NCBI GenBank assembly: GCA_902620455.1
Contig: CACNIG010000003.1
Span: forward strand, 1 to 64,000
Source: an uncultured Bacteroidota bacterium
GTDB taxonomy: Bacteria > Bacteroidota > Bacteroidia > Flavobacteriales > Flavobacteriaceae
Length of the DNA: 64,000 bases
Direction of reading: 5' to 3'
Shown one piece after another: positions 1 through 64,000 of the stretch. A model generated the notes under the pieces. The model was not told the origin of the DNA, did not search any database, and saw only the letters and a program-made list of their open reading frames with translations. Position numbers and translations under genes: made by a program. The number at the start of each line of letters is the position of its first letter. The stretch's first letter is position 1.

Positions 1-675
1 AGGACAACTTACAGCAACAATTTTTGCATCTGTTTTTATTGCTTCTTCTGATCTTTTAATATTTATATCTTGATTACCCTTTTCTGGTTCTTTAAACATT
101 TGAGCACCCCCTGCACCACAACATAAGGATTTAGATTTACAGCTTTTCATCTCTACAAGTTCAGCATCTAGTTTTTTAATTACATCTCTAGGAGCCTCAT
201 ATATTCCATTAGCTCTACCTAAATAACAGGGATCATGATAAGTGATTTTTTTACCTTTATAATAGCCTCCCGAGATTGAGATCTTATTTTCCTTGACTAA
301 ATTGTTAATCAAAGTAGTATGATGAATAACCTCATAATTCCCACCAAGATCAGGATATTCATTTTTAAGAGTATTAAAGCAATGAGGACATGTAGTAATT
401 ATTTTTTTGACGTCATATGAGTTAAGAATCTCAATATTTGAGATTGCTTTCATCTGAAATAAAAATTCATTCCCTGATCTTTTTGCAGGATCACCAGTGC
501 ATGATTCTTCTTTACCAAGAATAGCATATGATATATTTGCTTTATTAAGAATTTTAACAAAAGCTTTAGTTACTTTTTTTGCTCTATCATCAAAACTACC
601 TGCACAACCTATCCAAAATAGATACTCTGGATGCTCACCTCTAGATTTTAGTTCTGATAAAATTGGTACTTTCAT
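1..675 (-). CDS. CCG-domain (Fe-S) oxidoreductase, 3' end missing
   Basis: This is the N-terminal 225 codons of a soluble iron-sulfur oxidoreductase of the HdrB/GlpC/LutA CCG type; the gene runs off the left edge. I translated it from the ATG at 675. Cysteine motifs are visible in order: WIGCAGSFDD (Cys24), ESCTGDPAKR, TTCPHCFNTLK, HDPCYLGR and SLCCGAGGAQMF, the last being the CCG signature that binds a cluster or disulfide. The start overlaps the stop of the HAD gene by one base (TAATG), so the two are translationally coupled. It probably takes electrons from the membrane-bound dicluster protein encoded just upstream. The electron donor and acceptor cannot be told from sequence. Family assignment is firm, physiological role uncertain. 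Confidence 0.88.
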   Translation of the reverse strand, partial: MKVPILSELKSRGEHPEYLFWIGCAGSFDDRAKKVTKAFVKILNKANISYAILGKEESCTGDPAKRSGNEFLFQMKAISNIEILNSYDVKKIITTCPHCFNTLKNEYPDLGGNYEVIHHTTLINNLVKENKISISGGYYKGKKITYHDPCYLGRANGIYEAPRDVIKKLDAELVEMKSCKSKSLCCGAGGAQMFKEPEKGNQDINIKRSEEAIKTDAKIVAVSCP

Positions 676-1127
676 TATTCCTTATCTGATTGGCCATCAT
701 CAAAGACCTCAATGGTTACTTTTTTCTCAATTAAATCTGTAAATTTCCCATTATACCTTGTAGCCTTTACTAGGTGATTGTCTATCCAATGATAATTACC
801 TCCTCTTGGTTTTCCCATAAGCAGACTATGATATTTAAAGCCATTATCTTTAAGCCACTTTTCTGTTACTTCTCTATGTGATTCAACTCTAGCAGTAAAG
901 AAACATATAATATGTCCTTTATCATACCAGTTATTAATTGTCTCTAAAGCATCAGGATATAATTTTGCAGTGACCATTCTCTCCGGCTCCTCATTTGGAA
1001 CATCATCACAAATTGTGCCGTCTATGTCAATTAGATAATTTTTTATCCCTTCAGGCAAAATTGGACTTACTGTCTCACCCTTCTCAATTTTTTGATGTAA
1101 ATAATTTTCAACTTCTTCTTTTTTCAT
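675..1127 (-). CDS. HAD-superfamily phosphatase, small
   Basis: A 150-residue HAD-fold hydrolase. Motif I (IDIDGTICDD) starts near residue 32, with the nucleophile and acid aspartates of DxDGT. Motif II is the Thr in FFTARVESH, a Lys lies in MGKPRGG, and acidic residues follow in the Trp-Ile-Asp stretch. There is no large cap domain, so it belongs with the small C0 phosphatases. Similar flavobacterial proteins are often labelled phosphoheptose isomerase, but nothing here resembles a sugar isomerase. It is placed between two subunits of an iron-sulfur electron-transfer system and overlaps the next gene by one base. The substrate is unknown; a sugar phosphate or nucleotide is possible. Confidence 0.8.
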   Translation of the reverse strand: MKKEEVENYLHQKIEKGETVSPILPEGIKNYLIDIDGTICDDVPNEEPERMVTAKLYPDALETINNWYDKGHIICFFTARVESHREVTEKWLKDNGFKYHSLLMGKPRGGNYHWIDNHLVKATRYNGKFTDLIEKKVTIEVFDDGQSDKE

Positions 1128-1136
1128 AATTCAATT

Positions 1137-2456
1137 TTAAGATTCTTGTATCCAAAGTTCTCTATCTTGTTGGTTGTATGGCCATGGAGCTCCATTGTTT
1201 TCGATATTGTTCATCATATTATTTAAATCTGGATGAGCGGATGATTCTTCCATTATTAAATATTGCCTCATATCCATAATAATTGACAAAGGATCAATGT
1301 TAATAGGACACGCCTCAACACAAGCATTACAAGATGTACAAGCCCATAATTCTTCCTTGGTTATATAATTATCTAATAATCTATCACCATCATCAACAAA
1401 CTTTCCTTTATTAATTGTAATATTCTTAGATACTTTTTCCAATCTATCTCTTGTATCCATCATTATCTTTCTTGGTGATAGTTTTTTTCCTGTAAGGTTA
1501 GCAGGACACTCACTAGTACACCTTCCACATTCAGAGCATGAATAGGCATTCATAAGCTGAACCCAGTTTAAATCTAAAACATCAGAAGCACCAAATTTAT
1601 CAACATCACCATTAGACTGAGAGGCCTTTTCTGGATAAAACATCAAAAGAACTTCATTTTTTACTGATTCCAATATTCCAGATTTTCCTTTGTTTTCAAG
1701 ATTTGCATAATAGGTGTTAGGAAAAGCTAAAAGTATATGGAGATGTTTGGAGTAATACAAATAGTTAAGAAAAAAGAAAATGCCAATAATGTGTAACCAC
1801 CAAAAAACTCTTTCAAAAACATAAACTGTAGAGGTCTCAAATGAATCAAATATTGGAACAATAAAAGAGGAAATAGGAAAAGATCCTGCCTTATAGTATC
1901 CTTCAAAATTTCTTTCTTGAAGAATTAAATCTGTTGCATTCATTGATAAAAATAACAACATTAATACTACCTCAAAATAAAGTATGTTATCAGCATCAAA
2001 TTTTGGCCATCCCTTCATTTCACTGCTTAAAAATCTCTTTATCTTAACAATATTTCTTCTGGTCCAAAATAGAATAACTGAAATTAAAACTAGGAATGCT
2101 AAAATTTCAAAAGAAGCAATCAAAAAGTTATAAAAATTAGGATTAAAATATTTAGAAAAAAATCTATGTGAACCAGTCACACCATCTATCAATATTTCAA
2201 GGAGTTCAATGTTTATGATGATAAACCCAACATATACTATTACATGTAAAAATCCTGAAATTGGTTTGGTAACCATTTTAGATTGACCTAGAGCAATTCT
2301 AATCATGTTATAAAGTCTTTTTTTGGGATTATCAGACCTATCTATAGGTTTACCAAGTTTGATTACTCTTATTAACTTTTTAATATTATAAATAAAATAG
2401 CCAACTGATGTTATCAGTAGAATACTAAAAATTATGTTAGGTAAAATATCAATCAT
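1137..2456 (-). CDS. Membrane-bound 4Fe-4S dicluster electron-transfer protein
   Basis: A 439-residue protein with about five hydrophobic segments in its first 240 residues, followed by a soluble ferredoxin-like domain. Two classical 4Fe-4S motifs are visible: CSECGRCTSECP (about residue 308) and CTSCNACVEACP (about 371). This HdrE/NarI-like membrane domain plus HdrC-like dicluster arrangement, with a CCG-domain protein nearby, is common in Bacteroidota and usually called a heterodisulfide-reductase-related (Fe-S)-binding protein. It should carry electrons between the quinone pool and the CCG protein. The gene directly follows the MCE gene stop with no gap and precedes the HAD gene by 9 bases, so it belongs to one minus-strand operon. 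Confidence 0.85.
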   Translation of the reverse strand: MIDILPNIIFSILLITSVGYFIYNIKKLIRVIKLGKPIDRSDNPKKRLYNMIRIALGQSKMVTKPISGFLHVIVYVGFIIINIELLEILIDGVTGSHRFFSKYFNPNFYNFLIASFEILAFLVLISVILFWTRRNIVKIKRFLSSEMKGWPKFDADNILYFEVVLMLLFLSMNATDLILQERNFEGYYKAGSFPISSFIVPIFDSFETSTVYVFERVFWWLHIIGIFFFLNYLYYSKHLHILLAFPNTYYANLENKGKSGILESVKNEVLLMFYPEKASQSNGDVDKFGASDVLDLNWVQLMNAYSCSECGRCTSECPANLTGKKLSPRKIMMDTRDRLEKVSKNITINKGKFVDDGDRLLDNYITKEELWACTSCNACVEACPINIDPLSIIMDMRQYLIMEESSAHPDLNNMMNNIENNGAPWPYNQQDRELWIQES

Positions 2457-3371
2457 TTACTTTCTACCAAAAACTGAAAAATGAACATATTTTTTTGGAT
2501 TTGCTTTTATATCATTAATCAAAACGTTCAAACTCTCTATCGATGAATTAAGATTATTATAAACTTCATCTTCATTAATTAATTTACCTAAGGTTGAGTC
2601 GTCTGAATCAAGTTTATCTATAATTGAGCTAATACCATCAACTGAGACCTCAAGATTAGTAAGAAGAGAAGACAAACCAAAAGAATTTAATTCATCAGAC
2701 ACATTTGAAAGATTAGAACTAATATTCTCAATATTGTCTATTGTGTTATTAATTTGAGTATTCTTGGATGTCAATGTTTCTTCAATAATTAATGAAGAAT
2801 TATTTATGGCATTGATGGCGGATGTTAAAACATTAATAGATTCTTTAATTTCTTCTTGAGTCTGTCTATTTAAAACATTTGATGCACCAGTAAAAATTGA
2901 GTCGACACTTGTTATAGTACTTTGTAATTGTCTTGATAGAGGTTCTATCTGCCTATTAATTAATTCTGTTAATCCAGGCCTAACACTAGACATAAGAGTA
3001 TCACCAGTTTTAACTATCGATTCTCTTTCAAATAAAGGTTCTATTGAAATAGCTAAACCACCAAGAACACCTGTTTCATAAATTGATGCTGTACTTTTTG
3101 ATGAAAAGCTCAACTTATCCTTAACTTTCAGGGTAACAAGTATTTTTGTAGAGTTAGGCATAAAGTCAAGTTCAGTAACATTACCAATTGATAAGCCGTT
3201 GATCATCACGTTTGCACCAACTAATAAACCATCTACTTCATCATAGACTGCATAAATTGTCTTTTGCTTATCAAGAATAGATGATCCTTTTAAATAATTA
3301 AATCCAAATATGAATAGAAGTATAGTTGATAAAACAAAAAAAGCAGCTTTAATTTCTTTAGATAGTCTCAA
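2457..3371 (-). CDS. MCE/MlaD-family lipid transport protein
   Basis: A 304-residue envelope protein. One N-terminal transmembrane anchor (about residues 10-28) is followed by an MCE domain (about 37-115) with the typical run VDGLLVGANVMINGLSIG and the loop YETGVLGG. The rest is a long helical region rich in Asn, Ser and Ile that probably forms a coiled-coil needle or barrel. MCE proteins bind phospholipids in the periplasm and work with an MlaE/MlaF ABC transporter, which is not in this window. The start is TTG, matching MRLSKEIKA with the anchor directly after. It sits between the amidase and the Fe-S membrane gene, a usual flavobacterial order. Confidence 0.85.
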   Translation of the reverse strand: MRLSKEIKAAFFVLSTILLFIFGFNYLKGSSILDKQKTIYAVYDEVDGLLVGANVMINGLSIGNVTELDFMPNSTKILVTLKVKDKLSFSSKSTASIYETGVLGGLAISIEPLFERESIVKTGDTLMSSVRPGLTELINRQIEPLSRQLQSTITSVDSIFTGASNVLNRQTQEEIKESINVLTSAINAINNSSLIIEETLTSKNTQINNTIDNIENISSNLSNVSDELNSFGLSSLLTNLEVSVDGISSIIDKLDSDDSTLGKLINEDEVYNNLNSSIESLNVLINDIKANPKKYVHFSVFGRK

Positions 3372-3440
3372 GGCAGTTTAGGTTTATGATGTAAAAATAA
3401 GAATAATTTAGTTAGTGAAATATTATCTTCAGTCTCAATT

Positions 3441-4481
3441 TTATTTGATTATTTCATTGTTTTGAAATCTCACGACAAAAGATGAATTAAAACCACTTGC
3501 TCTTGCAGTTTTTAAAGACTTATTAGCACCTTCCAGAGTTTTATGTTTCCCATATAAATATTTATATATTTTTCCTTCTTTAACTACATCAACAGCTTTT
3601 AAGCCATTAAAATTATAGGGTTTCAATTCTAAAAGTTTATTGCTTGCAGCAATTTGTATTCTGTAATATGAAATTTCATTAGTGTTGTTTTCTTCAATAT
3701 TAGATGTAATTAGGTTATTAAAAAATTCATTTTTATAATTAATTACAGCATTAGAGATTGCTTCAGCCATCTCGGATTGACCTTTAGGTGAATTTAAATA
3801 TGCACCCTCTTTTTTATTAGATAAAAAACCAAGTTCAATGAGAACACTTGGCATATAAGTATATTTCAGAACAATAAATCCTGCTTGTTTTATATTTCTA
3901 TTTTTTCTATTTAACCTATTAACAAAGCCATTTTGAATGTATGATGCTGCAATAATACTTTGGTCAAGGTATTCTTCCTGCATTAAAGTAAGTCCAATTA
4001 CTGATTCTGGGTTGTTGGGATCAAAACCTGCATAAGCACTTTCATAGTTGTCTTCAAAGAAAATTACAGAATTCTCTTTTTTTGCTACTTCAAAGTTTCG
4101 TTGGTTTGCATGAAGTCCAAGCACAAAAGTTTCAGCACCATATGCTTGAGATGTATGGTAGTTACAGTGGATTGATATAAAAAGTTGGGCATCTGATTTA
4201 TTTGCAATATTTGCTCTTTCTAACAGGTTTACAAATTTATCTCTGTCTCTTGTATATATAACTTTTATTCCATTGTCTTGAAGTATTTGTCCAAGTTTGA
4301 GAGATGTATTTAGTGTAATTATTTTTTCATAAAAACCATTACTTACTGCTCCAGGATCTTTACCACCATGACCAGGATCTATAACCACAGTAAAATTATT
4401 GCGATTTTTTATTTCTTGACCTTGAAGACTAAATAAATAGAGCTGAAGTAAAACTACAGCAAGTAACCTTAGTGAATTCAT
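3441..4481 (-). CDS. N-acetylmuramoyl-L-alanine amidase (AmiC type)
   Basis: A 346-residue exported amidase that cuts the bond between muramic acid and the stem peptide during cell separation. A signal peptide covers about residues 1-21. The amidase_3 domain begins with VVIDPGHGGKDPGA, carrying the first zinc His, then the Glu of FYEK and the second zinc His of FISIHCNYH; the catalytic Glu is in LIELGFLSNKKE. The last 75 residues resemble a SPOR-like peptidoglycan-binding repeat (YRIQIAASNKLL through SSFVVRF). It is divergent from lptD, with 78 bases between the two starts. Family assignment is firm; the SPOR call is moderate. Confidence 0.92.
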   Translation of the reverse strand: MNSLRLLAVVLLQLYLFSLQGQEIKNRNNFTVVIDPGHGGKDPGAVSNGFYEKIITLNTSLKLGQILQDNGIKVIYTRDRDKFVNLLERANIANKSDAQLFISIHCNYHTSQAYGAETFVLGLHANQRNFEVAKKENSVIFFEDNYESAYAGFDPNNPESVIGLTLMQEEYLDQSIIAASYIQNGFVNRLNRKNRNIKQAGFIVLKYTYMPSVLIELGFLSNKKEGAYLNSPKGQSEMAEAISNAVINYKNEFFNNLITSNIEENNTNEISYYRIQIAASNKLLELKPYNFNGLKAVDVVKEGKIYKYLYGKHKTLEGANKSLKTARASGFNSSFVVRFQNNEIIK

Positions 4482-4512
4482 CCTTATTAATAGATATAAT
4501 TAAAATTATGAT

Positions 4513-4520
4513 TAATTTTG
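4513..4520 (+). promoter_or_regulatory. Possible -7 promoter element of lptD
   Basis: TAATTTTG fits the Bacteroidota -7 consensus TAnnTTTG and lies 39 bases before the TTG start of lptD. I see no clear TTG at -33, so this could be a chance match in AT-rich DNA. Confidence 0.35.
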
Positions 4521-4559
4521 AATAAGTTAAGTACCTTGTTGATAACTCAATTTTAAATC

Positions 4560-7157
4560 TTGAAAAAAAAATATTTAATCCTTTTTATAGCTTTATTTTT
4601 TTCAGGATTAAGCTTCTTAAACTCTCAAACGGATGGAACAATTATAGATTCAATATCAACTCAAGAAAAAGACAAGAAATCTGTTCTTTTAGATAATGTC
4701 AAATATGATGCATCTGATTCAATTATAATTGATCAAAAAAATAACAAAATTATTTTATACAACAACGCCAAAATTGAATATGGCGACATAAATTTAACAT
4801 CAGGTCTTATTATCTTAGATTACAAAGAAAACATTGTAACTGCAGGAAGAATTTCAGATGCTAAAGGTAATCTTAGCCAATATCCAACATTTAAACAAGG
4901 GGGAAATGTAGTCAATCCTGATTCCATAAAATATAATTTTGATAATCAAAAAGCTTTGATATGGAATTCAAAATCTGAAGAAAATGGAATGAATATTCTA
5001 TCCAGTTTAACAAAGAAACAGAATGACTCAGTATATTATTTAAAAGATGGCAAAGTTACTACCGGAGGGAACTTAATTGGAGATGAAACAGAAGAAGCTG
5101 ATTATTTTTTTAAAATTAGAAAAGGTAAACTTGTCCCTGGAGGAAATATTATAACTGGGTTTACAAATTTATTTGTTAAGAATGTCCCTACCCCTATTGG
5201 ATTACCATTTGCTTATTTCCCATCTCAACAAACCAAAGATTCTGGATTCATAATCCCAAATATAAATGAAAGTAACCAAAGGGGTTACTCACTTCAAAAT
5301 GGAGGATATTACTTGCCATTATCTGATTTTTTTGATTTAACAATTCTCGGTGATTATTACACAAATGGAAGCTATGGGTTAAATATTACTTCTGCATACA
5401 AGAGAAGATATAGATCAAGTGGAAATTTTACAGTTCGTTATGAAAATTTAATAAACGGTGAACGCGGTCTTCCAGATTATGGAAAATCTACAGTGTACAA
5501 TGTTAGATGGACTCATACCAAAGATCCTAAATCATCTCCTAATTCAACTTTCTCTGCATCTGTCAACTTTGGTAGTAGTGATTATTTCAGACAATCTGTA
5601 AATCAACTTAACACTGCTAATTTTTTAAATAATAATTTAAGTTCATCTGTATCTTACTCTAAATCATTTCCAGGATCTGCGGGTGTGAGAGTCTCAATGA
5701 CAGCTAATATGTCACAAAATACTCAATCTCAGGAGGTAAACCTAACATTGCCAACCCTGACTTTAACTTCCAATAGGTTTTATCCTTTTGAAAGGAAAGG
5801 AAGGTCAAAAAAAGGATTCTTTCAAAATATAAATATTCAATATTCTTCAAAAGCAGAAAATAGAACAATTTTTGCTGATGATCTCTTATTAAAAAAGGGA
5901 ATGTTTGATAATGCAAAGTCTGGGGTTCAACATATTATTCCATTTCAAACTAATTTTAAAATGTTTAAACATCTAAGTGTAAGTGTTGGTGGACAGTATT
6001 CAGAAACATGGACAGGAAAAACAATTAGATACAATGATTTTAATGAGGGTGTCGGTGCTGTCAAAGATACAATTAGTGGTTTTGATAGATTTGGAGTTTA
6101 TAACTATAATGCAAGCATAACTACAAAAGTATATGGAATTATAAATTTTAAACCTAAAAATAAAGTCCAATCAATTAGACATACTATTTCACCTAGTATA
6201 AGTTACTCAAACAATCCAAGCTTTGAAAAGTATTATGATACATATATTATAGATGCGAATGGGAATACTGCAGAATATACAAGATTTCAAGGTGGGTTGT
6301 ATAATGCGCCTGGACGTAATTATTCAAGTAGTATTGGACTGACTATAAAGAATGTAATAGAAGCAAAGGTAAAGCCTAAAGATTCAACAGAAACAGAACT
6401 TAGAAAAATAGATATATTTAAAAATTTAAATATTTCTACTAGTTATAATATTGCTGCAGAAGAGTTTAATTTGTCACCAATTAGGGTTACAGGAAGCTTT
6501 GATTTAGCAAAAGCTTTCACTGTTAATACTGGAGCAACATTTGATCCTTATGCCTTAAATGAAAATAACCAAAGGATCAATGTGTTTAATTCAAAAAATG
6601 GAGGAGGACTTTTGAGGTTGACAAGTGCAAATGTATCAACTCAATATCAAATTAATAATGATACATTTAAAAGAGGTCAAACAGATGAGCAAATTAATGA
6701 ATCAACTTCAGGAGGTGGTCGTAACGATGATCTATTTGGTGTATCACAGAATTTTTCTGATTCAAGGCAGAATATGGAAGATGAAGAAGAGGAAGAAGAA
6801 ATTGATTTAACCAATTATATATATAGAATGCCATGGTCTCTTAATTTAGCTTATTCACTAACCTATAATAACTCCAGAGGTCAAAATGATTTTTCAACAA
6901 ATTCATTAATGATATCATCTAACTTTTCTTTAACACCAAAATGGACAGTTGGTATTTCATCCGGATATGATTTTAAGCAAAAAGGTTTTACTTATACACA
7001 ATTAAGATTTGATAGGGACCTTGACAGTTGGAAATTAGACTTCTCATGGGTGCCATTTAGTGACAGAGCATCATGGAACTTCTTTATCGGTATAAAATCT
7101 GGACTTTTAAGTGACCTTAAATATGAAAAAAGATCTGAACCAGACAGATCATTATAG
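4560..7157 (+). CDS. lptD: LPS assembly outer-membrane protein LptD
   Basis: An 865-residue outer-membrane protein that inserts lipopolysaccharide into the outer leaflet. The start is TTG, chosen because a signal peptide (Lys-rich start, hydrophobic LILFIALFF, cleavage near residue 22) begins at once. An OstA/LptA-like beta-jellyroll follows (about 45-200: KIEYGDINLTSGLIILDYK), then a large beta-barrel with many aromatic alternating strands ending close to the C-terminus. It has the flavobacterial LptD layout, longer than the E. coli protein. An unusual acidic loop, MEDEEEEEEIDL, lies near residue 741. RidA follows 3 bases later. A LptE partner is not in the window. Confidence 0.88.
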   Translation: MKKKYLILFIALFFSGLSFLNSQTDGTIIDSISTQEKDKKSVLLDNVKYDASDSIIIDQKNNKIILYNNAKIEYGDINLTSGLIILDYKENIVTAGRISDAKGNLSQYPTFKQGGNVVNPDSIKYNFDNQKALIWNSKSEENGMNILSSLTKKQNDSVYYLKDGKVTTGGNLIGDETEEADYFFKIRKGKLVPGGNIITGFTNLFVKNVPTPIGLPFAYFPSQQTKDSGFIIPNINESNQRGYSLQNGGYYLPLSDFFDLTILGDYYTNGSYGLNITSAYKRRYRSSGNFTVRYENLINGERGLPDYGKSTVYNVRWTHTKDPKSSPNSTFSASVNFGSSDYFRQSVNQLNTANFLNNNLSSSVSYSKSFPGSAGVRVSMTANMSQNTQSQEVNLTLPTLTLTSNRFYPFERKGRSKKGFFQNINIQYSSKAENRTIFADDLLLKKGMFDNAKSGVQHIIPFQTNFKMFKHLSVSVGGQYSETWTGKTIRYNDFNEGVGAVKDTISGFDRFGVYNYNASITTKVYGIINFKPKNKVQSIRHTISPSISYSNNPSFEKYYDTYIIDANGNTAEYTRFQGGLYNAPGRNYSSSIGLTIKNVIEAKVKPKDSTETELRKIDIFKNLNISTSYNIAAEEFNLSPIRVTGSFDLAKAFTVNTGATFDPYALNENNQRINVFNSKNGGGLLRLTSANVSTQYQINNDTFKRGQTDEQINESTSGGGRNDDLFGVSQNFSDSRQNMEDEEEEEEIDLTNYIYRMPWSLNLAYSLTYNNSRGQNDFSTNSLMISSNFSLTPKWTVGISSGYDFKQKGFTYTQLRFDRDLDSWKLDFSWVPFSDRASWNFFIGIKSGLLSDLKYEKRSEPDRSL

Positions 7158-7160
7158 ATT

Positions 7161-7541
7161 ATGAAAAAAATTGTTAACACAAAGAAATCACCTGCCCCAA
7201 TTGGGCCATATAATCAAGCAATTTTGAAAGATAACATACTTTTTATATCTGGACAAATAGCACTCGACCCCTTATCTATGAAGCTCAATAACCAGACTAT
7301 TGAAGAGGAAACTAATCAAGTTATGTTAAACCTAAAACATATTTTAAAAGAAGCAAATATGGATTTTGATAATGTCGTTAAAACATCAATTTTTCTATCA
7401 GATATGAATCTATTTAATGAAGTAAATGAGATTTATGGAAAATATATCATTAAGGGAGATGAGCCAGCAAGAGAAACTATAGCAGTTAAGACATTACCTA
7501 TGAATGTTAATGTGGAAATATCAATGATAGCTATTTTGTAA
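7161..7541 (+). CDS. ridA: RidA family enamine/imine deaminase
   Basis: A 126-residue YjgF/YER057c/UK114 protein. RidA hydrolyses reactive enamines and imines made by PLP enzymes such as threonine dehydratase. Visible signatures are APIGPYNQAI near the start, LFISGQIALDP, and the C-terminal block with the catalytic-loop Arg (PARETIAVKTLP) and the acidic VNVEISMIAIL. Length is normal for the family. It starts 3 bases after lptD and its stop codon directly abuts the stop of the opposite-strand kinase-like gene. The nearby threonine operon at 32 kb would give a source of substrates, but that link is only inference. Confidence 0.93.
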   Translation: MKKIVNTKKSPAPIGPYNQAILKDNILFISGQIALDPLSMKLNNQTIEEETNQVMLNLKHILKEANMDFDNVVKTSIFLSDMNLFNEVNEIYGKYIIKGDEPARETIAVKTLPMNVNVEISMIAIL

Positions 7542-8399
7542 TTAGGTTGAGATATTTCTTTTATGATAGTCAACCAATCCAGTAATAGGCCTTTGAATAA
7601 ATCTACCTGTTTTAAGATTATATTTCTTTCCCACTTTAGTTATTTCGTCTTTTAGATAATATGCAATTGAACCGACATAGTGTATATCAACCTTACTAAA
7701 ATCATCATATTGGAGTATTTGATAATCAATAAATCTTTCCAATCCTTTAAAAATAATTTCTTTGAAATATTCATTTGACTTATTATCAATTAAAAACTTC
7801 GCGAATCCAGCTAAGTATGTATTTGGATTTTCTTCTCTATAAAGTTTATTTTTAATAGTATTTGGGGATAAATCATAATTTTTCGCAAACTCCTCTCTTA
7901 AATACTCAGGCATTTTATTAAAATAGTAAGCTCTAATTAAGTATTTTCCATAATAATTTCCACTTGCATAATCCATAAGAACATAACCCAAAGATTGGAC
8001 TCTCTGAATTACATCTTTTCCATCGTAATAAGAACAGTTTGATCCAGTTCCTATAATATTAACAATTGATGGAGTTCCAATATCTACAGCTGAGTATACA
8101 GCGGCATATGTATCTTCTTTTATATCAAATTCACTGTTTGTGAAAATTGATTTGAAAACTTTTAAAATTCTCTCTTGAGTTGAGTCAACTCCACATCCAG
8201 CTCCATAAAAGAAAAGCTTATTAACTGATTTTCTATTTTTATAAATGTCAAAATTATTTTTAATTCTCTCATTCAAAATTTCATTTGAGAGCATCTGAGG
8301 GTTCAAACCAAGAGTTTGGGTGGAAAAGATTTCTTCACCTTTATCATTAAGAGCTATCCAATCAGTTTTTGTAGAACCACTATCAACTACTAGAATCAT
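7542..8399 (-). CDS. BadF/BadG/BcrA/BcrD-type ATPase, N-acetylglucosamine kinase-like
   Basis: A 285-residue ASKHA-fold protein. The phosphate-1 loop VVDSGSTKTDWI opens the protein, and a second nucleotide-binding loop is seen at NIIGTGSNCSYYDG with YVLMDYASGNYYGK after it. Members of this family in Bacteroidota phosphorylate N-acetylglucosamine or related amino sugars recovered from cell-wall turnover. It is the last gene of the pfkA-gap run, 6 bases after gap, which fits a sugar-kinase role feeding glycolysis. Substrate is inferred from the family only. Its stop abuts ridA with no spacer. Confidence 0.8.
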   Translation of the reverse strand: MILVVDSGSTKTDWIALNDKGEEIFSTQTLGLNPQMLSNEILNERIKNNFDIYKNRKSVNKLFFYGAGCGVDSTQERILKVFKSIFTNSEFDIKEDTYAAVYSAVDIGTPSIVNIIGTGSNCSYYDGKDVIQRVQSLGYVLMDYASGNYYGKYLIRAYYFNKMPEYLREEFAKNYDLSPNTIKNKLYREENPNTYLAGFAKFLIDNKSNEYFKEIIFKGLERFIDYQILQYDDFSKVDIHYVGSIAYYLKDEITKVGKKYNLKTGRFIQRPITGLVDYHKRNIST

Positions 8400-8405
8400 T
8401 AATTA

Positions 8406-9416
<1,011 letters not shown>

Positions 9417-9421
9417 TTAAA

Positions 9422-10408
9422 TTAAATTGAAATTATATCACAGACTCTTACCAAGTCCTTATCTAATTCTTGACCGCCCTTTATAGCCTTGTCTATAGGA
9501 ACTGTTACCATTTTATCATCTATTATCCCTACCATAACCTTACTTTGATTTGATAGAAGACAATCAACTGCATGGACACCCATTCTAGAGGCTAAAACTC
9601 TATCGAAGCAAGTAGGTGATCCTCCTCTCTGAATATGACCGAGTATTGAAACTCTAATTTCGTAATGAGGTAGATTTTTTTCTATATGGGAAGAGAATTT
9701 AAAAACATTATCTCCAATTTTTTCCCCCTCTGATACAACAATTATACTAGAGGATTTTCCTGATTTCTCACTCTTTTTCAAAGAATCCAACAATCTATCT
9801 AAGTCCATTCCTTGCTCAGGTATTAATACTTCTTCTGCGCCAGCGCCAATACCAGCATTTAGTGCAATATGCCCTGATCCTTTACCCATGACTTCAATAA
9901 AAAAAAGTCTATTATGAGAACTTGCTGTATCTCTTATCTTATCAATTGCACTTACAGCTGTGTTCAATGCTGTATCATAACCTAGTGAACATCTTGTACC
10001 TACTAAATCATTATCAATGGTGCCAGGAATACCAATTGTTTTTATTCCATGCTCTTCCTCTAAAAGCATAGCACCAGTCAATGATCCATTACCCCCAATT
10101 ACTACAAGTGAATCTATTTCATATTTATCTAATGTAGCCTTAGCTTTCAGTCTTCCCTCTGTTCTTCTAAATTCATGACATCTAGCTGATTTTAGAAATG
10201 TTCCACCTTTATTAACAATATTATTTACTCCACGTGCATTAAGCTTCACCAAATCATCATTAATTAATCCCTCATATCCTTTATAGACTCCAAAACATTC
10301 AATATTATTAAATACAGCTGACCTAACAACTGCTCTTATGGCAGCATTCATTCCAGGAGCATCGCCACCTGATGTTAAAACACCTATTTTTTTCAGTTTA
10401 TCAGCCAT
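9422..10408 (-). CDS. pfkA: ATP-dependent 6-phosphofructokinase
   Basis: A 328-residue group A phosphofructokinase converting fructose 6-phosphate to fructose 1,6-bisphosphate. The ATP site is seen in VLTSGGDAPGMNAAIRA and VIGGNGSLTGA; the latter Gly fits an ATP-using rather than pyrophosphate-using enzyme. The catalytic loop IPGTIDNDLVGT and the substrate-binding EVMGKGSGHIA and ILGHIQRGGSPT are intact. It heads the pfkA-gap-kinase run. A full Bacteroidota-type promoter lies 12 bases upstream of its ATG. Confidence 0.96.
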   Translation of the reverse strand: MADKLKKIGVLTSGGDAPGMNAAIRAVVRSAVFNNIECFGVYKGYEGLINDDLVKLNARGVNNIVNKGGTFLKSARCHEFRRTEGRLKAKATLDKYEIDSLVVIGGNGSLTGAMLLEEEHGIKTIGIPGTIDNDLVGTRCSLGYDTALNTAVSAIDKIRDTASSHNRLFFIEVMGKGSGHIALNAGIGAGAEEVLIPEQGMDLDRLLDSLKKSEKSGKSSSIIVVSEGEKIGDNVFKFSSHIEKNLPHYEIRVSILGHIQRGGSPTCFDRVLASRMGVHAVDCLLSNQSKVMVGIIDDKMVTVPIDKAIKGGQELDKDLVRVCDIISI

Positions 10409-10420
10409 TTTTTAGTTGCA

Positions 10421-10452
10421 CAAATTTAAATATAAAAATCTAGGATATTCAA
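10421..10452 (-). promoter_or_regulatory. Promoter of the pfkA-gap operon
   Basis: On the minus strand, TTG (10452-10450), a 21-base spacer and TAAATTTG (10428-10421) match the Bacteroidota -33/-7 promoter. The pfkA ATG follows 12 bases after the -7 box. Confidence 0.6.
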
Positions 10453-10468
10453 CAATAAGTATAAATTG

Positions 10469-13400
10469 TTAATTATTATTAGCAATAATTTTTGACAATA
10501 AACTCCTAAATGTCTGGAAGTCTACTTGATAAGATAAACCAATTCCTTGGGTATACCCTAACTCATCTCCAATGTATCTAAATTCATTTTCTCTATTGAA
10601 AACTTTAGCTCTTAATGTTCCATCTTCATTTAAAATGAAATCAATCTGAACATCTCCTACTATGAGTGTCTCTTCTATCCCTCCAATTGGAACCCCAATT
10701 TTACCATTAAATAAAATTTTATCACTAATTTTTGTTGATAATGTTACTCCAAATCTATCCTCAGTCTTTATATCAAGTATCTCACTCTTATCGCCCTGAA
10801 GATAATTTAATCCTACCTCTAAAGGTCCCTGATTCCCCCCAAGTATATCACTAAAAACCTCAGAAACTTTTTCATAAATATTATTAGTTACACCTTCTAT
10901 AGAAACACTTACCTCATTTATAAAAATACCCTGAGTCAGTAGTGAGATAGCTTGAAGCTGCCTTACCTCAGGGTCGTTTAATTTATAGTTTATCTCAGAA
11001 GTTACAGTACTACTTGTATTTGGAAAAAATATTTCAAAATCTGGACTATCAGGTTTGGTTAGCTCACCAGTTAATTTTATATCAACATCTGTTGGGATTT
11101 TTTTGTTGAAGTTAGGGTTATCTAGTAGTAGAGCAGGATTTGCACCACCAGGAACCTCATATGTTGCCTGAATATTCATCTGAGCAGCAAGAGGATCTCC
11201 ATCCCAAATAATTGTTCCTCCTTTTTTTAATTCGAATTTTTTATCAATTAAAGCTAAGTTTCTAAAATTATATATTCCCTCACTTGCTACAAAATCTCCA
11301 TATATGTTAAACTTCCCATCTGAGTCAATCTCCATTAAAAGGTCGCCATCACCTTTTCCACTAATATAACTTCCAGTCTCTTGATCAATTGTAATTTCAA
11401 ATTCTGCACTATTATTAATTTCTAAGTTCATGTTCAAGTCGAGTGTCTTATTAATTTTGTTTAATGTATTATCGTCCCCAGGGATCTCTTCAGAATAAGA
11501 ATTTAAATCTGAGAAAGTAATAAAAGAAAAATCATCAACAAAGTAATTCCTGGACTGGGGAATAGTGATGTTTGTTCCACTTCTAGTTACTCCATTAATA
11601 TCAATAGATACTTGATTAGTTGGTCCACTTATTTTGATATCTCCACCAAAAAATGCATTACCATAGAAATTTTCATCCTCAGTAAATTCTTTGTTTAATA
11701 TATAGAGCCTATCAGATTTAAAGTCCATATCTAAATTCCAGTTTTTAAAATCTTGATGAGTAATTTTACCTTCTAATAATGTAGAAGAAGAATTAGAATC
11801 TGTATTAATAATGACATTATTAAATTCAAAATTCTGATTGTACAGATCTATTTCTGATTCTTCTGATAATAAATATTCAATATTTAAATATGGGATTTTG
11901 AACTTTGACTGATTAAGATATAATTTACCATTATGTTGAATATTATTAGACTTTCCCCATAAGTTTACCTCACCAGTAACTGTGCTTGATATATTAGTCA
12001 TTGTATTTGAGCCAATCTTTTCGATGAATGAGATATCAAAATCCTCAAATATTAAGTCAATATCAATATTTGGATCCTTATTAGCTCCTATTATAGAGCC
12101 TTCACCTTTAATAGAGATTAAATTATTTTTTAGCAGATCAATATTTACGACATATGAATCATAATCAGTATTTCCAAAAACATTAATATTCAACTCTCCA
12201 AGATCATAATTTTTAATTTGAAGACTTGACAATTTAGAATTTAGTTTAAAGGTTCTGTTTTCCATATTCCTTCTAATATTTATTTCTGAATTAAAAATTC
12301 CGGAAATTGGATTTTTGTTAATTTGATATAGATCATTGATTATCAAATCTAAAATCTTGATATCAAAATTCAGATCATCATTATTCTTGTAATACCCATT
12401 TATTTTGAGATTTTCACCAACAGAGGAGTCCAACTTAAACAAACCATCATCAAGTAATATTTGAAAATCAAAATCATTATTTTGATTGATAAGATTAGCA
12501 TTAAGTATTTTGTTTAATTCAGATAAATCTTCAAGTTCAACCTCTTCTTCAAAATTTTTAAAATATAATTTTTTAAGCTTCAAAAAAGAGATAATATTAT
12601 CTGAGTTTGATAGATTAACATTGAGATTTGATTGAGTTGAAAACTCAAATTCACCAGAATCATCTTCTCCATTGTAGTCAATTTTACTAGAGATGTCAAA
12701 TATTTTTCTCGATGTATTACCCGAAAGATTAGAATCAATATTTATATTTTCCGAAGATAATGATATAGTTCCTTCAAGATTATTATTACTTATAAATGAA
12801 TCAGTGATTATATTAAACTCATTATCGTTTTTAATAAAATTTATATTTGAATTAATAAAATTTAATTCTTTAGAAGACCCTCTAATGGTTGAATTAAAAT
12901 CTAAATAATTTATACCAAAAAATTCTAGGATTCGATCATTTTCGTCATGCTTAGATTTTATGTCCAACTGATAATTTAAATTATCTAGCATAGCTGTGCC
13001 ATAAATATTAATATCAGTTTCTATGTTATTAAGCTCATCCAGATTGAAAGTTAAATTTTTATTTTTAATATTTAAATTTCCTGCAAATAAAGGAAGATCG
13101 ATGTTTTCATCAATTTCATAATTCGTTACTATAAATTCTTCATTTACATCTAGACTATTTATTATAGTATTTATTTCTATATCCTCTGACAGAAGATCCA
13201 TTATGTTTATTTCAGCATTTAAATCAAAAAATTTATTTTTTAAAAAAAATCTATCAATGTTAAGCTCCTTATTTGAACCAGAAAATTCAATTTGTCCTGA
13301 ATAAATATTGTCTACAATAAAATTATTTTGATCTATGTTAAATAAAGTTGGGTGTATGTTAAAATTTAAGCTAGCATTACTAATATTTTTAATTTTGAGA

Positions 13401-14035
13401 TCTTCATTAAAATCAATAGTTATATCTCCATTTATAAAGTTATTTTCATTTGCCAAATAAGTACTATTTAGATAAAGCATATCACCTTCAAAGTTTACAA
13501 TCGAATTAAAATTATCTATCTTGATATTACCAAAAACTCCATTAAAACTTTCTATTTCAAAGTTTACACCATTTTGAACTTGACTAATTTCCTTTATAAA
13601 AGAATTATTAATACTTAACTGATTTTGGATCGAGTCGTCTTTTATTATCAGATGAGAATTTGATATTTCTAAATTATCAAAAAAGAAATTTTCAAAAATT
13701 TGTTCTAAATCTGTTACACTGAGGCTTTGATCAATATCTTTGTCACCTTGGTTTAGATAAATTTTTAAACCCTCTATTTTTAAAGAACTATAATATTGAT
13801 TGTTTGATATTAAAGGGATATATTTTGTACTTAATGATTCTAAATTGAATATTGTATCAGAGTTCTTATTAGATAACAAGACATTAGAGATTATAAGCTC
13901 ACCTTTTAAATTATACCTAGAATCAGAGATTTCAATATTATTATCAGTATTAGAGTTTACATATGATATAATATTACCTCTAATATAATCTTGAAACGAG
14001 TTGGTGTTAACAATAAAGAAAAATGTGATAAACAC
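10469..14035 (-). CDS. tamB: TamB-like translocation/assembly module protein
   Basis: A very large (1188 residues or more) periplasm-spanning AsmA/TamB-type protein. An N-terminal anchor is followed by hundreds of residues of alternating beta strands rich in Asn, Ile, Asp and Ser, then the C-terminal TamB/DUF490 domain (from about residue 830), with GDFVASEGIYNFRNLALIDK and the terminal YQVDFQTFRSLLSKI. These proteins bridge inner and outer membranes and move lipids or assist outer-membrane protein assembly. The first ordinary start codon (GTG, 14035) cuts the anchor in half. The frame stays open to 14098 and a basic plus hydrophobic N-terminus appears if translation starts at ATT 14086, so the true start is probably upstream. 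Confidence 0.85.
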   Translation of the reverse strand: MFITFFFIVNTNSFQDYIRGNIISYVNSNTDNNIEISDSRYNLKGELIISNVLLSNKNSDTIFNLESLSTKYIPLISNNQYYSSLKIEGLKIYLNQGDKDIDQSLSVTDLEQIFENFFFDNLEISNSHLIIKDDSIQNQLSINNSFIKEISQVQNGVNFEIESFNGVFGNIKIDNFNSIVNFEGDMLYLNSTYLANENNFINGDITIDFNEDLKIKNISNASLNFNIHPTLFNIDQNNFIVDNIYSGQIEFSGSNKELNIDRFFLKNKFFDLNAEINIMDLLSEDIEINTIINSLDVNEEFIVTNYEIDENIDLPLFAGNLNIKNKNLTFNLDELNNIETDINIYGTAMLDNLNYQLDIKSKHDENDRILEFFGINYLDFNSTIRGSSKELNFINSNINFIKNDNEFNIITDSFISNNNLEGTISLSSENINIDSNLSGNTSRKIFDISSKIDYNGEDDSGEFEFSTQSNLNVNLSNSDNIISFLKLKKLYFKNFEEEVELEDLSELNKILNANLINQNNDFDFQILLDDGLFKLDSSVGENLKINGYYKNNDDLNFDIKILDLIINDLYQINKNPISGIFNSEINIRRNMENRTFKLNSKLSSLQIKNYDLGELNINVFGNTDYDSYVVNIDLLKNNLISIKGEGSIIGANKDPNIDIDLIFEDFDISFIEKIGSNTMTNISSTVTGEVNLWGKSNNIQHNGKLYLNQSKFKIPYLNIEYLLSEESEIDLYNQNFEFNNVIINTDSNSSSTLLEGKITHQDFKNWNLDMDFKSDRLYILNKEFTEDENFYGNAFFGGDIKISGPTNQVSIDINGVTRSGTNITIPQSRNYFVDDFSFITFSDLNSYSEEIPGDDNTLNKINKTLDLNMNLEINNSAEFEITIDQETGSYISGKGDGDLLMEIDSDGKFNIYGDFVASEGIYNFRNLALIDKKFELKKGGTIIWDGDPLAAQMNIQATYEVPGGANPALLLDNPNFNKKIPTDVDIKLTGELTKPDSPDFEIFFPNTSSTVTSEINYKLNDPEVRQLQAISLLTQGIFINEVSVSIEGVTNNIYEKVSEVFSDILGGNQGPLEVGLNYLQGDKSEILDIKTEDRFGVTLSTKISDKILFNGKIGVPIGGIEETLIVGDVQIDFILNEDGTLRAKVFNRENEFRYIGDELGYTQGIGLSYQVDFQTFRSLLSKIIANNN

Positions 14036-14099
14036 AAAGAGAATAAACCCTATTACAATTAAAAATATTTTTTTTAAATTCTTAATGATATTTCTTGTT

Positions 14100-14107
14100 T
14101 AAATTTG
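14100..14107 (+). promoter_or_regulatory. -7 promoter element of tsaD
   Basis: TAAATTTG matches TAnnTTTG and ends 16 bases before the tsaD ATG. A mirror-image element for tamB starts 5 bases further on, so the two form a compact divergent promoter. No clear -33 box is seen. Confidence 0.5.
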
Positions 14108-14112
14108 TTATA

Positions 14113-14120
14113 CAAAGATA
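14113..14120 (-). promoter_or_regulatory. -7 promoter element of the tamB-like gene
   Basis: Read on the minus strand this is TATCTTTG (TAnnTTTG). It leaves room for a transcript that includes the ATT codon at 14086, which supports a tamB start upstream of the GTG at 14035. Confidence 0.5.
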
Positions 14121-14123
14121 GTA

Positions 14124-15143
14124 ATGTCAAATAAAGATATCTACATACTTGGTATTGAATCCTCATGTGATGACACTTCAGCAGCAATTTTAAAAAATGA
14201 TAAGGTATTATCAAATGTAATCGCTAATCAAGATATCCATAAAAATTACGGAGGTGTGGTCCCAGAGTTAGCCTCTCGTGCTCACTTGTCAAATATAATT
14301 CCTACTGTTGAATCTGCAATTAAAGAGGCTAAAATTTCATTGGATCAACTTTCAGCAATTTCTTTTACCAAAGGACCAGGATTGATGGGGTCATTAATTG
14401 TAGGAACTGAATTCTCAAAAGCACTTGGTATATCCTTAAAAATACCAGTTATAGAAGTAAACCATATGCAGGCTCATATATTAGTTCATTTTATAAATAA
14501 TGGAAGTATTAAGCCTTCTTTCCCATTTCTTGGAGTTACCATTTCGGGTGGTCATACTCAATTTATTCTTGTTAAAAATTATTTTGAAATGGAAATTTTA
14601 GGAGAAACTCTTGATGATGCAATTGGAGAAGCCTTTGATAAATGCGGAAAAAAATTGGGACTTGGATATCCAGCTGGACCATTAATAGATAAACTTGCCA
14701 AAAAAGGTGATGAAGATAAATTTAAATTTCCGTTACCAAAAGTTAAAGGTGGAAATATTAGTTACTCTGGAACTAAAACTGCATTCATTAATTTCCTTCA
14801 TAAAAATAAAACCAAAAATATTGAATTTATCAATCAGAACATTAATGATATTTGTGCATCAATTCAAAAGAATTTAATTGATAACTTAATGAATAAAGTT
14901 CATCTACTTTCTCTCGAAAATAATATAGACACAATAGTTTTTGGCGGTGGTGTTTCTGCTAATAGTTATCTGAAAAGGAGACTGGAAAAATATTCAAACG
15001 ATAATGACTTGAAAATATTTATTCCTGAAATTCAATTTTCTACAGATAATGCTGCAATGATTGGAATTGTTGGATATTTAAAGTATAAAGACTCACTGAA
15101 GTCAAATCTAAAATCAACCCCCTCGCCTAGACTTTCATTCTAA
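14124..15143 (+). CDS. tsaD: tRNA N6-threonylcarbamoyladenosine transferase TsaD
   Basis: A 339-residue Kae1/Qri7/TsaD protein that moves threonylcarbamoyl onto A37 of tRNAs reading ANN codons. It begins with ILGIESSCDDTSAAIL. The metal-binding pair is in VNHMQAHIL (His114 and His118), GVTISGGHTQ and the TsaD block FDKCGKKLGLGYPAGP follow, and the late Asp is in FSTDNAAMIG. Length is normal. The stop overlaps the rsmE start by one base (TAATG). The partner genes tsaB, tsaC and tsaE are not in the window. Confidence 0.96.
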   Translation: MSNKDIYILGIESSCDDTSAAILKNDKVLSNVIANQDIHKNYGGVVPELASRAHLSNIIPTVESAIKEAKISLDQLSAISFTKGPGLMGSLIVGTEFSKALGISLKIPVIEVNHMQAHILVHFINNGSIKPSFPFLGVTISGGHTQFILVKNYFEMEILGETLDDAIGEAFDKCGKKLGLGYPAGPLIDKLAKKGDEDKFKFPLPKVKGGNISYSGTKTAFINFLHKNKTKNIEFINQNINDICASIQKNLIDNLMNKVHLLSLENNIDTIVFGGGVSANSYLKRRLEKYSNDNDLKIFIPEIQFSTDNAAMIGIVGYLKYKDSLKSNLKSTPSPRLSF

Positions 15144-15832
15144 TGGATTTATTTTATTCAAATTATAAAGCAAATGACAAATATGTGGTTATGAACGAGA
15201 TAGACAGCAAACATATTATTAGATCATTTCGAAAGAATATTGGTGATAGCATTATGATAACTAATGGATTTGGTTATTTATGCAATGCGGAAATAGTCGA
15301 AATAGGAAAGAAAATAAAAGTTAAAATTAATAGTATTGAAAAATTTAAGTCATCTTCTAATTCTATTCACATCGCATTATCCCCTTTAAAAAATGCATCC
15401 AGGTTTGAATGGTTTGTAGAAAAGTCAACAGAACTTGGAATTAGCCAAATTACACCATTAGTATGTGAATATTCAGAAAAAAAGAAAGTCAACATGGATA
15501 GATTAGAGAGGATTTTAATAAGTTCCTTAAAACAATCTAATCAATTTTTCAAACCAATTATTAATTCAATTAAAACTTTCGAAGATTTTATAAGAGATAA
15601 TGAAGATGAATTATTAATGGCTAATTTAAAAACATCTAATAAAATTAAAAGAGAGTTATTTACTCAGAATAATATTTGCCTTATGATTGGGCCTGAAGGT
15701 GGGTTTTCTGATTCAGAAATTAAACTTGCAAAAAAAAAGAATATTAAAGAGATAACACTCGGTAATAGCAGATTAAGATCTGAGACTGCTGCAATCTTCG
15801 GATTATCTGTAATAAAGTCATTGATTAGTTAA
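15143..15832 (+). CDS. rsmE: 16S rRNA (uracil-1498-N3)-methyltransferase RsmE
   Basis: A 229-residue SPOUT methyltransferase that methylates U1498 of 16S rRNA. An N-terminal PUA-like part is followed by the knotted domain with FEWFVEKSTELGISQITPL, the SAM-binding MIGPEGGFSDSEI and the terminal LGNSRLRSETAA. It overlaps tsaD by one base. Its stop codon shares a TTAA tetranucleotide with the stop of the convergent nitronate monooxygenase, so the two genes overlap by 4 bases tail to tail. Confidence 0.94.
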   Translation: MDLFYSNYKANDKYVVMNEIDSKHIIRSFRKNIGDSIMITNGFGYLCNAEIVEIGKKIKVKINSIEKFKSSSNSIHIALSPLKNASRFEWFVEKSTELGISQITPLVCEYSEKKKVNMDRLERILISSLKQSNQFFKPIINSIKTFEDFIRDNEDELLMANLKTSNKIKRELFTQNNICLMIGPEGGFSDSEIKLAKKKNIKEITLGNSRLRSETAAIFGLSVIKSLIS

Positions 15833-16806
15833 TAATCATTTTCACTAAAGTTAAGATTAGCCTTTTGACTTTCAATTGAATCAATAAACTCAGCTTTCAA
15901 TTTGTCAATCAGATCTCTGCATGCTGGATTATCATCAATTGAACTTACTCCATGACCTGCAGACCAAATTGTTTTCCAGGCTTTAGCCTCAGCTTCAGCC
16001 ATATCTTTTCCAAAATCTAATTTTTTAGAATCATTCCAAACTTCCTCAGTTACTCCCATAGCCTCAAGACTGGGTCTTAGAAAATTAGCATGTACTCCTG
16101 ATACAGCTGCTGTATAAACTATGTCCTCTGCTGAGGAATTTATAATCATTTCTTTATATCCATCTTCTGCCATGCTTTCTTTAGTGTTGATAAATCTTGT
16201 ACCCATGTATGCAATATCTGCACCCATTTGAAGTGCAGAAGCAATATCCCTTCCATTTGATATACATCCAGATAAAATAATAGTTTTTTTAAAGAAACTT
16301 TTTATCAATGATATCATAGCCATAGGATTCTTTAAACCTGCATGCCCACCAGCTCCAGCAGTAACTAGAACTAATCCGTCAACATTTGCTTCAGCAGCTT
16401 TTTCTGCATGCCTTTTTTTAATAATATCATGATATACTAATCCACCATAGCTGTGAATTGCATTCACAATGTCAGGAACAGCGCCTAATGATGTTATAAT
16501 TAATGGAACTTTATGCTTAACACAAATATCTAGATCTGCCTTAACTCTAATATTTGAGGGATGAACAATTAAATTTACCCCAAATGGTGCAGGTTTTATT
16601 CCAGTTTCACTCTCAAATTTTGAAAGTTCATCCTTAATCTCAATTACCCACTCTTCAAAACCTTCTGAAGTTCTCTGATTTAAAGCTGGAAAAGTCCCAA
16701 CTATTCCTTTTTTACAACATTCAATTACAAGCTTTGGACCTGAAATTAAAAATAGAGGTGCCGCAATTACAGGCATGTTTAATTTATTATAAAAGTCTTT
16801 ATCCAT
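15829..16806 (-). CDS. Nitronate monooxygenase (2-nitropropane dioxygenase family)
   Basis: A 325-residue FMN-dependent TIM-barrel enzyme. MPVIAAPLFLISGP opens the barrel, the putative catalytic His lies in TAGAGGHAG, and the FMN-phosphate loops are GCISNGRDIASALQMGADIAYMG. Family members oxidise alkyl nitronates such as propionate 3-nitronate; some act as enoyl reductases. I prefer the ATG at 16806 to an upstream start at 16839, because it makes an 8-base overlap (ATGGATAA) with the hotdog gene, a pattern seen four times in this window. It ends the operon that starts with two sulfatases and the FGE-like gene. Confidence 0.88.
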   Translation of the reverse strand: MDKDFYNKLNMPVIAAPLFLISGPKLVIECCKKGIVGTFPALNQRTSEGFEEWVIEIKDELSKFESETGIKPAPFGVNLIVHPSNIRVKADLDICVKHKVPLIITSLGAVPDIVNAIHSYGGLVYHDIIKKRHAEKAAEANVDGLVLVTAGAGGHAGLKNPMAMISLIKSFFKKTIILSGCISNGRDIASALQMGADIAYMGTRFINTKESMAEDGYKEMIINSSAEDIVYTAAVSGVHANFLRPSLEAMGVTEEVWNDSKKLDFGKDMAEAEAKAWKTIWSAGHGVSSIDDNPACRDLIDKLKAEFIDSIESQKANLNFSENDY

Positions 16807-17257
16807 TTTTTCTTTTTTTACAAGACCATTCAAATTCAAATTCAGAGACTAAATCTCCTTCCTCATCATGACCTTTAGCTTTAAGCCACGCTTTAGAGGT
16901 AATATCATTAATGGTCGAATTTATTAATTGTTTAGCTATTTCTCCTTCACTACAAGTAAAAGTTATTTTTCCTACTGCTTTTTTATGAAATATAGATTTG
17001 TTACTCACAAGAAGCATTGAGATGTTAGCATTGGAATCTTGAATAGATTTAGTAAGTAGCATACCTGTAGTTAATTCAGCTGCCATCCCCTGAACAGCCC
17101 AGAACATAGACCTGTAAGGATTTTGATTTATCCATTTAAACTTTACTTTAACTTCACATTTATTTTCATTAATTAAAGTAAGTCTGACTCCAGATAACCA
17201 GGCAGCAGGAAGATTTAAAAGCATCCATCTATTAATTTTACTTGGTATATATTTCAT
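16799..17257 (-). CDS. Hotdog-fold protein, DUF4442 type
   Basis: A 152-residue protein resembling PaaI-like hotdog thioesterases of the DUF4442 group. Visible pieces are a long helix with NPYRSMFWAVQGMAAELTTG, where a thioesterase active site would lie, and beta strands such as CEVKVKFKWINQ and GKITFTCSEG. No clear catalytic Asp or Glu of the usual PaaI motif is obvious, so enzymatic activity is uncertain. It starts directly after the FGE-like gene stop and overlaps the nitronate monooxygenase by 8 bases, so it is co-translated with both. Acyl-CoA thioesterase is the best guess. Confidence 0.68.
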   Translation of the reverse strand: MKYIPSKINRWMLLNLPAAWLSGVRLTLINENKCEVKVKFKWINQNPYRSMFWAVQGMAAELTTGMLLTKSIQDSNANISMLLVSNKSIFHKKAVGKITFTCSEGEIAKQLINSTINDITSKAWLKAKGHDEEGDLVSEFEFEWSCKKRKNG

Positions 17258-17833
17258 TTATTCTGTTAAAATACTAAATCCAATATGAATATTACCAGTT
17301 TCTTTATCAACATATAATTCTCTATCCTCTTGAGTTCCATGACAAGTATCTATTGAACAAAAAATTGATCCGCCTGCTAACCTTACTTGATCTGTGTTAT
17401 CAGGTTCTGTAATATCCCATACATTTCCAACAATATTAACAGATTTGACATCAGAAATTGGATAAAGATTATCTGAGACAATTAGCCTATCATCTGAAGC
17501 TACAAATTTCCAATATTCTTCATAAGTGGGAAGTCGAACACCAGCCCATTTACAATATTCTAATGCATCTTTGTAACTCACTTGTGTTACGGGCAGACTG
17601 TCAATTGATTTATTAATACCATCTGGTTTTGTCCAATTTGCTCCATTTACAATTTTATAGTCATAAACATTTTCTTGAACAAAGGACCAACCATACTCTT
17701 CTGCACTAGTTATGTACCCAGTAGCATCAATAAAATCTTTAAATTCTTTTACTGATACAGTCTTAATATTGTAATCTTTTGGTGATGAGCATGAAACTAA
17801 TATCGTTATTAATAATAAGTATATTTTTTTCAT
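17258..17833 (-). CDS. Short lipoprotein FGE-like sulfatase-modifying factor
   Basis: A 191-residue lipoprotein: signal peptide with lipobox LVSC, Cys15 being the lipid site. The rest is a shortened formylglycine-generating-enzyme domain. FKDFIDATGYITSAEEYGWS matches the family start, VSYKDALEYCKWAGVRLPTYE the central core, and VGNVWDITE the GNVWEW block. The terminal AGGSIFCSIDTC keeps the two active-site cysteines (Cys159, Cys164) with the usual four-residue spacing. FGE uses copper and oxygen to turn the sulfatase cysteine into formylglycine. Usual length is near 300 residues, so roughly 100 are missing. It lies one base after a cysteine-type sulfatase, with four more nearby. Likely a periplasmic activator; activity unproven. 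Confidence 0.82.
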   Translation of the reverse strand: MKKIYLLLITILVSCSSPKDYNIKTVSVKEFKDFIDATGYITSAEEYGWSFVQENVYDYKIVNGANWTKPDGINKSIDSLPVTQVSYKDALEYCKWAGVRLPTYEEYWKFVASDDRLIVSDNLYPISDVKSVNIVGNVWDITEPDNTDQVRLAGGSIFCSIDTCHGTQEDRELYVDKETGNIHIGFSILTE

Positions 17834-17834
17834 A

Positions 17835-19451
17835 CTAATTATATAAAAAACTTTTATCTAATTCCTCCGAGTCTTTATACTTAATCCTTAATTCTTTTAA
17901 TTCTTCTGTTAGCTTTACAACTACATCTGCATAATTTGGATCATTGTAAACGTTATTCATCTCATTTGGATCATTTTTACGATCATATAATTCCCACTCA
18001 TCGACATCAAAATAAAAGTGAACAAGTTTATAATCTTTATTTACTATTCCATAGTGTCTCTTTGCCATATGCACTGATGGATACTCATAATAGTGATAAT
18101 AAACTGATTCTCTATTCCATTTATCAGAATTTCCTTTTAATAATGGTATAAGACTTTCGCCTTGCATATCTTTTGGCGCATCAATCATTGCAGCTTCTAG
18201 GAAGGTCTGAGCAAAGTCAAGATTTTGAACCATCTCTTCATTTGTTGTTCCAGGTTTAATTTGATTAGGCCATTTAATCATTAGTGGAGTTTTGAATGAC
18301 TCATCATAAATAAACCTCTTATCAAACCATCCATGTTCACCAAGATAGAACCCTTGATCTGAAGTGTAAACAACTATAGTATTCTTGTCAAGCCCTGACT
18401 TTTCTAGATAGTCTAAAACTCTACCGACATTATCATCTACAGATGAAATCGTCGCCAAATAGTCCTGCATATATCTTTGAAACTTCCATTGCATCTTCTG
18501 CTTAGTATTCATTTTAGGCCAATTAGTCTCAAAATCTTGGCTTATTTTATTTAAAATAACATCGTATTTTTTCTTTTGTTCATCATTAGCTCTGTTATAT
18601 CTATCATTGAATGAATTCGAGCTAGGTTCAAAAAAAGTTCCATCACCTCTAGCATAAACAATCTTTGGCTCTACATTTTTCATTTTTTCAAATACAGAGG
18701 GTCTTACCTTACTATCTTGCATATACTGCATGTGAGTAAGAAGATTCATCTCAGCAGTTTTTGCAGCGGTACCTCTATTAGAGTAATCATCAAAAAGAGT
18801 CTCTGGTTCAGGAAACTTTTTATTATAAAATTCAGCAAACTTTTCTGGGCTTGGCCACCAAGCTCTGTGAGGTGCTTTATGAAGATAAAATGTTAAGAAG
18901 GGCTTATCCTTATCTCTTTTATTTTTAAACCAGTCTAATGTTAAGTCAGTAATGACGTCTGTTACATACCCGGTTATGATTGTATCCCTATCTTTTCCAA
19001 GAAATTTAGGGTTAATATAATCTCCCTGTCCCGGAAGAATAAGGAAGTCATCTATACCCTTGGGATTATTGCCAAAATGTAGTTTGCCAAACATAGCTGT
19101 TTGATATCCAGCTGTTTTAAATAATTGAGGAAAAGTCATTTGAGAATCATCAAATTTTGCGATGTTATCTATTTTACCATTAATATGACTGTGTTTACCC
19201 GTAAGTATGACAGCTCTGGATGGAGCACATATAGAGTTTGTCACCGAGGCATTAGTAAATAACATTCCTTCATCAGCAATTCTGTCAATATTTGGAGTGT
19301 GTATTAATCTATCATCATAAGCACTTATAGCTTGATAAGCATGATCATCAGACATTATAAATAAGATATTAGGTTTAATATTTTCTCCTTTATTACAGCT
19401 AGTTATAAACAATAAAGTTAAAATATGGACTACAAATAATTTTTTAATCAT
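17835..19451 (-). CDS. Lipoprotein sulfatase, S1 family (GlcNAc-6-sulfatase-like)
   Basis: A 538-residue exported lipoprotein (Cys19 after FITS). The active-site signature is SICAPSRAVILTG with Cys75 to be converted to formylglycine. Asp35-Asp36 (MSDDH) bind calcium, and the later metal block reads TSDQGFYLGEHGW. The APHRAWWPSPEKF substrate loop and the FGKLHFG lysine resemble S1_11 N-acetylglucosamine-6-sulfatases, but substrate is not certain. It starts 2 bases after the upstream sulfatase stop and ends one base before the FGE-like start, so activator and client are made together. Confidence 0.9.
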   Translation of the reverse strand: MIKKLFVVHILTLLFITSCNKGENIKPNILFIMSDDHAYQAISAYDDRLIHTPNIDRIADEGMLFTNASVTNSICAPSRAVILTGKHSHINGKIDNIAKFDDSQMTFPQLFKTAGYQTAMFGKLHFGNNPKGIDDFLILPGQGDYINPKFLGKDRDTIITGYVTDVITDLTLDWFKNKRDKDKPFLTFYLHKAPHRAWWPSPEKFAEFYNKKFPEPETLFDDYSNRGTAAKTAEMNLLTHMQYMQDSKVRPSVFEKMKNVEPKIVYARGDGTFFEPSSNSFNDRYNRANDEQKKKYDVILNKISQDFETNWPKMNTKQKMQWKFQRYMQDYLATISSVDDNVGRVLDYLEKSGLDKNTIVVYTSDQGFYLGEHGWFDKRFIYDESFKTPLMIKWPNQIKPGTTNEEMVQNLDFAQTFLEAAMIDAPKDMQGESLIPLLKGNSDKWNRESVYYHYYEYPSVHMAKRHYGIVNKDYKLVHFYFDVDEWELYDRKNDPNEMNNVYNDPNYADVVVKLTEELKELRIKYKDSEELDKSFLYN

Positions 19452-19453
19452 AA

Positions 19454-20851
19454 TTATTTCAAATCTATTAATAAATCCTTTGCAATTATCAAATCATTTT
19501 TGTGTTTTTTAATAATCTCATCAATTTTATCTAAAACATCAAGATTATCCTCATAAATATTATTCTTTTCGGAAGGGTCAGTATCAAGATTATATAAAAA
19601 TGGTGTTTTTAGAACCTTCATAGGTTTTCCATCATATGCCTCATGAAGCTTTAAATGAAGCTTATATGACTTATATCTTACAGCCATAAGTTCTGCCCCC
19701 CAATAATAAAAAAATTTTTCTGTAGGACTTTTAGATAATGATTCAAAGACAGGGCTTAAATTATTACCATCAATTATTCTATCATTAGGAATTTCAACAT
19801 CAGCCAAATAACTAAAGGTTGAGAATAAGTCCATAGATGTCCCAATATCATCAACTACGCCTGACTTAATGTAACCTGGACCCCAGATTACAGTTGGAAC
19901 TCTGATACCTCCTTCCCATGTTGAACCTTTTCCTCCTCTCAATATACCAGCAGTTCCTCCTTCTTTACCCATTTCTAACCAAGGACCATTCTCTGATGTA
20001 AATACAATAATTGTTTTATCCGATAGACCTAAATTTTTTATTTTATTTATAATTTGCCCAACACCATAATCTATTTCTTCTATTACATCTCCATAAGGAC
20101 CTTCACTTGATCTGCCCTCAAACATTTCAGATGAAAATAATGGTACATGAGGCATGCTATGTGCTAGATATAGAAAGAAATTATTATCGCTATTATCCTC
20201 AATAAATCTCAATGATTCATGAAGATATCTTTTAGTTAATGTTTTTTGATTAACTGGTCTTTCAATTATCTTATTATCAAATATTAATGGAACATTAAAA
20301 TTGTTGTAATTTTTTCTCTCATCGCTTTTCCACATATCCCAATAATTTATATTCGAAACATTATCCATGTCATTTGAGTAAGGTAATCCGAACCATGAGT
20401 CAAATCCATGATTCATAGGAAAATACTCTTCTTTGTTTCCTAGGTGCCATTTACCCACTAATTTCGTTTTATAATTTGATTTCTTAAGTTGTTCGGCGAT
20501 TGTTATTTCAGATTGGGGAATTCCATTCAAGGAATTTGGAAACAAGACACCTCTTGTGTTACTTGTTAATCCTGATCTAAGTGGAAGTCTACCAGTTAAA
20601 AGTGCTGCTCTACTGGGAGTACATACACTGGCTCCAGCATAAAAATTTGTCCATTTTTGTCCCTCAAATGACATTTGATCAATATTAGGTGTTCTTATAT
20701 TCTTATTTCCAAAAACACCTATATCACCATATCCCAGGTCATCAGCTAGAATAATAATTATATTTGGTTTATCAGCTTTACTTTCATCTTGAGAACAATC
20801 AATCAAAATAAATGCTAAAAAGAATATTGCTAAAAGTTTAAATTTACTCAA
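19454..20851 (-). CDS. Lipoprotein sulfatase, arylsulfatase A/GALNS-like
   Basis: A 465-residue lipoprotein (Cys19) with SQDES right behind the lipid site, similar to Bacteroidota surface-export signals. The active site is SVCTPSRAALLTG with Cys77, preceded by ADDLGYGD (Asp37-Asp38). GKWHLG and the loop FGLPYSNDM are typical of the arylsulfatase A/GALNS group. The later metal motif, usually SDNGP, here reads SENGP (Glu287). The start is TTG, 41 bases from the divergent sulfatase. It is the first gene of the five-gene operon reaching the nitronate monooxygenase. Confidence 0.9.
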   Translation of the reverse strand: MSKFKLLAIFFLAFILIDCSQDESKADKPNIIIILADDLGYGDIGVFGNKNIRTPNIDQMSFEGQKWTNFYAGASVCTPSRAALLTGRLPLRSGLTSNTRGVLFPNSLNGIPQSEITIAEQLKKSNYKTKLVGKWHLGNKEEYFPMNHGFDSWFGLPYSNDMDNVSNINYWDMWKSDERKNYNNFNVPLIFDNKIIERPVNQKTLTKRYLHESLRFIEDNSDNNFFLYLAHSMPHVPLFSSEMFEGRSSEGPYGDVIEEIDYGVGQIINKIKNLGLSDKTIIVFTSENGPWLEMGKEGGTAGILRGGKGSTWEGGIRVPTVIWGPGYIKSGVVDDIGTSMDLFSTFSYLADVEIPNDRIIDGNNLSPVFESLSKSPTEKFFYYWGAELMAVRYKSYKLHLKLHEAYDGKPMKVLKTPFLYNLDTDPSEKNNIYEDNLDVLDKIDEIIKKHKNDLIIAKDLLIDLK

Positions 20852-20862
20852 TTTGATAATAA

Positions 20863-20870
20863 TAAATTTG
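20863..20870 (+). promoter_or_regulatory. -7 promoter element of the plus-strand sulfatase
   Basis: TAAATTTG matches TAnnTTTG and ends 22 bases before the ATG at 20893, in the 41-base divergent space between two sulfatase genes. No -33 box and no counterpart for the minus-strand gene are visible. Confidence 0.4.
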
Positions 20871-20892
20871 ATATATTAATTTACCAATTTTT

Positions 20893-22314
20893 ATGAGAAA
20901 AAAATTATTTTTTGCTTCAATACTAACTAGCTTTTTAATTGTTAATAGTTGTCAAGAAAATGATGCAACAAAACCTAATATTGTATGGCTAGTTATTGAA
21001 GATCAATCTCAATATTTTTTTCCTTTTTATGGAGATAATACTATTGAATTACAAAACATAAATCAGCTACTAGATAATGGAATTGTATATGAAGGAATGA
21101 ACTCTCCATATCCAGTATGCGCGCCTTCAAGGAGTGCTATTATTACTGGTATGTACCCAAATTCAATTGGAACTGGAAATCAAAGAGCTTACAGCTATTA
21201 TAGAGCTGAAAGAGAAGAACAAGAAAAACAACTAGGATTTCCTTTCTACTCATCAAAATTTGCAGAACAGATTAAACCATTTACTCAAATTTTAAGAGAG
21301 AACGGTTATTATACTTCAAATAATGATAAAGAAGATTATAATTTTAAATTAACCAAAGAAGCATGGGATGATTCCAGCAGTAATGCTTCATGGGAAAACA
21401 GAGAAGCAGATAAACCATTCTTTTCTGTTTTTAATTTTGGTATTACCCATGAATCTCAAATTTGGTTAAGAGATAAACAGGTACTTAAAGTCAATCCTGC
21501 TAATGTAAAAGTACCTACATTTTTTCCAAACGATTCAATTACAAGACACTCGATGGCAGTTAACTACTCAAATATATTGGAGGCAGACAAACAAATAGGA
21601 ATTATAATCCAAAGACTTAAGGAACAAAATCTTTTCGATAATTCCTATATATTTTTTTACAGCGATCATGGTGGCCCTTTCCCAAGACACAAAAGAGCAA
21701 TATATGAAACTGGTTCAAAAGTTCCGATGATAATTAAATTTCCAAAAAGCATAAACATAAAAAACAAAAGAAATCAGGATCTTCTTAATTTTATCGACTT
21801 TGCACCTACAATTTTATCAATTGCTGGAATTGATATACCAGAAATATATCAAGGTAGAGCCTTTCTTGGTTCAAATAAAAACAAAAATAAAAGGAGATAT
21901 TTATTTACAGCTAGTGATAGATTTGATGAAATACCTGAAAAGATAAGGGCAGTAAAATCAAAAAGGTACAAGTATATTAGAAACTATAATATTGATATTC
22001 CACATGCTTTTAATAACAAGTACAGGTCTCAAATGAAACTAATGAAGCACCTATCTTATCTAAATGATAATAAATTATTATCAAAACAAGAAAAGCTTTG
22101 GTTTCAAAATCCCAAGAGTTTTGAAGAGTTTTATGACTTAAAAAATGATCCTTTTGAATTGAATAATTTGATTGATGAAATTAGATACGAAGACGAAATA
22201 AATAATCTAAGGAAGCAACTAGATAATTGGATTAAAATCATAAATGACCCAATTAATATTCCTGAAAAAGAGTTGGTAAAATTATTAACTGCTAACAAAA
22301 CTATTCAAGAATGA
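20893..22314 (+). CDS. Lipoprotein sulfatase, sulfamidase (SGSH)-like
   Basis: A 473-residue lipoprotein (Cys20, followed by QEND). The signature PVCAPSRSAIITGMYP places Cys76 in the formylglycine position. KPNIVWLVIEDQS and the TGMYPNSIGTGNQ segment resemble heparan N-sulfatase (sulfamidase, S1_8) proteins. The first of the usual metal aspartates is Glu36. The later metal site is YSDHGGPFPRHKRAIYETG. It is the only sulfatase on the plus strand, sits between two minus-strand ones, and overlaps the next by 14 bases tail to tail. Substrate is inferred from resemblance only. Confidence 0.88.
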   Translation: MRKKLFFASILTSFLIVNSCQENDATKPNIVWLVIEDQSQYFFPFYGDNTIELQNINQLLDNGIVYEGMNSPYPVCAPSRSAIITGMYPNSIGTGNQRAYSYYRAEREEQEKQLGFPFYSSKFAEQIKPFTQILRENGYYTSNNDKEDYNFKLTKEAWDDSSSNASWENREADKPFFSVFNFGITHESQIWLRDKQVLKVNPANVKVPTFFPNDSITRHSMAVNYSNILEADKQIGIIIQRLKEQNLFDNSYIFFYSDHGGPFPRHKRAIYETGSKVPMIIKFPKSINIKNKRNQDLLNFIDFAPTILSIAGIDIPEIYQGRAFLGSNKNKNKRRYLFTASDRFDEIPEKIRAVKSKRYKYIRNYNIDIPHAFNNKYRSQMKLMKHLSYLNDNKLLSKQEKLWFQNPKSFEEFYDLKNDPFELNNLIDEIRYEDEINNLRKQLDNWIKIINDPINIPEKELVKLLTANKTIQE

Positions 22315-23863
22315 GATCTTCTATGTTTGAAAAATTCTTACCTCTTATTTCTACAAAACTTGAAATCATTTCCTTTAATTTATCTTCATTAATTACAGAC
22401 AAATTATTTTTTTGAGCTGGATCTTCTTTTATATTATATAGCATGAAATTTAATGAATTTCCTAGCTCAATATTGACATTTTTTGAAACTTCAGGTCCTT
22501 TGTATGGAGGTATCATCACCCAATCACCTTTTCTAAAAGCTGTTCTTGTTGAAGCTTCAATAATTAGTTCATCTCTACCTTTACCTTTATTATTAATTAA
22601 AAGTTGAGAAAAATCATTCCCATCAATTGATTCATATTTAGATCCAATTAAAACAGAAATTGAGTTAAATAAATCAACCTGAGATATTATTTCATTTGAA
22701 ACACCTGGTTTAATTTTCCCTTTCCAATATGTTATAAAGGGTACTCTTGTACCTGCTTCAAAAAGACTGTATTTACCACCCCTTAGACCACCTGAGGGAG
22801 TATGATCTCCTAGTTTTTCAACAGCATTATCATAATATCCATCATTTAGAACTGGACCATTATCACTTGAGAAAATAATAAAAGTATTATCTAATAAATC
22901 TTCACTTTGAAGGGTCTTATATAGCTCTCCAATTGACCAATCAGCCTCAATAATTGCATCACCTCTTGGCCCCATACCAGATTGACCCTCAAATCTTGGA
23001 TGTGGAGTTCTTGGTACATGAGGTTGTTGAAGTGAGTAAAAAAGAAAGAAAGGTTTTGACTTATTAGCTTTTATATATTCTATTGACTTATCTAAAAAAT
23101 GATCAGACATATCAATATCACTCCAAAGTGCATTTTTACCACCTTTCATATAACCGATCCTAGGCACACCATTTATAATTGAACCATTATGGCCGTGATG
23201 CCACTTCATTGTTGTCATTTCTGGATTTTTTAATCCAGTTGGCAAACCATAATCATCATGTTTATTTTGATGAAAAAAATTGACCTCAATTGGATCATTA
23301 GGATCAAGATTAACAACTTTACCATTTTCAATATAGACTGTAGGAACTCTATCTTGAGTGTCTGCCATAATATGAGAGAAGTCAAAACCAACTTGGTTGG
23401 GTCCGGGTGAAATATTTAAGTTGTAATCAATTATACCTGAACCTGCAACACCATCTCCAGAACCTAATCCTAAGTGCCATTTACCGACAATTCCTGTCTG
23501 ATAACCCTTTGTTTTCAAAAGTTTAGGAATAGTCATCTCAGTTGTATCAATTACTAAAGAACCACCTGTAATAACTCTTAACCCGTCTTTTCTCCATGGG
23601 TAGTTGCCTGTTAAAAGCCCATATCTACTTGGACTACATGTAGCTGAGGTTGAATAACCATTATTAAATCTAATACCCTCATTAGCTAATTTATCTATAT
23701 TCGGAGTGTTCAATGTTCCTTTCCCATATGCACTTACATCTCCATAACCTAAGTCATCAGTATAAATTATAATAATGTTAGGTAGATTATCTAAGTGATC
23801 ATTTGTCTTACATCCAATTAATATAAATTGAATTAATATCAGAAATCTAATTTTATTTATCAT
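22301..23863 (-). CDS. Lipoprotein sulfatase, S1_15-like
   Basis: A 520-residue lipoprotein (Cys18 after ILIG). Active site ATCSPSRYGLLTGNYPWR with Cys76; metal aspartates in YTDDLGYGD; GKWHLGLG; second metal site SSDNGPVLNDGYYDN. The SPSRYGLLTGNYPWR and QQPHVPRTPHPRF features resemble S1_15 enzymes that remove 6-sulfate from galactose or N-acetylgalactosamine, but this is a guess from motifs. It overlaps the preceding sulfatase by 11 bases on the same strand, so both should be translated from one mRNA. Confidence 0.9.
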   Translation of the reverse strand: MINKIRFLILIQFILIGCKTNDHLDNLPNIIIIYTDDLGYGDVSAYGKGTLNTPNIDKLANEGIRFNNGYSTSATCSPSRYGLLTGNYPWRKDGLRVITGGSLVIDTTEMTIPKLLKTKGYQTGIVGKWHLGLGSGDGVAGSGIIDYNLNISPGPNQVGFDFSHIMADTQDRVPTVYIENGKVVNLDPNDPIEVNFFHQNKHDDYGLPTGLKNPEMTTMKWHHGHNGSIINGVPRIGYMKGGKNALWSDIDMSDHFLDKSIEYIKANKSKPFFLFYSLQQPHVPRTPHPRFEGQSGMGPRGDAIIEADWSIGELYKTLQSEDLLDNTFIIFSSDNGPVLNDGYYDNAVEKLGDHTPSGGLRGGKYSLFEAGTRVPFITYWKGKIKPGVSNEIISQVDLFNSISVLIGSKYESIDGNDFSQLLINNKGKGRDELIIEASTRTAFRKGDWVMIPPYKGPEVSKNVNIELGNSLNFMLYNIKEDPAQKNNLSVINEDKLKEMISSFVEIRGKNFSNIEDLILE

Positions 23864-25379
23864 TTTCTAGAACTGGTATTTTAAATATATCCATTGTTGG
23901 AGTTTTATGAGCCTCTTTCATCATTTTTTCCATTTTGGTTACAATATCAGGATGCTCAGACGCAACATCATTTAACTCTCTTGAATCAACGCTTAAATCA
24001 TAGAGTTTTAGTTTTGATGACCCCTTAAACAATCCCTTCTTAATACCTTTCCATTTATCAATTCTTATGGCTTGTTGTCCACCATATGAGGGAAACTCCC
24101 AGTATAAATATTTATGCTTTTCTTGAGTTTTACCTTTTAAAGTAGGAAGAAAACTAATTCCATCTGTTTTGTATGGAGGTGATGCGCCAACTAAATCAGA
24201 AACTGTAGCTAAGTAGTCATAAAATGTGCTTAGATGATTAGACTCTGAACCAGAAGGTATAACATCTGGCCAACTTACAATTGTTGGTACCCTTATACCT
24301 CCCTCATTTAAATTACCTTTTACTGTATTTTCTAAATTTAAAAAGGGACCAGCACTATTAAAAAAATCAATATCTACATGCTTAATATGAGTTGGGCCAT
24401 TATCACTTGAAAAAATAATAAGAGTATTTTCATATTTTCCAATTTCTTTTAGTTTTTGTACTAATTCACCAACTTGTTGATCTAAATATGATATCATTGC
24501 TGCATAAGTAGCTTTTGGATATTGGTTTGGGTAATACCCAGATCCACCAGTATATGGCTCCTCATCTCCAAATTTTTCCCTATAATAATTTACCCATTCA
24601 ATGGGAGCTTGTAAAGGTAAATGAGGAATAGGGGAAGCATAATAAACAAAAAACTTATCATCCTTGTTTCTTTCAATAAACTTAAGCGCCTCTTGATGTA
24701 TTAGTTTTGGAGCATAATCTTTTTGATTATACCTATAGTAACTTTCTTCGTTATCTGGGTCAAGACCTATTGGTAGTCTTCCTTTATTGACAATTTCATT
24801 ATCTAAGATTTGTCTTTCCTTATTTTTCCATAAATGGGTAGGGAAAAATGTGTGAGCTTGTCTTTGACAGTTGTAACCATAGAAAAAGTCAAAGCCTTTA
24901 TTGTTTGGAATACTTTTTGTATTAGGAGCACCTAAACCCCATTTACCAAACATACCTGTTTTATATCCCTTTGATTTTAGAATATCAGCCAATGTTATAA
25001 TTGAATCTGGCAATGGTCTTTGACCCTCCAATTCTGGGTTTTCAAACATAGCTTTAAAGCTCCAAACATCTCCTCTTTCTTTCCACTCATCATTTCCTCT
25101 AATTGGATTATGTCCAGAGTGAAGACCTGTAAGAAAAATAGACCTTGAGGGTGCACATACAGGTGATCCAGTGTAATGATCCGTTAAAATCATACCATTT
25201 TTTGCAAGTTGGTCAATATTTGGAGTTTCAATTTTTTTTTGACCTAATATTCCAATTTCTCCATATCCTAAATCATCTGCTAAAATGAACACAATATTAG
25301 GAACGGTATTTTTATTTTCAGTTTTTGAACAAGAAAATATTATTAATAATATTAAAAAAATGATTTTGTAATTCCACAT
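23853..25379 (-). CDS. Lipoprotein sulfatase, S1 family
   Basis: A 508-residue lipoprotein (Cys17 after IIFS). Active site PVCAPSRSIFLTGLHSGHN with Cys75; metal aspartates in ADDLGYGE; GKWGLGAP; later metal site SSDNGPTHIKHVDIDFFN. A YNCQRQAHTFFPTHLW segment after the GKWGLG lysine is a recognisable subfamily mark, but I will not name the substrate. The ATG lies only 18 bases beyond the hairpin that ends the tRNA transcript, so its promoter must overlap that hairpin or it depends on read-through. It leads a two-sulfatase run. Confidence 0.9.
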   Translation of the reverse strand: MWNYKIIFLILLIIFSCSKTENKNTVPNIVFILADDLGYGEIGILGQKKIETPNIDQLAKNGMILTDHYTGSPVCAPSRSIFLTGLHSGHNPIRGNDEWKERGDVWSFKAMFENPELEGQRPLPDSIITLADILKSKGYKTGMFGKWGLGAPNTKSIPNNKGFDFFYGYNCQRQAHTFFPTHLWKNKERQILDNEIVNKGRLPIGLDPDNEESYYRYNQKDYAPKLIHQEALKFIERNKDDKFFVYYASPIPHLPLQAPIEWVNYYREKFGDEEPYTGGSGYYPNQYPKATYAAMISYLDQQVGELVQKLKEIGKYENTLIIFSSDNGPTHIKHVDIDFFNSAGPFLNLENTVKGNLNEGGIRVPTIVSWPDVIPSGSESNHLSTFYDYLATVSDLVGASPPYKTDGISFLPTLKGKTQEKHKYLYWEFPSYGGQQAIRIDKWKGIKKGLFKGSSKLKLYDLSVDSRELNDVASEHPDIVTKMEKMMKEAHKTPTMDIFKIPVLENDK

Positions 25380-25392
25380 CTAGTATCAATAT

Positions 25393-25435
25393 AAAAAAAG
25401 ATTGTCCAAAGTATAGTTCATCTTCAAACAATCTT
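25393..25435 (-). terminator. Rho-independent terminator after tRNA-Arg
   Basis: On the minus strand, AAGATTGT (25435-25428) pairs perfectly with ACAATCTT (25405-25398) across a 22-base loop and is followed by a run of T (25399-25393). It ends the tRNA-Ser/tRNA-Arg transcript just before the sulfatase ATG at 25379. Confidence 0.65.
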
Positions 25436-25442
25436 AAAAGTG

Positions 25443-25516
25443 TGATCGCGATAGGATTCGAACCTATGACCGTCTGCTTAGAAGGCAGATGCTCTATCCA
25501 GCTGAGCTACGCGACC
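25443..25516 (-). tRNA. tRNA-Arg (anticodon TCT)
   Basis: A 74-base cloverleaf. Acceptor arms GGTCGCG and CGCGATC pair with one G-T wobble, the anticodon loop reads CTTCTAA, and the T arm has GGTTCGAATCC. CCA is not encoded. It reads AGA codons, the main arginine codon in this AT-rich genome. It lies 8 bases downstream of tRNA-Ser. Confidence 0.96.
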
Positions 25517-25524
25517 AAAATATG

Positions 25525-25608
25525 CGGAGAGACTGGGATTCGAACCCAGGCAACGTTTACACGTTGACAGATTAGCAATCTGCTCCATTACCACTCTGGC
25601 ACCTCTCC
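25525..25608 (-). tRNA. tRNA-Ser (anticodon GCT)
   Basis: A class II tRNA of about 84 bases with a long variable arm (CAACGTGTAAACGTTG). Acceptor arms GGAGAGG and TCTCTCC pair fully with one wobble, the anticodon loop is TTGCTAA, and the T arm contains GGTTCGAATCC. CCA is not encoded. It reads AGC and AGT codons. Confidence 0.95.
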
Positions 25609-25619
25609 AAAAGAATCTA

Positions 25620-25627
25620 CAAATTTA
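25620..25627 (-). promoter_or_regulatory. -7 promoter element of the tRNA-Ser/tRNA-Arg transcript
   Basis: TAAATTTG on the minus strand fits TAnnTTTG and ends 11 bases before the mature 5' end of tRNA-Ser. No clear -33 box. Confidence 0.5.
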
Positions 25628-25656
25628 GATAAAAAAATAACCTGAAAAAGAATTAT

Positions 25657-26889
25657 TTAATCTTGTTGTTCCAAAAGACTTTTCATCTCCATATAACCAG
25701 AATTGTCTCCAATTGTACCATAAATATTCATTAAAGTTCTGATTGCTTCAATATTGTTATTTATTGATATTAAATCTTGCAAAATTGGAACACATTCTTT
25801 GTAAAGATTTTCTCTTACCTCTTTTAATTCATCATATTTTAAATTATCAGATCTTGAGGTACCTAAACTATTCATCTGATCAACTATATCTTGTTCTCCT
25901 TCAAGAATTAGAGCAACCAAATTAAGATAACTATTCTCATTTGTTGGGTCAAGCTCTATCGATTTTTCATAGTATGAAATTGCAACATCTTTTTCACCTA
26001 GCTCTCCACTAACAACGCCTAAATTATAATATAAAACAGGGTTGTTTGGCTCTTTTTCAATTGCCTCAGACATTGCAACTTTAAAAGCTTCTTTATTATC
26101 TAATTCAAAATAAATATTAGCAGCTGTTATAATAAGTCCAACATCATCAGGATTTGAAGATCTAGCGGCTTCAATTGCTGCTAAAGCCTTATCATTTTGT
26201 CCAAGCTCCTTGTATATAAGAGCAATATTCTTGACTATTTCTGGAAATTTTGACTCGGTCTCTTCTTCCCTTGGATTCGAGTAATCCTTAGACTTTTGTA
26301 ATAATTTAAATTCAGTTTCAGAGTTAATTTCGATTTCATTTCCAGATGAAACTTCCGTTATATAGAACTTAGTCTCAATTCCTTCATATTTTATATCTCT
26401 AAGTATTTCATAATATTCAAGAGCTAAGGGATAGTCAAGCGAATTTACTGCTGAGGAAGCAGCATAAAAAAGATACTCTTCATTATTATCTTTATTAAGG
26501 TCGTAAACCATTTTAAGTTTTTTTGCAGCAGAAGAAAAGTTTTCTGTTTCATTATCACCAACAGCACTAGTTATGAGGGCAGTTTCAAGTTTACTGATTT
26601 CAGGATTTAATAGTTGATCTGAAATACCTAAATTCTTTGACATATCGAATGCATTCATAGCCAACTCAAAATCTTCCATTGCTGTGTGTAATTTTCCGTA
26701 CAAAAGCATAGCTTGAGATTTAATCTTATCATCGCTGGAATCAAAAATTTCTTTTGAAGAGTCGAGCAAGTCTATTGCTGATGTAAATTCACCAGAAGTA
26801 AAAAATTTATTAGCATTTCTCAACTCCTTTTTTTGTGCAGTTGAGAAAGAGATTGTTAAAAGTAAAGTATATAGTATTAGTTTTTTCAT
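25657..26889 (-). CDS. Tetratricopeptide-repeat protein, exported
   Basis: A 410-residue protein with a signal peptide (about residues 1-18, ending FSTAQ) and at least five TPR-like helical repeats; the clearest are ALAAIEAARSSNPDDVGLII and PVLYYNLGVVSGELGEKDVA. TPR arrays bind other proteins; no enzyme motif is visible. It starts 11 bases after gyrA and is probably co-transcribed with it, a gyrA-TPR order I recall from other Flavobacteriia. Its role is unknown. Location is likely periplasmic. Confidence 0.85.
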   Translation of the reverse strand: MKKLILYTLLLTISFSTAQKKELRNANKFFTSGEFTSAIDLLDSSKEIFDSSDDKIKSQAMLLYGKLHTAMEDFELAMNAFDMSKNLGISDQLLNPEISKLETALITSAVGDNETENFSSAAKKLKMVYDLNKDNNEEYLFYAASSAVNSLDYPLALEYYEILRDIKYEGIETKFYITEVSSGNEIEINSETEFKLLQKSKDYSNPREEETESKFPEIVKNIALIYKELGQNDKALAAIEAARSSNPDDVGLIITAANIYFELDNKEAFKVAMSEAIEKEPNNPVLYYNLGVVSGELGEKDVAISYYEKSIELDPTNENSYLNLVALILEGEQDIVDQMNSLGTSRSDNLKYDELKEVRENLYKECVPILQDLISINNNIEAIRTLMNIYGTIGDNSGYMEMKSLLEQQD

Positions 26890-26900
26890 TTTTTTATTAT

Positions 26901-29387
26901 TTATAATGCATCTCCTGTAAACTCAATATCATTAATATCTTCAATATCATCATCATCCTTCATTACCTTAGCAACTGCTGCAATGCTATCACCATCTTTA
27001 ATACTTATAACTTTTACACCTTGTGTTGCTCTTCCCATAACCCTTAAATCCTCAACTTGCATTCTGATTGCAATTCCAGATTTATTTATTATCATTAAAT
27101 CATCGCTATCAGAGACACTTTTTAAAGTCACTAATTTACCAGTTTTTTCTGTAATAGAAATAGTTTTTACCCCTTTACCTCCTCTGTTTGTTAGACGATA
27201 ATCTTCAAGAGATGAACGTTTTCCATATCCATTTTCAGATACAACTAAAATATTAGCGTCCATGTCATTAACAGATATCATCCCCACGACCTCATCTTTT
27301 TTATCTTTAAGCCTTATTCCTCTAACTCCTGAGGCATTTCTTCCCATTGGTCGAGTTTTTCCTTCCTCAAATCGGATAGCTTTACCTGATTTAACGGCAA
27401 GCATTATTTGACTATTACCATTTGTAAGTTTTGCTTCCAATAATTCATCACCATCTTTTACGGTTATTGCATTAATACCATTAGATCTAGGCCTTGAATA
27501 TTGCTCAAGGGATGTCTTTTTAACTTGACCCATTTTTGTTGCCATTATTACATAATGATTGTTGACGTATTCTTCATCTTTTAGATCTTGTGTACATATG
27601 AAGGCTTTAACTCTATCATCTTGTTCTATATTAATAAGATTCTGAATAGCTCTTCCCTTGGAATTTTTAGAACCTTCTGGAATTTCAAAGACTCTCATCC
27701 AAAAACATTTACCTTTTTGAGTAAAGAATAGCATATATTGGTGATTTGTACCAACAAATAAGTCTTCAAGAAAGTCTTCATCTCTTGTTTTAGAGGCTTT
27801 CTGTCCCACTCCACCTCTGTTTTGAGTTTTATATTCAGTTAGAGGAGTTCTCTTAATGTATCCTGCATGAGATATTGTAATTACAACTTTTTCATTGGGA
27901 ATTATATCCTCAACCCTAAAATCACCACCAGCATATTCGATTTCTGATCTTCTTTCATCACCATATTTTTCTTTGATATCAGCAAGCTCCTCTTTGATTA
28001 AGTTCATTCTTTTTGTCTTACTATCTAAAAGGTCTTTATATCCTTTAATTGTTTTCTGTAGATCGTCATACTCTTCTCTTAATTTATTTTGTTCAAGTCC
28101 AGTGAGTTGTCTCAACCTCATTTCAATTATAGCCTTAGCTTGAGTCTCAGAAAGTTTATACTTTTTTTCAAGTTTTTGTCTTGCCTCATCAGCATTTGAA
28201 GATTTTTTAATCAGATCGATCACATCGTCTATATTATCACTAGCTATGATAAGTCCCTCAAGTATATGAGCTCTTTGCTCAGCTTTTTTTAGTTCAAAAT
28301 TTGTTCTTTTAACAACTACATCATGTCTATGTTCAACAAAATGGTGAATTAAGTCTTTAAGATTAAGAAGTTCCGGTCTTCCATTTACAAGAGCTACATT
28401 ATTTACACTAAATGAGGACTGCAAAGGTGTGTATTTATAAAGTTTATTAAGAACTATGTTTGGAATTGCATCTCTTTTAAGAACATAAACAATTCTCATA
28501 CCTTTTCTATCAGACTCGTCCCTTATTGTAGATATTCCTTCAATTTTACCGTCATTGACTAGGTCAGCAGTTTTTTTAATCATGTCTGCCTTATTTACCT
28601 GATATGGAATTTCAGAAACTATGATACATTCTCTATCATTTACATTTTCTATAATAGCCTTGCCTCTCATGACAACTCTTCCCTTCCCAGTATGAAATGC
28701 TTCTTTGACACCATCATAACCATATATAGTTCCACCAGTTGGAAAATCTGGTGCTTTAACATACTTTATAAGCTCATCAATGTTAATGTCGTTATTATCT
28801 ATATATTGCATTATACCATCAATAACTTCAGATAGGTTATGAGGTGGCATATTAGTAGCCATACCTACAGCAATCCCAGATGCACCATTTACTATTAAGG
28901 CAGGTACTCTAGTGGGTAATACTGTAGGCTCCATTATCGTATCATCAAAATTTAATTGAAAGTCAACAGTCTCTTTATCAATATCCGATAATAACTCCTC
29001 AGATATTTTTTGCATTCTCGCCTCGGTGTATCTCATAGCTGCTGGACTATCACCATCCACAGAACCAAAATTACCTTGACCATCAACAAGATTATATCTT
29101 AAGCTCCATTCTTGAGCCATTCTAACCATTGTATCATAAACTGAGCTATCACCATGAGGATGGTACTTTCCCATAACGTCTCCTACTATTCTTGCGGATT
29201 TCTTGTAAGATGATGATGATCTTACTCCCATTTCATTCATTCCAAATAAAACCCTCCTGTGAACAGGTTTTAAACCATCTCTTACATCTGGTAATGCTCT
29301 TGAAACAATTACAGACATCGAATAATCGATGTATGCAGATTTCATTTCATCTTCAATTTTTATTGGGATTAACTTTTCTTTTTCCAT
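26901..29387 (-). CDS. gyrA: DNA gyrase subunit A
   Basis: An 828-residue type II topoisomerase subunit that cuts and rejoins DNA during negative supercoiling. The active-site Tyr120 lies in [11 protein letters not shown]. The quinolone-determining region [17 protein letters not shown] keeps Ser81 and Asp85, so no resistance change is seen. The C-terminal beta-pinwheel has six GyrA-type repeats and a GyrA box, [10 protein letters not shown], that allows DNA wrapping; this supports gyrase rather than ParC. The C-terminal tail is acidic. It is divergent from clpC. Confidence 0.96.
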
Positions 29388-29570
29388 AACAGTATATTAT
29401 TGCTAAAATACTTAATCACATAAAATTTTTAAGTGTTTAATCGATACAAAAACTTATTATTTATTAACATTATTAATTGAAAAGTTTTATCATGAAATAA
29501 GCAATTAGTATAAGTATTTTCTTTGTTAATTTATATTAATGATATATTTTAGTCAACTAAATAAAATAAG
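29388..29570. other. Longest non-coding stretch, divergent gyrA/clpC spacer
   Basis: This 183-base AT-rich gap separates the divergent gyrA and clpC starts and must hold both promoters. I find no TAnnTTTG match on either strand, no tRNA-like fold and no open frame of note. Confidence 0.5.
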
Positions 29571-32120
29571 ATGGATGATAATTTTTCTTCAAGAGTAAAA
29601 GATGTTATTTCTTACAGCAAAGAGGAAGCATTAAGGCTTGGACATAAGCAGATTGGAACTGAGCACCTTTTACTTGGTATGTTAAGAGATGGTGGGGGAA
29701 AAGCTATTTCAATATTAAATTCTATAGAAGTTAATTTAGATGAATTAAGAAAAAAAATTGAAATTTTAAATCCTGCAATTATTGATAGCTCATCAATTGG
29801 ACTTAATGAAAAGAAAAACCTTCACCTAACTAGACAAGCTGAAAGGGCTTTAAAAACTACCTTTCTTGAAGCAAAATTATTTCAAAGTACAAATATTAAT
29901 ACAGCTCATCTACTTCTTTGTATTCTAAGGAATGATAATGACCCCATAACAAAGGTTTTACATAAAATGGATATAACATATGACAATGTTAAAGAGAAAT
30001 TCAAATCTATGATAAATGATCCAGGATCTGATGACATTATTGAATACCCAACCTCTTCTTCATTCCCTGATGAGAAAGATGAATCTGAAGAGCCGAAGAA
30101 TCCTTTTTCTTCAAAACAAAAAACAAAATCTTCTTCTAATACAAAAACACCTGTTCTAGATAATTTTGGAAGAGATATGACTGCCTTAGCAGAGTCAAAT
30201 AAACTTGATCCAGTTATAGGGAGGGAAAAGGAAATACAGAGGGTATCTCAAATATTAAGTAGAAGAAAGAAGAATAACCCTCTTTTGATTGGTGAACCAG
30301 GTGTTGGAAAATCTGCTATTGCTGAAGGTCTTGCCTTAAGAATAATTGAAAAAAAAGTCTCTAGAATTTTATACGGAAAAAGAGTTATAACACTAGACCT
30401 TGCAAGCCTTGTTGCTGGTACAAAATATAGAGGTCAATTTGAGGAGAGGATGAAAGCTGTTATGAATGAACTTGAGAAGAACAGAAATATAATCTTATTT
30501 ATTGATGAAATTCATACAATTGTTGGAGCTGGAGGTGCTACAGGAAGTCTTGATGCATCAAATATGTTCAAACCTGCTCTTGCAAGAGGTGAGATTCAGT
30601 GTATCGGGGCTACAACACTTAACGAGTACAGTCAGCACATCGAGAAAGATGGAGCACTTGAAAGAAGATTTCAAAAAATACTAGTTGAAGAAACTAACAA
30701 AGAAGAAACTGTAGAGATACTTAGAAATATAAAAGATAGATACGAATCACATCACAATGTAAATTACACAGATGAAGCACTAGTTGCATGTGTTGAACTT
30801 AGTCAAAGGTATATTACTGATAGGTTCCTACCTGATAAGGCAATTGATGCACTTGATGAGGCTGGCTCAAGAGCTCACATTAACAATATGGATGTTCCTG
30901 AAGAAGTGATTCTAATGGAAAAACAACTTGAAGATGTTAGAGAATTAAAAAATTCTGTTGTAAAGAAACAGAAATATGAGGAAGCAGCTAAACTCCGTGA
31001 TGATGAAAAAAGAGTTGAGAGAAAGCTTGTAGAAGCACAGAATAGATGGCATGAGGACTCAAAGCAAAACAGGGTAACTGTTGATGAAAATGAGATTGCC
31101 GATGTTGTTTCAATGATGACTAATATTCCAGTTAACAAGATTGTCTCAACCGAAAAGAATAAATTATCAAAACTTGAAAAGATAATTAAGGATAAAATTA
31201 TTGGTCAAGATGAAGCTGTGTCAAAAGTTGTAAAGTCAATTCAAAGAAATAGAGCTGGCCTTAACTCTCCGAATAGGCCAATAGGATCATTTATATTTTT
31301 GGGTCAAACTGGAGTAGGTAAGACACAATTAGCCAAAGTATTAGCATCTGAAATCTTTGAATCAGAAGAAAACTTAATTCGAATTGATATGAGTGAATAC
31401 ATGGAGAAATTTTCTGTTTCTAGACTTATAGGCGCACCTCCTGGTTATGTTGGATATGAAGAAGGCGGTCAACTAACTGAGAAAGTTAAGAGAAGACCAT
31501 ACTCAGTTATTCTTTTTGATGAAATTGAAAAAGGTCACCCGGATATTTACAGCATGCTACTCCAAATTTTAGACGATGGTTTCTTGACAGATAGTGTTGG
31601 TAGAAAAATAAACTTTCAAAACACAATTATTATTATGACATCTAACATAGGTGTCAAACAAATAAATGATTTTGGAATTGGTGTAGGTTTTGAGACTAAG
31701 TCATCAATAGACCAGTCCTCTCAAACTGAGCAAAAAGTTATACAAAGAGCTTTAAGAAATACCTTTGCTCCAGAGTTTCTAAACAGAATAGATGATTGTG
31801 TAATTTTTAATTCACTTTCTATAAAAGATATTAATAAGATTGTAAGTATTGAAATTGATAAACTTAAAGAAAGAGTTAAAGGTATAGGTTATGATCTGAC
31901 TATTTCTACCAAAGCAAAAGCATTTATTTGTGATAAAGGTTTTGATAAGAAAAATGGTGCTAGACCTTTAAACAGAATGATCCAGAAATATATTGAGGAT
32001 TTAATTGCAGAAAATCTAGTTGCTGATAAAATAAAGCAAGGTGATAAGCTGTATGTTGATCATAAGTTAGACTCTGAGAATCTTACATTGTTAATTAATA
32101 AAAAAGAGATAGCTTCTTGA
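29571..32120 (+). CDS. clpC: ATP-dependent Clp protease ATP-binding subunit ClpC
   Basis: An 849-residue AAA+ unfoldase that feeds proteins to ClpP. A double Clp_N domain (about 1-145) is followed by a Ser-rich linker, the first AAA domain with Walker A GEPGVGKS at 241-248, a UVR-type coiled coil (KYEEAAKLRDDEKRVERKL, about 465-485), and the second AAA domain with GQTGVGKT and DEIEKGHPDI. The short middle domain with a UVR motif makes it ClpC, not ClpB. Its stop overlaps the thrA TTG start by 4 bases (TTGA), so clpC and the threonine genes are translationally joined. Confidence 0.95.
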   Translation: MDDNFSSRVKDVISYSKEEALRLGHKQIGTEHLLLGMLRDGGGKAISILNSIEVNLDELRKKIEILNPAIIDSSSIGLNEKKNLHLTRQAERALKTTFLEAKLFQSTNINTAHLLLCILRNDNDPITKVLHKMDITYDNVKEKFKSMINDPGSDDIIEYPTSSSFPDEKDESEEPKNPFSSKQKTKSSSNTKTPVLDNFGRDMTALAESNKLDPVIGREKEIQRVSQILSRRKKNNPLLIGEPGVGKSAIAEGLALRIIEKKVSRILYGKRVITLDLASLVAGTKYRGQFEERMKAVMNELEKNRNIILFIDEIHTIVGAGGATGSLDASNMFKPALARGEIQCIGATTLNEYSQHIEKDGALERRFQKILVEETNKEETVEILRNIKDRYESHHNVNYTDEALVACVELSQRYITDRFLPDKAIDALDEAGSRAHINNMDVPEEVILMEKQLEDVRELKNSVVKKQKYEEAAKLRDDEKRVERKLVEAQNRWHEDSKQNRVTVDENEIADVVSMMTNIPVNKIVSTEKNKLSKLEKIIKDKIIGQDEAVSKVVKSIQRNRAGLNSPNRPIGSFIFLGQTGVGKTQLAKVLASEIFESEENLIRIDMSEYMEKFSVSRLIGAPPGYVGYEEGGQLTEKVKRRPYSVILFDEIEKGHPDIYSMLLQILDDGFLTDSVGRKINFQNTIIIMTSNIGVKQINDFGIGVGFETKSSIDQSSQTEQKVIQRALRNTFAPEFLNRIDDCVIFNSLSIKDINKIVSIEIDKLKERVKGIGYDLTISTKAKAFICDKGFDKKNGARPLNRMIQKYIEDLIAENLVADKIKQGDKLYVDHKLDSENLTLLINKKEIAS

Positions 32121-34570
32121 AGGTCTTAAAATTTGGCGGCACTTCAGTCGCTAATTCAGAATCAATATCTAATGTAATTTCAATTTTGAATAATAATCGA
32201 AATGACAATCTACTGATTGTCGTTTCAGCTTTGGGAGGAATAACCAATCTTTTACAAGAATGTCTTAGTCATAAAGGAAAATCAACTGAAAATATTATAA
32301 ATAAAATAGAAGAGAGACATTTAGAGGTCATCAATAATTTATCAGATCTTGATGGTCAAAGCTCTTTAAAAAGTTTTTTAAAAGAAAATTTAAATCTACT
32401 AGAGGATATTCTTGATGCAATTTCAACAATAGATGAAGTAACAAAAAAGACCGTTTCTAAAGTTTTAACATTAGGAGAGTTATTATCTAGTAAAATTATA
32501 TATAAAATACTGGTTCAGAAAGGATTTGATATAAATTATGTAAACTCAAAGGATTTAATTTTTACAAAAGAAGTAAATGAAAATGAAGTCTTAGATGGTG
32601 ACAAATCATCTATCAATATTAAGAATAATCTGGACTTTTCAAATTCAAAAATGATCATTGCACCTGGATATATTTGTTCAGATGAGTCAGGTGAAACATC
32701 AAATCTAGGTAGAGGAGGATCTGATTATACAGCAGCAATATATGCAAAGTATTGTAATGCCAAGTCTTTAGAGATTTGGACAGATGTTAGCGGAGTATAT
32801 AGTGCAAACCCAAAAATTGTGAAAAAAGCATTACCAATTCAATATTTATCATATAAAGAAGCTATGGAGTTATCATTCTTCGGTGCTAAAGTTATTTACT
32901 TCCCTACTCTTCAACCTCTAATTGAAGAGAATATTCCTGTATATATTAAAAATACTTTTGATCAAGATGCAGATGGAACCTGTATTTCAAATTCAACAAA
33001 ATTAGATGAGGATGAGGTAGTAAAAGGAATTAGCCACATAGAAAATATTTCCATAATTAATTTTGAAGGCTCTGGGATGGTTGGAGTACCTGGTTTTTCC
33101 AAAAGATTTTTTGAGTCTTTATCAAATTATAAAATAAATGTTGTTATGATTACTCAAGCCTCATCAGAGTTCTCAATATGTATTGCTGTTAACTCAGATG
33201 ACGCAAAACTTGCCAAACAAGTGATTGATAAGGAATTTGAATTTGAAATATCTCAAAAAAGAATTAACAAAGCTCAAATAGAGAATAATTTATCAAATAT
33301 TGCTATTGTTGGTGATAAGATGAAAAGTAAAAAAGGGATTAGTGGTAAACTTTTTAGTTCATTAGGGCATAACAATATCAATATCAGAGCAATAGCTCAA
33401 GGTGCATCAGAGAGAAATATTTCAATTATAATTGATAAGAAAAATACTAGCAGAGCACTAAACTCTCTTCATGAAACTTTTTTTGAAGATAACCTTAAGG
33501 ATATACATATATTTATAACTGGTGTAGGAAATGTAGGTGGGTATTTAATGGAACAAATTAATGTTCAAAAAAAATTTATTGCCCAAAATTTAAAGTTAAA
33601 TTTAAAAGTTCTGGGAATCTCTAATTCAAAGAGAATGGTTATTTCAGATTCAGAAATTGATCTTAATAATTGGGTTAAACTTTTGGATGAATCAAATTTA
33701 AAAGCAGACTTTAATGTTTTTCAAGATAAAATATTAGAGTTAAATCTCAGAAATAGCTTATTTGTTGATAACACAGCCAGTGAAGTAATACCCTCTACAT
33801 ATAGTAAATATCTTAAAAATGGTGTTGGTATCATAACTTGTAATAAGATTGCAAACTCAGTAGAATACTCTAATTATGAATTATTAAAATCCTTATCAAG
33901 GAATAATAACTCTCCTTTTTTTTATGAAACTAATGTTGGCGCAGCATTACCAGTTATAAGCACCCTTAATAATCTTATAAATTCTGGGGATAAAGTAATA
34001 AAAATAGAGGCTGTGTTATCCGGTACCTTGAACTATATTTTTAATAGCTTCAAAGAACCAGATACTTTCCATGATATTGTTTCAAAAGCTGTTGATTTAG
34101 GATTTACCGAGCCTGATCCTAAAATTGATCTTTGTGGAATTGATGTTGCCAGGAAAATATTAATTCTAGCAAGAGAAAGTGGTTTAAATATAGAGTTCGA
34201 TGAAGTCAAAAAAAACCATTTTTTGCCTGTTAATTCAATAAATACAAAAACTAAAGATGATTTTTTATTATCACTTAAACAAAATAGTGATCATTTTAAT
34301 AAACTTTTAAAAGAAGCTAAAAAAAAGAATTGCAGATTAAAATTTGTAGCAAAACTTAATAAAGGTAAAGCCAGTGTGGGTCTTGAATCTGTTCCTCCTG
34401 ATCATCCTTTCTATAATTTAGTCGGTTCAGATAATATTACTGTATTTTACACTGATAGATATAGTGAATCTCCTCTTGTTGTAAAAGGAGCAGGAGCTGG
34501 TGGTGAGTTTACTGCTTCAGGAGTTTTTGCAGATATCATTAAAGCTAGTCAAGAGAATGGAAAGCATTAA
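32117..34570 (+). CDS. thrA: Bifunctional aspartokinase / homoserine dehydrogenase
   Basis: An 817-residue fusion catalysing the first and third steps from aspartate to threonine and methionine. The aspartokinase domain opens with LKFGGTSVANSE and has GRGGSDYTAAIYA and TDVSGVYSANPK. Two ACT-like regulatory regions cover about 310-450 (MVGVPGFSKRFFESL, GISGKLFSSLGHNNINI). The dehydrogenase starts near residue 464 with TGVGNVGGYL and has FYETNVGAALPVI and LSGTLNYIFN. The start is TTG, overlapping the clpC stop. Threonine feedback inhibition is expected from the ACT parts. No leader or attenuator can fit upstream. Confidence 0.95.
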   Translation: MKVLKFGGTSVANSESISNVISILNNNRNDNLLIVVSALGGITNLLQECLSHKGKSTENIINKIEERHLEVINNLSDLDGQSSLKSFLKENLNLLEDILDAISTIDEVTKKTVSKVLTLGELLSSKIIYKILVQKGFDINYVNSKDLIFTKEVNENEVLDGDKSSINIKNNLDFSNSKMIIAPGYICSDESGETSNLGRGGSDYTAAIYAKYCNAKSLEIWTDVSGVYSANPKIVKKALPIQYLSYKEAMELSFFGAKVIYFPTLQPLIEENIPVYIKNTFDQDADGTCISNSTKLDEDEVVKGISHIENISIINFEGSGMVGVPGFSKRFFESLSNYKINVVMITQASSEFSICIAVNSDDAKLAKQVIDKEFEFEISQKRINKAQIENNLSNIAIVGDKMKSKKGISGKLFSSLGHNNINIRAIAQGASERNISIIIDKKNTSRALNSLHETFFEDNLKDIHIFITGVGNVGGYLMEQINVQKKFIAQNLKLNLKVLGISNSKRMVISDSEIDLNNWVKLLDESNLKADFNVFQDKILELNLRNSLFVDNTASEVIPSTYSKYLKNGVGIITCNKIANSVEYSNYELLKSLSRNNNSPFFYETNVGAALPVISTLNNLINSGDKVIKIEAVLSGTLNYIFNSFKEPDTFHDIVSKAVDLGFTEPDPKIDLCGIDVARKILILARESGLNIEFDEVKKNHFLPVNSINTKTKDDFLLSLKQNSDHFNKLLKEAKKKNCRLKFVAKLNKGKASVGLESVPPDHPFYNLVGSDNITVFYTDRYSESPLVVKGAGAGGEFTASGVFADIIKASQENGKH

Positions 34571-35486
34571 GGTATTTTCCCCAGGTAGTATTACAAATTT
34601 GTCTTGTGGTTATGATATCCTTGGAGTTTGCCTTGAAAGTAGAGGTGATGAAATAAAAGTTTCAAAAACAAATAAGAAAGGCGTGACAATTAAATCAATA
34701 AGTGGTTTTGATTTAACAAAAGATATAAATAAAAATGTGTCAGGAATTGCTGCGCAAGCATTACTTAGTAATATTAGTATAGATTATGGCTTTGAAATAG
34801 AGATAAATAAAGGAATAAAGCCCGGAAGTGGAATAGGAAGTTCAGCCGCAAGCTCAGCTGGAACAGTATTTGCAATTAATCAGCTTCTTAATTCACCATT
34901 TAATCTTCTTGATTTAGTGAAATTTTCAATGGAAGGTGAAAAGTTTGTTAGTGGAGCATATCATGCTGATAATGTTGCACCAATTATTTTTGGGGGGATT
35001 ACTTTAGTTAGAACCATTGATGATTTAGATATAATTCCACTTCCAACCCCAAAAGACCTTGAAGTGGTTATTGTTAGACCAAATATTGAGATAAAGACAG
35101 CAGACTCAAGAAAAGTTGTTAAAAAAAAGGTAAAAATTGAAAAGATGACTCAACAATCTGCCAATTTAGGATCATTTGTAAGCAGCCTATATTCAGAAGA
35201 CTATGATTTAATGTCAAGGTCAGTCATTGATCAAGTTGTTGAACCAGATAGAGCTGTATTAATACCAGAATTTGATAAAGTAAAAATGATATCAAAAGAT
35301 AGTGGCTCAATTGCAGCAGGAATATCAGGTTCAGGCCCATCAATTTTTTCTTTATCAAATAATCGTGTGACTTCCAATAATATACTAGATAAAATTTCTA
35401 ATCATTACAACTCAATGGATATAGATTTTGATGGATTTATATCTAAGGTAAATAGTGGTGGAATTAAAATTATAGAGACTAAGTGA
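34557..35486 (+). CDS. thrB: Homoserine kinase
   Basis: A 309-residue GHMP kinase that phosphorylates homoserine. The N-terminal FSPGSITNLSCGYDILG and the ATP loop KPGSGIGSSAASSAG are diagnostic, with a GHMP C-terminal loop at AAGISGSGPSIFSL. I take ATG 34557 (MESIKVFSPG) and not the longer frame from 34500, because family members start just before the first strand. This gives a 14-base overlap with thrA. The end overlaps thrC by 4 bases (GTGA). Confidence 0.94.
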   Translation: MESIKVFSPGSITNLSCGYDILGVCLESRGDEIKVSKTNKKGVTIKSISGFDLTKDINKNVSGIAAQALLSNISIDYGFEIEINKGIKPGSGIGSSAASSAGTVFAINQLLNSPFNLLDLVKFSMEGEKFVSGAYHADNVAPIIFGGITLVRTIDDLDIIPLPTPKDLEVVIVRPNIEIKTADSRKVVKKKVKIEKMTQQSANLGSFVSSLYSEDYDLMSRSVIDQVVEPDRAVLIPEFDKVKMISKDSGSIAAGISGSGPSIFSLSNNRVTSNNILDKISNHYNSMDIDFDGFISKVNSGGIKIIETK

Positions 35487-36787
35487 AATATTCTAGCCTA
35501 AATCATAATTCATCCCCAACTTCGTTTATGAAAGCAGTTATTAATGGGTTAGCTCCAGACAGAGGTTTATATTTTCCGCAAGAAAAAGTAATTCTTTCAA
35601 AAGAGTTTATTGAATCCATAAAAAATATTGACGATGTTGAGATATGTTATGAAGTCATGAATAAATACGTTGGAGATGAAATCCCAAAACAAAAGTTAAT
35701 TGAGATTATAAAAAATACTATATCATTTAAAATTCCACTTAAAAAAATTGAAGACTCTATATATTCACTTGAGTTATTTCACGGACCCACATTAGCGTTC
35801 AAAGATATTGGTGCAAAATTTATGGCTCAATGTCTTGACTACTTTAAAAGTAGTTATAGCTCAAAAAAAATAACCGTCTTGGTAGCCACATCTGGAGATA
35901 CTGGAGGGGCTGTTGCTAAAGGGTTTAGTGGCACAAAAGATATAGAAGTTTGTATATTATATCCTAAAGGTAAAATTAGTAAAGTTCAAGAGAAACAGAT
36001 AACAACTAACGGAGATTATGTAAAAGCTATTGAGGTTGAAGGAGATTTTGACAAATGTCAATCAATGGTAAAAAAGGCATTTAATGATGAAGAGATTATT
36101 AGAAAAATTGCATTAACATCGGCAAACTCAATTAATGTAGCAAGGTGGCTTCCACAAATGTTTTATTATTTTCTAGCATATAAAAGGATAAATAATAAAA
36201 AGGATAATTTGTTTTCTGTACCTAGTGGAAACTTTGGAAATATATGTGCTGGAATATTGAGTAAATCAATGGGCCTCCCTATTAATCACTTTATAGCATC
36301 TACAAATATTAATGACACTGTTCCAAGATATATTAAAGAAGGCCTTTATGAGCCACATTCCACGAAGAAAACAATATCAAATGCAATGGATGTATCTGAC
36401 CCAAGTAACTTTATAAGAATTCAAAAAATATTTAATAATGATCTACAAAAGTTAAGAAAAAATGTATCTAGCTTTAGTTTTAATGATACTGAGACTGAGG
36501 AAGCAATGAGATTATTATATAATTCTTATGGTTATTTAACTTGTCCACATTCAGCTGTTGGTTACCTTGGATTGAAGAAATATATGGGCATAAATAAAAT
36601 CAGTAATATGAATGGAATTTTTATTTCAACTGCTCATTGTATAAAATTTAAAGATGTAGTTGAGAATAGTATTAATACAAGTATTACATACCCTAAATCA
36701 ATCAATGATATTCTTAATAAAGAAAAAAAGTCATTATCAATAGAGAGCTATTCTGAATTGAAAGATTTTTTACTAAGTAGAGTTTAA
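35483..36787 (+). CDS. thrC: Threonine synthase
   Basis: A 434-residue PLP enzyme converting O-phosphohomoserine to threonine. The PLP lysine sits in GPTLAFKDIGAKF, the phosphate-binding loops are VATSGDTGGAVA and SVPSGNFGNICAG, and the N-terminal signature reads LAPDRGLYFP. The start is GTG, overlapping the thrB stop (GTGA). The enzyme resembles the E. coli-type class. It finishes the threonine pathway encoded by thrA and thrB. gcvT begins 9 bases later. Confidence 0.95.
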   Translation: MKYSSLNHNSSPTSFMKAVINGLAPDRGLYFPQEKVILSKEFIESIKNIDDVEICYEVMNKYVGDEIPKQKLIEIIKNTISFKIPLKKIEDSIYSLELFHGPTLAFKDIGAKFMAQCLDYFKSSYSSKKITVLVATSGDTGGAVAKGFSGTKDIEVCILYPKGKISKVQEKQITTNGDYVKAIEVEGDFDKCQSMVKKAFNDEEIIRKIALTSANSINVARWLPQMFYYFLAYKRINNKKDNLFSVPSGNFGNICAGILSKSMGLPINHFIASTNINDTVPRYIKEGLYEPHSTKKTISNAMDVSDPSNFIRIQKIFNNDLQKLRKNVSSFSFNDTETEEAMRLLYNSYGYLTCPHSAVGYLGLKKYMGINKISNMNGIFISTAHCIKFKDVVENSINTSITYPKSINDILNKEKKSLSIESYSELKDFLLSRV

Positions 36788-36796
36788 TTATTATAA

Positions 36797-37870
36797 ATGA
36801 AAAGAACTGTTCTTTTTGATAGGCATAAAAAGCTCAATGCAAAAATTGTAAATTTTGCTGGATACATGATGCCAATAAGCTACTCCTCTGTTAATGAAGA
36901 ACATATTCATGTAAGAAATAAAGTTGGGATATTTGATGTTTCCCATATGGGTGAATTTGAAATTTCAGGATTAAATTCTCTTGAATTTGTCCAGTATTTA
37001 TGTTCTAATGATATTTCAAAAATTGATGTTGGTAAAGCACAATATAATTGTTTAACTAATGAGTCTGGAGGAATAATTGACGATCTTATAGTATATAGAC
37101 TAGATACTGATAAATTTTTATTGGTAGTTAATGCATCTAACATTTCAAAAAATTGGAAATGGATAACAAGTATTAATGAAAAATTTAATTGTTCAATATC
37201 TAATTTATCAGATGATATTTCACTTCTAGCAATTCAAGGACCAAAGGCAGAATCATTATGTCAAAAACATACGGATAAAAATTTATCAACTTTAAAAAAC
37301 TACTCCTTTTTGATAGGTAAATTTGCCGGAATTGAAGATATATTAATTTCAAAGACAGGATATACTGGATCTGGAGGATATGAAATTTATATTCCAAACA
37401 AAAAAGCTTTAAAAATTTGGGATACTTTATTCTCTAATCATAAATATGATTTAAGACCAATTGGACTTGCTGCTAGAGATACCCTTAGAATTGAGATGGG
37501 GTATTGCTTATATGGCAATGATATTAATGAAGATATTTCACCTATAGAAGCAAATTTAAGATGGATCACTAAGACTGAAACAAAGTTTATAGGTAGTGAT
37601 AAAATTGAGGAACAGATTAAATCTGGGATTAGAAAAAAGCTGATTGGATTTAAGTTAATTCAAAAATCTATTCCACGAAATGGATATGAGATTTATAACT
37701 TAGAAAAAGAATTAATTGGAAGTGTTACATCTGGAACATTTTCACCTATATTAAAAATTGGAATTGGCCTTGCTTATGTTGATGTAAATTATTTGGATAC
37801 TGAAAATATTTATGTCAAGATAAGAGATAAGTTTATAAAGGCTACAATAGTAAATACCCCTTTTATATAG
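36797..37870 (+). CDS. gcvT: Aminomethyltransferase, glycine cleavage T protein
   Basis: A 357-residue T protein that takes the aminomethyl group from lipoylated H protein to tetrahydrofolate, releasing ammonia. Typical blocks are FAGYMMPISYSS, GIFDVSHMGEFEI, SLLAIQGPKA, SKTGYTGSGGYEIY and LAARDTLRIEMGYCLYGND. Length is normal. It lies 9 bases after thrC, so glycine/serine one-carbon metabolism is joined to threonine synthesis here. gcvP and gcvH are not in the window, but the shared dihydrolipoyl dehydrogenase may be the lpdA at 56 kb. Confidence 0.95.
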   Translation: MKRTVLFDRHKKLNAKIVNFAGYMMPISYSSVNEEHIHVRNKVGIFDVSHMGEFEISGLNSLEFVQYLCSNDISKIDVGKAQYNCLTNESGGIIDDLIVYRLDTDKFLLVVNASNISKNWKWITSINEKFNCSISNLSDDISLLAIQGPKAESLCQKHTDKNLSTLKNYSFLIGKFAGIEDILISKTGYTGSGGYEIYIPNKKALKIWDTLFSNHKYDLRPIGLAARDTLRIEMGYCLYGNDINEDISPIEANLRWITKTETKFIGSDKIEEQIKSGIRKKLIGFKLIQKSIPRNGYEIYNLEKELIGSVTSGTFSPILKIGIGLAYVDVNYLDTENIYVKIRDKFIKATIVNTPFI

Positions 37871-37872
37871 TA

Positions 37873-38586
37873 ATGGGAAGAGCATTTGAATTTAGGAAAG
37901 CTAGAAAAATGAAGAGATGGTCTAATATGGCCAAAACTTTTACAAGAATTGGTAGAGATATTATAATTGCTGTAAAAGAGTCTGGGCCAGATCCTTCATC
38001 AAACTCAAGATTGAGAGCAATAATTCAAAATGCAAAGGCAGCCAATATGCCTAAAGATAATATTGAAAGGGCTATTAAGAAAGCTTCTGAAAAAAGCACA
38101 GAAAATTTTAAGGAAGTATTATTAGAGGGATATGCTCCTCATGGAGTGGCTATTCTTATTGAAGCTGCAACAGATAATAACAATAGGACTGTAGCAAATA
38201 TTAGAAGCTATTTTAATAAATGTGGTGGTAGCTTGGCAACTTCTGGATCGGTTGATTTTTTATTTAATCACCATTGTTTTTTTCAAATAAAAAATGATGG
38301 AATAGATATTGAAGAACTTGAACTTGAGTTAATTGATTTTGGAGCAATCGAATTAAGTAAAATAGAAAATGAAATTAGTATTACAGCTAAGTTTGAAGAT
38401 TTTGGATCTATTCAGAAAGAATTAGAAAAAAGAAAAATTGAAATTTCTTCAAGTGAATTCGAGAGAGAAGCCATAACTACGAAAGATCTAACAGAGGAAG
38501 AAAGACAAAAAGTTGAAAAACTAATAAATATGATTGATGAAGATGAAGATGTCCAAAATGTTTATCATAATATGAAAAACTATTGA
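37873..38586 (+). CDS. yebC: YebC/PmpR-family transcription or translation regulator
   Basis: A 237-residue YebC-family protein. The N-terminal helical block GRAFEFRKARKMKRWSNMAK, the ESGPDPSSNSRLRAIIQNAK stretch and MPKDNIERAIKKA are conserved, followed by the acidic ferredoxin-like domain. Some YebC proteins bind DNA as regulators; recent work on the wider family ties members to relief of ribosome stalling. Start ATG is 2 bases after gcvT. The stop directly abuts the stop of the convergent acyltransferase. Confidence 0.92.
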   Translation: MGRAFEFRKARKMKRWSNMAKTFTRIGRDIIIAVKESGPDPSSNSRLRAIIQNAKAANMPKDNIERAIKKASEKSTENFKEVLLEGYAPHGVAILIEAATDNNNRTVANIRSYFNKCGGSLATSGSVDFLFNHHCFFQIKNDGIDIEELELELIDFGAIELSKIENEISITAKFEDFGSIQKELEKRKIEISSSEFEREAITTKDLTEEERQKVEKLINMIDEDEDVQNVYHNMKNY

Positions 38587-39120
38587 TTAAATAGTATTCC
38601 TTACTACAACATCATTGACTTTTTTTTTAAGCATAATAAAATCTTTATCAATGTCTCCACTTGGATAAAATTTATTATTAATCTTAACCTCTTTTCTCAT
38701 GTAATCAAATGAAACCATTAGTATTGGAAGATTTGCTTTTAGAGCTATATAATAAAATCCTGTTTTCCATTTTTCAACTCTTTTTCTTGTTCCCTCTGGA
38801 GCGATTGCTAATATTTTTATTTTATTCAATTTAAATAGGTCAACAACTTCATCTACAATATTTAATTTTTTTGTTCTGTCAACTGGAATTCCACCAAGAA
38901 ATCTAAATAAAAAAGAGGTAATTGGATTAAATAACTCTTTTTTTCCTATAAATTTTATTTTTAAGCCTGAATAAGTTCGTATTAAGACAGCAATTATTAG
39001 GTCAAAATAACTAGAATGAGGGACTACAGCAATAATATATTTTTCATTTTTTGGCAAGTGACCAATTACTTTCCATCCAATAATTTTGTTTAGAATAAAC
39101 TTTGATAAAATTCTAATCAT
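38587..39120 (-). CDS. PlsC-like 1-acylglycerol-phosphate acyltransferase
   Basis: A 177-residue lipid acyltransferase. The HX4D motif is HSSYFD near residue 35, the substrate-binding block is LGGIPVDRTKK, and a third motif reads APEGTRKRVEKWKTGF. It lacks a strong second membrane helix and is shorter than E. coli PlsC (245), as common for this Bacteroidota group. It overlaps kdsB by 8 bases (ATGATTAG), so the two envelope-lipid genes are coupled. The exact acceptor (lysophosphatidate or another lysolipid) is unknown. Confidence 0.85.
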   Translation of the reverse strand: MIRILSKFILNKIIGWKVIGHLPKNEKYIIAVVPHSSYFDLIIAVLIRTYSGLKIKFIGKKELFNPITSFLFRFLGGIPVDRTKKLNIVDEVVDLFKLNKIKILAIAPEGTRKRVEKWKTGFYYIALKANLPILMVSFDYMRKEVKINNKFYPSGDIDKDFIMLKKKVNDVVVRNTI

Positions 39121-39835
39121 TCAAAGAGATAAATTTTTCAGCTTTTAAAAGATCTTCAGGTGTATCTATTGATATTCCATGAAAATCAGTACTCACCATC
39201 CTAATTTTTTTTGAATTTTCTACGACTCTATTTCCCTCAAGATTTTCTATAATTTCAAGATTTAGTCTTTTTAAATTAGAAAATTCAATTAAAGATTGTT
39301 TTAGAAATGCATATATACCAATATGACGATTATAATCAACTAACTTTTTTGAATCATAAGGTATAGGTAATCTAGAAAAGTATAGTGCATTGTAATTATT
39401 ATCTACTATTACTTTAACATTATTCGGATTGTTCAGTTCTTCAAATGATTCAAACTTTGTCATAAGTGAGGCCATTTCAACACTTTTGTCATCAAATGAT
39501 TTAATCAAACTTTCAATAGCTTTTTTACTTATAAAAGGTTCGTCACCCTGAAGATTAACAACAATATCAGTATCTAATTTACTTACTGCTTCAGCAATTC
39601 TGTCTGTACCTGAATTGTGATTTTTAAGAGATTTAAAGGTTTTACCTCCTTCTGTCTTAATAAGTTCAAGTATCTTATCATCACCACTAACAACATAAAC
39701 ATTATCAAAAAGCCCTGTATCTATTGCTGCTCTGTAGGTTTTAAGGATAATTGGTGTACCATTAATTTTTTTTATTAATTTATTTGGAAACCTTTTAGAT
39801 TTGAGTCTTGCAGGGATTAATGCTGTAGTCTTCAT
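39113..39835 (-). CDS. kdsB: 3-deoxy-manno-octulosonate cytidylyltransferase
   Basis: A 240-residue enzyme activating Kdo as CMP-Kdo for lipopolysaccharide inner core. The nucleotide-binding start ALIPARLKSKRFPNKLI, VVNLQGDEPFISK, YFSRLPIPY and HIGIYAFLKQSL are diagnostic. It implies the organism makes Kdo-containing lipid A core, in agreement with lptD. Its 3' end overlaps the acyltransferase start. Confidence 0.94.
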   Translation of the reverse strand: MKTTALIPARLKSKRFPNKLIKKINGTPIILKTYRAAIDTGLFDNVYVVSGDDKILELIKTEGGKTFKSLKNHNSGTDRIAEAVSKLDTDIVVNLQGDEPFISKKAIESLIKSFDDKSVEMASLMTKFESFEELNNPNNVKVIVDNNYNALYFSRLPIPYDSKKLVDYNRHIGIYAFLKQSLIEFSNLKRLNLEIIENLEGNRVVENSKKIRMVSTDFHGISIDTPEDLLKAEKFISLND

Positions 39836-39870
39836 TTGTAAATATTTTTCTAATATAATTCATTTATATA

Positions 39871-39903
39871 TTGTTTAACGAAAAAAAAAAAATTGTAGAT
39901 TTG
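39871..39903 (+). promoter_or_regulatory. Promoter of the 39925 gene trio
   Basis: TTG (39871-39873), a 22-base A-rich spacer and TAGATTTG (39896-39903) form a full Bacteroidota promoter. It excludes the in-frame TTG at 39871 as a start codon and supports ATG 39925, 21 bases downstream. Confidence 0.6.
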
Positions 39904-39924
39904 TTAAAATCAAAAAATACCAAA

Positions 39925-40581
39925 ATGAATAAAAAACGTGCTTTAGAATTATTTTTATGGGTTTTGTCAATATTTTTCGCTTCACAAATATACAGTTCTA
40001 TTAATGGACCTATAAAGTTTAATCAGGTTAAAAACGACAGATACACTAAAGTGATTGATAGACTAAAAGATATTAGGTCTGCTCAAATCGCTCATAAGGA
40101 TGTTAATGGCTTCTATGCGAATAATTTTGATAGCCTTGTTAGTTTTATTGATAATGGTATTTTTACATTAATTGAAAAAAGAGACTCATCATATCTAGAG
40201 TATAATAGAACATATAGAATAGATATGTTAAAAGAGGTTGAGATTGTAGATACATTAGGATTTGTCTCTGTAAAAGACTCTCTGTTTGGAAATAATGAAT
40301 CTTATAAAATGATGGCTAAAGTTCCTATAGATGGCACTGATTCAGAATTTTCAATAAAGGCTGACATTATAGATAAAAATGGATATCAGGTACCTGTCTT
40401 TGAAGTAAAAGTTAAAAAAGACATTGTACTTTTTGATCAAAATAAAGACTTACTTGATCAAGAAAATAAAGTTATCTCGGTTGATGGTGTCAATGGACCA
40501 GAAATTATTTTAGGGTCAATGACAGATGTTAGCACAAGTGGGAATTGGCCTACAATTTTTGATGCAAAAAATAAAGACTAA
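39925..40581 (+). CDS. Membrane-anchored protein of unknown function
   Basis: A 218-residue protein not named by any motif I know. It has one N-terminal hydrophobic segment (FLWVLSIFFASQIY) after MNKKRALEL, then a soluble part with a helix SAQIAHKDVNGFYANNFDSL, pilin-like in flavour, and beta-rich sequence. The start is ATG 39925 because the longer frame from TTG 39871 runs through a promoter. It is always-neighbour material: the DUF3822 and rsmD genes follow with overlaps, an order I recall from other Flavobacteriia. A periplasmic domain is expected. Confidence 0.72.
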   Translation: MNKKRALELFLWVLSIFFASQIYSSINGPIKFNQVKNDRYTKVIDRLKDIRSAQIAHKDVNGFYANNFDSLVSFIDNGIFTLIEKRDSSYLEYNRTYRIDMLKEVEIVDTLGFVSVKDSLFGNNESYKMMAKVPIDGTDSEFSIKADIIDKNGYQVPVFEVKVKKDIVLFDQNKDLLDQENKVISVDGVNGPEIILGSMTDVSTSGNWPTIFDAKNKD

Positions 40582-41311
40582 AATTAGCGAAGCATCAATT
40601 TACCAATTTGAAACTTTCTTTCATTTAGATTATTTAAGTGAAAGTATTTCTTCTTCATATTCAGACAAGGATCAACTTAGTTCAGTTGCTAAAATTCTGA
40701 AAAAAGATTCAATTAAGTCAATAGATATAACCCATTATAATTCTCCTCCATCAATTATACCTACAAAGTATTATGATAAAAATATTAAAACTAAATACAT
40801 AGAGACTAATTCTAAAAAGTTGAGTAATATTAACGATGATCTTTCTCGTGATAGAAAAATTACTGTTGTATACTCAAAGAACAGGAGCTTATCTCAAATT
40901 CTTAATTTTGATGATAAGAAAGTTAATCACACCAATTATTTTACTCAACTATACAACTATTTAATTGGAAAATTAAATAATTCGAATGGGTTTTCGTTTT
41001 TTATAAGCTTAAGTGAAACTTCATTTGAAATAATAATATTTAATAAAAATGAATTTGTTTTTTTTAATTCTTTTGGTATTAATGATGAAAATGAGTTTCT
41101 ATATTATACGTTTTTTGTACTAAAAAATTATCAGAGATCAATAGATTCAGATAAAATTATATTTTTAGGGAAATATGAAAGGTTTAAAAAGTTTTATGAC
41201 CTAGCTTCAAAATACTCTAAAATTGAATTTATTGAAGATGATATTAATTTTCTTATAAGTTATGAATCACAATCTTTTTTAATTTTAAATGAGAATAATA
41301 TCAGGAAGTAA
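40562..41311 (+). CDS. DUF3822 family protein
   Basis: A 249-residue protein of the DUF3822 family, Bacteroidota-specific and of unknown function, possibly an actin-like (ASKHA) fold without a clear nucleotide loop. Position between an anchored protein and rsmD is the main family evidence, together with blocks such as NYFTQLYNYLIGKL and FNSFGINDENEFLYY. I use ATG 40562, giving a 20-base overlap with the preceding gene; the next gene, rsmD, overlaps its end by 23 bases. Confidence 0.7.
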   Translation: MQKIKTKISEASIYQFETFFHLDYLSESISSSYSDKDQLSSVAKILKKDSIKSIDITHYNSPPSIIPTKYYDKNIKTKYIETNSKKLSNINDDLSRDRKITVVYSKNRSLSQILNFDDKKVNHTNYFTQLYNYLIGKLNNSNGFSFFISLSETSFEIIIFNKNEFVFFNSFGINDENEFLYYTFFVLKNYQRSIDSDKIIFLGKYERFKKFYDLASKYSKIEFIEDDINFLISYESQSFLILNENNIRK

Positions 41312-41834
41312 AAAAAGTATATCTATCAGAGCTCCTAAGGATCTTCCGAGTAGGCCAACTACTGATAAAGTAAAGGAATCTCTTTTCAACATATTAATTA
41401 ATAGATTTAAAATTGATGAAATAAAAGTTTTAGATTTGTTTGCGGGTACTGGAAACATATCTTATGAATTTTCATCAAGAGGAGCTAAAAAAATTATTTC
41501 AGTCGATAAAAATTTAAAATGTATAAAGTTCATAAAGGAGACTTCTTTAAAGTATGGATTTGATATTATTACTAAAAGAAATGATTACATTGATTTTTTG
41601 ATAAAAACTGATCAAAATTTTGATATAATTTTTGCAGACCCACCCTATTTATTTTCAGAAGATCAATATTTTGAATTATTGAGCATAATAAAGCAAAAAA
41701 ATGTTCTTTTAGATAATGGTGAAATTATCATTGAACATAGTTCAAATTTTTCACTGGCAGAAAAAAATAATAATATTGAAGAAAGAAAATATGGAAGTTC
41801 AATATTAAGCTTTATAAAAAAAGCAAGCCTATAA
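41289..41834 (+). CDS. rsmD: 16S rRNA (guanine-966-N2)-methyltransferase RsmD
   Basis: A 181-residue SAM-dependent methyltransferase acting on G966 of 16S rRNA. MRIISGSKKS opens the protein, then RPTTDKVKESLFN, the SAM loop VLDLFAGTGNISYE and the catalytic IFADPPYLF. Its last four codons overlap the 3' strand of helix P1 of the opposite-strand RNase P RNA. It is the third gene of the trio from 39925 and its start lies within the DUF3822 end. Confidence 0.93.
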   Translation: MRIISGSKKSISIRAPKDLPSRPTTDKVKESLFNILINRFKIDEIKVLDLFAGTGNISYEFSSRGAKKIISVDKNLKCIKFIKETSLKYGFDIITKRNDYIDFLIKTDQNFDIIFADPPYLFSEDQYFELLSIIKQKNVLLDNGEIIIEHSSNFSLAEKNNNIEERKYGSSILSFIKKASL

Positions 41835-42104
41835 GCCGGATTCTGTCTAGTCTTATCATTTATCTAGATGTAATATTACTATTACATTCAAACCGCCTAC
41901 CCTTCTACATAAAACGAGCAGTCTTAAACCGTAGATATACTTGGCGTTTCACCATGTAGAGTTTACAAGATTCCACTACAGCATTACCTGTACATACTTT
42001 CTGTTGCACTATTCCTATCCATTACAGATGACGGGTGTTACCCGCTACATTGCTCTTTGGTGTCCGGACTTTCCTCTGAAAAAATCAGCGATAAGATGGC
42101 TTGC
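41823..42104 (-). ncRNA. rnpB: RNase P RNA, bacterial type A
   Basis: The catalytic RNA that trims tRNA 5' ends, about 282 bases. On the minus strand the 5' conserved block GAGGAAAGTCCGGAC is at 42076-42062, the central AGTGCAACAGAAAG and GGGTAGGCGG blocks follow, and the 3' block ACAGAATCCGGCTTATAGG is at 41846-41828. Helix P1 is exact: GCAAGCC (42104-42098) pairs with GGCTTGC (41829-41823). A run of T follows the 3' end. The last 12 bases lie under the rsmD 3' end. Ends are set by P1 and may be off by a few bases. Confidence 0.95.
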
Positions 42105-42105
42105 A

Positions 42106-42126
42106 CAACAAATATAATATTTGTTG
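42106..42126. repeat. 21-base near-perfect palindrome at the rnpB promoter
   Basis: Arms CAACAAATAT (42106-42115) and ATATTTGTTG (42117-42126) are exact inverted repeats around a single A. It covers the rnpB -7 box and ends one base before helix P1. It could be an operator or a by-product of the -7 sequence. Confidence 0.7.
42109..42116 (-). promoter_or_regulatory. -7 promoter element of rnpB
   Basis: TATATTTG on the minus strand fits TAnnTTTG, and its distance to the P1 5' end at 42104 (4 bases between) is what transcription starting at the mature end would need. Confidence 0.6.
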
Positions 42127-42153
42127 ATAATTTTATTAAAAAAAAAATATCAA

Positions 42154-42186
42154 TTGATAATAAAATTTTCTCAATCTTTATATTTG
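42154..42186 (+). promoter_or_regulatory. Promoter of dnaX
   Basis: TTG (42154-42156), a 22-base spacer and TATATTTG (42179-42186). The dnaX ATG at 42192 is 5 bases after the -7 box, so the mRNA is probably leaderless. Confidence 0.55.
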
Positions 42187-42191
42187 TCTTG

Positions 42192-43793
42192 ATGATTAGT
42201 TCAACTTCTTCTGCTTCAGAGTACAGACCAAAAAACTTTGAGGAAATTATAGGTCAAGATGCAATTGTAAAAACCTTAAATAATGCAATAAAGAATGATA
42301 ATATTCCTCAAGCACTTCTTTTTTGTGGACCTAGAGGAGTTGGGAAAACATCATGTGCAAGAATACTAGGTAAGACGATTAATGATTTAAAACAAGACTA
42401 TGAATATAATATTTTTGAATTGGATGCAGCATCTAATAGAGGAATTGAGAAAATGCATAGTTTACTTGAACAGGTTAGAATCCCCCCACAAAAAGGAAGA
42501 TATAAAGTTTATATTATTGATGAGGTACATGGTCTTACCAAAGATGCTATAACAGCATTTTTAAAAGTGTTAGAAGAACCACCTGAACATGTAGTATTTA
42601 TTCTTGCGACTACAGAAAAAAATCAAATTTTACCTACAATTTTATCAAGATGCCAAATATATGATTTTAAAAAAGTTGATAATGAATCTATTATAAAACT
42701 ATTATCAAAAATATGTAAAGAGAAAAAGGTTAAATATGAAGATGGTTCCCTCAGATTAATTGCTGAAAGGTCTGATGGATCAATTAGAGATTCTTTATCA
42801 ATGTTTGACAGGTTAGTAATTTTCACTGATTCAAATCTTACTATTAGTGAAGTAACATCAAATTTAAATGTTCTAGACTTTAATACATATTTTAAGCTCA
42901 CTGATTTAATCAATGGTAAAGATATACCTGGAATTCTTCATCTGTATGATGACATATACAATAAAGGGTTTGATGATTTAAATTTTTTAAATGGATTATC
43001 AAGGCACTTAAGAGAGTTACTTGTTTATAAACTTAATTCAAATGACAAACTTTCAGATCATGGAAATGAATTAAGTAAAAGGTATATTGAACATTCAAAA
43101 AATATATCTGATCAAGATCTTATATTAATGATAGAAATAATTAATGAAACTTTGATTAATTATCAAAAAGTAAATGATAAAAGGATGCATATTGAGCTTT
43201 GTTTAATGAAATTAGCGTCTTTAGATAGTTTACAAAAAAAAAAATCTTTAATTAGGACTACTGAAATAAAAAGTAGTATGGAAAAAGAAATTTTAGAAAT
43301 TGAAGATAAAGACTCTGACAAATTATTTAGACAACCTGAAATAAAAGATATCTCATCATTATCAATTGCAAGTCTTAACTTTAAAAAATCTGTTGAAGAG
43401 GAAAGTGAAGATGTTGATATAGAACTTCCAAATGATGATTTTACTGAAAATGACTTTGAAATAGCTTGGAAAAAATTCTGTGAGCTTGAAAAAAAAGAAG
43501 GTAATAATAATATACTATCTCTTTTAAAGATGAATCAACCACTTATGATTGACAATGTAATAGTTATCAATACCATTAATAAAATGAATTACAAAGAGAT
43601 GAAGAGTTATAAGAGTAAAATACAGACATTTATATCTAAAGAACTAAATAACTATTCAATCTCAATTGATGTAAGTCTATCTGAAGAAACTGATAAAAAG
43701 AAATTTCTTAACAGTAAAGAGAAGCTTGAGATGATTCAAGAAAATAATGAGAGTATAATTTCATTAATTGAGGAATTTAATTTAAGGATTTAA
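42192..43793 (+). CDS. dnaX: DNA polymerase III subunit gamma/tau
   Basis: A 533-residue clamp-loader subunit. The N-terminal AAA+ domain has YRPKNFEEIIGQD, Walker A GPRGVGKTSCARIL, Walker B YIIDEVHGLT and sensor block ATTEKNQILPTILSRCQI. The zinc-binding cysteines of E. coli DnaX are absent, as in other Bacteroidota. The C-terminal part is charged and poorly conserved. An open frame reaches back to 42057, but that part lies inside rnpB and the promoter, so I start at ATG 42192. The 3' end overlaps the convergent ppx by 12 bases. Confidence 0.93.
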   Translation: MISSTSSASEYRPKNFEEIIGQDAIVKTLNNAIKNDNIPQALLFCGPRGVGKTSCARILGKTINDLKQDYEYNIFELDAASNRGIEKMHSLLEQVRIPPQKGRYKVYIIDEVHGLTKDAITAFLKVLEEPPEHVVFILATTEKNQILPTILSRCQIYDFKKVDNESIIKLLSKICKEKKVKYEDGSLRLIAERSDGSIRDSLSMFDRLVIFTDSNLTISEVTSNLNVLDFNTYFKLTDLINGKDIPGILHLYDDIYNKGFDDLNFLNGLSRHLRELLVYKLNSNDKLSDHGNELSKRYIEHSKNISDQDLILMIEIINETLINYQKVNDKRMHIELCLMKLASLDSLQKKKSLIRTTEIKSSMEKEILEIEDKDSDKLFRQPEIKDISSLSIASLNFKKSVEEESEDVDIELPNDDFTENDFEIAWKKFCELEKKEGNNNILSLLKMNQPLMIDNVIVINTINKMNYKEMKSYKSKIQTFISKELNNYSISIDVSLSEETDKKKFLNSKEKLEMIQENNESIISLIEEFNLRI

Positions 43794-44678
43794 CTTATTT
43801 CCATTTCTTTCAAAGAAAGTCTCTTTTATCATACCATCAACAAGACCTGTTTTTGGAATAAACATTTTATTTGCTTTAGCAGACTCCATTGTTAAAATAA
43901 ATATTTCTAATGCTGGTATAATTACATCAGCTCTATCAGGGTTTAAATTAAATTTTATCATCCTCTCTTTAAAATCACATTCTATCATTTTGTTCAAAAG
44001 ATCTTTTATGGAAATATATGATATTGGTTTACCATTTTTTGTACCTGACATTGATTGAATTTTATTAATATTTCCTCCAGTTGCAAATAACTTGATTTTA
44101 TCTTTGAAATCAATATTTGAAGTTAACCAACTAGCAATCTCATTCTTAGTATGAGAAACATCTAATTTATTAAGAAGCCTTACAGTACCAAATTTAAATG
44201 ACTTAGATTTTTTATTTGCCCCTTTTTTTAAAATAGAATATTCGGTACTTCCTCCACCAACGTCAACATATAAATAAGTTTTATTATAATCTAACTTAGA
44301 TAGTCTATTTCCTTTTGCAATAATTTTAGCTTCCTTTAAACCGGTTATTAAGTTAATTTTTAAACCAGTTGCTTTTTTAACTTTTGAAATCACAATTGAA
44401 GAATTCAAAGATTCTCTTAGGGCTGAAGTTGCATATACTTGATACTCCTCAACATTATGGACTTTCATCATATACTTAAATGAAATAAGTGCTTCCGAAA
44501 GTGTTTTAATCTTACCCTCTGAAATTATTCCATTACTGAAAGAGTCTTCTCCAAGTCTTAAAGGTAATCTTAAATATGTATTTTTTTGAAATATATATTC
44601 TTTTCCGGACGAGATAACATAGCATATTAGCATTCTAACAGCATTAGATCCAATATCAATGGCAGCAATCTTTTTCAA
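43782..44678 (-). CDS. ppx: Exopolyphosphatase (Ppx/GppA family)
   Basis: A 298-residue ASKHA-fold phosphatase releasing phosphate from polyphosphate or acting on pppGpp. The opening AAIDIGSNAVRMLI, the second loop YLYVDVGGGSTEYSIL and FATGGNINKIQ are characteristic. It is of the short type without the C-terminal HD domain. The start is TTG, directly after the ppk1 stop (TAATTG). Being downstream of the synthase ppk1 it favours a polyphosphate role over pppGpp. Confidence 0.92.
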   Translation of the reverse strand: MKKIAAIDIGSNAVRMLICYVISSGKEYIFQKNTYLRLPLRLGEDSFSNGIISEGKIKTLSEALISFKYMMKVHNVEEYQVYATSALRESLNSSIVISKVKKATGLKINLITGLKEAKIIAKGNRLSKLDYNKTYLYVDVGGGSTEYSILKKGANKKSKSFKFGTVRLLNKLDVSHTKNEIASWLTSNIDFKDKIKLFATGGNINKIQSMSGTKNGKPISYISIKDLLNKMIECDFKERMIKFNLNPDRADVIIPALEIFILTMESAKANKMFIPKTGLVDGMIKETFFERNGNKLNP

Positions 44679-46721
44679 TTAGTCTAAGATATTATTAAAG
44701 TAATTATAAGTGTCCCACTGTGATCTAATTTTTTTATTTAAATTATCAACAAATTTATTTTGTGGCTTATGATTAATTAACCTAGTTTTAATATTATCGT
44801 TATCTGTTATTTTTAGTGTTTCAAGTACTTGATTTTTTAAGTCCTTTTGGTAGATAGGGCATGCAACTTCAACTCGTTTTTCAATATTCCTTGTCATTAA
44901 ATCAGCAGATGATATGTACACTTTTTTATCTCCGGCATTTTCAAATACGTAAACTCTTGAGTGTTCAAGATATTTATCAACAACACTTTTGACCTCAATA
45001 TTCTCACTTAACCCTAATTTATTTGGTATAAGGCAGCATATTCCTCTTACAAATAACTTAACCTTAACTCCAAATTTACTTGCTTCATATAATTTATCAA
45101 CAAATCTGTAACTGGTAAAGCTATTTAATTTGAAAATAATCTCTCCTTTAAGGCCTTTCCCTACATTTTTAATTTCATTATCAATTAAGTCGAATAATTT
45201 TTTTGAGGTATGGTGAGGAGAGACAATTAAGTGATTGTAATGCTGAATTTTATAATTAGACTGAAGAAATTCAAAGACTTTATTAATTTCTTTTAAAATT
45301 TTTTCATTTGAAGTAAATAGAGTAAAGTCAGAGTAAACTTTTGCTGTTGATTCATTGAAATTTCCAGTACTTATAAAACCATAGTATGTTTTTTTATGAC
45401 TTTTAAACCTCTCAATTAGACAAATTTTTGAGTGAACTTTTAGACCCTTAACCCCATAAATTAAATCAACACCAGCTGCTTTCAGTTCTTGGGAAACCTT
45501 TATATTATTTTCTTCATCAAATCTTGCTTGAAGCTCTATTTGGACTAAAACTTTTTTTCCATTTTTAGCTGCGTTAATTAAACAACTAATTACGTTCGAA
45601 TTTTTAGATAACCTGTATATTGTTATTTTGATAGACTTTACAGTTGGATCAATTGCAGACTGTCTCAATATTGATATTAGATATGAGAATGAATGGTAGG
45701 GTGTGTACATCAGATAATCTCTCTCTAATAGTTGATCTAAAAGGTTAGACTCAATTTTAAAGTTTTTAATATTTAAAGCTTTTTCTTTTGGATATAAAAG
45801 ATCTGTTCTCCCTAAATCAGGAAAGTTCATGTAATCACTTCTATGATGGTATTTACCACCAGGTATCAAACTATCATGAGAAGTAATTCTAATTTTTTTA
45901 ATAAGATAACTTAATGTCTCTTCAGGAATTGATTTATCATAGACTAATCTTACAGGATTACTTATCCTTCTTTTATTGACATATTCTTGGATCTTTTTAA
46001 TATAACTTTTAGATAAATCCATATCATCTATATCTAGCTCAGCATCTCTAGTAATTTTTAGCATATGAGCTTGAATATTTGAATAATTGAAAAAACTAAA
46101 TAATATATCCAGGTTAAATCTAATTATATCATCAATAAACATTATATATTGCTTATTATCTTTTTTGGGAAGAACTACAAATCTACTAATATCTCTGGGG
46201 ATCTCTACAAGTGCATATATATCATCAGAGCTTTTTAATCTTAAATTAATAATCAGAAAAGCTTTATTATCATTAAAATCATGGTATTTATTGTTTGAAA
46301 GTATAATTGTAACTAATGCTGGACTAATTTTTCTAATAAAATAATCCCTTAGAAATTTTTTATGTGAATCAGGCACATTTAGCTCATCAATAAAAACTAT
46401 ATTTTCTTTCTTTAGTGATTTCTCTATTGAGTCAAGTATTTGTGAACTATCAGATTGTAGTTTAATAACTTTTGATGTTATGTTATCAAGCAGCTCTTTT
46501 GCAGCTATATTATCTTTATTATTTTTATTTGAAGCTCTAGCGTCTGCAATTCTTTTTATAGTAGCATATCTTACTTGAAAAAATTCATCAAGATTATTAG
46601 AGAATATACCTATAAACCTTAATCTTTCTAATAAAGGTACATTATCATTAGATGCCTCTTGCAAAACCCTTGCATTAAAATCAAGCCAGCTTAACTCTCT
46701 ATTTATATATTTAGACTCCAC
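44679..46721 (-). CDS. ppk1: Polyphosphate kinase 1
   Basis: A 680-residue enzyme making polyphosphate from ATP. The N-terminal domain begins YINRELSWLDFNARVLQEA; the two phospholipase D-like domains carry the phosphorylated His in KVHSKICLIER and the second His in LEHSRVYVFENAG. GFISTGNFNESTAKVYSDF and YISSADLMTRN complete the family pattern. It overlaps the SixA-like gene start region by 11 bases and is followed at once by ppx, forming a polyphosphate module. Confidence 0.95.
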   Translation of the reverse strand: MESKYINRELSWLDFNARVLQEASNDNVPLLERLRFIGIFSNNLDEFFQVRYATIKRIADARASNKNNKDNIAAKELLDNITSKVIKLQSDSSQILDSIEKSLKKENIVFIDELNVPDSHKKFLRDYFIRKISPALVTIILSNNKYHDFNDNKAFLIINLRLKSSDDIYALVEIPRDISRFVVLPKKDNKQYIMFIDDIIRFNLDILFSFFNYSNIQAHMLKITRDAELDIDDMDLSKSYIKKIQEYVNKRRISNPVRLVYDKSIPEETLSYLIKKIRITSHDSLIPGGKYHHRSDYMNFPDLGRTDLLYPKEKALNIKNFKIESNLLDQLLERDYLMYTPYHSFSYLISILRQSAIDPTVKSIKITIYRLSKNSNVISCLINAAKNGKKVLVQIELQARFDEENNIKVSQELKAAGVDLIYGVKGLKVHSKICLIERFKSHKKTYYGFISTGNFNESTAKVYSDFTLFTSNEKILKEINKVFEFLQSNYKIQHYNHLIVSPHHTSKKLFDLIDNEIKNVGKGLKGEIIFKLNSFTSYRFVDKLYEASKFGVKVKLFVRGICCLIPNKLGLSENIEVKSVVDKYLEHSRVYVFENAGDKKVYISSADLMTRNIEKRVEVACPIYQKDLKNQVLETLKITDNDNIKTRLINHKPQNKFVDNLNKKIRSQWDTYNYFNNILD

Positions 46722-47199
46722 TTTTTAAATTATTTAAATAAGATATTGGCTTCAAATCTATAATATCCGACCAATTATCAGATTCAAATTTCAAAGAAAA
46801 CCATCTAGCGGTAGGTAAATTTAAAATTTTATTTTCAGAAAAATAATTTGAAATTTCTGTATATGCTGGATTATGGCCAACTAAAACAACATTTGAATAA
46901 ATATTGTCAATAGTCCTTATAAATTCCATTACCTCAGTAAAACTAAAAGTATACAGTTCATCACATATTTTTATTTTTCTAAAATTAATTGATAAACTTT
47001 TTGCTAGTAAAATAGATGTATACAAAGCTCTATTGGCAGAACTAGTGTATATTATTTCTGAAGAAATAAAATGATCCTTTGAAGAATTAGCAGTTTTTTT
47101 AATTTTTTCAATTCCAATAGCGCTTAAGGGTCTATGAATATCCAGAATTTCATAATCCCATGATGACTTAGAATGTCTCAAAAAAGTAATTACCTTCAT
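46711..47199 (-). CDS. SixA-like histidine phosphatase
   Basis: A 162-residue member of the histidine phosphatase superfamily, similar to SixA, which dephosphorylates phosphohistidine proteins. The catalytic motif is LRHSKSSWD near residue 8, in place of the RHG of many relatives, and the second His is in VLVGHNPAY. It lies at the 3' side of pdxH with no gap and overlaps ppk1 by 11 bases. The target is unknown; histidine-phosphorylated PPK1 is one speculative candidate. Confidence 0.86.
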   Translation of the reverse strand: MKVITFLRHSKSSWDYEILDIHRPLSAIGIEKIKKTANSSKDHFISSEIIYTSSANRALYTSILLAKSLSINFRKIKICDELYTFSFTEVMEFIRTIDNIYSNVVLVGHNPAYTEISNYFSENKILNLPTARWFSLKFESDNWSDIIDLKPISYLNNLKSGV

Positions 47200-47835
47200 C
47201 TATGGTGATAAAAGTTGAATATCCCATTTACCGTTTACCAAGCGACAAAGAACTCTATTGTGCAATCTATTCTCTCTTCCTTGCCAAAACTCAATCTCTT
47301 GAATATTTATCTCTATCCCTCCCCAATTGCTGGGTCTTTTAAAAATGGAATCATTATTTTCATTTAGAAGTTTATTATATCTATCTGTAAGTTCTTCATA
47401 ACTATATATTACATCACTTTGTTTTGACACTATTGCAGCAGCCTGACTTTTATATGGCCTTGAACTAAAGTAAGCATCTGAATAATCGTTGTCAGTTTTT
47501 TTTGCTATTCCTTTAAAAATAACTTGTCTTTCCAATGGAGGCCAAAAAAATGATGCACATACATTTGGATTATCAGATATTGCACGGCCTTTATTACTAT
47601 CATAGTTAGTAAAGAACACTAAACTTCTATCTTTAATTTCTTTAAGCAAAACAACTCTTGAAGAAGGTGCATTATTCTCTACAGTTGATAGTGTCATAGC
47701 ATTAGATTCAATTATTTCATCTGAATTATCGGCATCTTTAAACCATCTTCTAAAAAACTCTAACGGATTATCTCCTACATCATCTATACTTAAAGAGTCT
47801 TTTTTATAAAATTTTCTGTAATTAAATAATTTCAT
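47200..47835 (-). CDS. pdxH: Pyridoxamine 5'-phosphate oxidase
   Basis: A 211-residue FMN enzyme that forms pyridoxal phosphate from pyridoxine or pyridoxamine phosphate. NAMTLSTVENNAPSSRVVLL, FFTNYDSNKGR, FFWPPLERQVIFKG, SRPYKSQAAA and the terminal WQGRENRLHNRV are diagnostic. Length is normal. It starts 2 bases after pyrB and abuts the SixA-like gene, so it is part of the pyrR-to-ppx operon. Confidence 0.95.
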   Translation of the reverse strand: MKLFNYRKFYKKDSLSIDDVGDNPLEFFRRWFKDADNSDEIIESNAMTLSTVENNAPSSRVVLLKEIKDRSLVFFTNYDSNKGRAISDNPNVCASFFWPPLERQVIFKGIAKKTDNDYSDAYFSSRPYKSQAAAIVSKQSDVIYSYEELTDRYNKLLNENNDSIFKRPSNWGGIEINIQEIEFWQGRENRLHNRVLCRLVNGKWDIQLLSP

Positions 47836-47837
47836 AG

Positions 47838-48776
47838 TTAATTTATTGAAAAATTCATCTTTGATGCAAGTAAATAAATAATGGCCATTCTTATAGCTAC
47901 TCCATTTTCAACTTGATCTAAAATAATAGAATTATTTGATTCCACAATTTCTGAGGTAATTTCCACCCCCCTATTAATTGGACCTGGATGCAATATTAAA
48001 ATATCTTTTTTAATATTATTTATTTTATTAATATCAAGACCAAATAACATGGTGTATTCTCTGTTATTTGGAAAATAAGATTTTTCCATTCTTTCTTTTT
48101 GAACTCTTAGGACATTAGCCGCATCACACCATTTTAAAGCTCTTAATATATCAGTTTCAATTGAAACATCAAGACTTTCAATTTCTCTAGGAATTAAACT
48201 TAGAGGACATGATAATTTAATATTAGCTCCTAAAAGTTTAAGAGCATAAATATTAGATAGTGCAACCCTAGAATGGAGGATATCCCCTACAATTAGAATA
48301 TTTTTACCTTTAAGATCACCTAAATTTTCAGTTAAAGAAAAACAATCAAGCAAAGCTTGCGTCGGATGTTCATGGGCACCATCTCCTGCATTTATAATAC
48401 ACGAATTTGTGTGCTTAGATAAAAGTAATGGAGAACCGGGATTTGGATGTCTTAAAACAATCATATCTACTTTCATAGCCAGTATATTGTTTACTGTATC
48501 TGTTAAAGATTCACCTTTCTTTACTGATGAGGATGAACTTGAAAAGTTTACAACATCTGCTCCTAATCTTTTTTGAGCCAACTCAAAGGATATTTTTGTT
48601 CGTGTACTATTCTCGAAAAATAAATTAGCAATTGTTATATCCCTTAGAGTAGGTACTTTTTTTATGGGCCTATTAATAATTTCTTTAAAATGTAAAGCAG
48701 TTTTAAAAATTAAGTTTATATCTGACTTTTTAAGAAATTTAATACCTAAAAGGTGATCTACACTTAACTTATCCAT
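47838..48776 (-). CDS. pyrB: Aspartate carbamoyltransferase catalytic subunit
   Basis: A 312-residue enzyme of pyrimidine synthesis. The carbamoyl-phosphate site is FFENSTRTKISFE, with the His in DGAHEHPTQALLD and LHPGPINRGVEI at the C-terminus. I prefer ATG 48776 to the TTG at 48785 because it makes an 8-base overlap (ATGGATAA) with pyrR, identical to the overlap between the hotdog and nitronate monooxygenase genes. No pyrI regulatory-subunit gene is adjacent, so control probably comes from PyrR. Confidence 0.94.
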   Translation of the reverse strand: MDKLSVDHLLGIKFLKKSDINLIFKTALHFKEIINRPIKKVPTLRDITIANLFFENSTRTKISFELAQKRLGADVVNFSSSSSSVKKGESLTDTVNNILAMKVDMIVLRHPNPGSPLLLSKHTNSCIINAGDGAHEHPTQALLDCFSLTENLGDLKGKNILIVGDILHSRVALSNIYALKLLGANIKLSCPLSLIPREIESLDVSIETDILRALKWCDAANVLRVQKERMEKSYFPNNREYTMLFGLDINKINNIKKDILILHPGPINRGVEITSEIVESNNSIILDQVENGVAIRMAIIYLLASKMNFSIN

Positions 48777-49311
48777 TATTTTCAATATAAATTACGTCTT
48801 TTTTTGAATTTTCATTCCAAACAACATTTACTTTATCCCCTTTAAAAGTATCTATTTTTGCACCGCAGTAATTTGCTTGAATCGGTATCTCTCTTTTATA
48901 CCTTCTATCAATTAATACTAATAACTCAATTGAATTTGGCCTTCCATATGAATCAATTGAGGACATAGCAGCTTTAATACTTCGTCCAGTAAAAAGAACA
49001 TCATCTATTAGAACAACATTTTTATTTTCTATAGAAAAATTTATTTGTGTTGAGCTAGCTTTAAGTGTTTTTTCAGATCTTCTAAAATCATCTCTAAAAA
49101 AAGTAAAATCTAAAATTCCACTTTTAATATTGATATTAGGATATTTTTTTTTAAATATATCAAGGATCTTCTCGATTAAATAAGTCCCCCTAGGCTGCAG
49201 ACCAATTAAAACTGTATTATTAAAATCTTTGTGATTTTCAACTAACTCACATACTAGCCTATTTAGAATAAGGTCTATTTTTTTTGAGTCTAAAAGAATT
49301 TTTTTTGGCAT
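48769..49311 (-). CDS. pyrR: PyrR bifunctional regulator / uracil phosphoribosyltransferase
   Basis: A 180-residue phosphoribosyltransferase-fold protein. The PRPP loop is VVLIDDVLFTGRSIKAA. In Firmicutes PyrR binds pyr mRNA leaders and attenuates transcription; in this gene set no leader of that kind is seen, as the promoter lies about 16 bases before its ATG. I chose ATG 49311 over the TTG 49329 because that TTG is part of a -7 box. It overlaps pyrB by 8 bases. Confidence 0.9.
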   Translation of the reverse strand: MPKKILLDSKKIDLILNRLVCELVENHKDFNNTVLIGLQPRGTYLIEKILDIFKKKYPNINIKSGILDFTFFRDDFRRSEKTLKASSTQINFSIENKNVVLIDDVLFTGRSIKAAMSSIDSYGRPNSIELLVLIDRRYKREIPIQANYCGAKIDTFKGDKVNVVWNENSKKDVIYIENNG

Positions 49312-49326
49312 GATTATTAGTTGATA

Positions 49327-49334
49327 CAAAAATA
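49327..49334 (-). promoter_or_regulatory. -7 promoter element of pyrR
   Basis: TATTTTTG on the minus strand fits TAnnTTTG. A TTTG lies 25 bases upstream (49363-49360). The pyrR ATG is 15 bases after the -7 box, so the leader is very short. Confidence 0.5.
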
Positions 49335-49360
49335 TAAATTTTAAGTTTTAAGTTTTAAAC

Positions 49361-49390
49361 AAAAAAAATCCTCAAATAATTGAGGATTTT
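49361..49390 (-). terminator. Rho-independent terminator after rpsA
   Basis: AAAATCCTCAA (49390-49380 on the minus strand) pairs perfectly with TTGAGGATTTT (49375-49365) around a 4-base loop, followed by a T run (49368-49361). It starts 6 bases after the rpsA stop and separates rpsA from pyrR. Confidence 0.85.
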
Positions 49391-49396
49391 AATTTA

Positions 49397-51208
49397 CTAA
49401 TCATCTTTTTTTTTAGATTTTTTTTCATTTTTCTTCTCACTATCTGAGTCATCTGGAGGATTATCTTTACTGTGGGTTTGTAGATGAGATACTACAACAC
49501 GTTTGAATTCTTTGCTGAACTCAATTACTTTAAACTCTGAAATTTCTCCCTTTTCAAGTTTTGAACCATCTGCTTTATCCATATGTCTTAAAGGACAAAA
49601 TGCAGAAATATCATCATTAAAGTGAATTATAGCCCCTTTGTCAATAACTTCGTAGATTTCTGACTTGTGGATAGTATCAACTGCAAAATCTTTCTCATAT
49701 AAATCCCATGGATTTTCTTTAGTCTGTTTATGGCCAAGACTCAGTTTTCTTCCATCAACATCTAGATCTAGAATAACTACATCAATTTTATCTTCAAGTG
49801 ATAAGAATTCTGATGGGTGTTTTATCTTTTTTGTCCATGACAAATCTGAGATGTAAATAAGTCCATCTATACCCTCCTCAAGTTCAATAAATACACCAAA
49901 GTTTGTAAAATTTCTTACTGAACCTTTATGCTTTGATCCAATAGGAAATTTCTTTGTAATGTCTGTCCAAGGATCCTCGGATAATTGCTTCATCCCAAGT
50001 GACATTTTTCTTGATTCTCTATCTAGACTTAGGACAACAGCTTCAATATTATCTCCAACATTCACAAAGTCTTGAGCACTTCTAAGATGGGTAGACCATG
50101 ACATTTCAGATACATGAACTAAACCTTCGATGCCCTCGTCAATTTCAATAAATGCACCATAATCTGCAATAACAACCACTTTACCAGATACTTTAGATCC
50201 CTCTTTAACATCGTCTCCTAATTTATCCCAAGGATGATCTGTTAATTGCTTTAAGCCTAACTGAATTTTAGATTTATCATCATCAAAATCAAGAATTACA
50301 ACTTTAATAGTCTGATCTAATTCAAGGATTTCGCTTGGGTGATTAATTCTACTCCATGATAAATCAGTAATATGAATAAGCCCATCAACTCCACCTAAAT
50401 CAACAAATACTCCATAAGAAGTCATGTTTTTAACTGTGCCTTCCAGAACTTGTCCTTTTTCTAATTGACTAATTATTCCCTTTTTCTGCTCTTCAATATC
50501 AGCTTCAATTAATGCCTTGTGTGATACAACTACGTTTTTAAACTCATGATTAATCTTAACGACTTTAAAATCCATGTTTTTGTTTGTATACTGATCATAA
50601 TCTCTAATAGGCTTCACATCAATTTGAGAACCTGGAAGAAAAGCTTCAATTCCAAAAACATCTACAATCATACCACCTTTGGTTCTGCACTTAACAAAAC
50701 CTTGTACAACTTCACTTTTATCATGAGCATCATTAACTCTATCCCATGCTTTAATTACTCTTGCTTTTCTGTGTGAAAGTACTAGTTGGCCTGATTTATC
50801 CTCTCTAGTATCAACAATAACCTCAACCTTATCACCTACTTTTAGATCTGGGTTATATCTAAATTCATTTTTTGAAATTACACCTTCTGATTTAGCATTT
50901 ATGTCTATTATAACATCTTTCTCTGTTAAATGTATTACTTCTCCTTTTATAATATTATCATCAGAAGTGTCAACAAAGTTTTTCTCAACTAGTTTCTCAA
51001 ATTCTTTAATCTGCTTTTCATCAAGCTCGTCTATACCTTCTTGGTATTGATGCCAATTAAAACTTGTTAGAAAATCATCTTGAGTATTTGTTTTCTTAGT
51101 AGCAGGTTTTTTTGCAGGAGCTTTCTTAGTAGAAGCTTTTTTAGTAGAAGCTTTCTTAGGTTTTTCTGTCTCCTCAATATTAGTATTAGTACTATTTTCT
51201 TTACTCAT
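49397..51208 (-). CDS. rpsA: 30S ribosomal protein S1
   Basis: A 603-residue RNA-binding ribosomal protein with six S1 domains: VIKGEVIHLTEKDVIIDI, VVQGFVKCRTKGGMIV, VLEGTVKNMTSYGVFVDLGG, KVSGKVVVIADYGAFIEI, KHKGSVRNFTNFGVFIELEE and a divergent last one. A Lys/Ala/Thr-rich tail precedes them (repeats of KKAST and KKAPAKK, about residues 16-37), and the C-terminus is also lysine-rich. S1 binds mRNA, important in an organism with weak Shine-Dalgarno use. I use ATG 51208; the TTG at 51217 is inside the -7 box, so the mRNA looks leaderless. Confidence 0.95.
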   Translation of the reverse strand: MSKENSTNTNIEETEKPKKASTKKASTKKAPAKKPATKKTNTQDDFLTSFNWHQYQEGIDELDEKQIKEFEKLVEKNFVDTSDDNIIKGEVIHLTEKDVIIDINAKSEGVISKNEFRYNPDLKVGDKVEVIVDTREDKSGQLVLSHRKARVIKAWDRVNDAHDKSEVVQGFVKCRTKGGMIVDVFGIEAFLPGSQIDVKPIRDYDQYTNKNMDFKVVKINHEFKNVVVSHKALIEADIEEQKKGIISQLEKGQVLEGTVKNMTSYGVFVDLGGVDGLIHITDLSWSRINHPSEILELDQTIKVVILDFDDDKSKIQLGLKQLTDHPWDKLGDDVKEGSKVSGKVVVIADYGAFIEIDEGIEGLVHVSEMSWSTHLRSAQDFVNVGDNIEAVVLSLDRESRKMSLGMKQLSEDPWTDITKKFPIGSKHKGSVRNFTNFGVFIELEEGIDGLIYISDLSWTKKIKHPSEFLSLEDKIDVVILDLDVDGRKLSLGHKQTKENPWDLYEKDFAVDTIHKSEIYEVIDKGAIIHFNDDISAFCPLRHMDKADGSKLEKGEISEFKVIEFSKEFKRVVVSHLQTHSKDNPPDDSDSEKKNEKKSKKKDD

Positions 51209-51214
51209 AGAGCG

Positions 51215-51245
51215 CAAAAATATAATTAATTAAGTTATTGGCAAA
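51215..51245 (-). promoter_or_regulatory. Promoter of rpsA
   Basis: TTTG (51245-51242), a 19-base spacer and TATTTTTG (51222-51215) match the Bacteroidota consensus closely. The ATG at 51208 lies 6 bases after the -7 box. Confidence 0.7.
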
Positions 51246-51263
51246 ATAAGATTAGTTTTTTAT

Positions 51264-51920
51264 CTAATGTGAATTAATTTTTTGGAGTATTTTATTAAAA
51301 ACTTGATCAATTGTAAGGGTTGATACATCAATCTTAAATGCATCTACAGCCTTCTTTAATGGGGCAATTTCTCTAGTTGAATCAGTTTTATCCCTTTGTT
51401 TGATTTCTTCTTCAATAATATCAACTTTGACAGAATCATCATTAATTTGTTTATGTCTTCTCTCAGCTCTAATTTTAGGTTCAGCAACTAAAAAAAATTT
51501 AAAATCAGCATAAGGGAAGACAACAGTTCCAATATCTCGACCGTCTACAACTAAAGAATTAGATTCACTAGATTTCCTCAATTGATTAAAGACAAACTTT
51601 CTAATCTCTGGTTTTTTTGCATAGTTACTAACATTTATAGATACCTTATGGCCTCTTATCTTATCTGTAACATCATCATCATTTAGGTAAATACTAAATT
51701 GTCCCTCTTGATAAGTCTGTTTAATATTAATTTTATCTAGTATTTTATCAGAAATGTTTAAATCGAATTTAATATCATTATCTAACAAATAAAGTGTAAT
51801 TGCCCTGTAATATGCTCCGGAATCTCTATAGTCATATTTGAGATTTTCAGCTAATTTTTTTGCTTGAGTACTCTTACCTGTTGATGCTTGACCATCTATA
51901 GCAATAATTACTGTATCCAA
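51264..51920 (-). CDS. cmk: Cytidylate kinase
   Basis: A 218-residue kinase that phosphorylates CMP and dCMP. The P-loop is IDGQASTGKSTQAK, the substrate motif YRDSGAYYRAITLYLL, and VDGRDIGTVVFP and RAERRHKQ complete the active site. It begins one base after the lon stop and precedes rpsA, an order common in bacteria (cmk-rpsA). rpsA has its own strong promoter. Confidence 0.94.
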   Translation of the reverse strand: MDTVIIAIDGQASTGKSTQAKKLAENLKYDYRDSGAYYRAITLYLLDNDIKFDLNISDKILDKINIKQTYQEGQFSIYLNDDDVTDKIRGHKVSINVSNYAKKPEIRKFVFNQLRKSSESNSLVVDGRDIGTVVFPYADFKFFLVAEPKIRAERRHKQINDDSVKVDIIEEEIKQRDKTDSTREIAPLKKAVDAFKIDVSTLTIDQVFNKILQKINSH

Positions 51921-51921
51921 A

Positions 51922-54372
51922 TCAAATTAACTTAGGGTTAGTAACTTTTCGATTTATAATGGAATTTGAAATAACATCTTTCATAGAGTCAACATATATA
52001 AATTTTAGTCCTTTTAGATATTTAGGATTAATCTCCTGTATATCTTTTTTATTGTATGAACTTAAAATAATTTCTTTAATATTTGCTCTTTTAGCTGCAA
52101 GAATCTTTTCTTTTATTCCACCAACAGGTAGCACTTTACCTCTTAGAGTAATTTCTCCAGTCATAGCAATATTTTTTTTAACTCTCTTTTGAGTAAATAG
52201 TGAAACTAGTGAAGTTAGAATTGTAATCCCTGCACTAGGTCCATCTTTTGGAGTTGCTCCTTCTGGAACGTGAATATGTATATTATATTTTGAAAAGTCA
52301 AGGTCTTTTTCAATTCCTAATTCTTTTTGATTTGACTTTATGAATTCCAAGGCAATGATTGCAGATTCTTTCATAATTTTTCCTAAGTTTCCAGTTATAG
52401 AAAGGTTTCCTTTTCCTTCAGATATAGAAGATTCAATAAATAAAATTTCACCTCCAACAGATGTCCATGCAAGACCTGTAACTATACCAGCTACATTATT
52501 ACTCTCATATTTATCTCTAAAAAACTTTTTTGGACCAAGCACATCTTTTAAAAAGTTTTGATCTTTTGAATTATTAAGCTTTGAATTAGAAACGATGTTC
52601 TTTGCTCTATTTCTAATTAATTTTGCAATTTGCTTCTCTAAATTTCTTACACCAGATTCCCTTGTATAATCACTAATTATATCTTTTAGCACCTTACTTG
52701 ATAATTTAAAGTCAGTTGGTTTCAAACCATGTTCTGTTAATTGTTTTCTGACAAGGAATTTTGATGCTATTGAAACTTTCTCCTCAGTTGTATACCCTGA
52801 TACATTTATTAATTCCATTCTATCTAAAAGTGCAGGGTGCATTGTAGATAAACTATTTGCAGTCGCAATAAACATAACTTTAGATAAATCATACCCAACT
52901 TCAAGAAAATTATCATGGAATGAATTATTTTGTTCGGGGTCAAGAAGTTCCAAAAGTGCAGAGCTTGGATCACCTTGAGATCCACTTGAAATTTTATCTA
53001 CCTCGTCAAGCACAAAGACTGGATTTGAAGTTCCTGATTTTCTAATGCTTTGTATTATTCTACCAGGCATTGCCCCGATATAAGTTTTTCTATGACCTCT
53101 TATTTCAGCTTCATCCCTTAAGCCTCCGAGTGAAACTCTCACATATTCCCTGTTAATTGATTTTGCTATTGATTTACCTAGTGATGTTTTTCCAACTCCT
53201 GGCGGCCCATGAAGACATAATATTGGAGATTTCATATCACTTCTCAATTTTAAAACAGCTAAATATTCTATAATTCTCTTTTTAACATCATCAAGTCCAA
53301 AGTGATCTCTATCTAATATTTTTTGAGCCTTATTTAAATCAAAATTATCTTCTGAGTAGTTTTCCCAAGGAAGATCAACAATTAAATCAAGATAATTTCG
53401 TTGAACAGAATACTCTGCTACCTGGGAATTCATTCTTTTTAGCTTTGCTAATTCTTTTTCAAAATGTTCTTTGATATCTTGACTCCAATTTTTATTCTTT
53501 GATTTACTGATTAACTCTTGTATATCCTCTTGATATGAGTTTTCTCCAAGCTCCTCTTGAATCGTTTTCATCTGTTGTTGAAGATAATATTCACGTTGTT
53601 GCTGGTCTAGGTCATTTCTAACCTTAGATTGAATATCATTTTTTAAAGCAAGTTTTTCATATTCAACATTGAGAAATTTTAAACATTTCAGTGCTCTATT
53701 TTCTATATTTAAACTTGATAGCAAGTCTTGTTTTTCTTTAACTGAAATATTCATATTTGAGCATACAAAATTTATCAGAAAGGAAGAGCTATGAATATTT
53801 TTAATTGCAAATGATGCTTCAGAGGGAATATTAGGGTTTTCCTTAATAATTTTTAAAGCAATGTCTCTTATTGCATCAATTGTCGCGGTAAATTTGTTGT
53901 TGGATTTTCTTTGATTTTTATCAGGTAAAGAATTGATAGTTGCTTGAATGTACGGATCAGTTTTAACAACTGATTTAATTTTAAATCTTTTTTTACCCTG
54001 GATGATGACAGTGGTGTTTCCATCAGGCATTTTTAAAACTCTTAAAATTTTGGCAACAGTTCCAACACTGTATATATCTTCTACAGATGGATTTTCAATC
54101 TTAATATCTTTCTGAGATACAACACCAATGAGTTTGTTTGATTTGTTAGCATCATTTATAAGCTTTATAGACTTATCTCTACCTGCATTAATTGGTATCA
54201 CAACGCCAGGAAAAAGAACAGTATTCGTTAATGGCAATATGGGTAATACCTCTGGAAGATTTTCTTTCTCAAGAGCCTCTTCATCTTCTGAGGTCATTAA
54301 TGGGATAAATTCAGATTCATCACCTAAATCATCAAATGACATTTTGTCTATATTATTAAAAATTAAACTCAT
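51922..54372 (-). CDS. lon: ATP-dependent protease Lon
   Basis: An 816-residue LonA-type protease. The LON substrate-binding domain (about 40-235, LPILPLTNTVLFPGVVIPI) is followed by a helical region, the AAA+ domain with Walker A GPPGVGKTSLG and Walker B FVLDEVDKI, and the Ser-Lys protease domain with Ser713 in KDGPSAGITI and Lys756 in GGIKEKILAA. All catalytic residues are present. It removes damaged and regulatory proteins. It is followed one base later by cmk. Confidence 0.96.
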   Translation of the reverse strand: MSLIFNNIDKMSFDDLGDESEFIPLMTSEDEEALEKENLPEVLPILPLTNTVLFPGVVIPINAGRDKSIKLINDANKSNKLIGVVSQKDIKIENPSVEDIYSVGTVAKILRVLKMPDGNTTVIIQGKKRFKIKSVVKTDPYIQATINSLPDKNQRKSNNKFTATIDAIRDIALKIIKENPNIPSEASFAIKNIHSSSFLINFVCSNMNISVKEKQDLLSSLNIENRALKCLKFLNVEYEKLALKNDIQSKVRNDLDQQQREYYLQQQMKTIQEELGENSYQEDIQELISKSKNKNWSQDIKEHFEKELAKLKRMNSQVAEYSVQRNYLDLIVDLPWENYSEDNFDLNKAQKILDRDHFGLDDVKKRIIEYLAVLKLRSDMKSPILCLHGPPGVGKTSLGKSIAKSINREYVRVSLGGLRDEAEIRGHRKTYIGAMPGRIIQSIRKSGTSNPVFVLDEVDKISSGSQGDPSSALLELLDPEQNNSFHDNFLEVGYDLSKVMFIATANSLSTMHPALLDRMELINVSGYTTEEKVSIASKFLVRKQLTEHGLKPTDFKLSSKVLKDIISDYTRESGVRNLEKQIAKLIRNRAKNIVSNSKLNNSKDQNFLKDVLGPKKFFRDKYESNNVAGIVTGLAWTSVGGEILFIESSISEGKGNLSITGNLGKIMKESAIIALEFIKSNQKELGIEKDLDFSKYNIHIHVPEGATPKDGPSAGITILTSLVSLFTQKRVKKNIAMTGEITLRGKVLPVGGIKEKILAAKRANIKEIILSSYNKKDIQEINPKYLKGLKFIYVDSMKDVISNSIINRKVTNPKLI

Positions 54373-54463
54373 TTATTTGTTTTTGAGTCATTTTGTCATA
54401 AAAAAAGAATAATCAATAGGGTATTTATTTTAGACAAGAACAACATAGTAATAAGGACAAAAG

Positions 54464-55786
54464 CTATGCCAACTTATTTCTATCAATTTTTGGAACTCTT
54501 GTTAAAAGAATAGCACCTAGAAAAAAGAAAAACATAAAAATTATAACTGAGAATCTAACAGTACCAGTAATTTGAGCTGCAAACGCATAGAATAAAAGAC
54601 CAAAGAAAATACCTATTTTTTCTGTAACATCGTAAAAACTAAAAAAAGAAGTGGTATCACTAGTCTGAGGAATAAACAAGGAGAATGTTGCTCTGGCAAC
54701 AGTTTGGGTTCCACCCATTAGCAATCCAACAAGACCAGCAATCAAATAAAATTGATCTGGAGAATAAATAAAGTAAGCATATACACATACTGCTCCCCAT
54801 AAAAATATGGCTATAGTTAGAATCAAAATATTACCAAACCTTTGAGCTAATTTGGTAAAACTATATGCTCCTCCTATTGCTACAATCTGAATTAATAAAA
54901 TACTAATAATCAGACCTGATGTTTGTTCAGATGGACTTGACCACTGAATTTCATTTACTCCAAAATAAGAGGCAATATATAATACAGTTTGCAGGGAAAA
55001 TGAAAAAATAAAAAATGCTAATAAAAATCTTGTAAACCTTTTGCTTGAACGAATAATTTTATACACACCTTTTAATTCTTTAAATCCATTCCAAATAATA
55101 TTCTTTGGAAAATTAATCTGGTTATTACCCTTTGGCAAATAATAAAATGAATATTGACTAAAACCAAGCCACCATAAACCTGTTAAAGCGAATGATAATT
55201 TCATAGCACTTTTATCAGAATCAAATCCAAGATCTTCAAAAAAATAAATCATAATTAAATTTATTAGTAATAGTATTACACTTCCAATATATCCCATTGT
55301 ATAACCCTTAGCGCTAACTGAATTTGCTTGCTTTGGAAAGGTAATATCATTTAAATATGAATTGTAGTAAACTAAACTTCCCCAAAACCCAAGTAAAGAG
55401 AAAAAATATAGTAAGAGACTAATCTCTATATTTTCTAACTCAAACCAATATAAACTCATACAAGAAAATGAGCCCATATAAACAAAAAACTTCATAAATA
55501 TTTTTTTATTTCCTATGTAGTCAGCAATTCCACTTAACATTGGGGAAAGAAAAGCTATAATTAAAAAACACAAACCTGATAAAAGACTTATTAAAGTATC
55601 TTTATTAATATCTATGTTGAATATCAATATTGAATTTATATCCGAAAATACGTGAGTAGAATAATATATCGGGAATATAGCTGATGAAATTACTAATGAA
55701 TAAACTGAGTTTGCCCAATCATAAAATGTCCATGCTCGAATTAGTTTTTTACTCCCTCTAGGAAGGTCAGATTTTTTATTAAGCAT
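54464..55786 (-). CDS. UMF1-family MFS transporter (Atg22-like)
   Basis: A 440-residue integral membrane protein with about 12 hydrophobic segments. The start RAWTFYDWANSVYSLVISSAIFP is interrupted here as RAWTFYDWANS plus VYSLVIS, the UMF1 mark. GIADYIGNKK, MGGTQTVARATFSL and FFSFYDVTEKIGIFFG are further family signs. UMF1 members relate to the yeast vacuolar amino-acid effluxer Atg22; the bacterial substrate is unknown. The gene is divergent from msrB. Confidence 0.87.
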   Translation of the reverse strand: MLNKKSDLPRGSKKLIRAWTFYDWANSVYSLVISSAIFPIYYSTHVFSDINSILIFNIDINKDTLISLLSGLCFLIIAFLSPMLSGIADYIGNKKIFMKFFVYMGSFSCMSLYWFELENIEISLLLYFFSLLGFWGSLVYYNSYLNDITFPKQANSVSAKGYTMGYIGSVILLLINLIMIYFFEDLGFDSDKSAMKLSFALTGLWWLGFSQYSFYYLPKGNNQINFPKNIIWNGFKELKGVYKIIRSSKRFTRFLLAFFIFSFSLQTVLYIASYFGVNEIQWSSPSEQTSGLIISILLIQIVAIGGAYSFTKLAQRFGNILILTIAIFLWGAVCVYAYFIYSPDQFYLIAGLVGLLMGGTQTVARATFSLFIPQTSDTTSFFSFYDVTEKIGIFFGLLFYAFAAQITGTVRFSVIIFMFFFFLGAILLTRVPKIDRNKLA

Positions 55787-55831
55787 AAATTTAAATGATT
55801 AACAAATTAAGCAAATAAATCAAAAGATATA

Positions 55832-55839
55832 TATATTTG
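55832..55839 (+). promoter_or_regulatory. -7 promoter element of msrB-lpdA
   Basis: TATATTTG fits TAnnTTTG and lies 12 bases before the msrB ATG. No clear -33 TTG is seen. Confidence 0.45.
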
Positions 55840-55851
55840 TCAAAAAAATAG

Positions 55852-56343
55852 ATGTACAATAAAATACACTTATTTGGTGTTCTAATTTTTAGCTTTTCAA
55901 TGCTAAATTGTCAAACAAACACAAAATCTGAGGAACCTAAAATAACATATAACGTGAGTAAAACAGACAAAGAATGGAGAGAAGAACTATCTCCTGAAGA
56001 ATATGAAATTCTGAGAAATAAAGGGACAGAGAGGCCACATACTGGTATCTATAACATGCACTTTGAGGATGGTGTATATGTTTGCAAAGCATGCGGACAA
56101 CCACTATTCAAGAGTAATAATAAATTTATGTCTAATTGTGGATGGCCAAGTTATGAAAGTGCTATACCTGGCGCAATAACATATAAAAAAGATACAAGTT
56201 TAGGTATGATTCGAACAGAAATACTATGCTCTAACTGTGGAGGTCACCAAGGTCATGTATTTGATGATGGTCCAACTTCTACAGGTAAAAGATATTGTGT
56301 AAATTCTGCAAGTATTAATTTTATAAACAATAAAAATGAGTAA
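55852..56343 (+). CDS. msrB: Peptide-methionine (R)-S-oxide reductase, lipoprotein form
   Basis: A 163-residue MsrB that repairs methionine-R-sulfoxide in proteins. It has a signal peptide with a probable lipid Cys20 (MLNC), so it acts outside the cytoplasm. Zinc is bound by Cys78/Cys81 (CKACG) and Cys126/Cys129 (CSNCGG). The catalytic Cys149 is in RYCVNSASI, and GHVFDDGP supports the family. The residue before the lipid Cys is Asn, unusual for a lipobox. It overlaps lpdA by 8 bases (ATGAGTAA). Confidence 0.93.
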   Translation: MYNKIHLFGVLIFSFSMLNCQTNTKSEEPKITYNVSKTDKEWREELSPEEYEILRNKGTERPHTGIYNMHFEDGVYVCKACGQPLFKSNNKFMSNCGWPSYESAIPGAITYKKDTSLGMIRTEILCSNCGGHQGHVFDDGPTSTGKRYCVNSASINFINNKNE

Positions 56344-57727
56344 GAAATTTGACTTAATAGTATTAGGTAGTGGGCCAGGAGGATATGTTACAGCTATAAG
56401 AGCTTCTCAATTAGGACTAAAAACTGCCATAGTTGAGAAGGAAAGTTTAGGTGGAGTTTGTTTAAATTGGGGATGTATACCAACTAAAGCGTTGTTAAAA
56501 TCTGCTCAAGTCTTTGAATACATTAAAAAGGCTGATGCATATGGTCTAAAAATTAAAGATTTTGATAAAGATTTTAATGCTGTAGTAAAGAGAAGTAGAG
56601 ATGTTGCTAGTGGAATGAGTAAAGGTGTAAATTTTCTTATGAAGAAAAATAAAATTGAAGTTATAAACGGATATGGTAAAATTAAACCAAATAAAGTTGT
56701 ATCTGTAGAAAATGAAGGAGCTGAATTGGATTTTGAAGCAGATAATATTATAATAGCAACTGGTGGAAGATCAAGAGTTATTGATTCTATACCTCAAGAT
56801 GGCAAAAAGATAATTGGCTACAGAGAAGCAATGACTCTTCAAAAGCAACCAAAAAAGATGATAATAGTTGGCTCTGGAGCCATAGGTATTGAGTTTGCTT
56901 ATTTCTATAATTCAATGGGGACTGAAGTAAAAATCATAGAATATATGGATAGAATTTTACCTGTTGAAGATAAAGATATATCCAATCAACTAAACAAAAC
57001 TTTTAAAAAATCAGGAATTGAGATTTTAACAAACTCAGAGGTAATTTCATCTGATACAAAAGGTAAGGGAGTAAAGGTTCAAGTTAAATCTAATGGTCAA
57101 ATATCTGATCATGAAGCAGATATTGTGCTTTCAGCAGTTGGATATAAAAGTAACATTGAAAATATTGGTTTAGAGGAGGTTGGAATTGCTGTTGATAAAG
57201 ACAAAATTATTGTAGATGAATTTTACAAAACTAACATTCCAGGATATTATGCTATTGGTGATATAACTTCTGGTCAGGCTCTAGCACACGTTGCATCGGC
57301 AGAAGGAATACTTTGCGTTGAAAAAATTGCTAATCACGATGTGGAACCGATTAATTATGACAATATTCCAGGATGTACTTACTGTTCACCTGAAGTAGCA
57401 TCTGTTGGTTTAACTGAAGAAAAAGCATTGGAGATGGGTTACGATATAAAGGTTGGTAAGTTTCCATTTACAGCGTCTGGAAAAGCTCAGGCCTCTGGTC
57501 ACTCTGATGGTTTTGTTAAGGTAATTTTTGATGAAAAATATGGAGAGTGGCTTGGTTGTCATATGATAGGAGCAGGTGTAACAGACATGATCGCTGAGGC
57601 AGTTCTTGGTAGGAAACTTGAAACAACAGGCAAAGAGATACTAAATGCTGTTCACCCTCATCCAACAATGAGTGAAGCTTTGATGGAAGCTGTTGCTGAT
57701 GCATATGATGAAGTCATTCACCTTTAA
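56336..57727 (+). CDS. lpdA: Dihydrolipoyl dehydrogenase
   Basis: A 463-residue FAD enzyme that reoxidises dihydrolipoyl groups of 2-oxo acid dehydrogenases and of the glycine cleavage system. FAD site VLGSGPGGYVTAI, redox disulfide Cys42/Cys47 in GGVCLNWGCIPT, NAD site VGSGAIGIEFAYF, second FAD block YAIGDITSGQ, and the catalytic His-Glu in HPHPTMSEALMEA. Length is typical. It is co-translated with msrB by an 8-base overlap. Its 3' end overlaps the convergent aroQ by 14 bases. Confidence 0.96.
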   Translation: MSKKFDLIVLGSGPGGYVTAIRASQLGLKTAIVEKESLGGVCLNWGCIPTKALLKSAQVFEYIKKADAYGLKIKDFDKDFNAVVKRSRDVASGMSKGVNFLMKKNKIEVINGYGKIKPNKVVSVENEGAELDFEADNIIIATGGRSRVIDSIPQDGKKIIGYREAMTLQKQPKKMIIVGSGAIGIEFAYFYNSMGTEVKIIEYMDRILPVEDKDISNQLNKTFKKSGIEILTNSEVISSDTKGKGVKVQVKSNGQISDHEADIVLSAVGYKSNIENIGLEEVGIAVDKDKIIVDEFYKTNIPGYYAIGDITSGQALAHVASAEGILCVEKIANHDVEPINYDNIPGCTYCSPEVASVGLTEEKALEMGYDIKVGKFPFTASGKAQASGHSDGFVKVIFDEKYGEWLGCHMIGAGVTDMIAEAVLGRKLETTGKEILNAVHPHPTMSEALMEAVADAYDEVIHL

Positions 57728-58133
57728 GTATACTTTCAAGAGCAAGCCTATAGCTATCTAATCCAAATCCTATAATTATTCCATCTACCACAGGCGAAAG
57801 ATATGAATTGTGCCTAAATTCTTCTCTTGAAAAAGTATTTGAAATATGAACCTCAACAACTTTACATTCAATAGATTTAACGGCATCTGCTATACCAACA
57901 GAAGTATGGGTGTATGCGGCAGCATTTAATATAATTCCATCAGAATTTTTTGAATTTTGAATAAAATTAATTATCTCACCTTCAATGTTTGACTGAAAAT
58001 AATCAATATCTACATCTTCAAATAATGACTTTAGTGACTCTAGATAAGATTCAAAATTCTGACTTCCATATATGTCAGTTTCTCTTGTGCCAAGAAGATT
58101 AAGGTTAGGACCATTAATTATTGTTATTTTCAT
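57714..58133 (-). CDS. aroQ: 3-dehydroquinate dehydratase, type II
   Basis: A 139-residue enzyme of the shikimate pathway. INGPNLNLLGTRETDIYG opens the protein with the catalytic loop Arg and Tyr, NAAAYTHTSVGIADAVK holds the substrate-binding Asn and His, and VEVHISNTFSREEFRHNS is the third block. Length is typical for a dodecameric type II enzyme. The 3' end lies under lpdA. It is divergent from xerD. Confidence 0.95.
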   Translation of the reverse strand: MKITIINGPNLNLLGTRETDIYGSQNFESYLESLKSLFEDVDIDYFQSNIEGEIINFIQNSKNSDGIILNAAAYTHTSVGIADAVKSIECKVVEVHISNTFSREEFRHNSYLSPVVDGIIIGFGLDSYRLALESILKGE

Positions 58134-58176
58134 ATATTATAAAGGTAATGCTTAAAGGCTAATCAAAAAAATTAAA

Positions 58177-59070
58177 ATGAATTGGGATTCTAGCTTCGAA
58201 AATTTTAAAAACTATCTAAAACTAGAAAGAGGTTTAAGTACAAACTCAATTAAAAGTTATGAGTATGATCTTAATTTATTCAAAAATTTTATTCAGTCTA
58301 ATAAAATGTCTGATACACCGTTTAACTGCAGACCTGAAACTGTAAAGAATTATCTATATAATAATCTATCAAATAAAAAATCAAGAAGTCAAGCAAGGAG
58401 TATCTCAGCTATTAAAAGCTATTTTAATTATCTTATTTTTGAAGGATATATTAAAAAATCACCTATTTCTGATATTGAATCTCCAAAATTAGAAAAAAAA
58501 CTTCCAGAGGTATTAACTGAATTAGAGATAGAAAAATTAATTAAATCATTTGATATGCAGCAAAATTTTGGCCAAAGAAATAGAACCATTATTGAGGTAC
58601 TTTACGGAACAGGGATCAGAGTAAGCGAGCTAGTTAATTTAAAACTATCAAATATTTTTTTTAAAGAAAACATTATTAAAATAATTGGGAAAGGCAACAA
58701 AGAAAGATTTGTTCCACTTGGGAGAATAGCATCAAATGAGATAAGAAAATACCTAAAAATAAGAGATAACTCGATTATAGATTCTAAATTTTCTGATATT
58801 GTTTTTTTAAATAGATATGGAAGAGGCTTAACTAGATCTATGATATTTAAAATAATAAGCGATAGCTATAAAAGGATTGGTCTAGATAAAAAAATAAGTC
58901 CTCATACATTAAGACATTCATTTGCAACTCATTTATTAAAAAATGGGGCTGATCTAAGGACAATTCAAATAATACTTGGACATGAAAGCATAACAACCAC
59001 TGAAATATATACCCATTTAGATACATATCACTTGGACGAAGTTCTAAATAAGTTTCATCCCAGGAAATAG
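58177..59070 (+). CDS. xerD: Tyrosine recombinase XerD, chromosome dimer resolution
   Basis: A 297-residue tyrosine recombinase. An N-terminal SAM-like core-binding domain (FKNYLKLERGLSTNSIKSYE) precedes the catalytic domain. The catalytic set is visible: Arg in TGIRVSELVNL, Lys in GKGNKERFVPLG, His243 and Arg246 in HTLRHSFATHLL, His269 in LGHESITTT, and Tyr278 in EIYTHLD. Full length and XerD-like spacing, with no nearby phage or island genes, favour the housekeeping dif recombinase. It ends 1 base before the convergent GH15 gene. Confidence 0.93.
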   Translation: MNWDSSFENFKNYLKLERGLSTNSIKSYEYDLNLFKNFIQSNKMSDTPFNCRPETVKNYLYNNLSNKKSRSQARSISAIKSYFNYLIFEGYIKKSPISDIESPKLEKKLPEVLTELEIEKLIKSFDMQQNFGQRNRTIIEVLYGTGIRVSELVNLKLSNIFFKENIIKIIGKGNKERFVPLGRIASNEIRKYLKIRDNSIIDSKFSDIVFLNRYGRGLTRSMIFKIISDSYKRIGLDKKISPHTLRHSFATHLLKNGADLRTIQIILGHESITTTEIYTHLDTYHLDEVLNKFHPRK

Positions 59071-59071
59071 A

Positions 59072-60865
59072 TTATTTTGAATTGAAATTAAGTGCACAAT
59101 CAATAAGAGCAAGATGTGAATATGCTTGCGGAAAATTACCTAATAATCTTTTTGATTTAAAATCCAGATCCTCACTGTATAGACCAAGATGATTACTGTA
59201 TTTTAATATTTTTTCAAAATAATTTTTAGATTTCTCTTTTTCACCTATTTTATATAAGCTGTTTATATACCAGAATGAACACACGGTAAAAGAAGAGGAG
59301 GGAAAACCAAAATCGTCTTCATTTTTATACCTAAACAAAAGCCCATCATTCATTAAATCTTTTTCAATTGCCTTAACTGTTTTTACATATTTTAAATTAT
59401 TAGGCTTCATAAATTCAAATGATTCCATGAGAAGTAATGATGCATCAAGGCTATCTGATCCATATGATTGTGTAAAGGCACCAATTTTTTTATTCCACCC
59501 ATTCTTTAATATGTCATTGTAAATTTCTTTTCTAATTAATTTCCATTTCTTAATATTTGAAGATTTATTGATTAGAATTGAGATTTTAATTGCTCTGTCA
59601 ATAGCAACCCAACTTAATAATTTTGAGAATGTAAAATGTTTATCTTCATTTCTAAATTCCCAAATTCCTTTATCAGGAGATTTCCAGTTATTTTTTACTA
59701 TCCAAACTATAGATTTAACAATTGACCATAACTCCTCATATTCCTGATTTTCTGCGGGAAATTTTTCAATATGATAATGAATAGCATCCATAAGAATTCC
59801 ATAAATATCATTTTGTTTTTGATTATATGCGGCATTACCAATTCTTACTGGTGTTGAGTCTAAATATCCTGAAAAGTGATCAAGAGTTTTTTCTTCAAGA
59901 ATTTTTTCACCATTGATTCCATACATTATCTGAAGTTTTTCATTTTTATCAGGAATAACATTAATTATAAATTTTATAAAGTTCTTAACAATATTTTTGT
60001 GTCCTAATTTTGCAACTACCTTAATTACCATAGAGGCATCTCTTATCCAGCAAAAGCGATAATCCCAATTTCTTTCCTCACCTATTGTCTCTGGTAATGA
60101 GGTTGTAACAGCTGCAAGAACTGCTCCAGTTTTTTGATATGTAAGTAACTTTAGAGTTAGTGCACTCCTTAATATTTCATTATTATACTTTTTAAATTTT
60201 GGTGTTTTATTTATCCAGTTAATCCAATATTTTTTTGTTTTATTAAACTCTAATGATATTTCCTTGAATTTTGGAGAGATTAATTTTTCATAATAGGAAA
60301 TTTTAAAAAATAGATCTGATTCTAATTCAATAACTTCATTATTAATAATTGCATTTAAACTAGCATTTGAGTATAGATATAGTGTTTCATAATTTTCATT
60401 TTCAGATATACTCACTATAAAATTACTTTTATCATATGATCTAGTCTTTCCAATAGAGTAATCAAGTCTTGGATCATAAGTTATTCTTATTTTAGGATTC
60501 CCTTTAATATACTTAATGATCCTGGTAATTTCTGGTGGAGAATAATAACTCTTTTTTTTGGTTTGATACCTTGGCATATAATCTATAATATGGAACTCAT
60601 CAAAACCATTATTAAAGGCTGTCTTCAAAATACAAGTATTTTTCAAATATTCTTGACTTATATTATAGTTTCCAACTGTATCAACCTTAAAAAAACCGCC
60701 ATTACTATTATCAATGATCTTTGCAAAGATTGATGGAGAATCAAATTTTGGAAAACAACACCAATCTATTGAAGAATCCTTATAAATTAACGCTGATGAT
60801 TGACAATTTCCTATTATTCCATAATTAATGTTGTCTCTATATCCATAAGAATCTCTTATTTCCAT
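59072..60865 (-). CDS. GH15 glucoamylase/trehalase-like enzyme
   Basis: A 597-residue cytoplasmic (no signal peptide) GH15-family glycosidase. The N-terminal beta domain starts YGIIGNCQSSALIYKDSSID. The (alpha/alpha)6 barrel has GEERNWDYRFCWIRDASMV near residue 260, GIWEFRNEDKHFTFSKLL with the likely general acid, and LLGNFPQAYSHLALI with the base region. Relatives are glucoamylases and, in Actinobacteria, trehalases. It is divergent from the OtsA-OtsB fusion with only 23 bases between starts, which suggests trehalose or a linked glucan as substrate. This is inference. Confidence 0.9.
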   Translation of the reverse strand: MEIRDSYGYRDNINYGIIGNCQSSALIYKDSSIDWCCFPKFDSPSIFAKIIDNSNGGFFKVDTVGNYNISQEYLKNTCILKTAFNNGFDEFHIIDYMPRYQTKKKSYYSPPEITRIIKYIKGNPKIRITYDPRLDYSIGKTRSYDKSNFIVSISENENYETLYLYSNASLNAIINNEVIELESDLFFKISYYEKLISPKFKEISLEFNKTKKYWINWINKTPKFKKYNNEILRSALTLKLLTYQKTGAVLAAVTTSLPETIGEERNWDYRFCWIRDASMVIKVVAKLGHKNIVKNFIKFIINVIPDKNEKLQIMYGINGEKILEEKTLDHFSGYLDSTPVRIGNAAYNQKQNDIYGILMDAIHYHIEKFPAENQEYEELWSIVKSIVWIVKNNWKSPDKGIWEFRNEDKHFTFSKLLSWVAIDRAIKISILINKSSNIKKWKLIRKEIYNDILKNGWNKKIGAFTQSYGSDSLDASLLLMESFEFMKPNNLKYVKTVKAIEKDLMNDGLLFRYKNEDDFGFPSSSFTVCSFWYINSLYKIGEKEKSKNYFEKILKYSNHLGLYSEDLDFKSKRLLGNFPQAYSHLALIDCALNFNSK

Positions 60866-60888
60866 ATTTTAGATTTTAATTTAATAGT

Positions 60889-63099
60889 TTGAGTAGGACA
60901 ATAATTGTTTCAAATAGATTACCTATTAAGATATCTAATTTAGATAAATCTTTTAAATTTTCATCAACTAGTGGAGGTCTAGCAACTGGAATGAAATCAA
61001 TTCACAAAAAAAATAATTTTTTATGGATAGGATGGCCAGGAATTGATAAGAAATCCTTAGGTGATAATTTAGCTAAAGCAGAAAAATTATTGCACAAAAA
61101 AAATTACATTCCAGTATTTTTAAGAAAAAAAGAAATCAACGATTTCTATTATGGTACAAGTAACGAAGCTCTATGGCCTCTATTCCATTACTTCATAGAA
61201 TTTTCCATATTTAACAAATCCCATTGGAAGTCTTATGTTAGTGTTAATAAGAAATTTGCGGATTGTGTAATTAAGCATGCGAAAAAAGATGATATAGTTT
61301 GGGTTCATGATTATCAATTATTATTGTGTCCAAAAATGATAAAGACTAAAAGACCTGATATAACTGTTGGATTCTTTCTTCATATACCTTTTCCCTCTTT
61401 TGAAATTTTTAGAATTTTTCCATGGAGAGAAGAGCTACTTGATGGCATTCTAGGTTCTGATTTAATAGGTTTTCATACTTATGATTATGTTAGACATTTT
61501 TTAAGCTCAGTTAAGAGAATATTAAAGTATGATGTAATTTTTAATAAAATTAATGTCGGCTCAAGAGAGGTTTTAGTTGATACATTTCCAATGGGAATTG
61601 ACTATGCAAAATATAATAATGCTGCCAGAAAAAAGAATAAACAAAAAAAGTCTGAGATGTCTAAACTCAGCCTCCAACTTAAAGATCATAAGAAGACTTC
61701 ATCTGACAGTAAATTAATCCTATCTATTGACAGACTGGATTATACAAAAGGAGTTATTAATAGAATTAAGGCATTTGAGATTTTTCTTACTAATAATCCA
61801 GAATATAGAGGTAAAGTCAGACTTATAATGCTTACAGTCCCTTCAAGATCAGATGTTAATGATTACATAAGGCTTAAGAAACAAACTGATGAAATAGTCG
61901 GTAGAGTTAACGGTAAATTTGCTACCGTAAATTGGACTCCAATTTGGTATTATTATCGATCTATGAGTTTTGACGAATTAATTGACCTATATACTATTTC
62001 AGACATAGCTATGATAACTCCAGTTAGGGATGGAATGAATCTTGTAGCTAAAGAGTTTGTTGCGACAAGGGTTGAAGGAGATGGTGTTTTAATTCTAAGT
62101 GAAATGGCAGGGGCTTCAAAAGAGTTATATGAGTCAATAACTGTTAATCCATTTGATCTAAATAAAATGTCTGATATGATACTAAAGGCAATTAAAATGC
62201 CAAAGAAAGAACAAATCGAACGAAATAGAAGTATGCAAGAAAGATTGAGCAGATATACAGTTAACTATTGGGCAAAAGATTTTATGAAAAATTTAATTTC
62301 TAGAGCAAAATCCAATCAGAATTCAGTCACTAATTATTTTAATTTATCAGAAAAAAATAAATTAATCGAAAAACTTAAATTATCAAACAATAAGTTAATG
62401 ATACTTGACTATGATGGAACTTTGGTGAATTTCAGGGATAAACCAGAATTAGCAATTCCTAACGATAATTTAATAGAAATTTTGGATAGCTTATCTAATA
62501 TTGATGGTTTGGATATAGCAATTGTAAGTGGTAGGAATAAATTATTTCTTGAAGATAATCTTGGAAATCTAAATATTAGTATAATTGCAGAGCATGGTCA
62601 CTTCTTTAAGGAAAGTAACAAAAATTGGATAAACCTTGGAAATATTGATAAAGTTTTTTTAAATGATATTCATGCAATATTTCAATCTTTTTCAGATAGA
62701 ACACCAGGAACATTTACGGAAAAAAAAGAAAGTGGATTGGTTTGGCATTATAGAAAAACTGATCCAGAGTTAGCCTCAGAAAGAGTTGTAGAGATAGAAA
62801 CAGTCCTTAACAGCTTGTTAACTGACCAATTCCAGATTTTAAACCTTGACAAGGCTATTGAAGTTACTAGTAGAAAATTTGACAAAGGATCAGCATTAAA
62901 TGAATTAACAAAAAATAAAAATTATGACCATATAGTTTGTATTGGGGATGATATAACAGATGAGAATATGTTTAAAAACCTAGAAGAAAATTCTACAACT
63001 ATCAAGGTTGGAATAAAAAAAACACATGCGAGGTTTTACATTGATGACCCCGAACGGGTGGTTAGTTTATTGAGTGATATAAATACTTATCTGAAATAA
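60889..63099 (+). CDS. otsAB: Trehalose-6-phosphate synthase / phosphatase fusion (OtsA-OtsB)
   Basis: A 736-residue fusion. The GT20 synthase part (about 1-480) has IIVSNRLPIKI, SSTSGGLATGMKSI, WVHDYQLLL, FFLHIPFPS, SIDRLDYTKGV and TPVRDGMNLVAKEF. The HAD phosphatase part starts near residue 500 with LMILDYDGTLV and ends with CIGDDITDENMF. Together they turn UDP- or ADP-glucose and glucose 6-phosphate into trehalose, an osmolyte. The start is TTG, correct for the family. Divergent from the GH15 gene. Confidence 0.95.
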   Translation: MSRTIIVSNRLPIKISNLDKSFKFSSTSGGLATGMKSIHKKNNFLWIGWPGIDKKSLGDNLAKAEKLLHKKNYIPVFLRKKEINDFYYGTSNEALWPLFHYFIEFSIFNKSHWKSYVSVNKKFADCVIKHAKKDDIVWVHDYQLLLCPKMIKTKRPDITVGFFLHIPFPSFEIFRIFPWREELLDGILGSDLIGFHTYDYVRHFLSSVKRILKYDVIFNKINVGSREVLVDTFPMGIDYAKYNNAARKKNKQKKSEMSKLSLQLKDHKKTSSDSKLILSIDRLDYTKGVINRIKAFEIFLTNNPEYRGKVRLIMLTVPSRSDVNDYIRLKKQTDEIVGRVNGKFATVNWTPIWYYYRSMSFDELIDLYTISDIAMITPVRDGMNLVAKEFVATRVEGDGVLILSEMAGASKELYESITVNPFDLNKMSDMILKAIKMPKKEQIERNRSMQERLSRYTVNYWAKDFMKNLISRAKSNQNSVTNYFNLSEKNKLIEKLKLSNNKLMILDYDGTLVNFRDKPELAIPNDNLIEILDSLSNIDGLDIAIVSGRNKLFLEDNLGNLNISIIAEHGHFFKESNKNWINLGNIDKVFLNDIHAIFQSFSDRTPGTFTEKKESGLVWHYRKTDPELASERVVEIETVLNSLLTDQFQILNLDKAIEVTSRKFDKGSALNELTKNKNYDHIVCIGDDITDENMFKNLEENSTTIKVGIKKTHARFYIDDPERVVSLLSDINTYLK

Positions 63100-63105
63100 A
63101 TGACT

Positions 63106-63804
63106 TTACTCTTGCATAAGTCTAAAACCTTCTCCGTGAACATTAATAATTTTGAGAGACTGATCTTTATCAAGATATTTCCTAAGTTTAGCAATATATA
63201 CATCCATACTTCTTGATGTAAAATAGTTTGCATCTCTCCAAATTTTATTCAATGCAATATCCCTTGGTAAAAGATCATCAAAATTTAATACAAGCATTTT
63301 GAGCAATTGATTCTCTTTAGGTGATAACTTATGAGACTCACCTTTATTATGAGTTAAAATTCTAAGTTTGGAATTAAACTTAAAATCACCAAAATCAAAT
63401 TCAAAAACATCTTTTTCTTCAACGTCGATAATCGGCTTTCTATTAAGTATTGACTTTATTTTAGCCAAAAGAATCTCAGAATCAAATGGTTTGGTTAAGT
63501 AATCATCAGCACCAATTTTATAACCTTTAAGCACATCATCTTTTAAGTTTTTTGCAGTCAAAAATATTAAGGGAATTGAATCATTAACCTCTCTTATCTC
63601 CTTAGCAAGAGTTAAACCATCTTTAAAAGGCATCATTATATCTAGAATACATAAGTCAAATTCAGATCTATTAAATTTTTCAAATCCTTCTATTCCATTT
63701 ACAGCTAGAGATACATCATAGTTATTAATTGTTAAATAATCTTTTAGAATTCTACCAAAATTTGGATCATCTTCGACCAATAGAATGCTTTTGTTTGATT
63801 TCAT
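63106..63804 (-). CDS. OmpR/PhoB-family response regulator
   Basis: A 232-residue DNA-binding regulator. The receiver domain (1-120) has acidic LVEDD, the phosphoacceptor Asp55 in LCILDIMMPF, the Thr/Lys in FLTAKNLKDD and GADDYLTKPF. The winged-helix domain (about 135-232) ends in SRSMDVYIAKLRKYLDKD and INVHGEGFRL. It begins one base after the histidine kinase stop on the same strand, so kinase and regulator form a two-component pair. The signal is not knowable from this window. It ends 6 bases from otsAB. Confidence 0.94.
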   Translation of the reverse strand: MKSNKSILLVEDDPNFGRILKDYLTINNYDVSLAVNGIEGFEKFNRSEFDLCILDIMMPFKDGLTLAKEIREVNDSIPLIFLTAKNLKDDVLKGYKIGADDYLTKPFDSEILLAKIKSILNRKPIIDVEEKDVFEFDFGDFKFNSKLRILTHNKGESHKLSPKENQLLKMLVLNFDDLLPRDIALNKIWRDANYFTSRSMDVYIAKLRKYLDKDQSLKIINVHGEGFRLMQE

Positions 63805-63805
63805 A

Positions 63806-64000
63806 TTAAATATTTTTTAATGTTATGTAGAACTTTGTACCAACTCCTTTTTTACTTTCTAAATCAATTTTACCATTATGGAAATCAATAATTTTTTTAA
63901 CATAAGATAGTCCTAACCCATGCCCTTTAATATCATGAATATTTCCATTTTGTTCTCTGTAAAACTTTTCAAAAATCAATTTTTGAATATTCTTATCCAT
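63806..64000 (-). CDS. Sensor histidine kinase, C-terminal fragment
   Basis: Only the last 64 residues are present; the gene continues beyond the right edge, and the Met at its first visible codon is not the start. It is the end of a HATPase domain: [13 protein letters not shown] (F box) and [18 protein letters not shown] (G2 box), then [15 protein letters not shown]. It is the partner of the adjacent response regulator. Confidence 0.93.

Follow-up and report, generated by a model that had tools for sequence, protein, structure and literature searches.

A compact lipoprotein-like member of the FGE family adjoining Cys-type sulfatases in a flavobacterial genome

How does a bacterium of the Flavobacteriaceae, in which all the sulfatases that we find are of the Cys type and look exported, activate these enzymes, and could a protein of 191 residues do so? 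The question is raised by a gene in the window, as we call the whole stretch of 64,000 nucleotides that was analysed, whose product the original prediction described as a very short homologue of the formylglycine-generating enzyme (FGE). According to the available text of PMC12123546, FGE binds Cu(I) through two cysteines of its active site, the substrate Cys adds a third ligand, and activated O2 serves to oxidise Cβ-H; that of PMC4505483 describes prokaryotic FGE as cytosolic.

The gene, its product and its neighbours

The open reading frame is read on the minus strand (17833→17258), and its product begins with MKKIYLLLITILVSC, in which LVSC15 forms a lipobox of the Sec/SPII type ending at Cys15. 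In the FGE proteins, lipoboxes were recognised by a regular expression combined with a hydrophobicity threshold, 0.70 for the short proteins and 0.65 for full-length ones. Further along the chain lie RLPT (residues 100-103), GNVWD (136-140), GGS (154-156), the cysteines Cys159 and Cys164, His183 and a terminal GF (185-186). The FGE-sulfatase domain, PF03781, is the sole Pfam match, with E 9.3e-18 and 65 bits against a cut-off of 23, and the protein has no match to the radical SAM/SPASM maturases (anSME). Judged by these sequence features, the 191-residue protein is a genuine compact member of the FGE family.

Table 1. Features of the window around the short FGE gene, with one distant gene
Feature	Coordinates	Strand	Remarks
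Compact FGE-family lipoprotein-like protein (P0001), 191 aa	17258..17833	-	ORF, PF03781, model, lipobox check
Sulfatase, 538 aa, lipoprotein-like N-terminus ITSC19, Cys75 in CAPSR	17835..19451	-	Adjoins short FGE gene upstream
Sulfatase, 465 aa, TTG start, Cys77 in CTPSR, LIDC19 as atypical lipobox	19454..20851	-	
Sulfatase, 473 aa, Cys76 in CAPSR	20893..22314	+	Strand opposite to short FGE gene
Sulfatase, 520 aa, Cys76 in CSPSR	22301..23863	-	
Sulfatase, 508 aa, Cys75 in CAPSR	23853..25379	-	
DUF4442 protein	16799..17257	-	First base directly after short FGE stop codon, no gap
Nitronate monooxygenase-like protein	15829..16839	-	Overlaps DUF4442 gene
MsrB-like methionine sulfoxide reductase, lipobox-like N-terminus by eye	55852..56343		

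As had been predicted, the gene begins one base past the stop codon of a Cys-type sulfatase gene of the same strand (17833 versus 17835; table 1), beyond which four further sulfatase genes extend up to position 25379, one of them on the other strand. A sulfatase is the gene adjoining the short FGE at 19 of the 27 loci L039-L065, including those of the distant relatives L057, L060 and L061, and it also lies directly upstream of the short gene at L273; at seven of the same 27 loci the flanking sequence, short in some cases, showed no recognisable sulfatase. The DUF4442 gene, on its part, is next to the short FGE gene at 13 of the 15 loci L039-L053, and the nitronate monooxygenase-like gene likely marks the end of the short FGE transcript. 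Elsewhere in the window, the MsrB-like protein is possibly another exported redox enzyme.

The genome as a whole, of 1.24 Mb and 95.4% complete, carries seven sulfatases, all of Cys type (six with CxPxR and one with CxAxR) and all with an N-terminus that by eye resembles a lipobox, atypical in the 465-residue enzyme; the lipoprotein nature claimed at the outset for both enzyme and sulfatases agrees with these lipoprotein-like N-termini. Searches of this genome returned no FGE-domain protein besides the 191-residue one and no match to TIGR03942, the anSME model, at E ≤ 10, so that neither of the separate activators that the original prediction had considered, a full-length FGE or an anSME, was found at this completeness. 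The 191-residue protein is therefore the sole activator candidate found in its own genome, and it would probably act on exported sulfatases.

A clade of short proteins and its relation to catalytic FGEs

The short protein is not confined to this genome. Six peptide patterns, a scan that detects close relatives only, identified 29 loci with short FGE relatives among the GTDB species genomes, all titled Bacteroidota, the carriers including Tenacibaculum aiptasiae, a Kordia MAG and Saprospiraceae MAGs; proteins near 191 residues in size are kept at 26 loci besides that of the window. The complete short FGEs that we compared number 31 (27 aligned plus four from the order sample), range from 187 to 211 residues and come from several Bacteroidota families; the set excludes the frameshifted L064, the partial L066, L067 and L023, and L275. 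Cys159 and Cys164 are invariant in the 27 aligned proteins, and GGSxxCxxxxC is kept in all 31. Compared with ten relatives, the window gene has dN/dS values of 0.11-0.18; purifying selection acts on the gene, and its identification as a pseudogene or fragment was rejected on these values together with the conserved size. A maximum-likelihood tree, calculated from 65 proteins of the FGE family, separates the 31 short members from the rest by a long branch (support 100/100); the tree program issued a warning that the long row L030 meets it. The form looks rare: it occurs in at least five of 395 genomes of the order and at least four of 395 of the phylum, two samples that both include the present genome and have three genomes in common, and these counts are lower bounds because at most eight candidates were scored per listed genome. 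Among viral contigs, a search with the short family found no relative. Two of the excluded genes are damaged: at L064 (8001-8525) a frameshift, which could reflect relaxed selection or an assembly error, falls just past the second Cys, and the genome has a single PF00884 protein, LtaS-like by eye; L275 (G584:C14:280495-281049), from another family and a genome 99% complete, contains one internal TAA.

Compared profile against profile with 13 Cys-bearing FGEs of full length from the Flavobacteriales, the short family scores a probability of 99.8% (E 3.4e-30), in an alignment that pairs both cysteines, GGS, GNVW, His183 and the C-terminal GF; Cys159 and Cys164 fall on Cys312 and Cys317 of L025, and His183 on its His336. 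The Cys pair of T. curvata FGE aligns to the same two residues, in a stretch of 0.1 bits, and the distance from the second Cys to the C-terminal GF or SF is 20 residues in all 31 short and all 18 full-length FGEs. Both the homology to FGE and the CxxxxC pair with GGS, RLPT and GNVW, as originally read from the letters, are thus upheld, the pair being in register with that of catalytic enzymes. In the PDB, the best match by single sequence is CalU17 (E 1.2e-13), aligned in the N-terminal part only, and the best by profile is SUMF2 (E 6e-18), with a score that also comes from the N-terminal part. SUMF2 is the human paralogue of FGE, inactive and devoid of the active-site Cys pair; its alignment shows no Cys at the pair positions, both of which the short FGE keeps.

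AlphaFold gave a poor model (pLDDT 54.6) from an alignment restricted to 27 close relatives, and one built on 52 sequences, after the addition of 25 diverse FGE-fold proteins, reached a mean pLDDT of 86.9 and a pTM of 0.83; since its alignment held FGE homologues, this model depends in part on the sequence evidence. Foldseek ranks human FGE as its top match (E 6.9e-13, TM 0.74 by query length), followed with weaker E values by the FGEs of T. curvata and then S. coelicolor, while VIA superposes the model on human and T. curvata FGE with Z values of about 20 (174 residues, 2.3 Å). The highest Z in VIA is nevertheless that of CalU17, 21.1 at 3.0 Å, and SUMF2 attains 19.4, so that the fold of the model cannot separate FGE from SUMF2 or CalU17; among the listed families, lower values are found for PvdO (14.8), CarF (14.2), EgtB (13.5) and PorK (12.7).

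With the FGE/SUMF1 enzymes of human, S. coelicolor and T. curvata the short form has in common the predicted fold, GGS with CxxxxC, the equivalent of Ser333, GNVW, the 20-residue spacing to the C-terminal GF and the linkage with Cys-type sulfatases. It differs from them in size, their solved chains having about 270-300 residues, in lacking the strands at the N-terminus together with two long segments from the middle, which appear as alignment gaps, and in the loss of Tyr340; to our knowledge, it would be smaller than any known FGE. FGE has two Ca2+ sites, and the absent segments presumably include the first of them. The GNVWD segment with Asn133 and Asp140 is kept in at least 90% of the short FGEs, and the other segment that we associate with Ca2+ binding is absent from the sequence.

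In the available text of PMC4505483, the activity of human FGE is affected by Cys336, Cys341, Ser333, His337 and Tyr340. Short FGEs keep the equivalents of three of these five residues, the two cysteines and Ser333, the last as Ser156, invariant in the 27 aligned proteins. His337 has no equivalent in them, nor in 14 of the 18 full-length FGEs; only the other four have it. Immediately before the second Cys, where human FGE has Tyr340, 30 of the 31 short proteins have Thr and one has Ser, as against Tyr in 17 and Trp in one of the 18 full-length FGEs; this change, which had gone unmentioned in the original prediction, is a notable point against formylglycine-generating activity of the short FGE. 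Near the Cys pair there is also a new conserved block, D176, K177, T179, G180 and N181, invariant in all 27 aligned proteins.

The lipoprotein-like short form departs from the cytosolic prokaryotic FGE of PMC4505483, a contrast that the original prediction had drawn. Its picture of cytosolic bacterial enzymes accords with the available text of that source, but export is not peculiar to the short form: among the 18 full-length, Cys-bearing FGEs of the Flavobacteriales (L025-L029, L031-L038 and L261-L265), 16 have a lipobox-like N-terminus, all with hydrophobicity of at least 0.77. Consequently, exported FGE is probably common, and indeed general, in the Flavobacteriales rather than special to the short form, and the window protein would be a reduced version of it. 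The full-length proteins measure 311-401 residues (one is cut by a contig end), all 18 keep the Cys pair, and the 13 that were aligned have a His where the short form has His183. In the tree the full-length proteins fall outside the short clade. Human FGE is matched by one of the 18 with E 4e-52, the alignment running through the CxxxxC pair. Outside this set are L024, which has no Cys pair, L030 and four FGEs of viral contigs. L030 (1189-2139, 317 residues, same family) carries GGSxxCxxxxC with Ala before the second Cys, has no lipobox-like start by eye and sits on a very long branch; by its sequence it is another Cys-pair form without the tyrosine, and with it the counts become 16 of 19 for the lipobox and 18 of 19 for Tyr or Trp. 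The viral-contig proteins, L076-L079, are full-length FGEs with a CxxxxC pair on contigs classed as viral in IMG/VR, and are either true phage genes or products of misclassified bacterial contigs. Among the literature matches listed, covering titles, abstract openings and few subscription journals, no short or exported sulfatase-activating FGE was found, which is weak evidence.

Several other branches share the FGE fold. CalU17, the best single-sequence match in the PDB and first by VIA Z, is an FGE-family protein of calicheamicin biosynthesis but has 317 residues, and we know of no link between it and sulfatases. PvdO, the Pseudomonas pyoverdine enzyme, is exported and acts on pyoverdine, not on a protein; it has the FGE fold, but its Z of 14.8 compares with about 20 for the FGEs. 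EgtB, SenA and OvoA are full-length sulfoxide synthases with an N-terminal DinB-like domain, and an EgtB or SenA identity was rejected, the scores being 40.5 bits against a cut-off of 420 for SenA and 36.1 against 360 for EgtB, over profile positions 209-310 only. PorK, GldK and GldJ, of the T9SS and gliding machineries, have the FGE fold, the lipoprotein nature and the Bacteroidota in common with the short form; in the available text of PMC12421860 they are larger proteins with insertion domains and without catalytic cysteines, that is, FGE-fold lipoproteins without catalysis, and they are a separate structural branch of such lipoproteins. A GldK or GldJ identity was rejected because no such model matches at E ≤ 0.1 and the Cys pair is kept.

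Co-occurrence with sulfatases

Of the 25 genomes that represent the genus, 15 have the short gene, 17 have strong sulfatase matches, defined by a cut-off chosen in this analysis (E ≤ 1e-20), and 14 have both; the resulting table (14/1/3/7) gives p = 0.0017, the shared ancestry of the genomes being ignored. One genome, G001, was scored as sulfatase-free despite a match of E 3e-14 at a contig edge, and scoring it as positive changes p to 0.0068. In G018 and G013 the contig ends within the sulfatase that normally precedes the short gene (89% and 78% identical to it), so that the FGE site is out of view; without these two genomes p becomes 0.0002, or 0.0017 if G001 is also taken as positive. G021 has a strong sulfatase match without the short gene, and G017, 77% complete, has the short gene with no sulfatase found. 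At the G017 locus (L023, G017:C26:1-1878) the short FGE, cut by the contig end, adjoins a TPR gene and the sulfatase array between them is missing, which looks like loss of the array with the FGE kept.

No genome of the 25 has a TIGR03942 match at E ≤ 0.001, and on this result and that of the own-genome search anSME was rejected as the actual activator. Other FGE-domain proteins in the genus are only paralogues of 317-319 residues without the Cys pair, present in six of the 25 genomes (L068-L073, in G014, G016, G006, G023, G022 and G013); they have the FGE fold and look exported, and one occurs in a genome without a sulfatase match. If each of the 14 genomes with both genes had a second activator, the chance of missing it in every one through incompleteness alone would be about 3e-10 when the genomes are treated as independent.

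The 12 genomes of distant short-FGE members all have PF00884 matches, although in G110, where the short gene is frameshifted, the only one is LtaS-like by eye. None has an anSME match above the family cut-off and six have weaker ones, led by two radical SAM proteins of Tenacibaculum; the match of T. aiptasiae (G105) fits the peptide maturases YhhB/FxsB better than anSME. T. aiptasiae also carries a sulfatase in a frame of 458 residues (G105:C5), whose close counterpart in G102 has the motif CSPTR. FGE-domain matches in G102, G104, G105 and G110 comprise only the short gene and proteins that by their size correspond to GldK/GldJ, and G104, with two Cys-type sulfatases and no anSME match, is a second case resembling the window genome. 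The other eight genomes carry further FGE-domain matches, two of which, from G101, were checked and lack the Cys pair.

Proposed function and its alternatives

Anatomy, sulfatase linkage and the lack of alternatives are the reasons for which an activator role is proposed. We consider it moderately probable that the short gene encodes a compact, exported FGE of the copper type that activates the sulfatases of the cell, and the balance of evidence favours the short FGE as the sulfatase activator of this organism. The protein would be lipidated at Cys15 and held at a membrane, facing the periplasm, with Cys159 and Cys164 binding Cu(I). The lipoprotein-like Cys-type sulfatases would leave Sec unfolded, the Cys of their CxPxR or CxAxR motif would join the copper, and O2 would oxidise this Cys to formylglycine before the sulfatase folds.

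Could the protein instead be a non-catalytic helper, a chaperone or regulator that grips the CxPxR of nascent sulfatases and uses its Cys pair as a structural disulfide? The FGE fold is re-used in this manner by SUMF2, our best PDB match by profile, and by the hubs PorK and GldK, non-catalytic FGE-fold lipoproteins of Bacteroidota in the available text of PMC12421860; moreover, the equivalent of Tyr340 is lost in all 31 short proteins. Yet both cysteines are kept in the same 31, whereas they are absent from PorK according to that text and from the paralogues of the genus, and a mere helper would leave seven Cys-type sulfatases with no catalytic activator found. The model, too, is nearer to catalytic FGEs than to PorK, even if SUMF2 comes close to them, and overall we regard the helper role as unlikely. 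Somewhat less likely still is a copper-thiolate oxidase with the mechanism of FGE and some other target, for example another exported protein, received in a groove altered by the exchange of Tyr for Thr. The changed residues by the Cys pair, with their new conserved block, and the position of the short gene away from sulfatases in some genomes speak for such a shift, but the sulfatase neighbour at 19 of 27 loci, the co-occurrence of the gene with sulfatases and the failure to find another activator speak against it.

The presence of the short protein might also be incidental, with the sulfatases activated by an unrecognised enzyme or working as unmodified Cys hydrolases; an unmodified choline sulfatase is the subject of PMC6189696. 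Purifying selection, the linkage with sulfatases and the absence of anSME matches from all 25 genomes of the genus make this improbable. Hardly any weight falls on the reading of the gene as an artefact, or as what is left of a full-length FGE in decay: the frameshift of L064 after the second Cys and the internal stop codon of L275 are of the kind that decay would produce, but size and core are kept in 31 proteins of several Bacteroidota families and the dN/dS values contradict decay.

Taking the short protein as a compact exported FGE, what is new here is a compact form of a known enzyme kind. A broader proposition, to which we give an even chance, is that marine Bacteroidota switch their sulfatases on outside the cytoplasm: lipoprotein FGEs, both full-length ones and a derived compact form with about 175 residues past the lipidated Cys, would oxidise the Cys of sulfatase chains just across the inner membrane, as a bacterial counterpart of the ER pathway, and the compact form would work without the conserved active-site tyrosine. 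If true, the compact form would set a lower size limit for the copper chemistry of FGE and, lacking that tyrosine, offers a test case for the minimal requirements of this chemistry; it could also serve as a smaller tool for aldehyde-tag labelling. A conserved clade of exported FGEs, the only candidate activators found in these streamlined bacteria of the sea, would move sulfatase activation to the periplasm, and could explain how Cys-type sulfatases are activated without anSME in small ocean bacteria.
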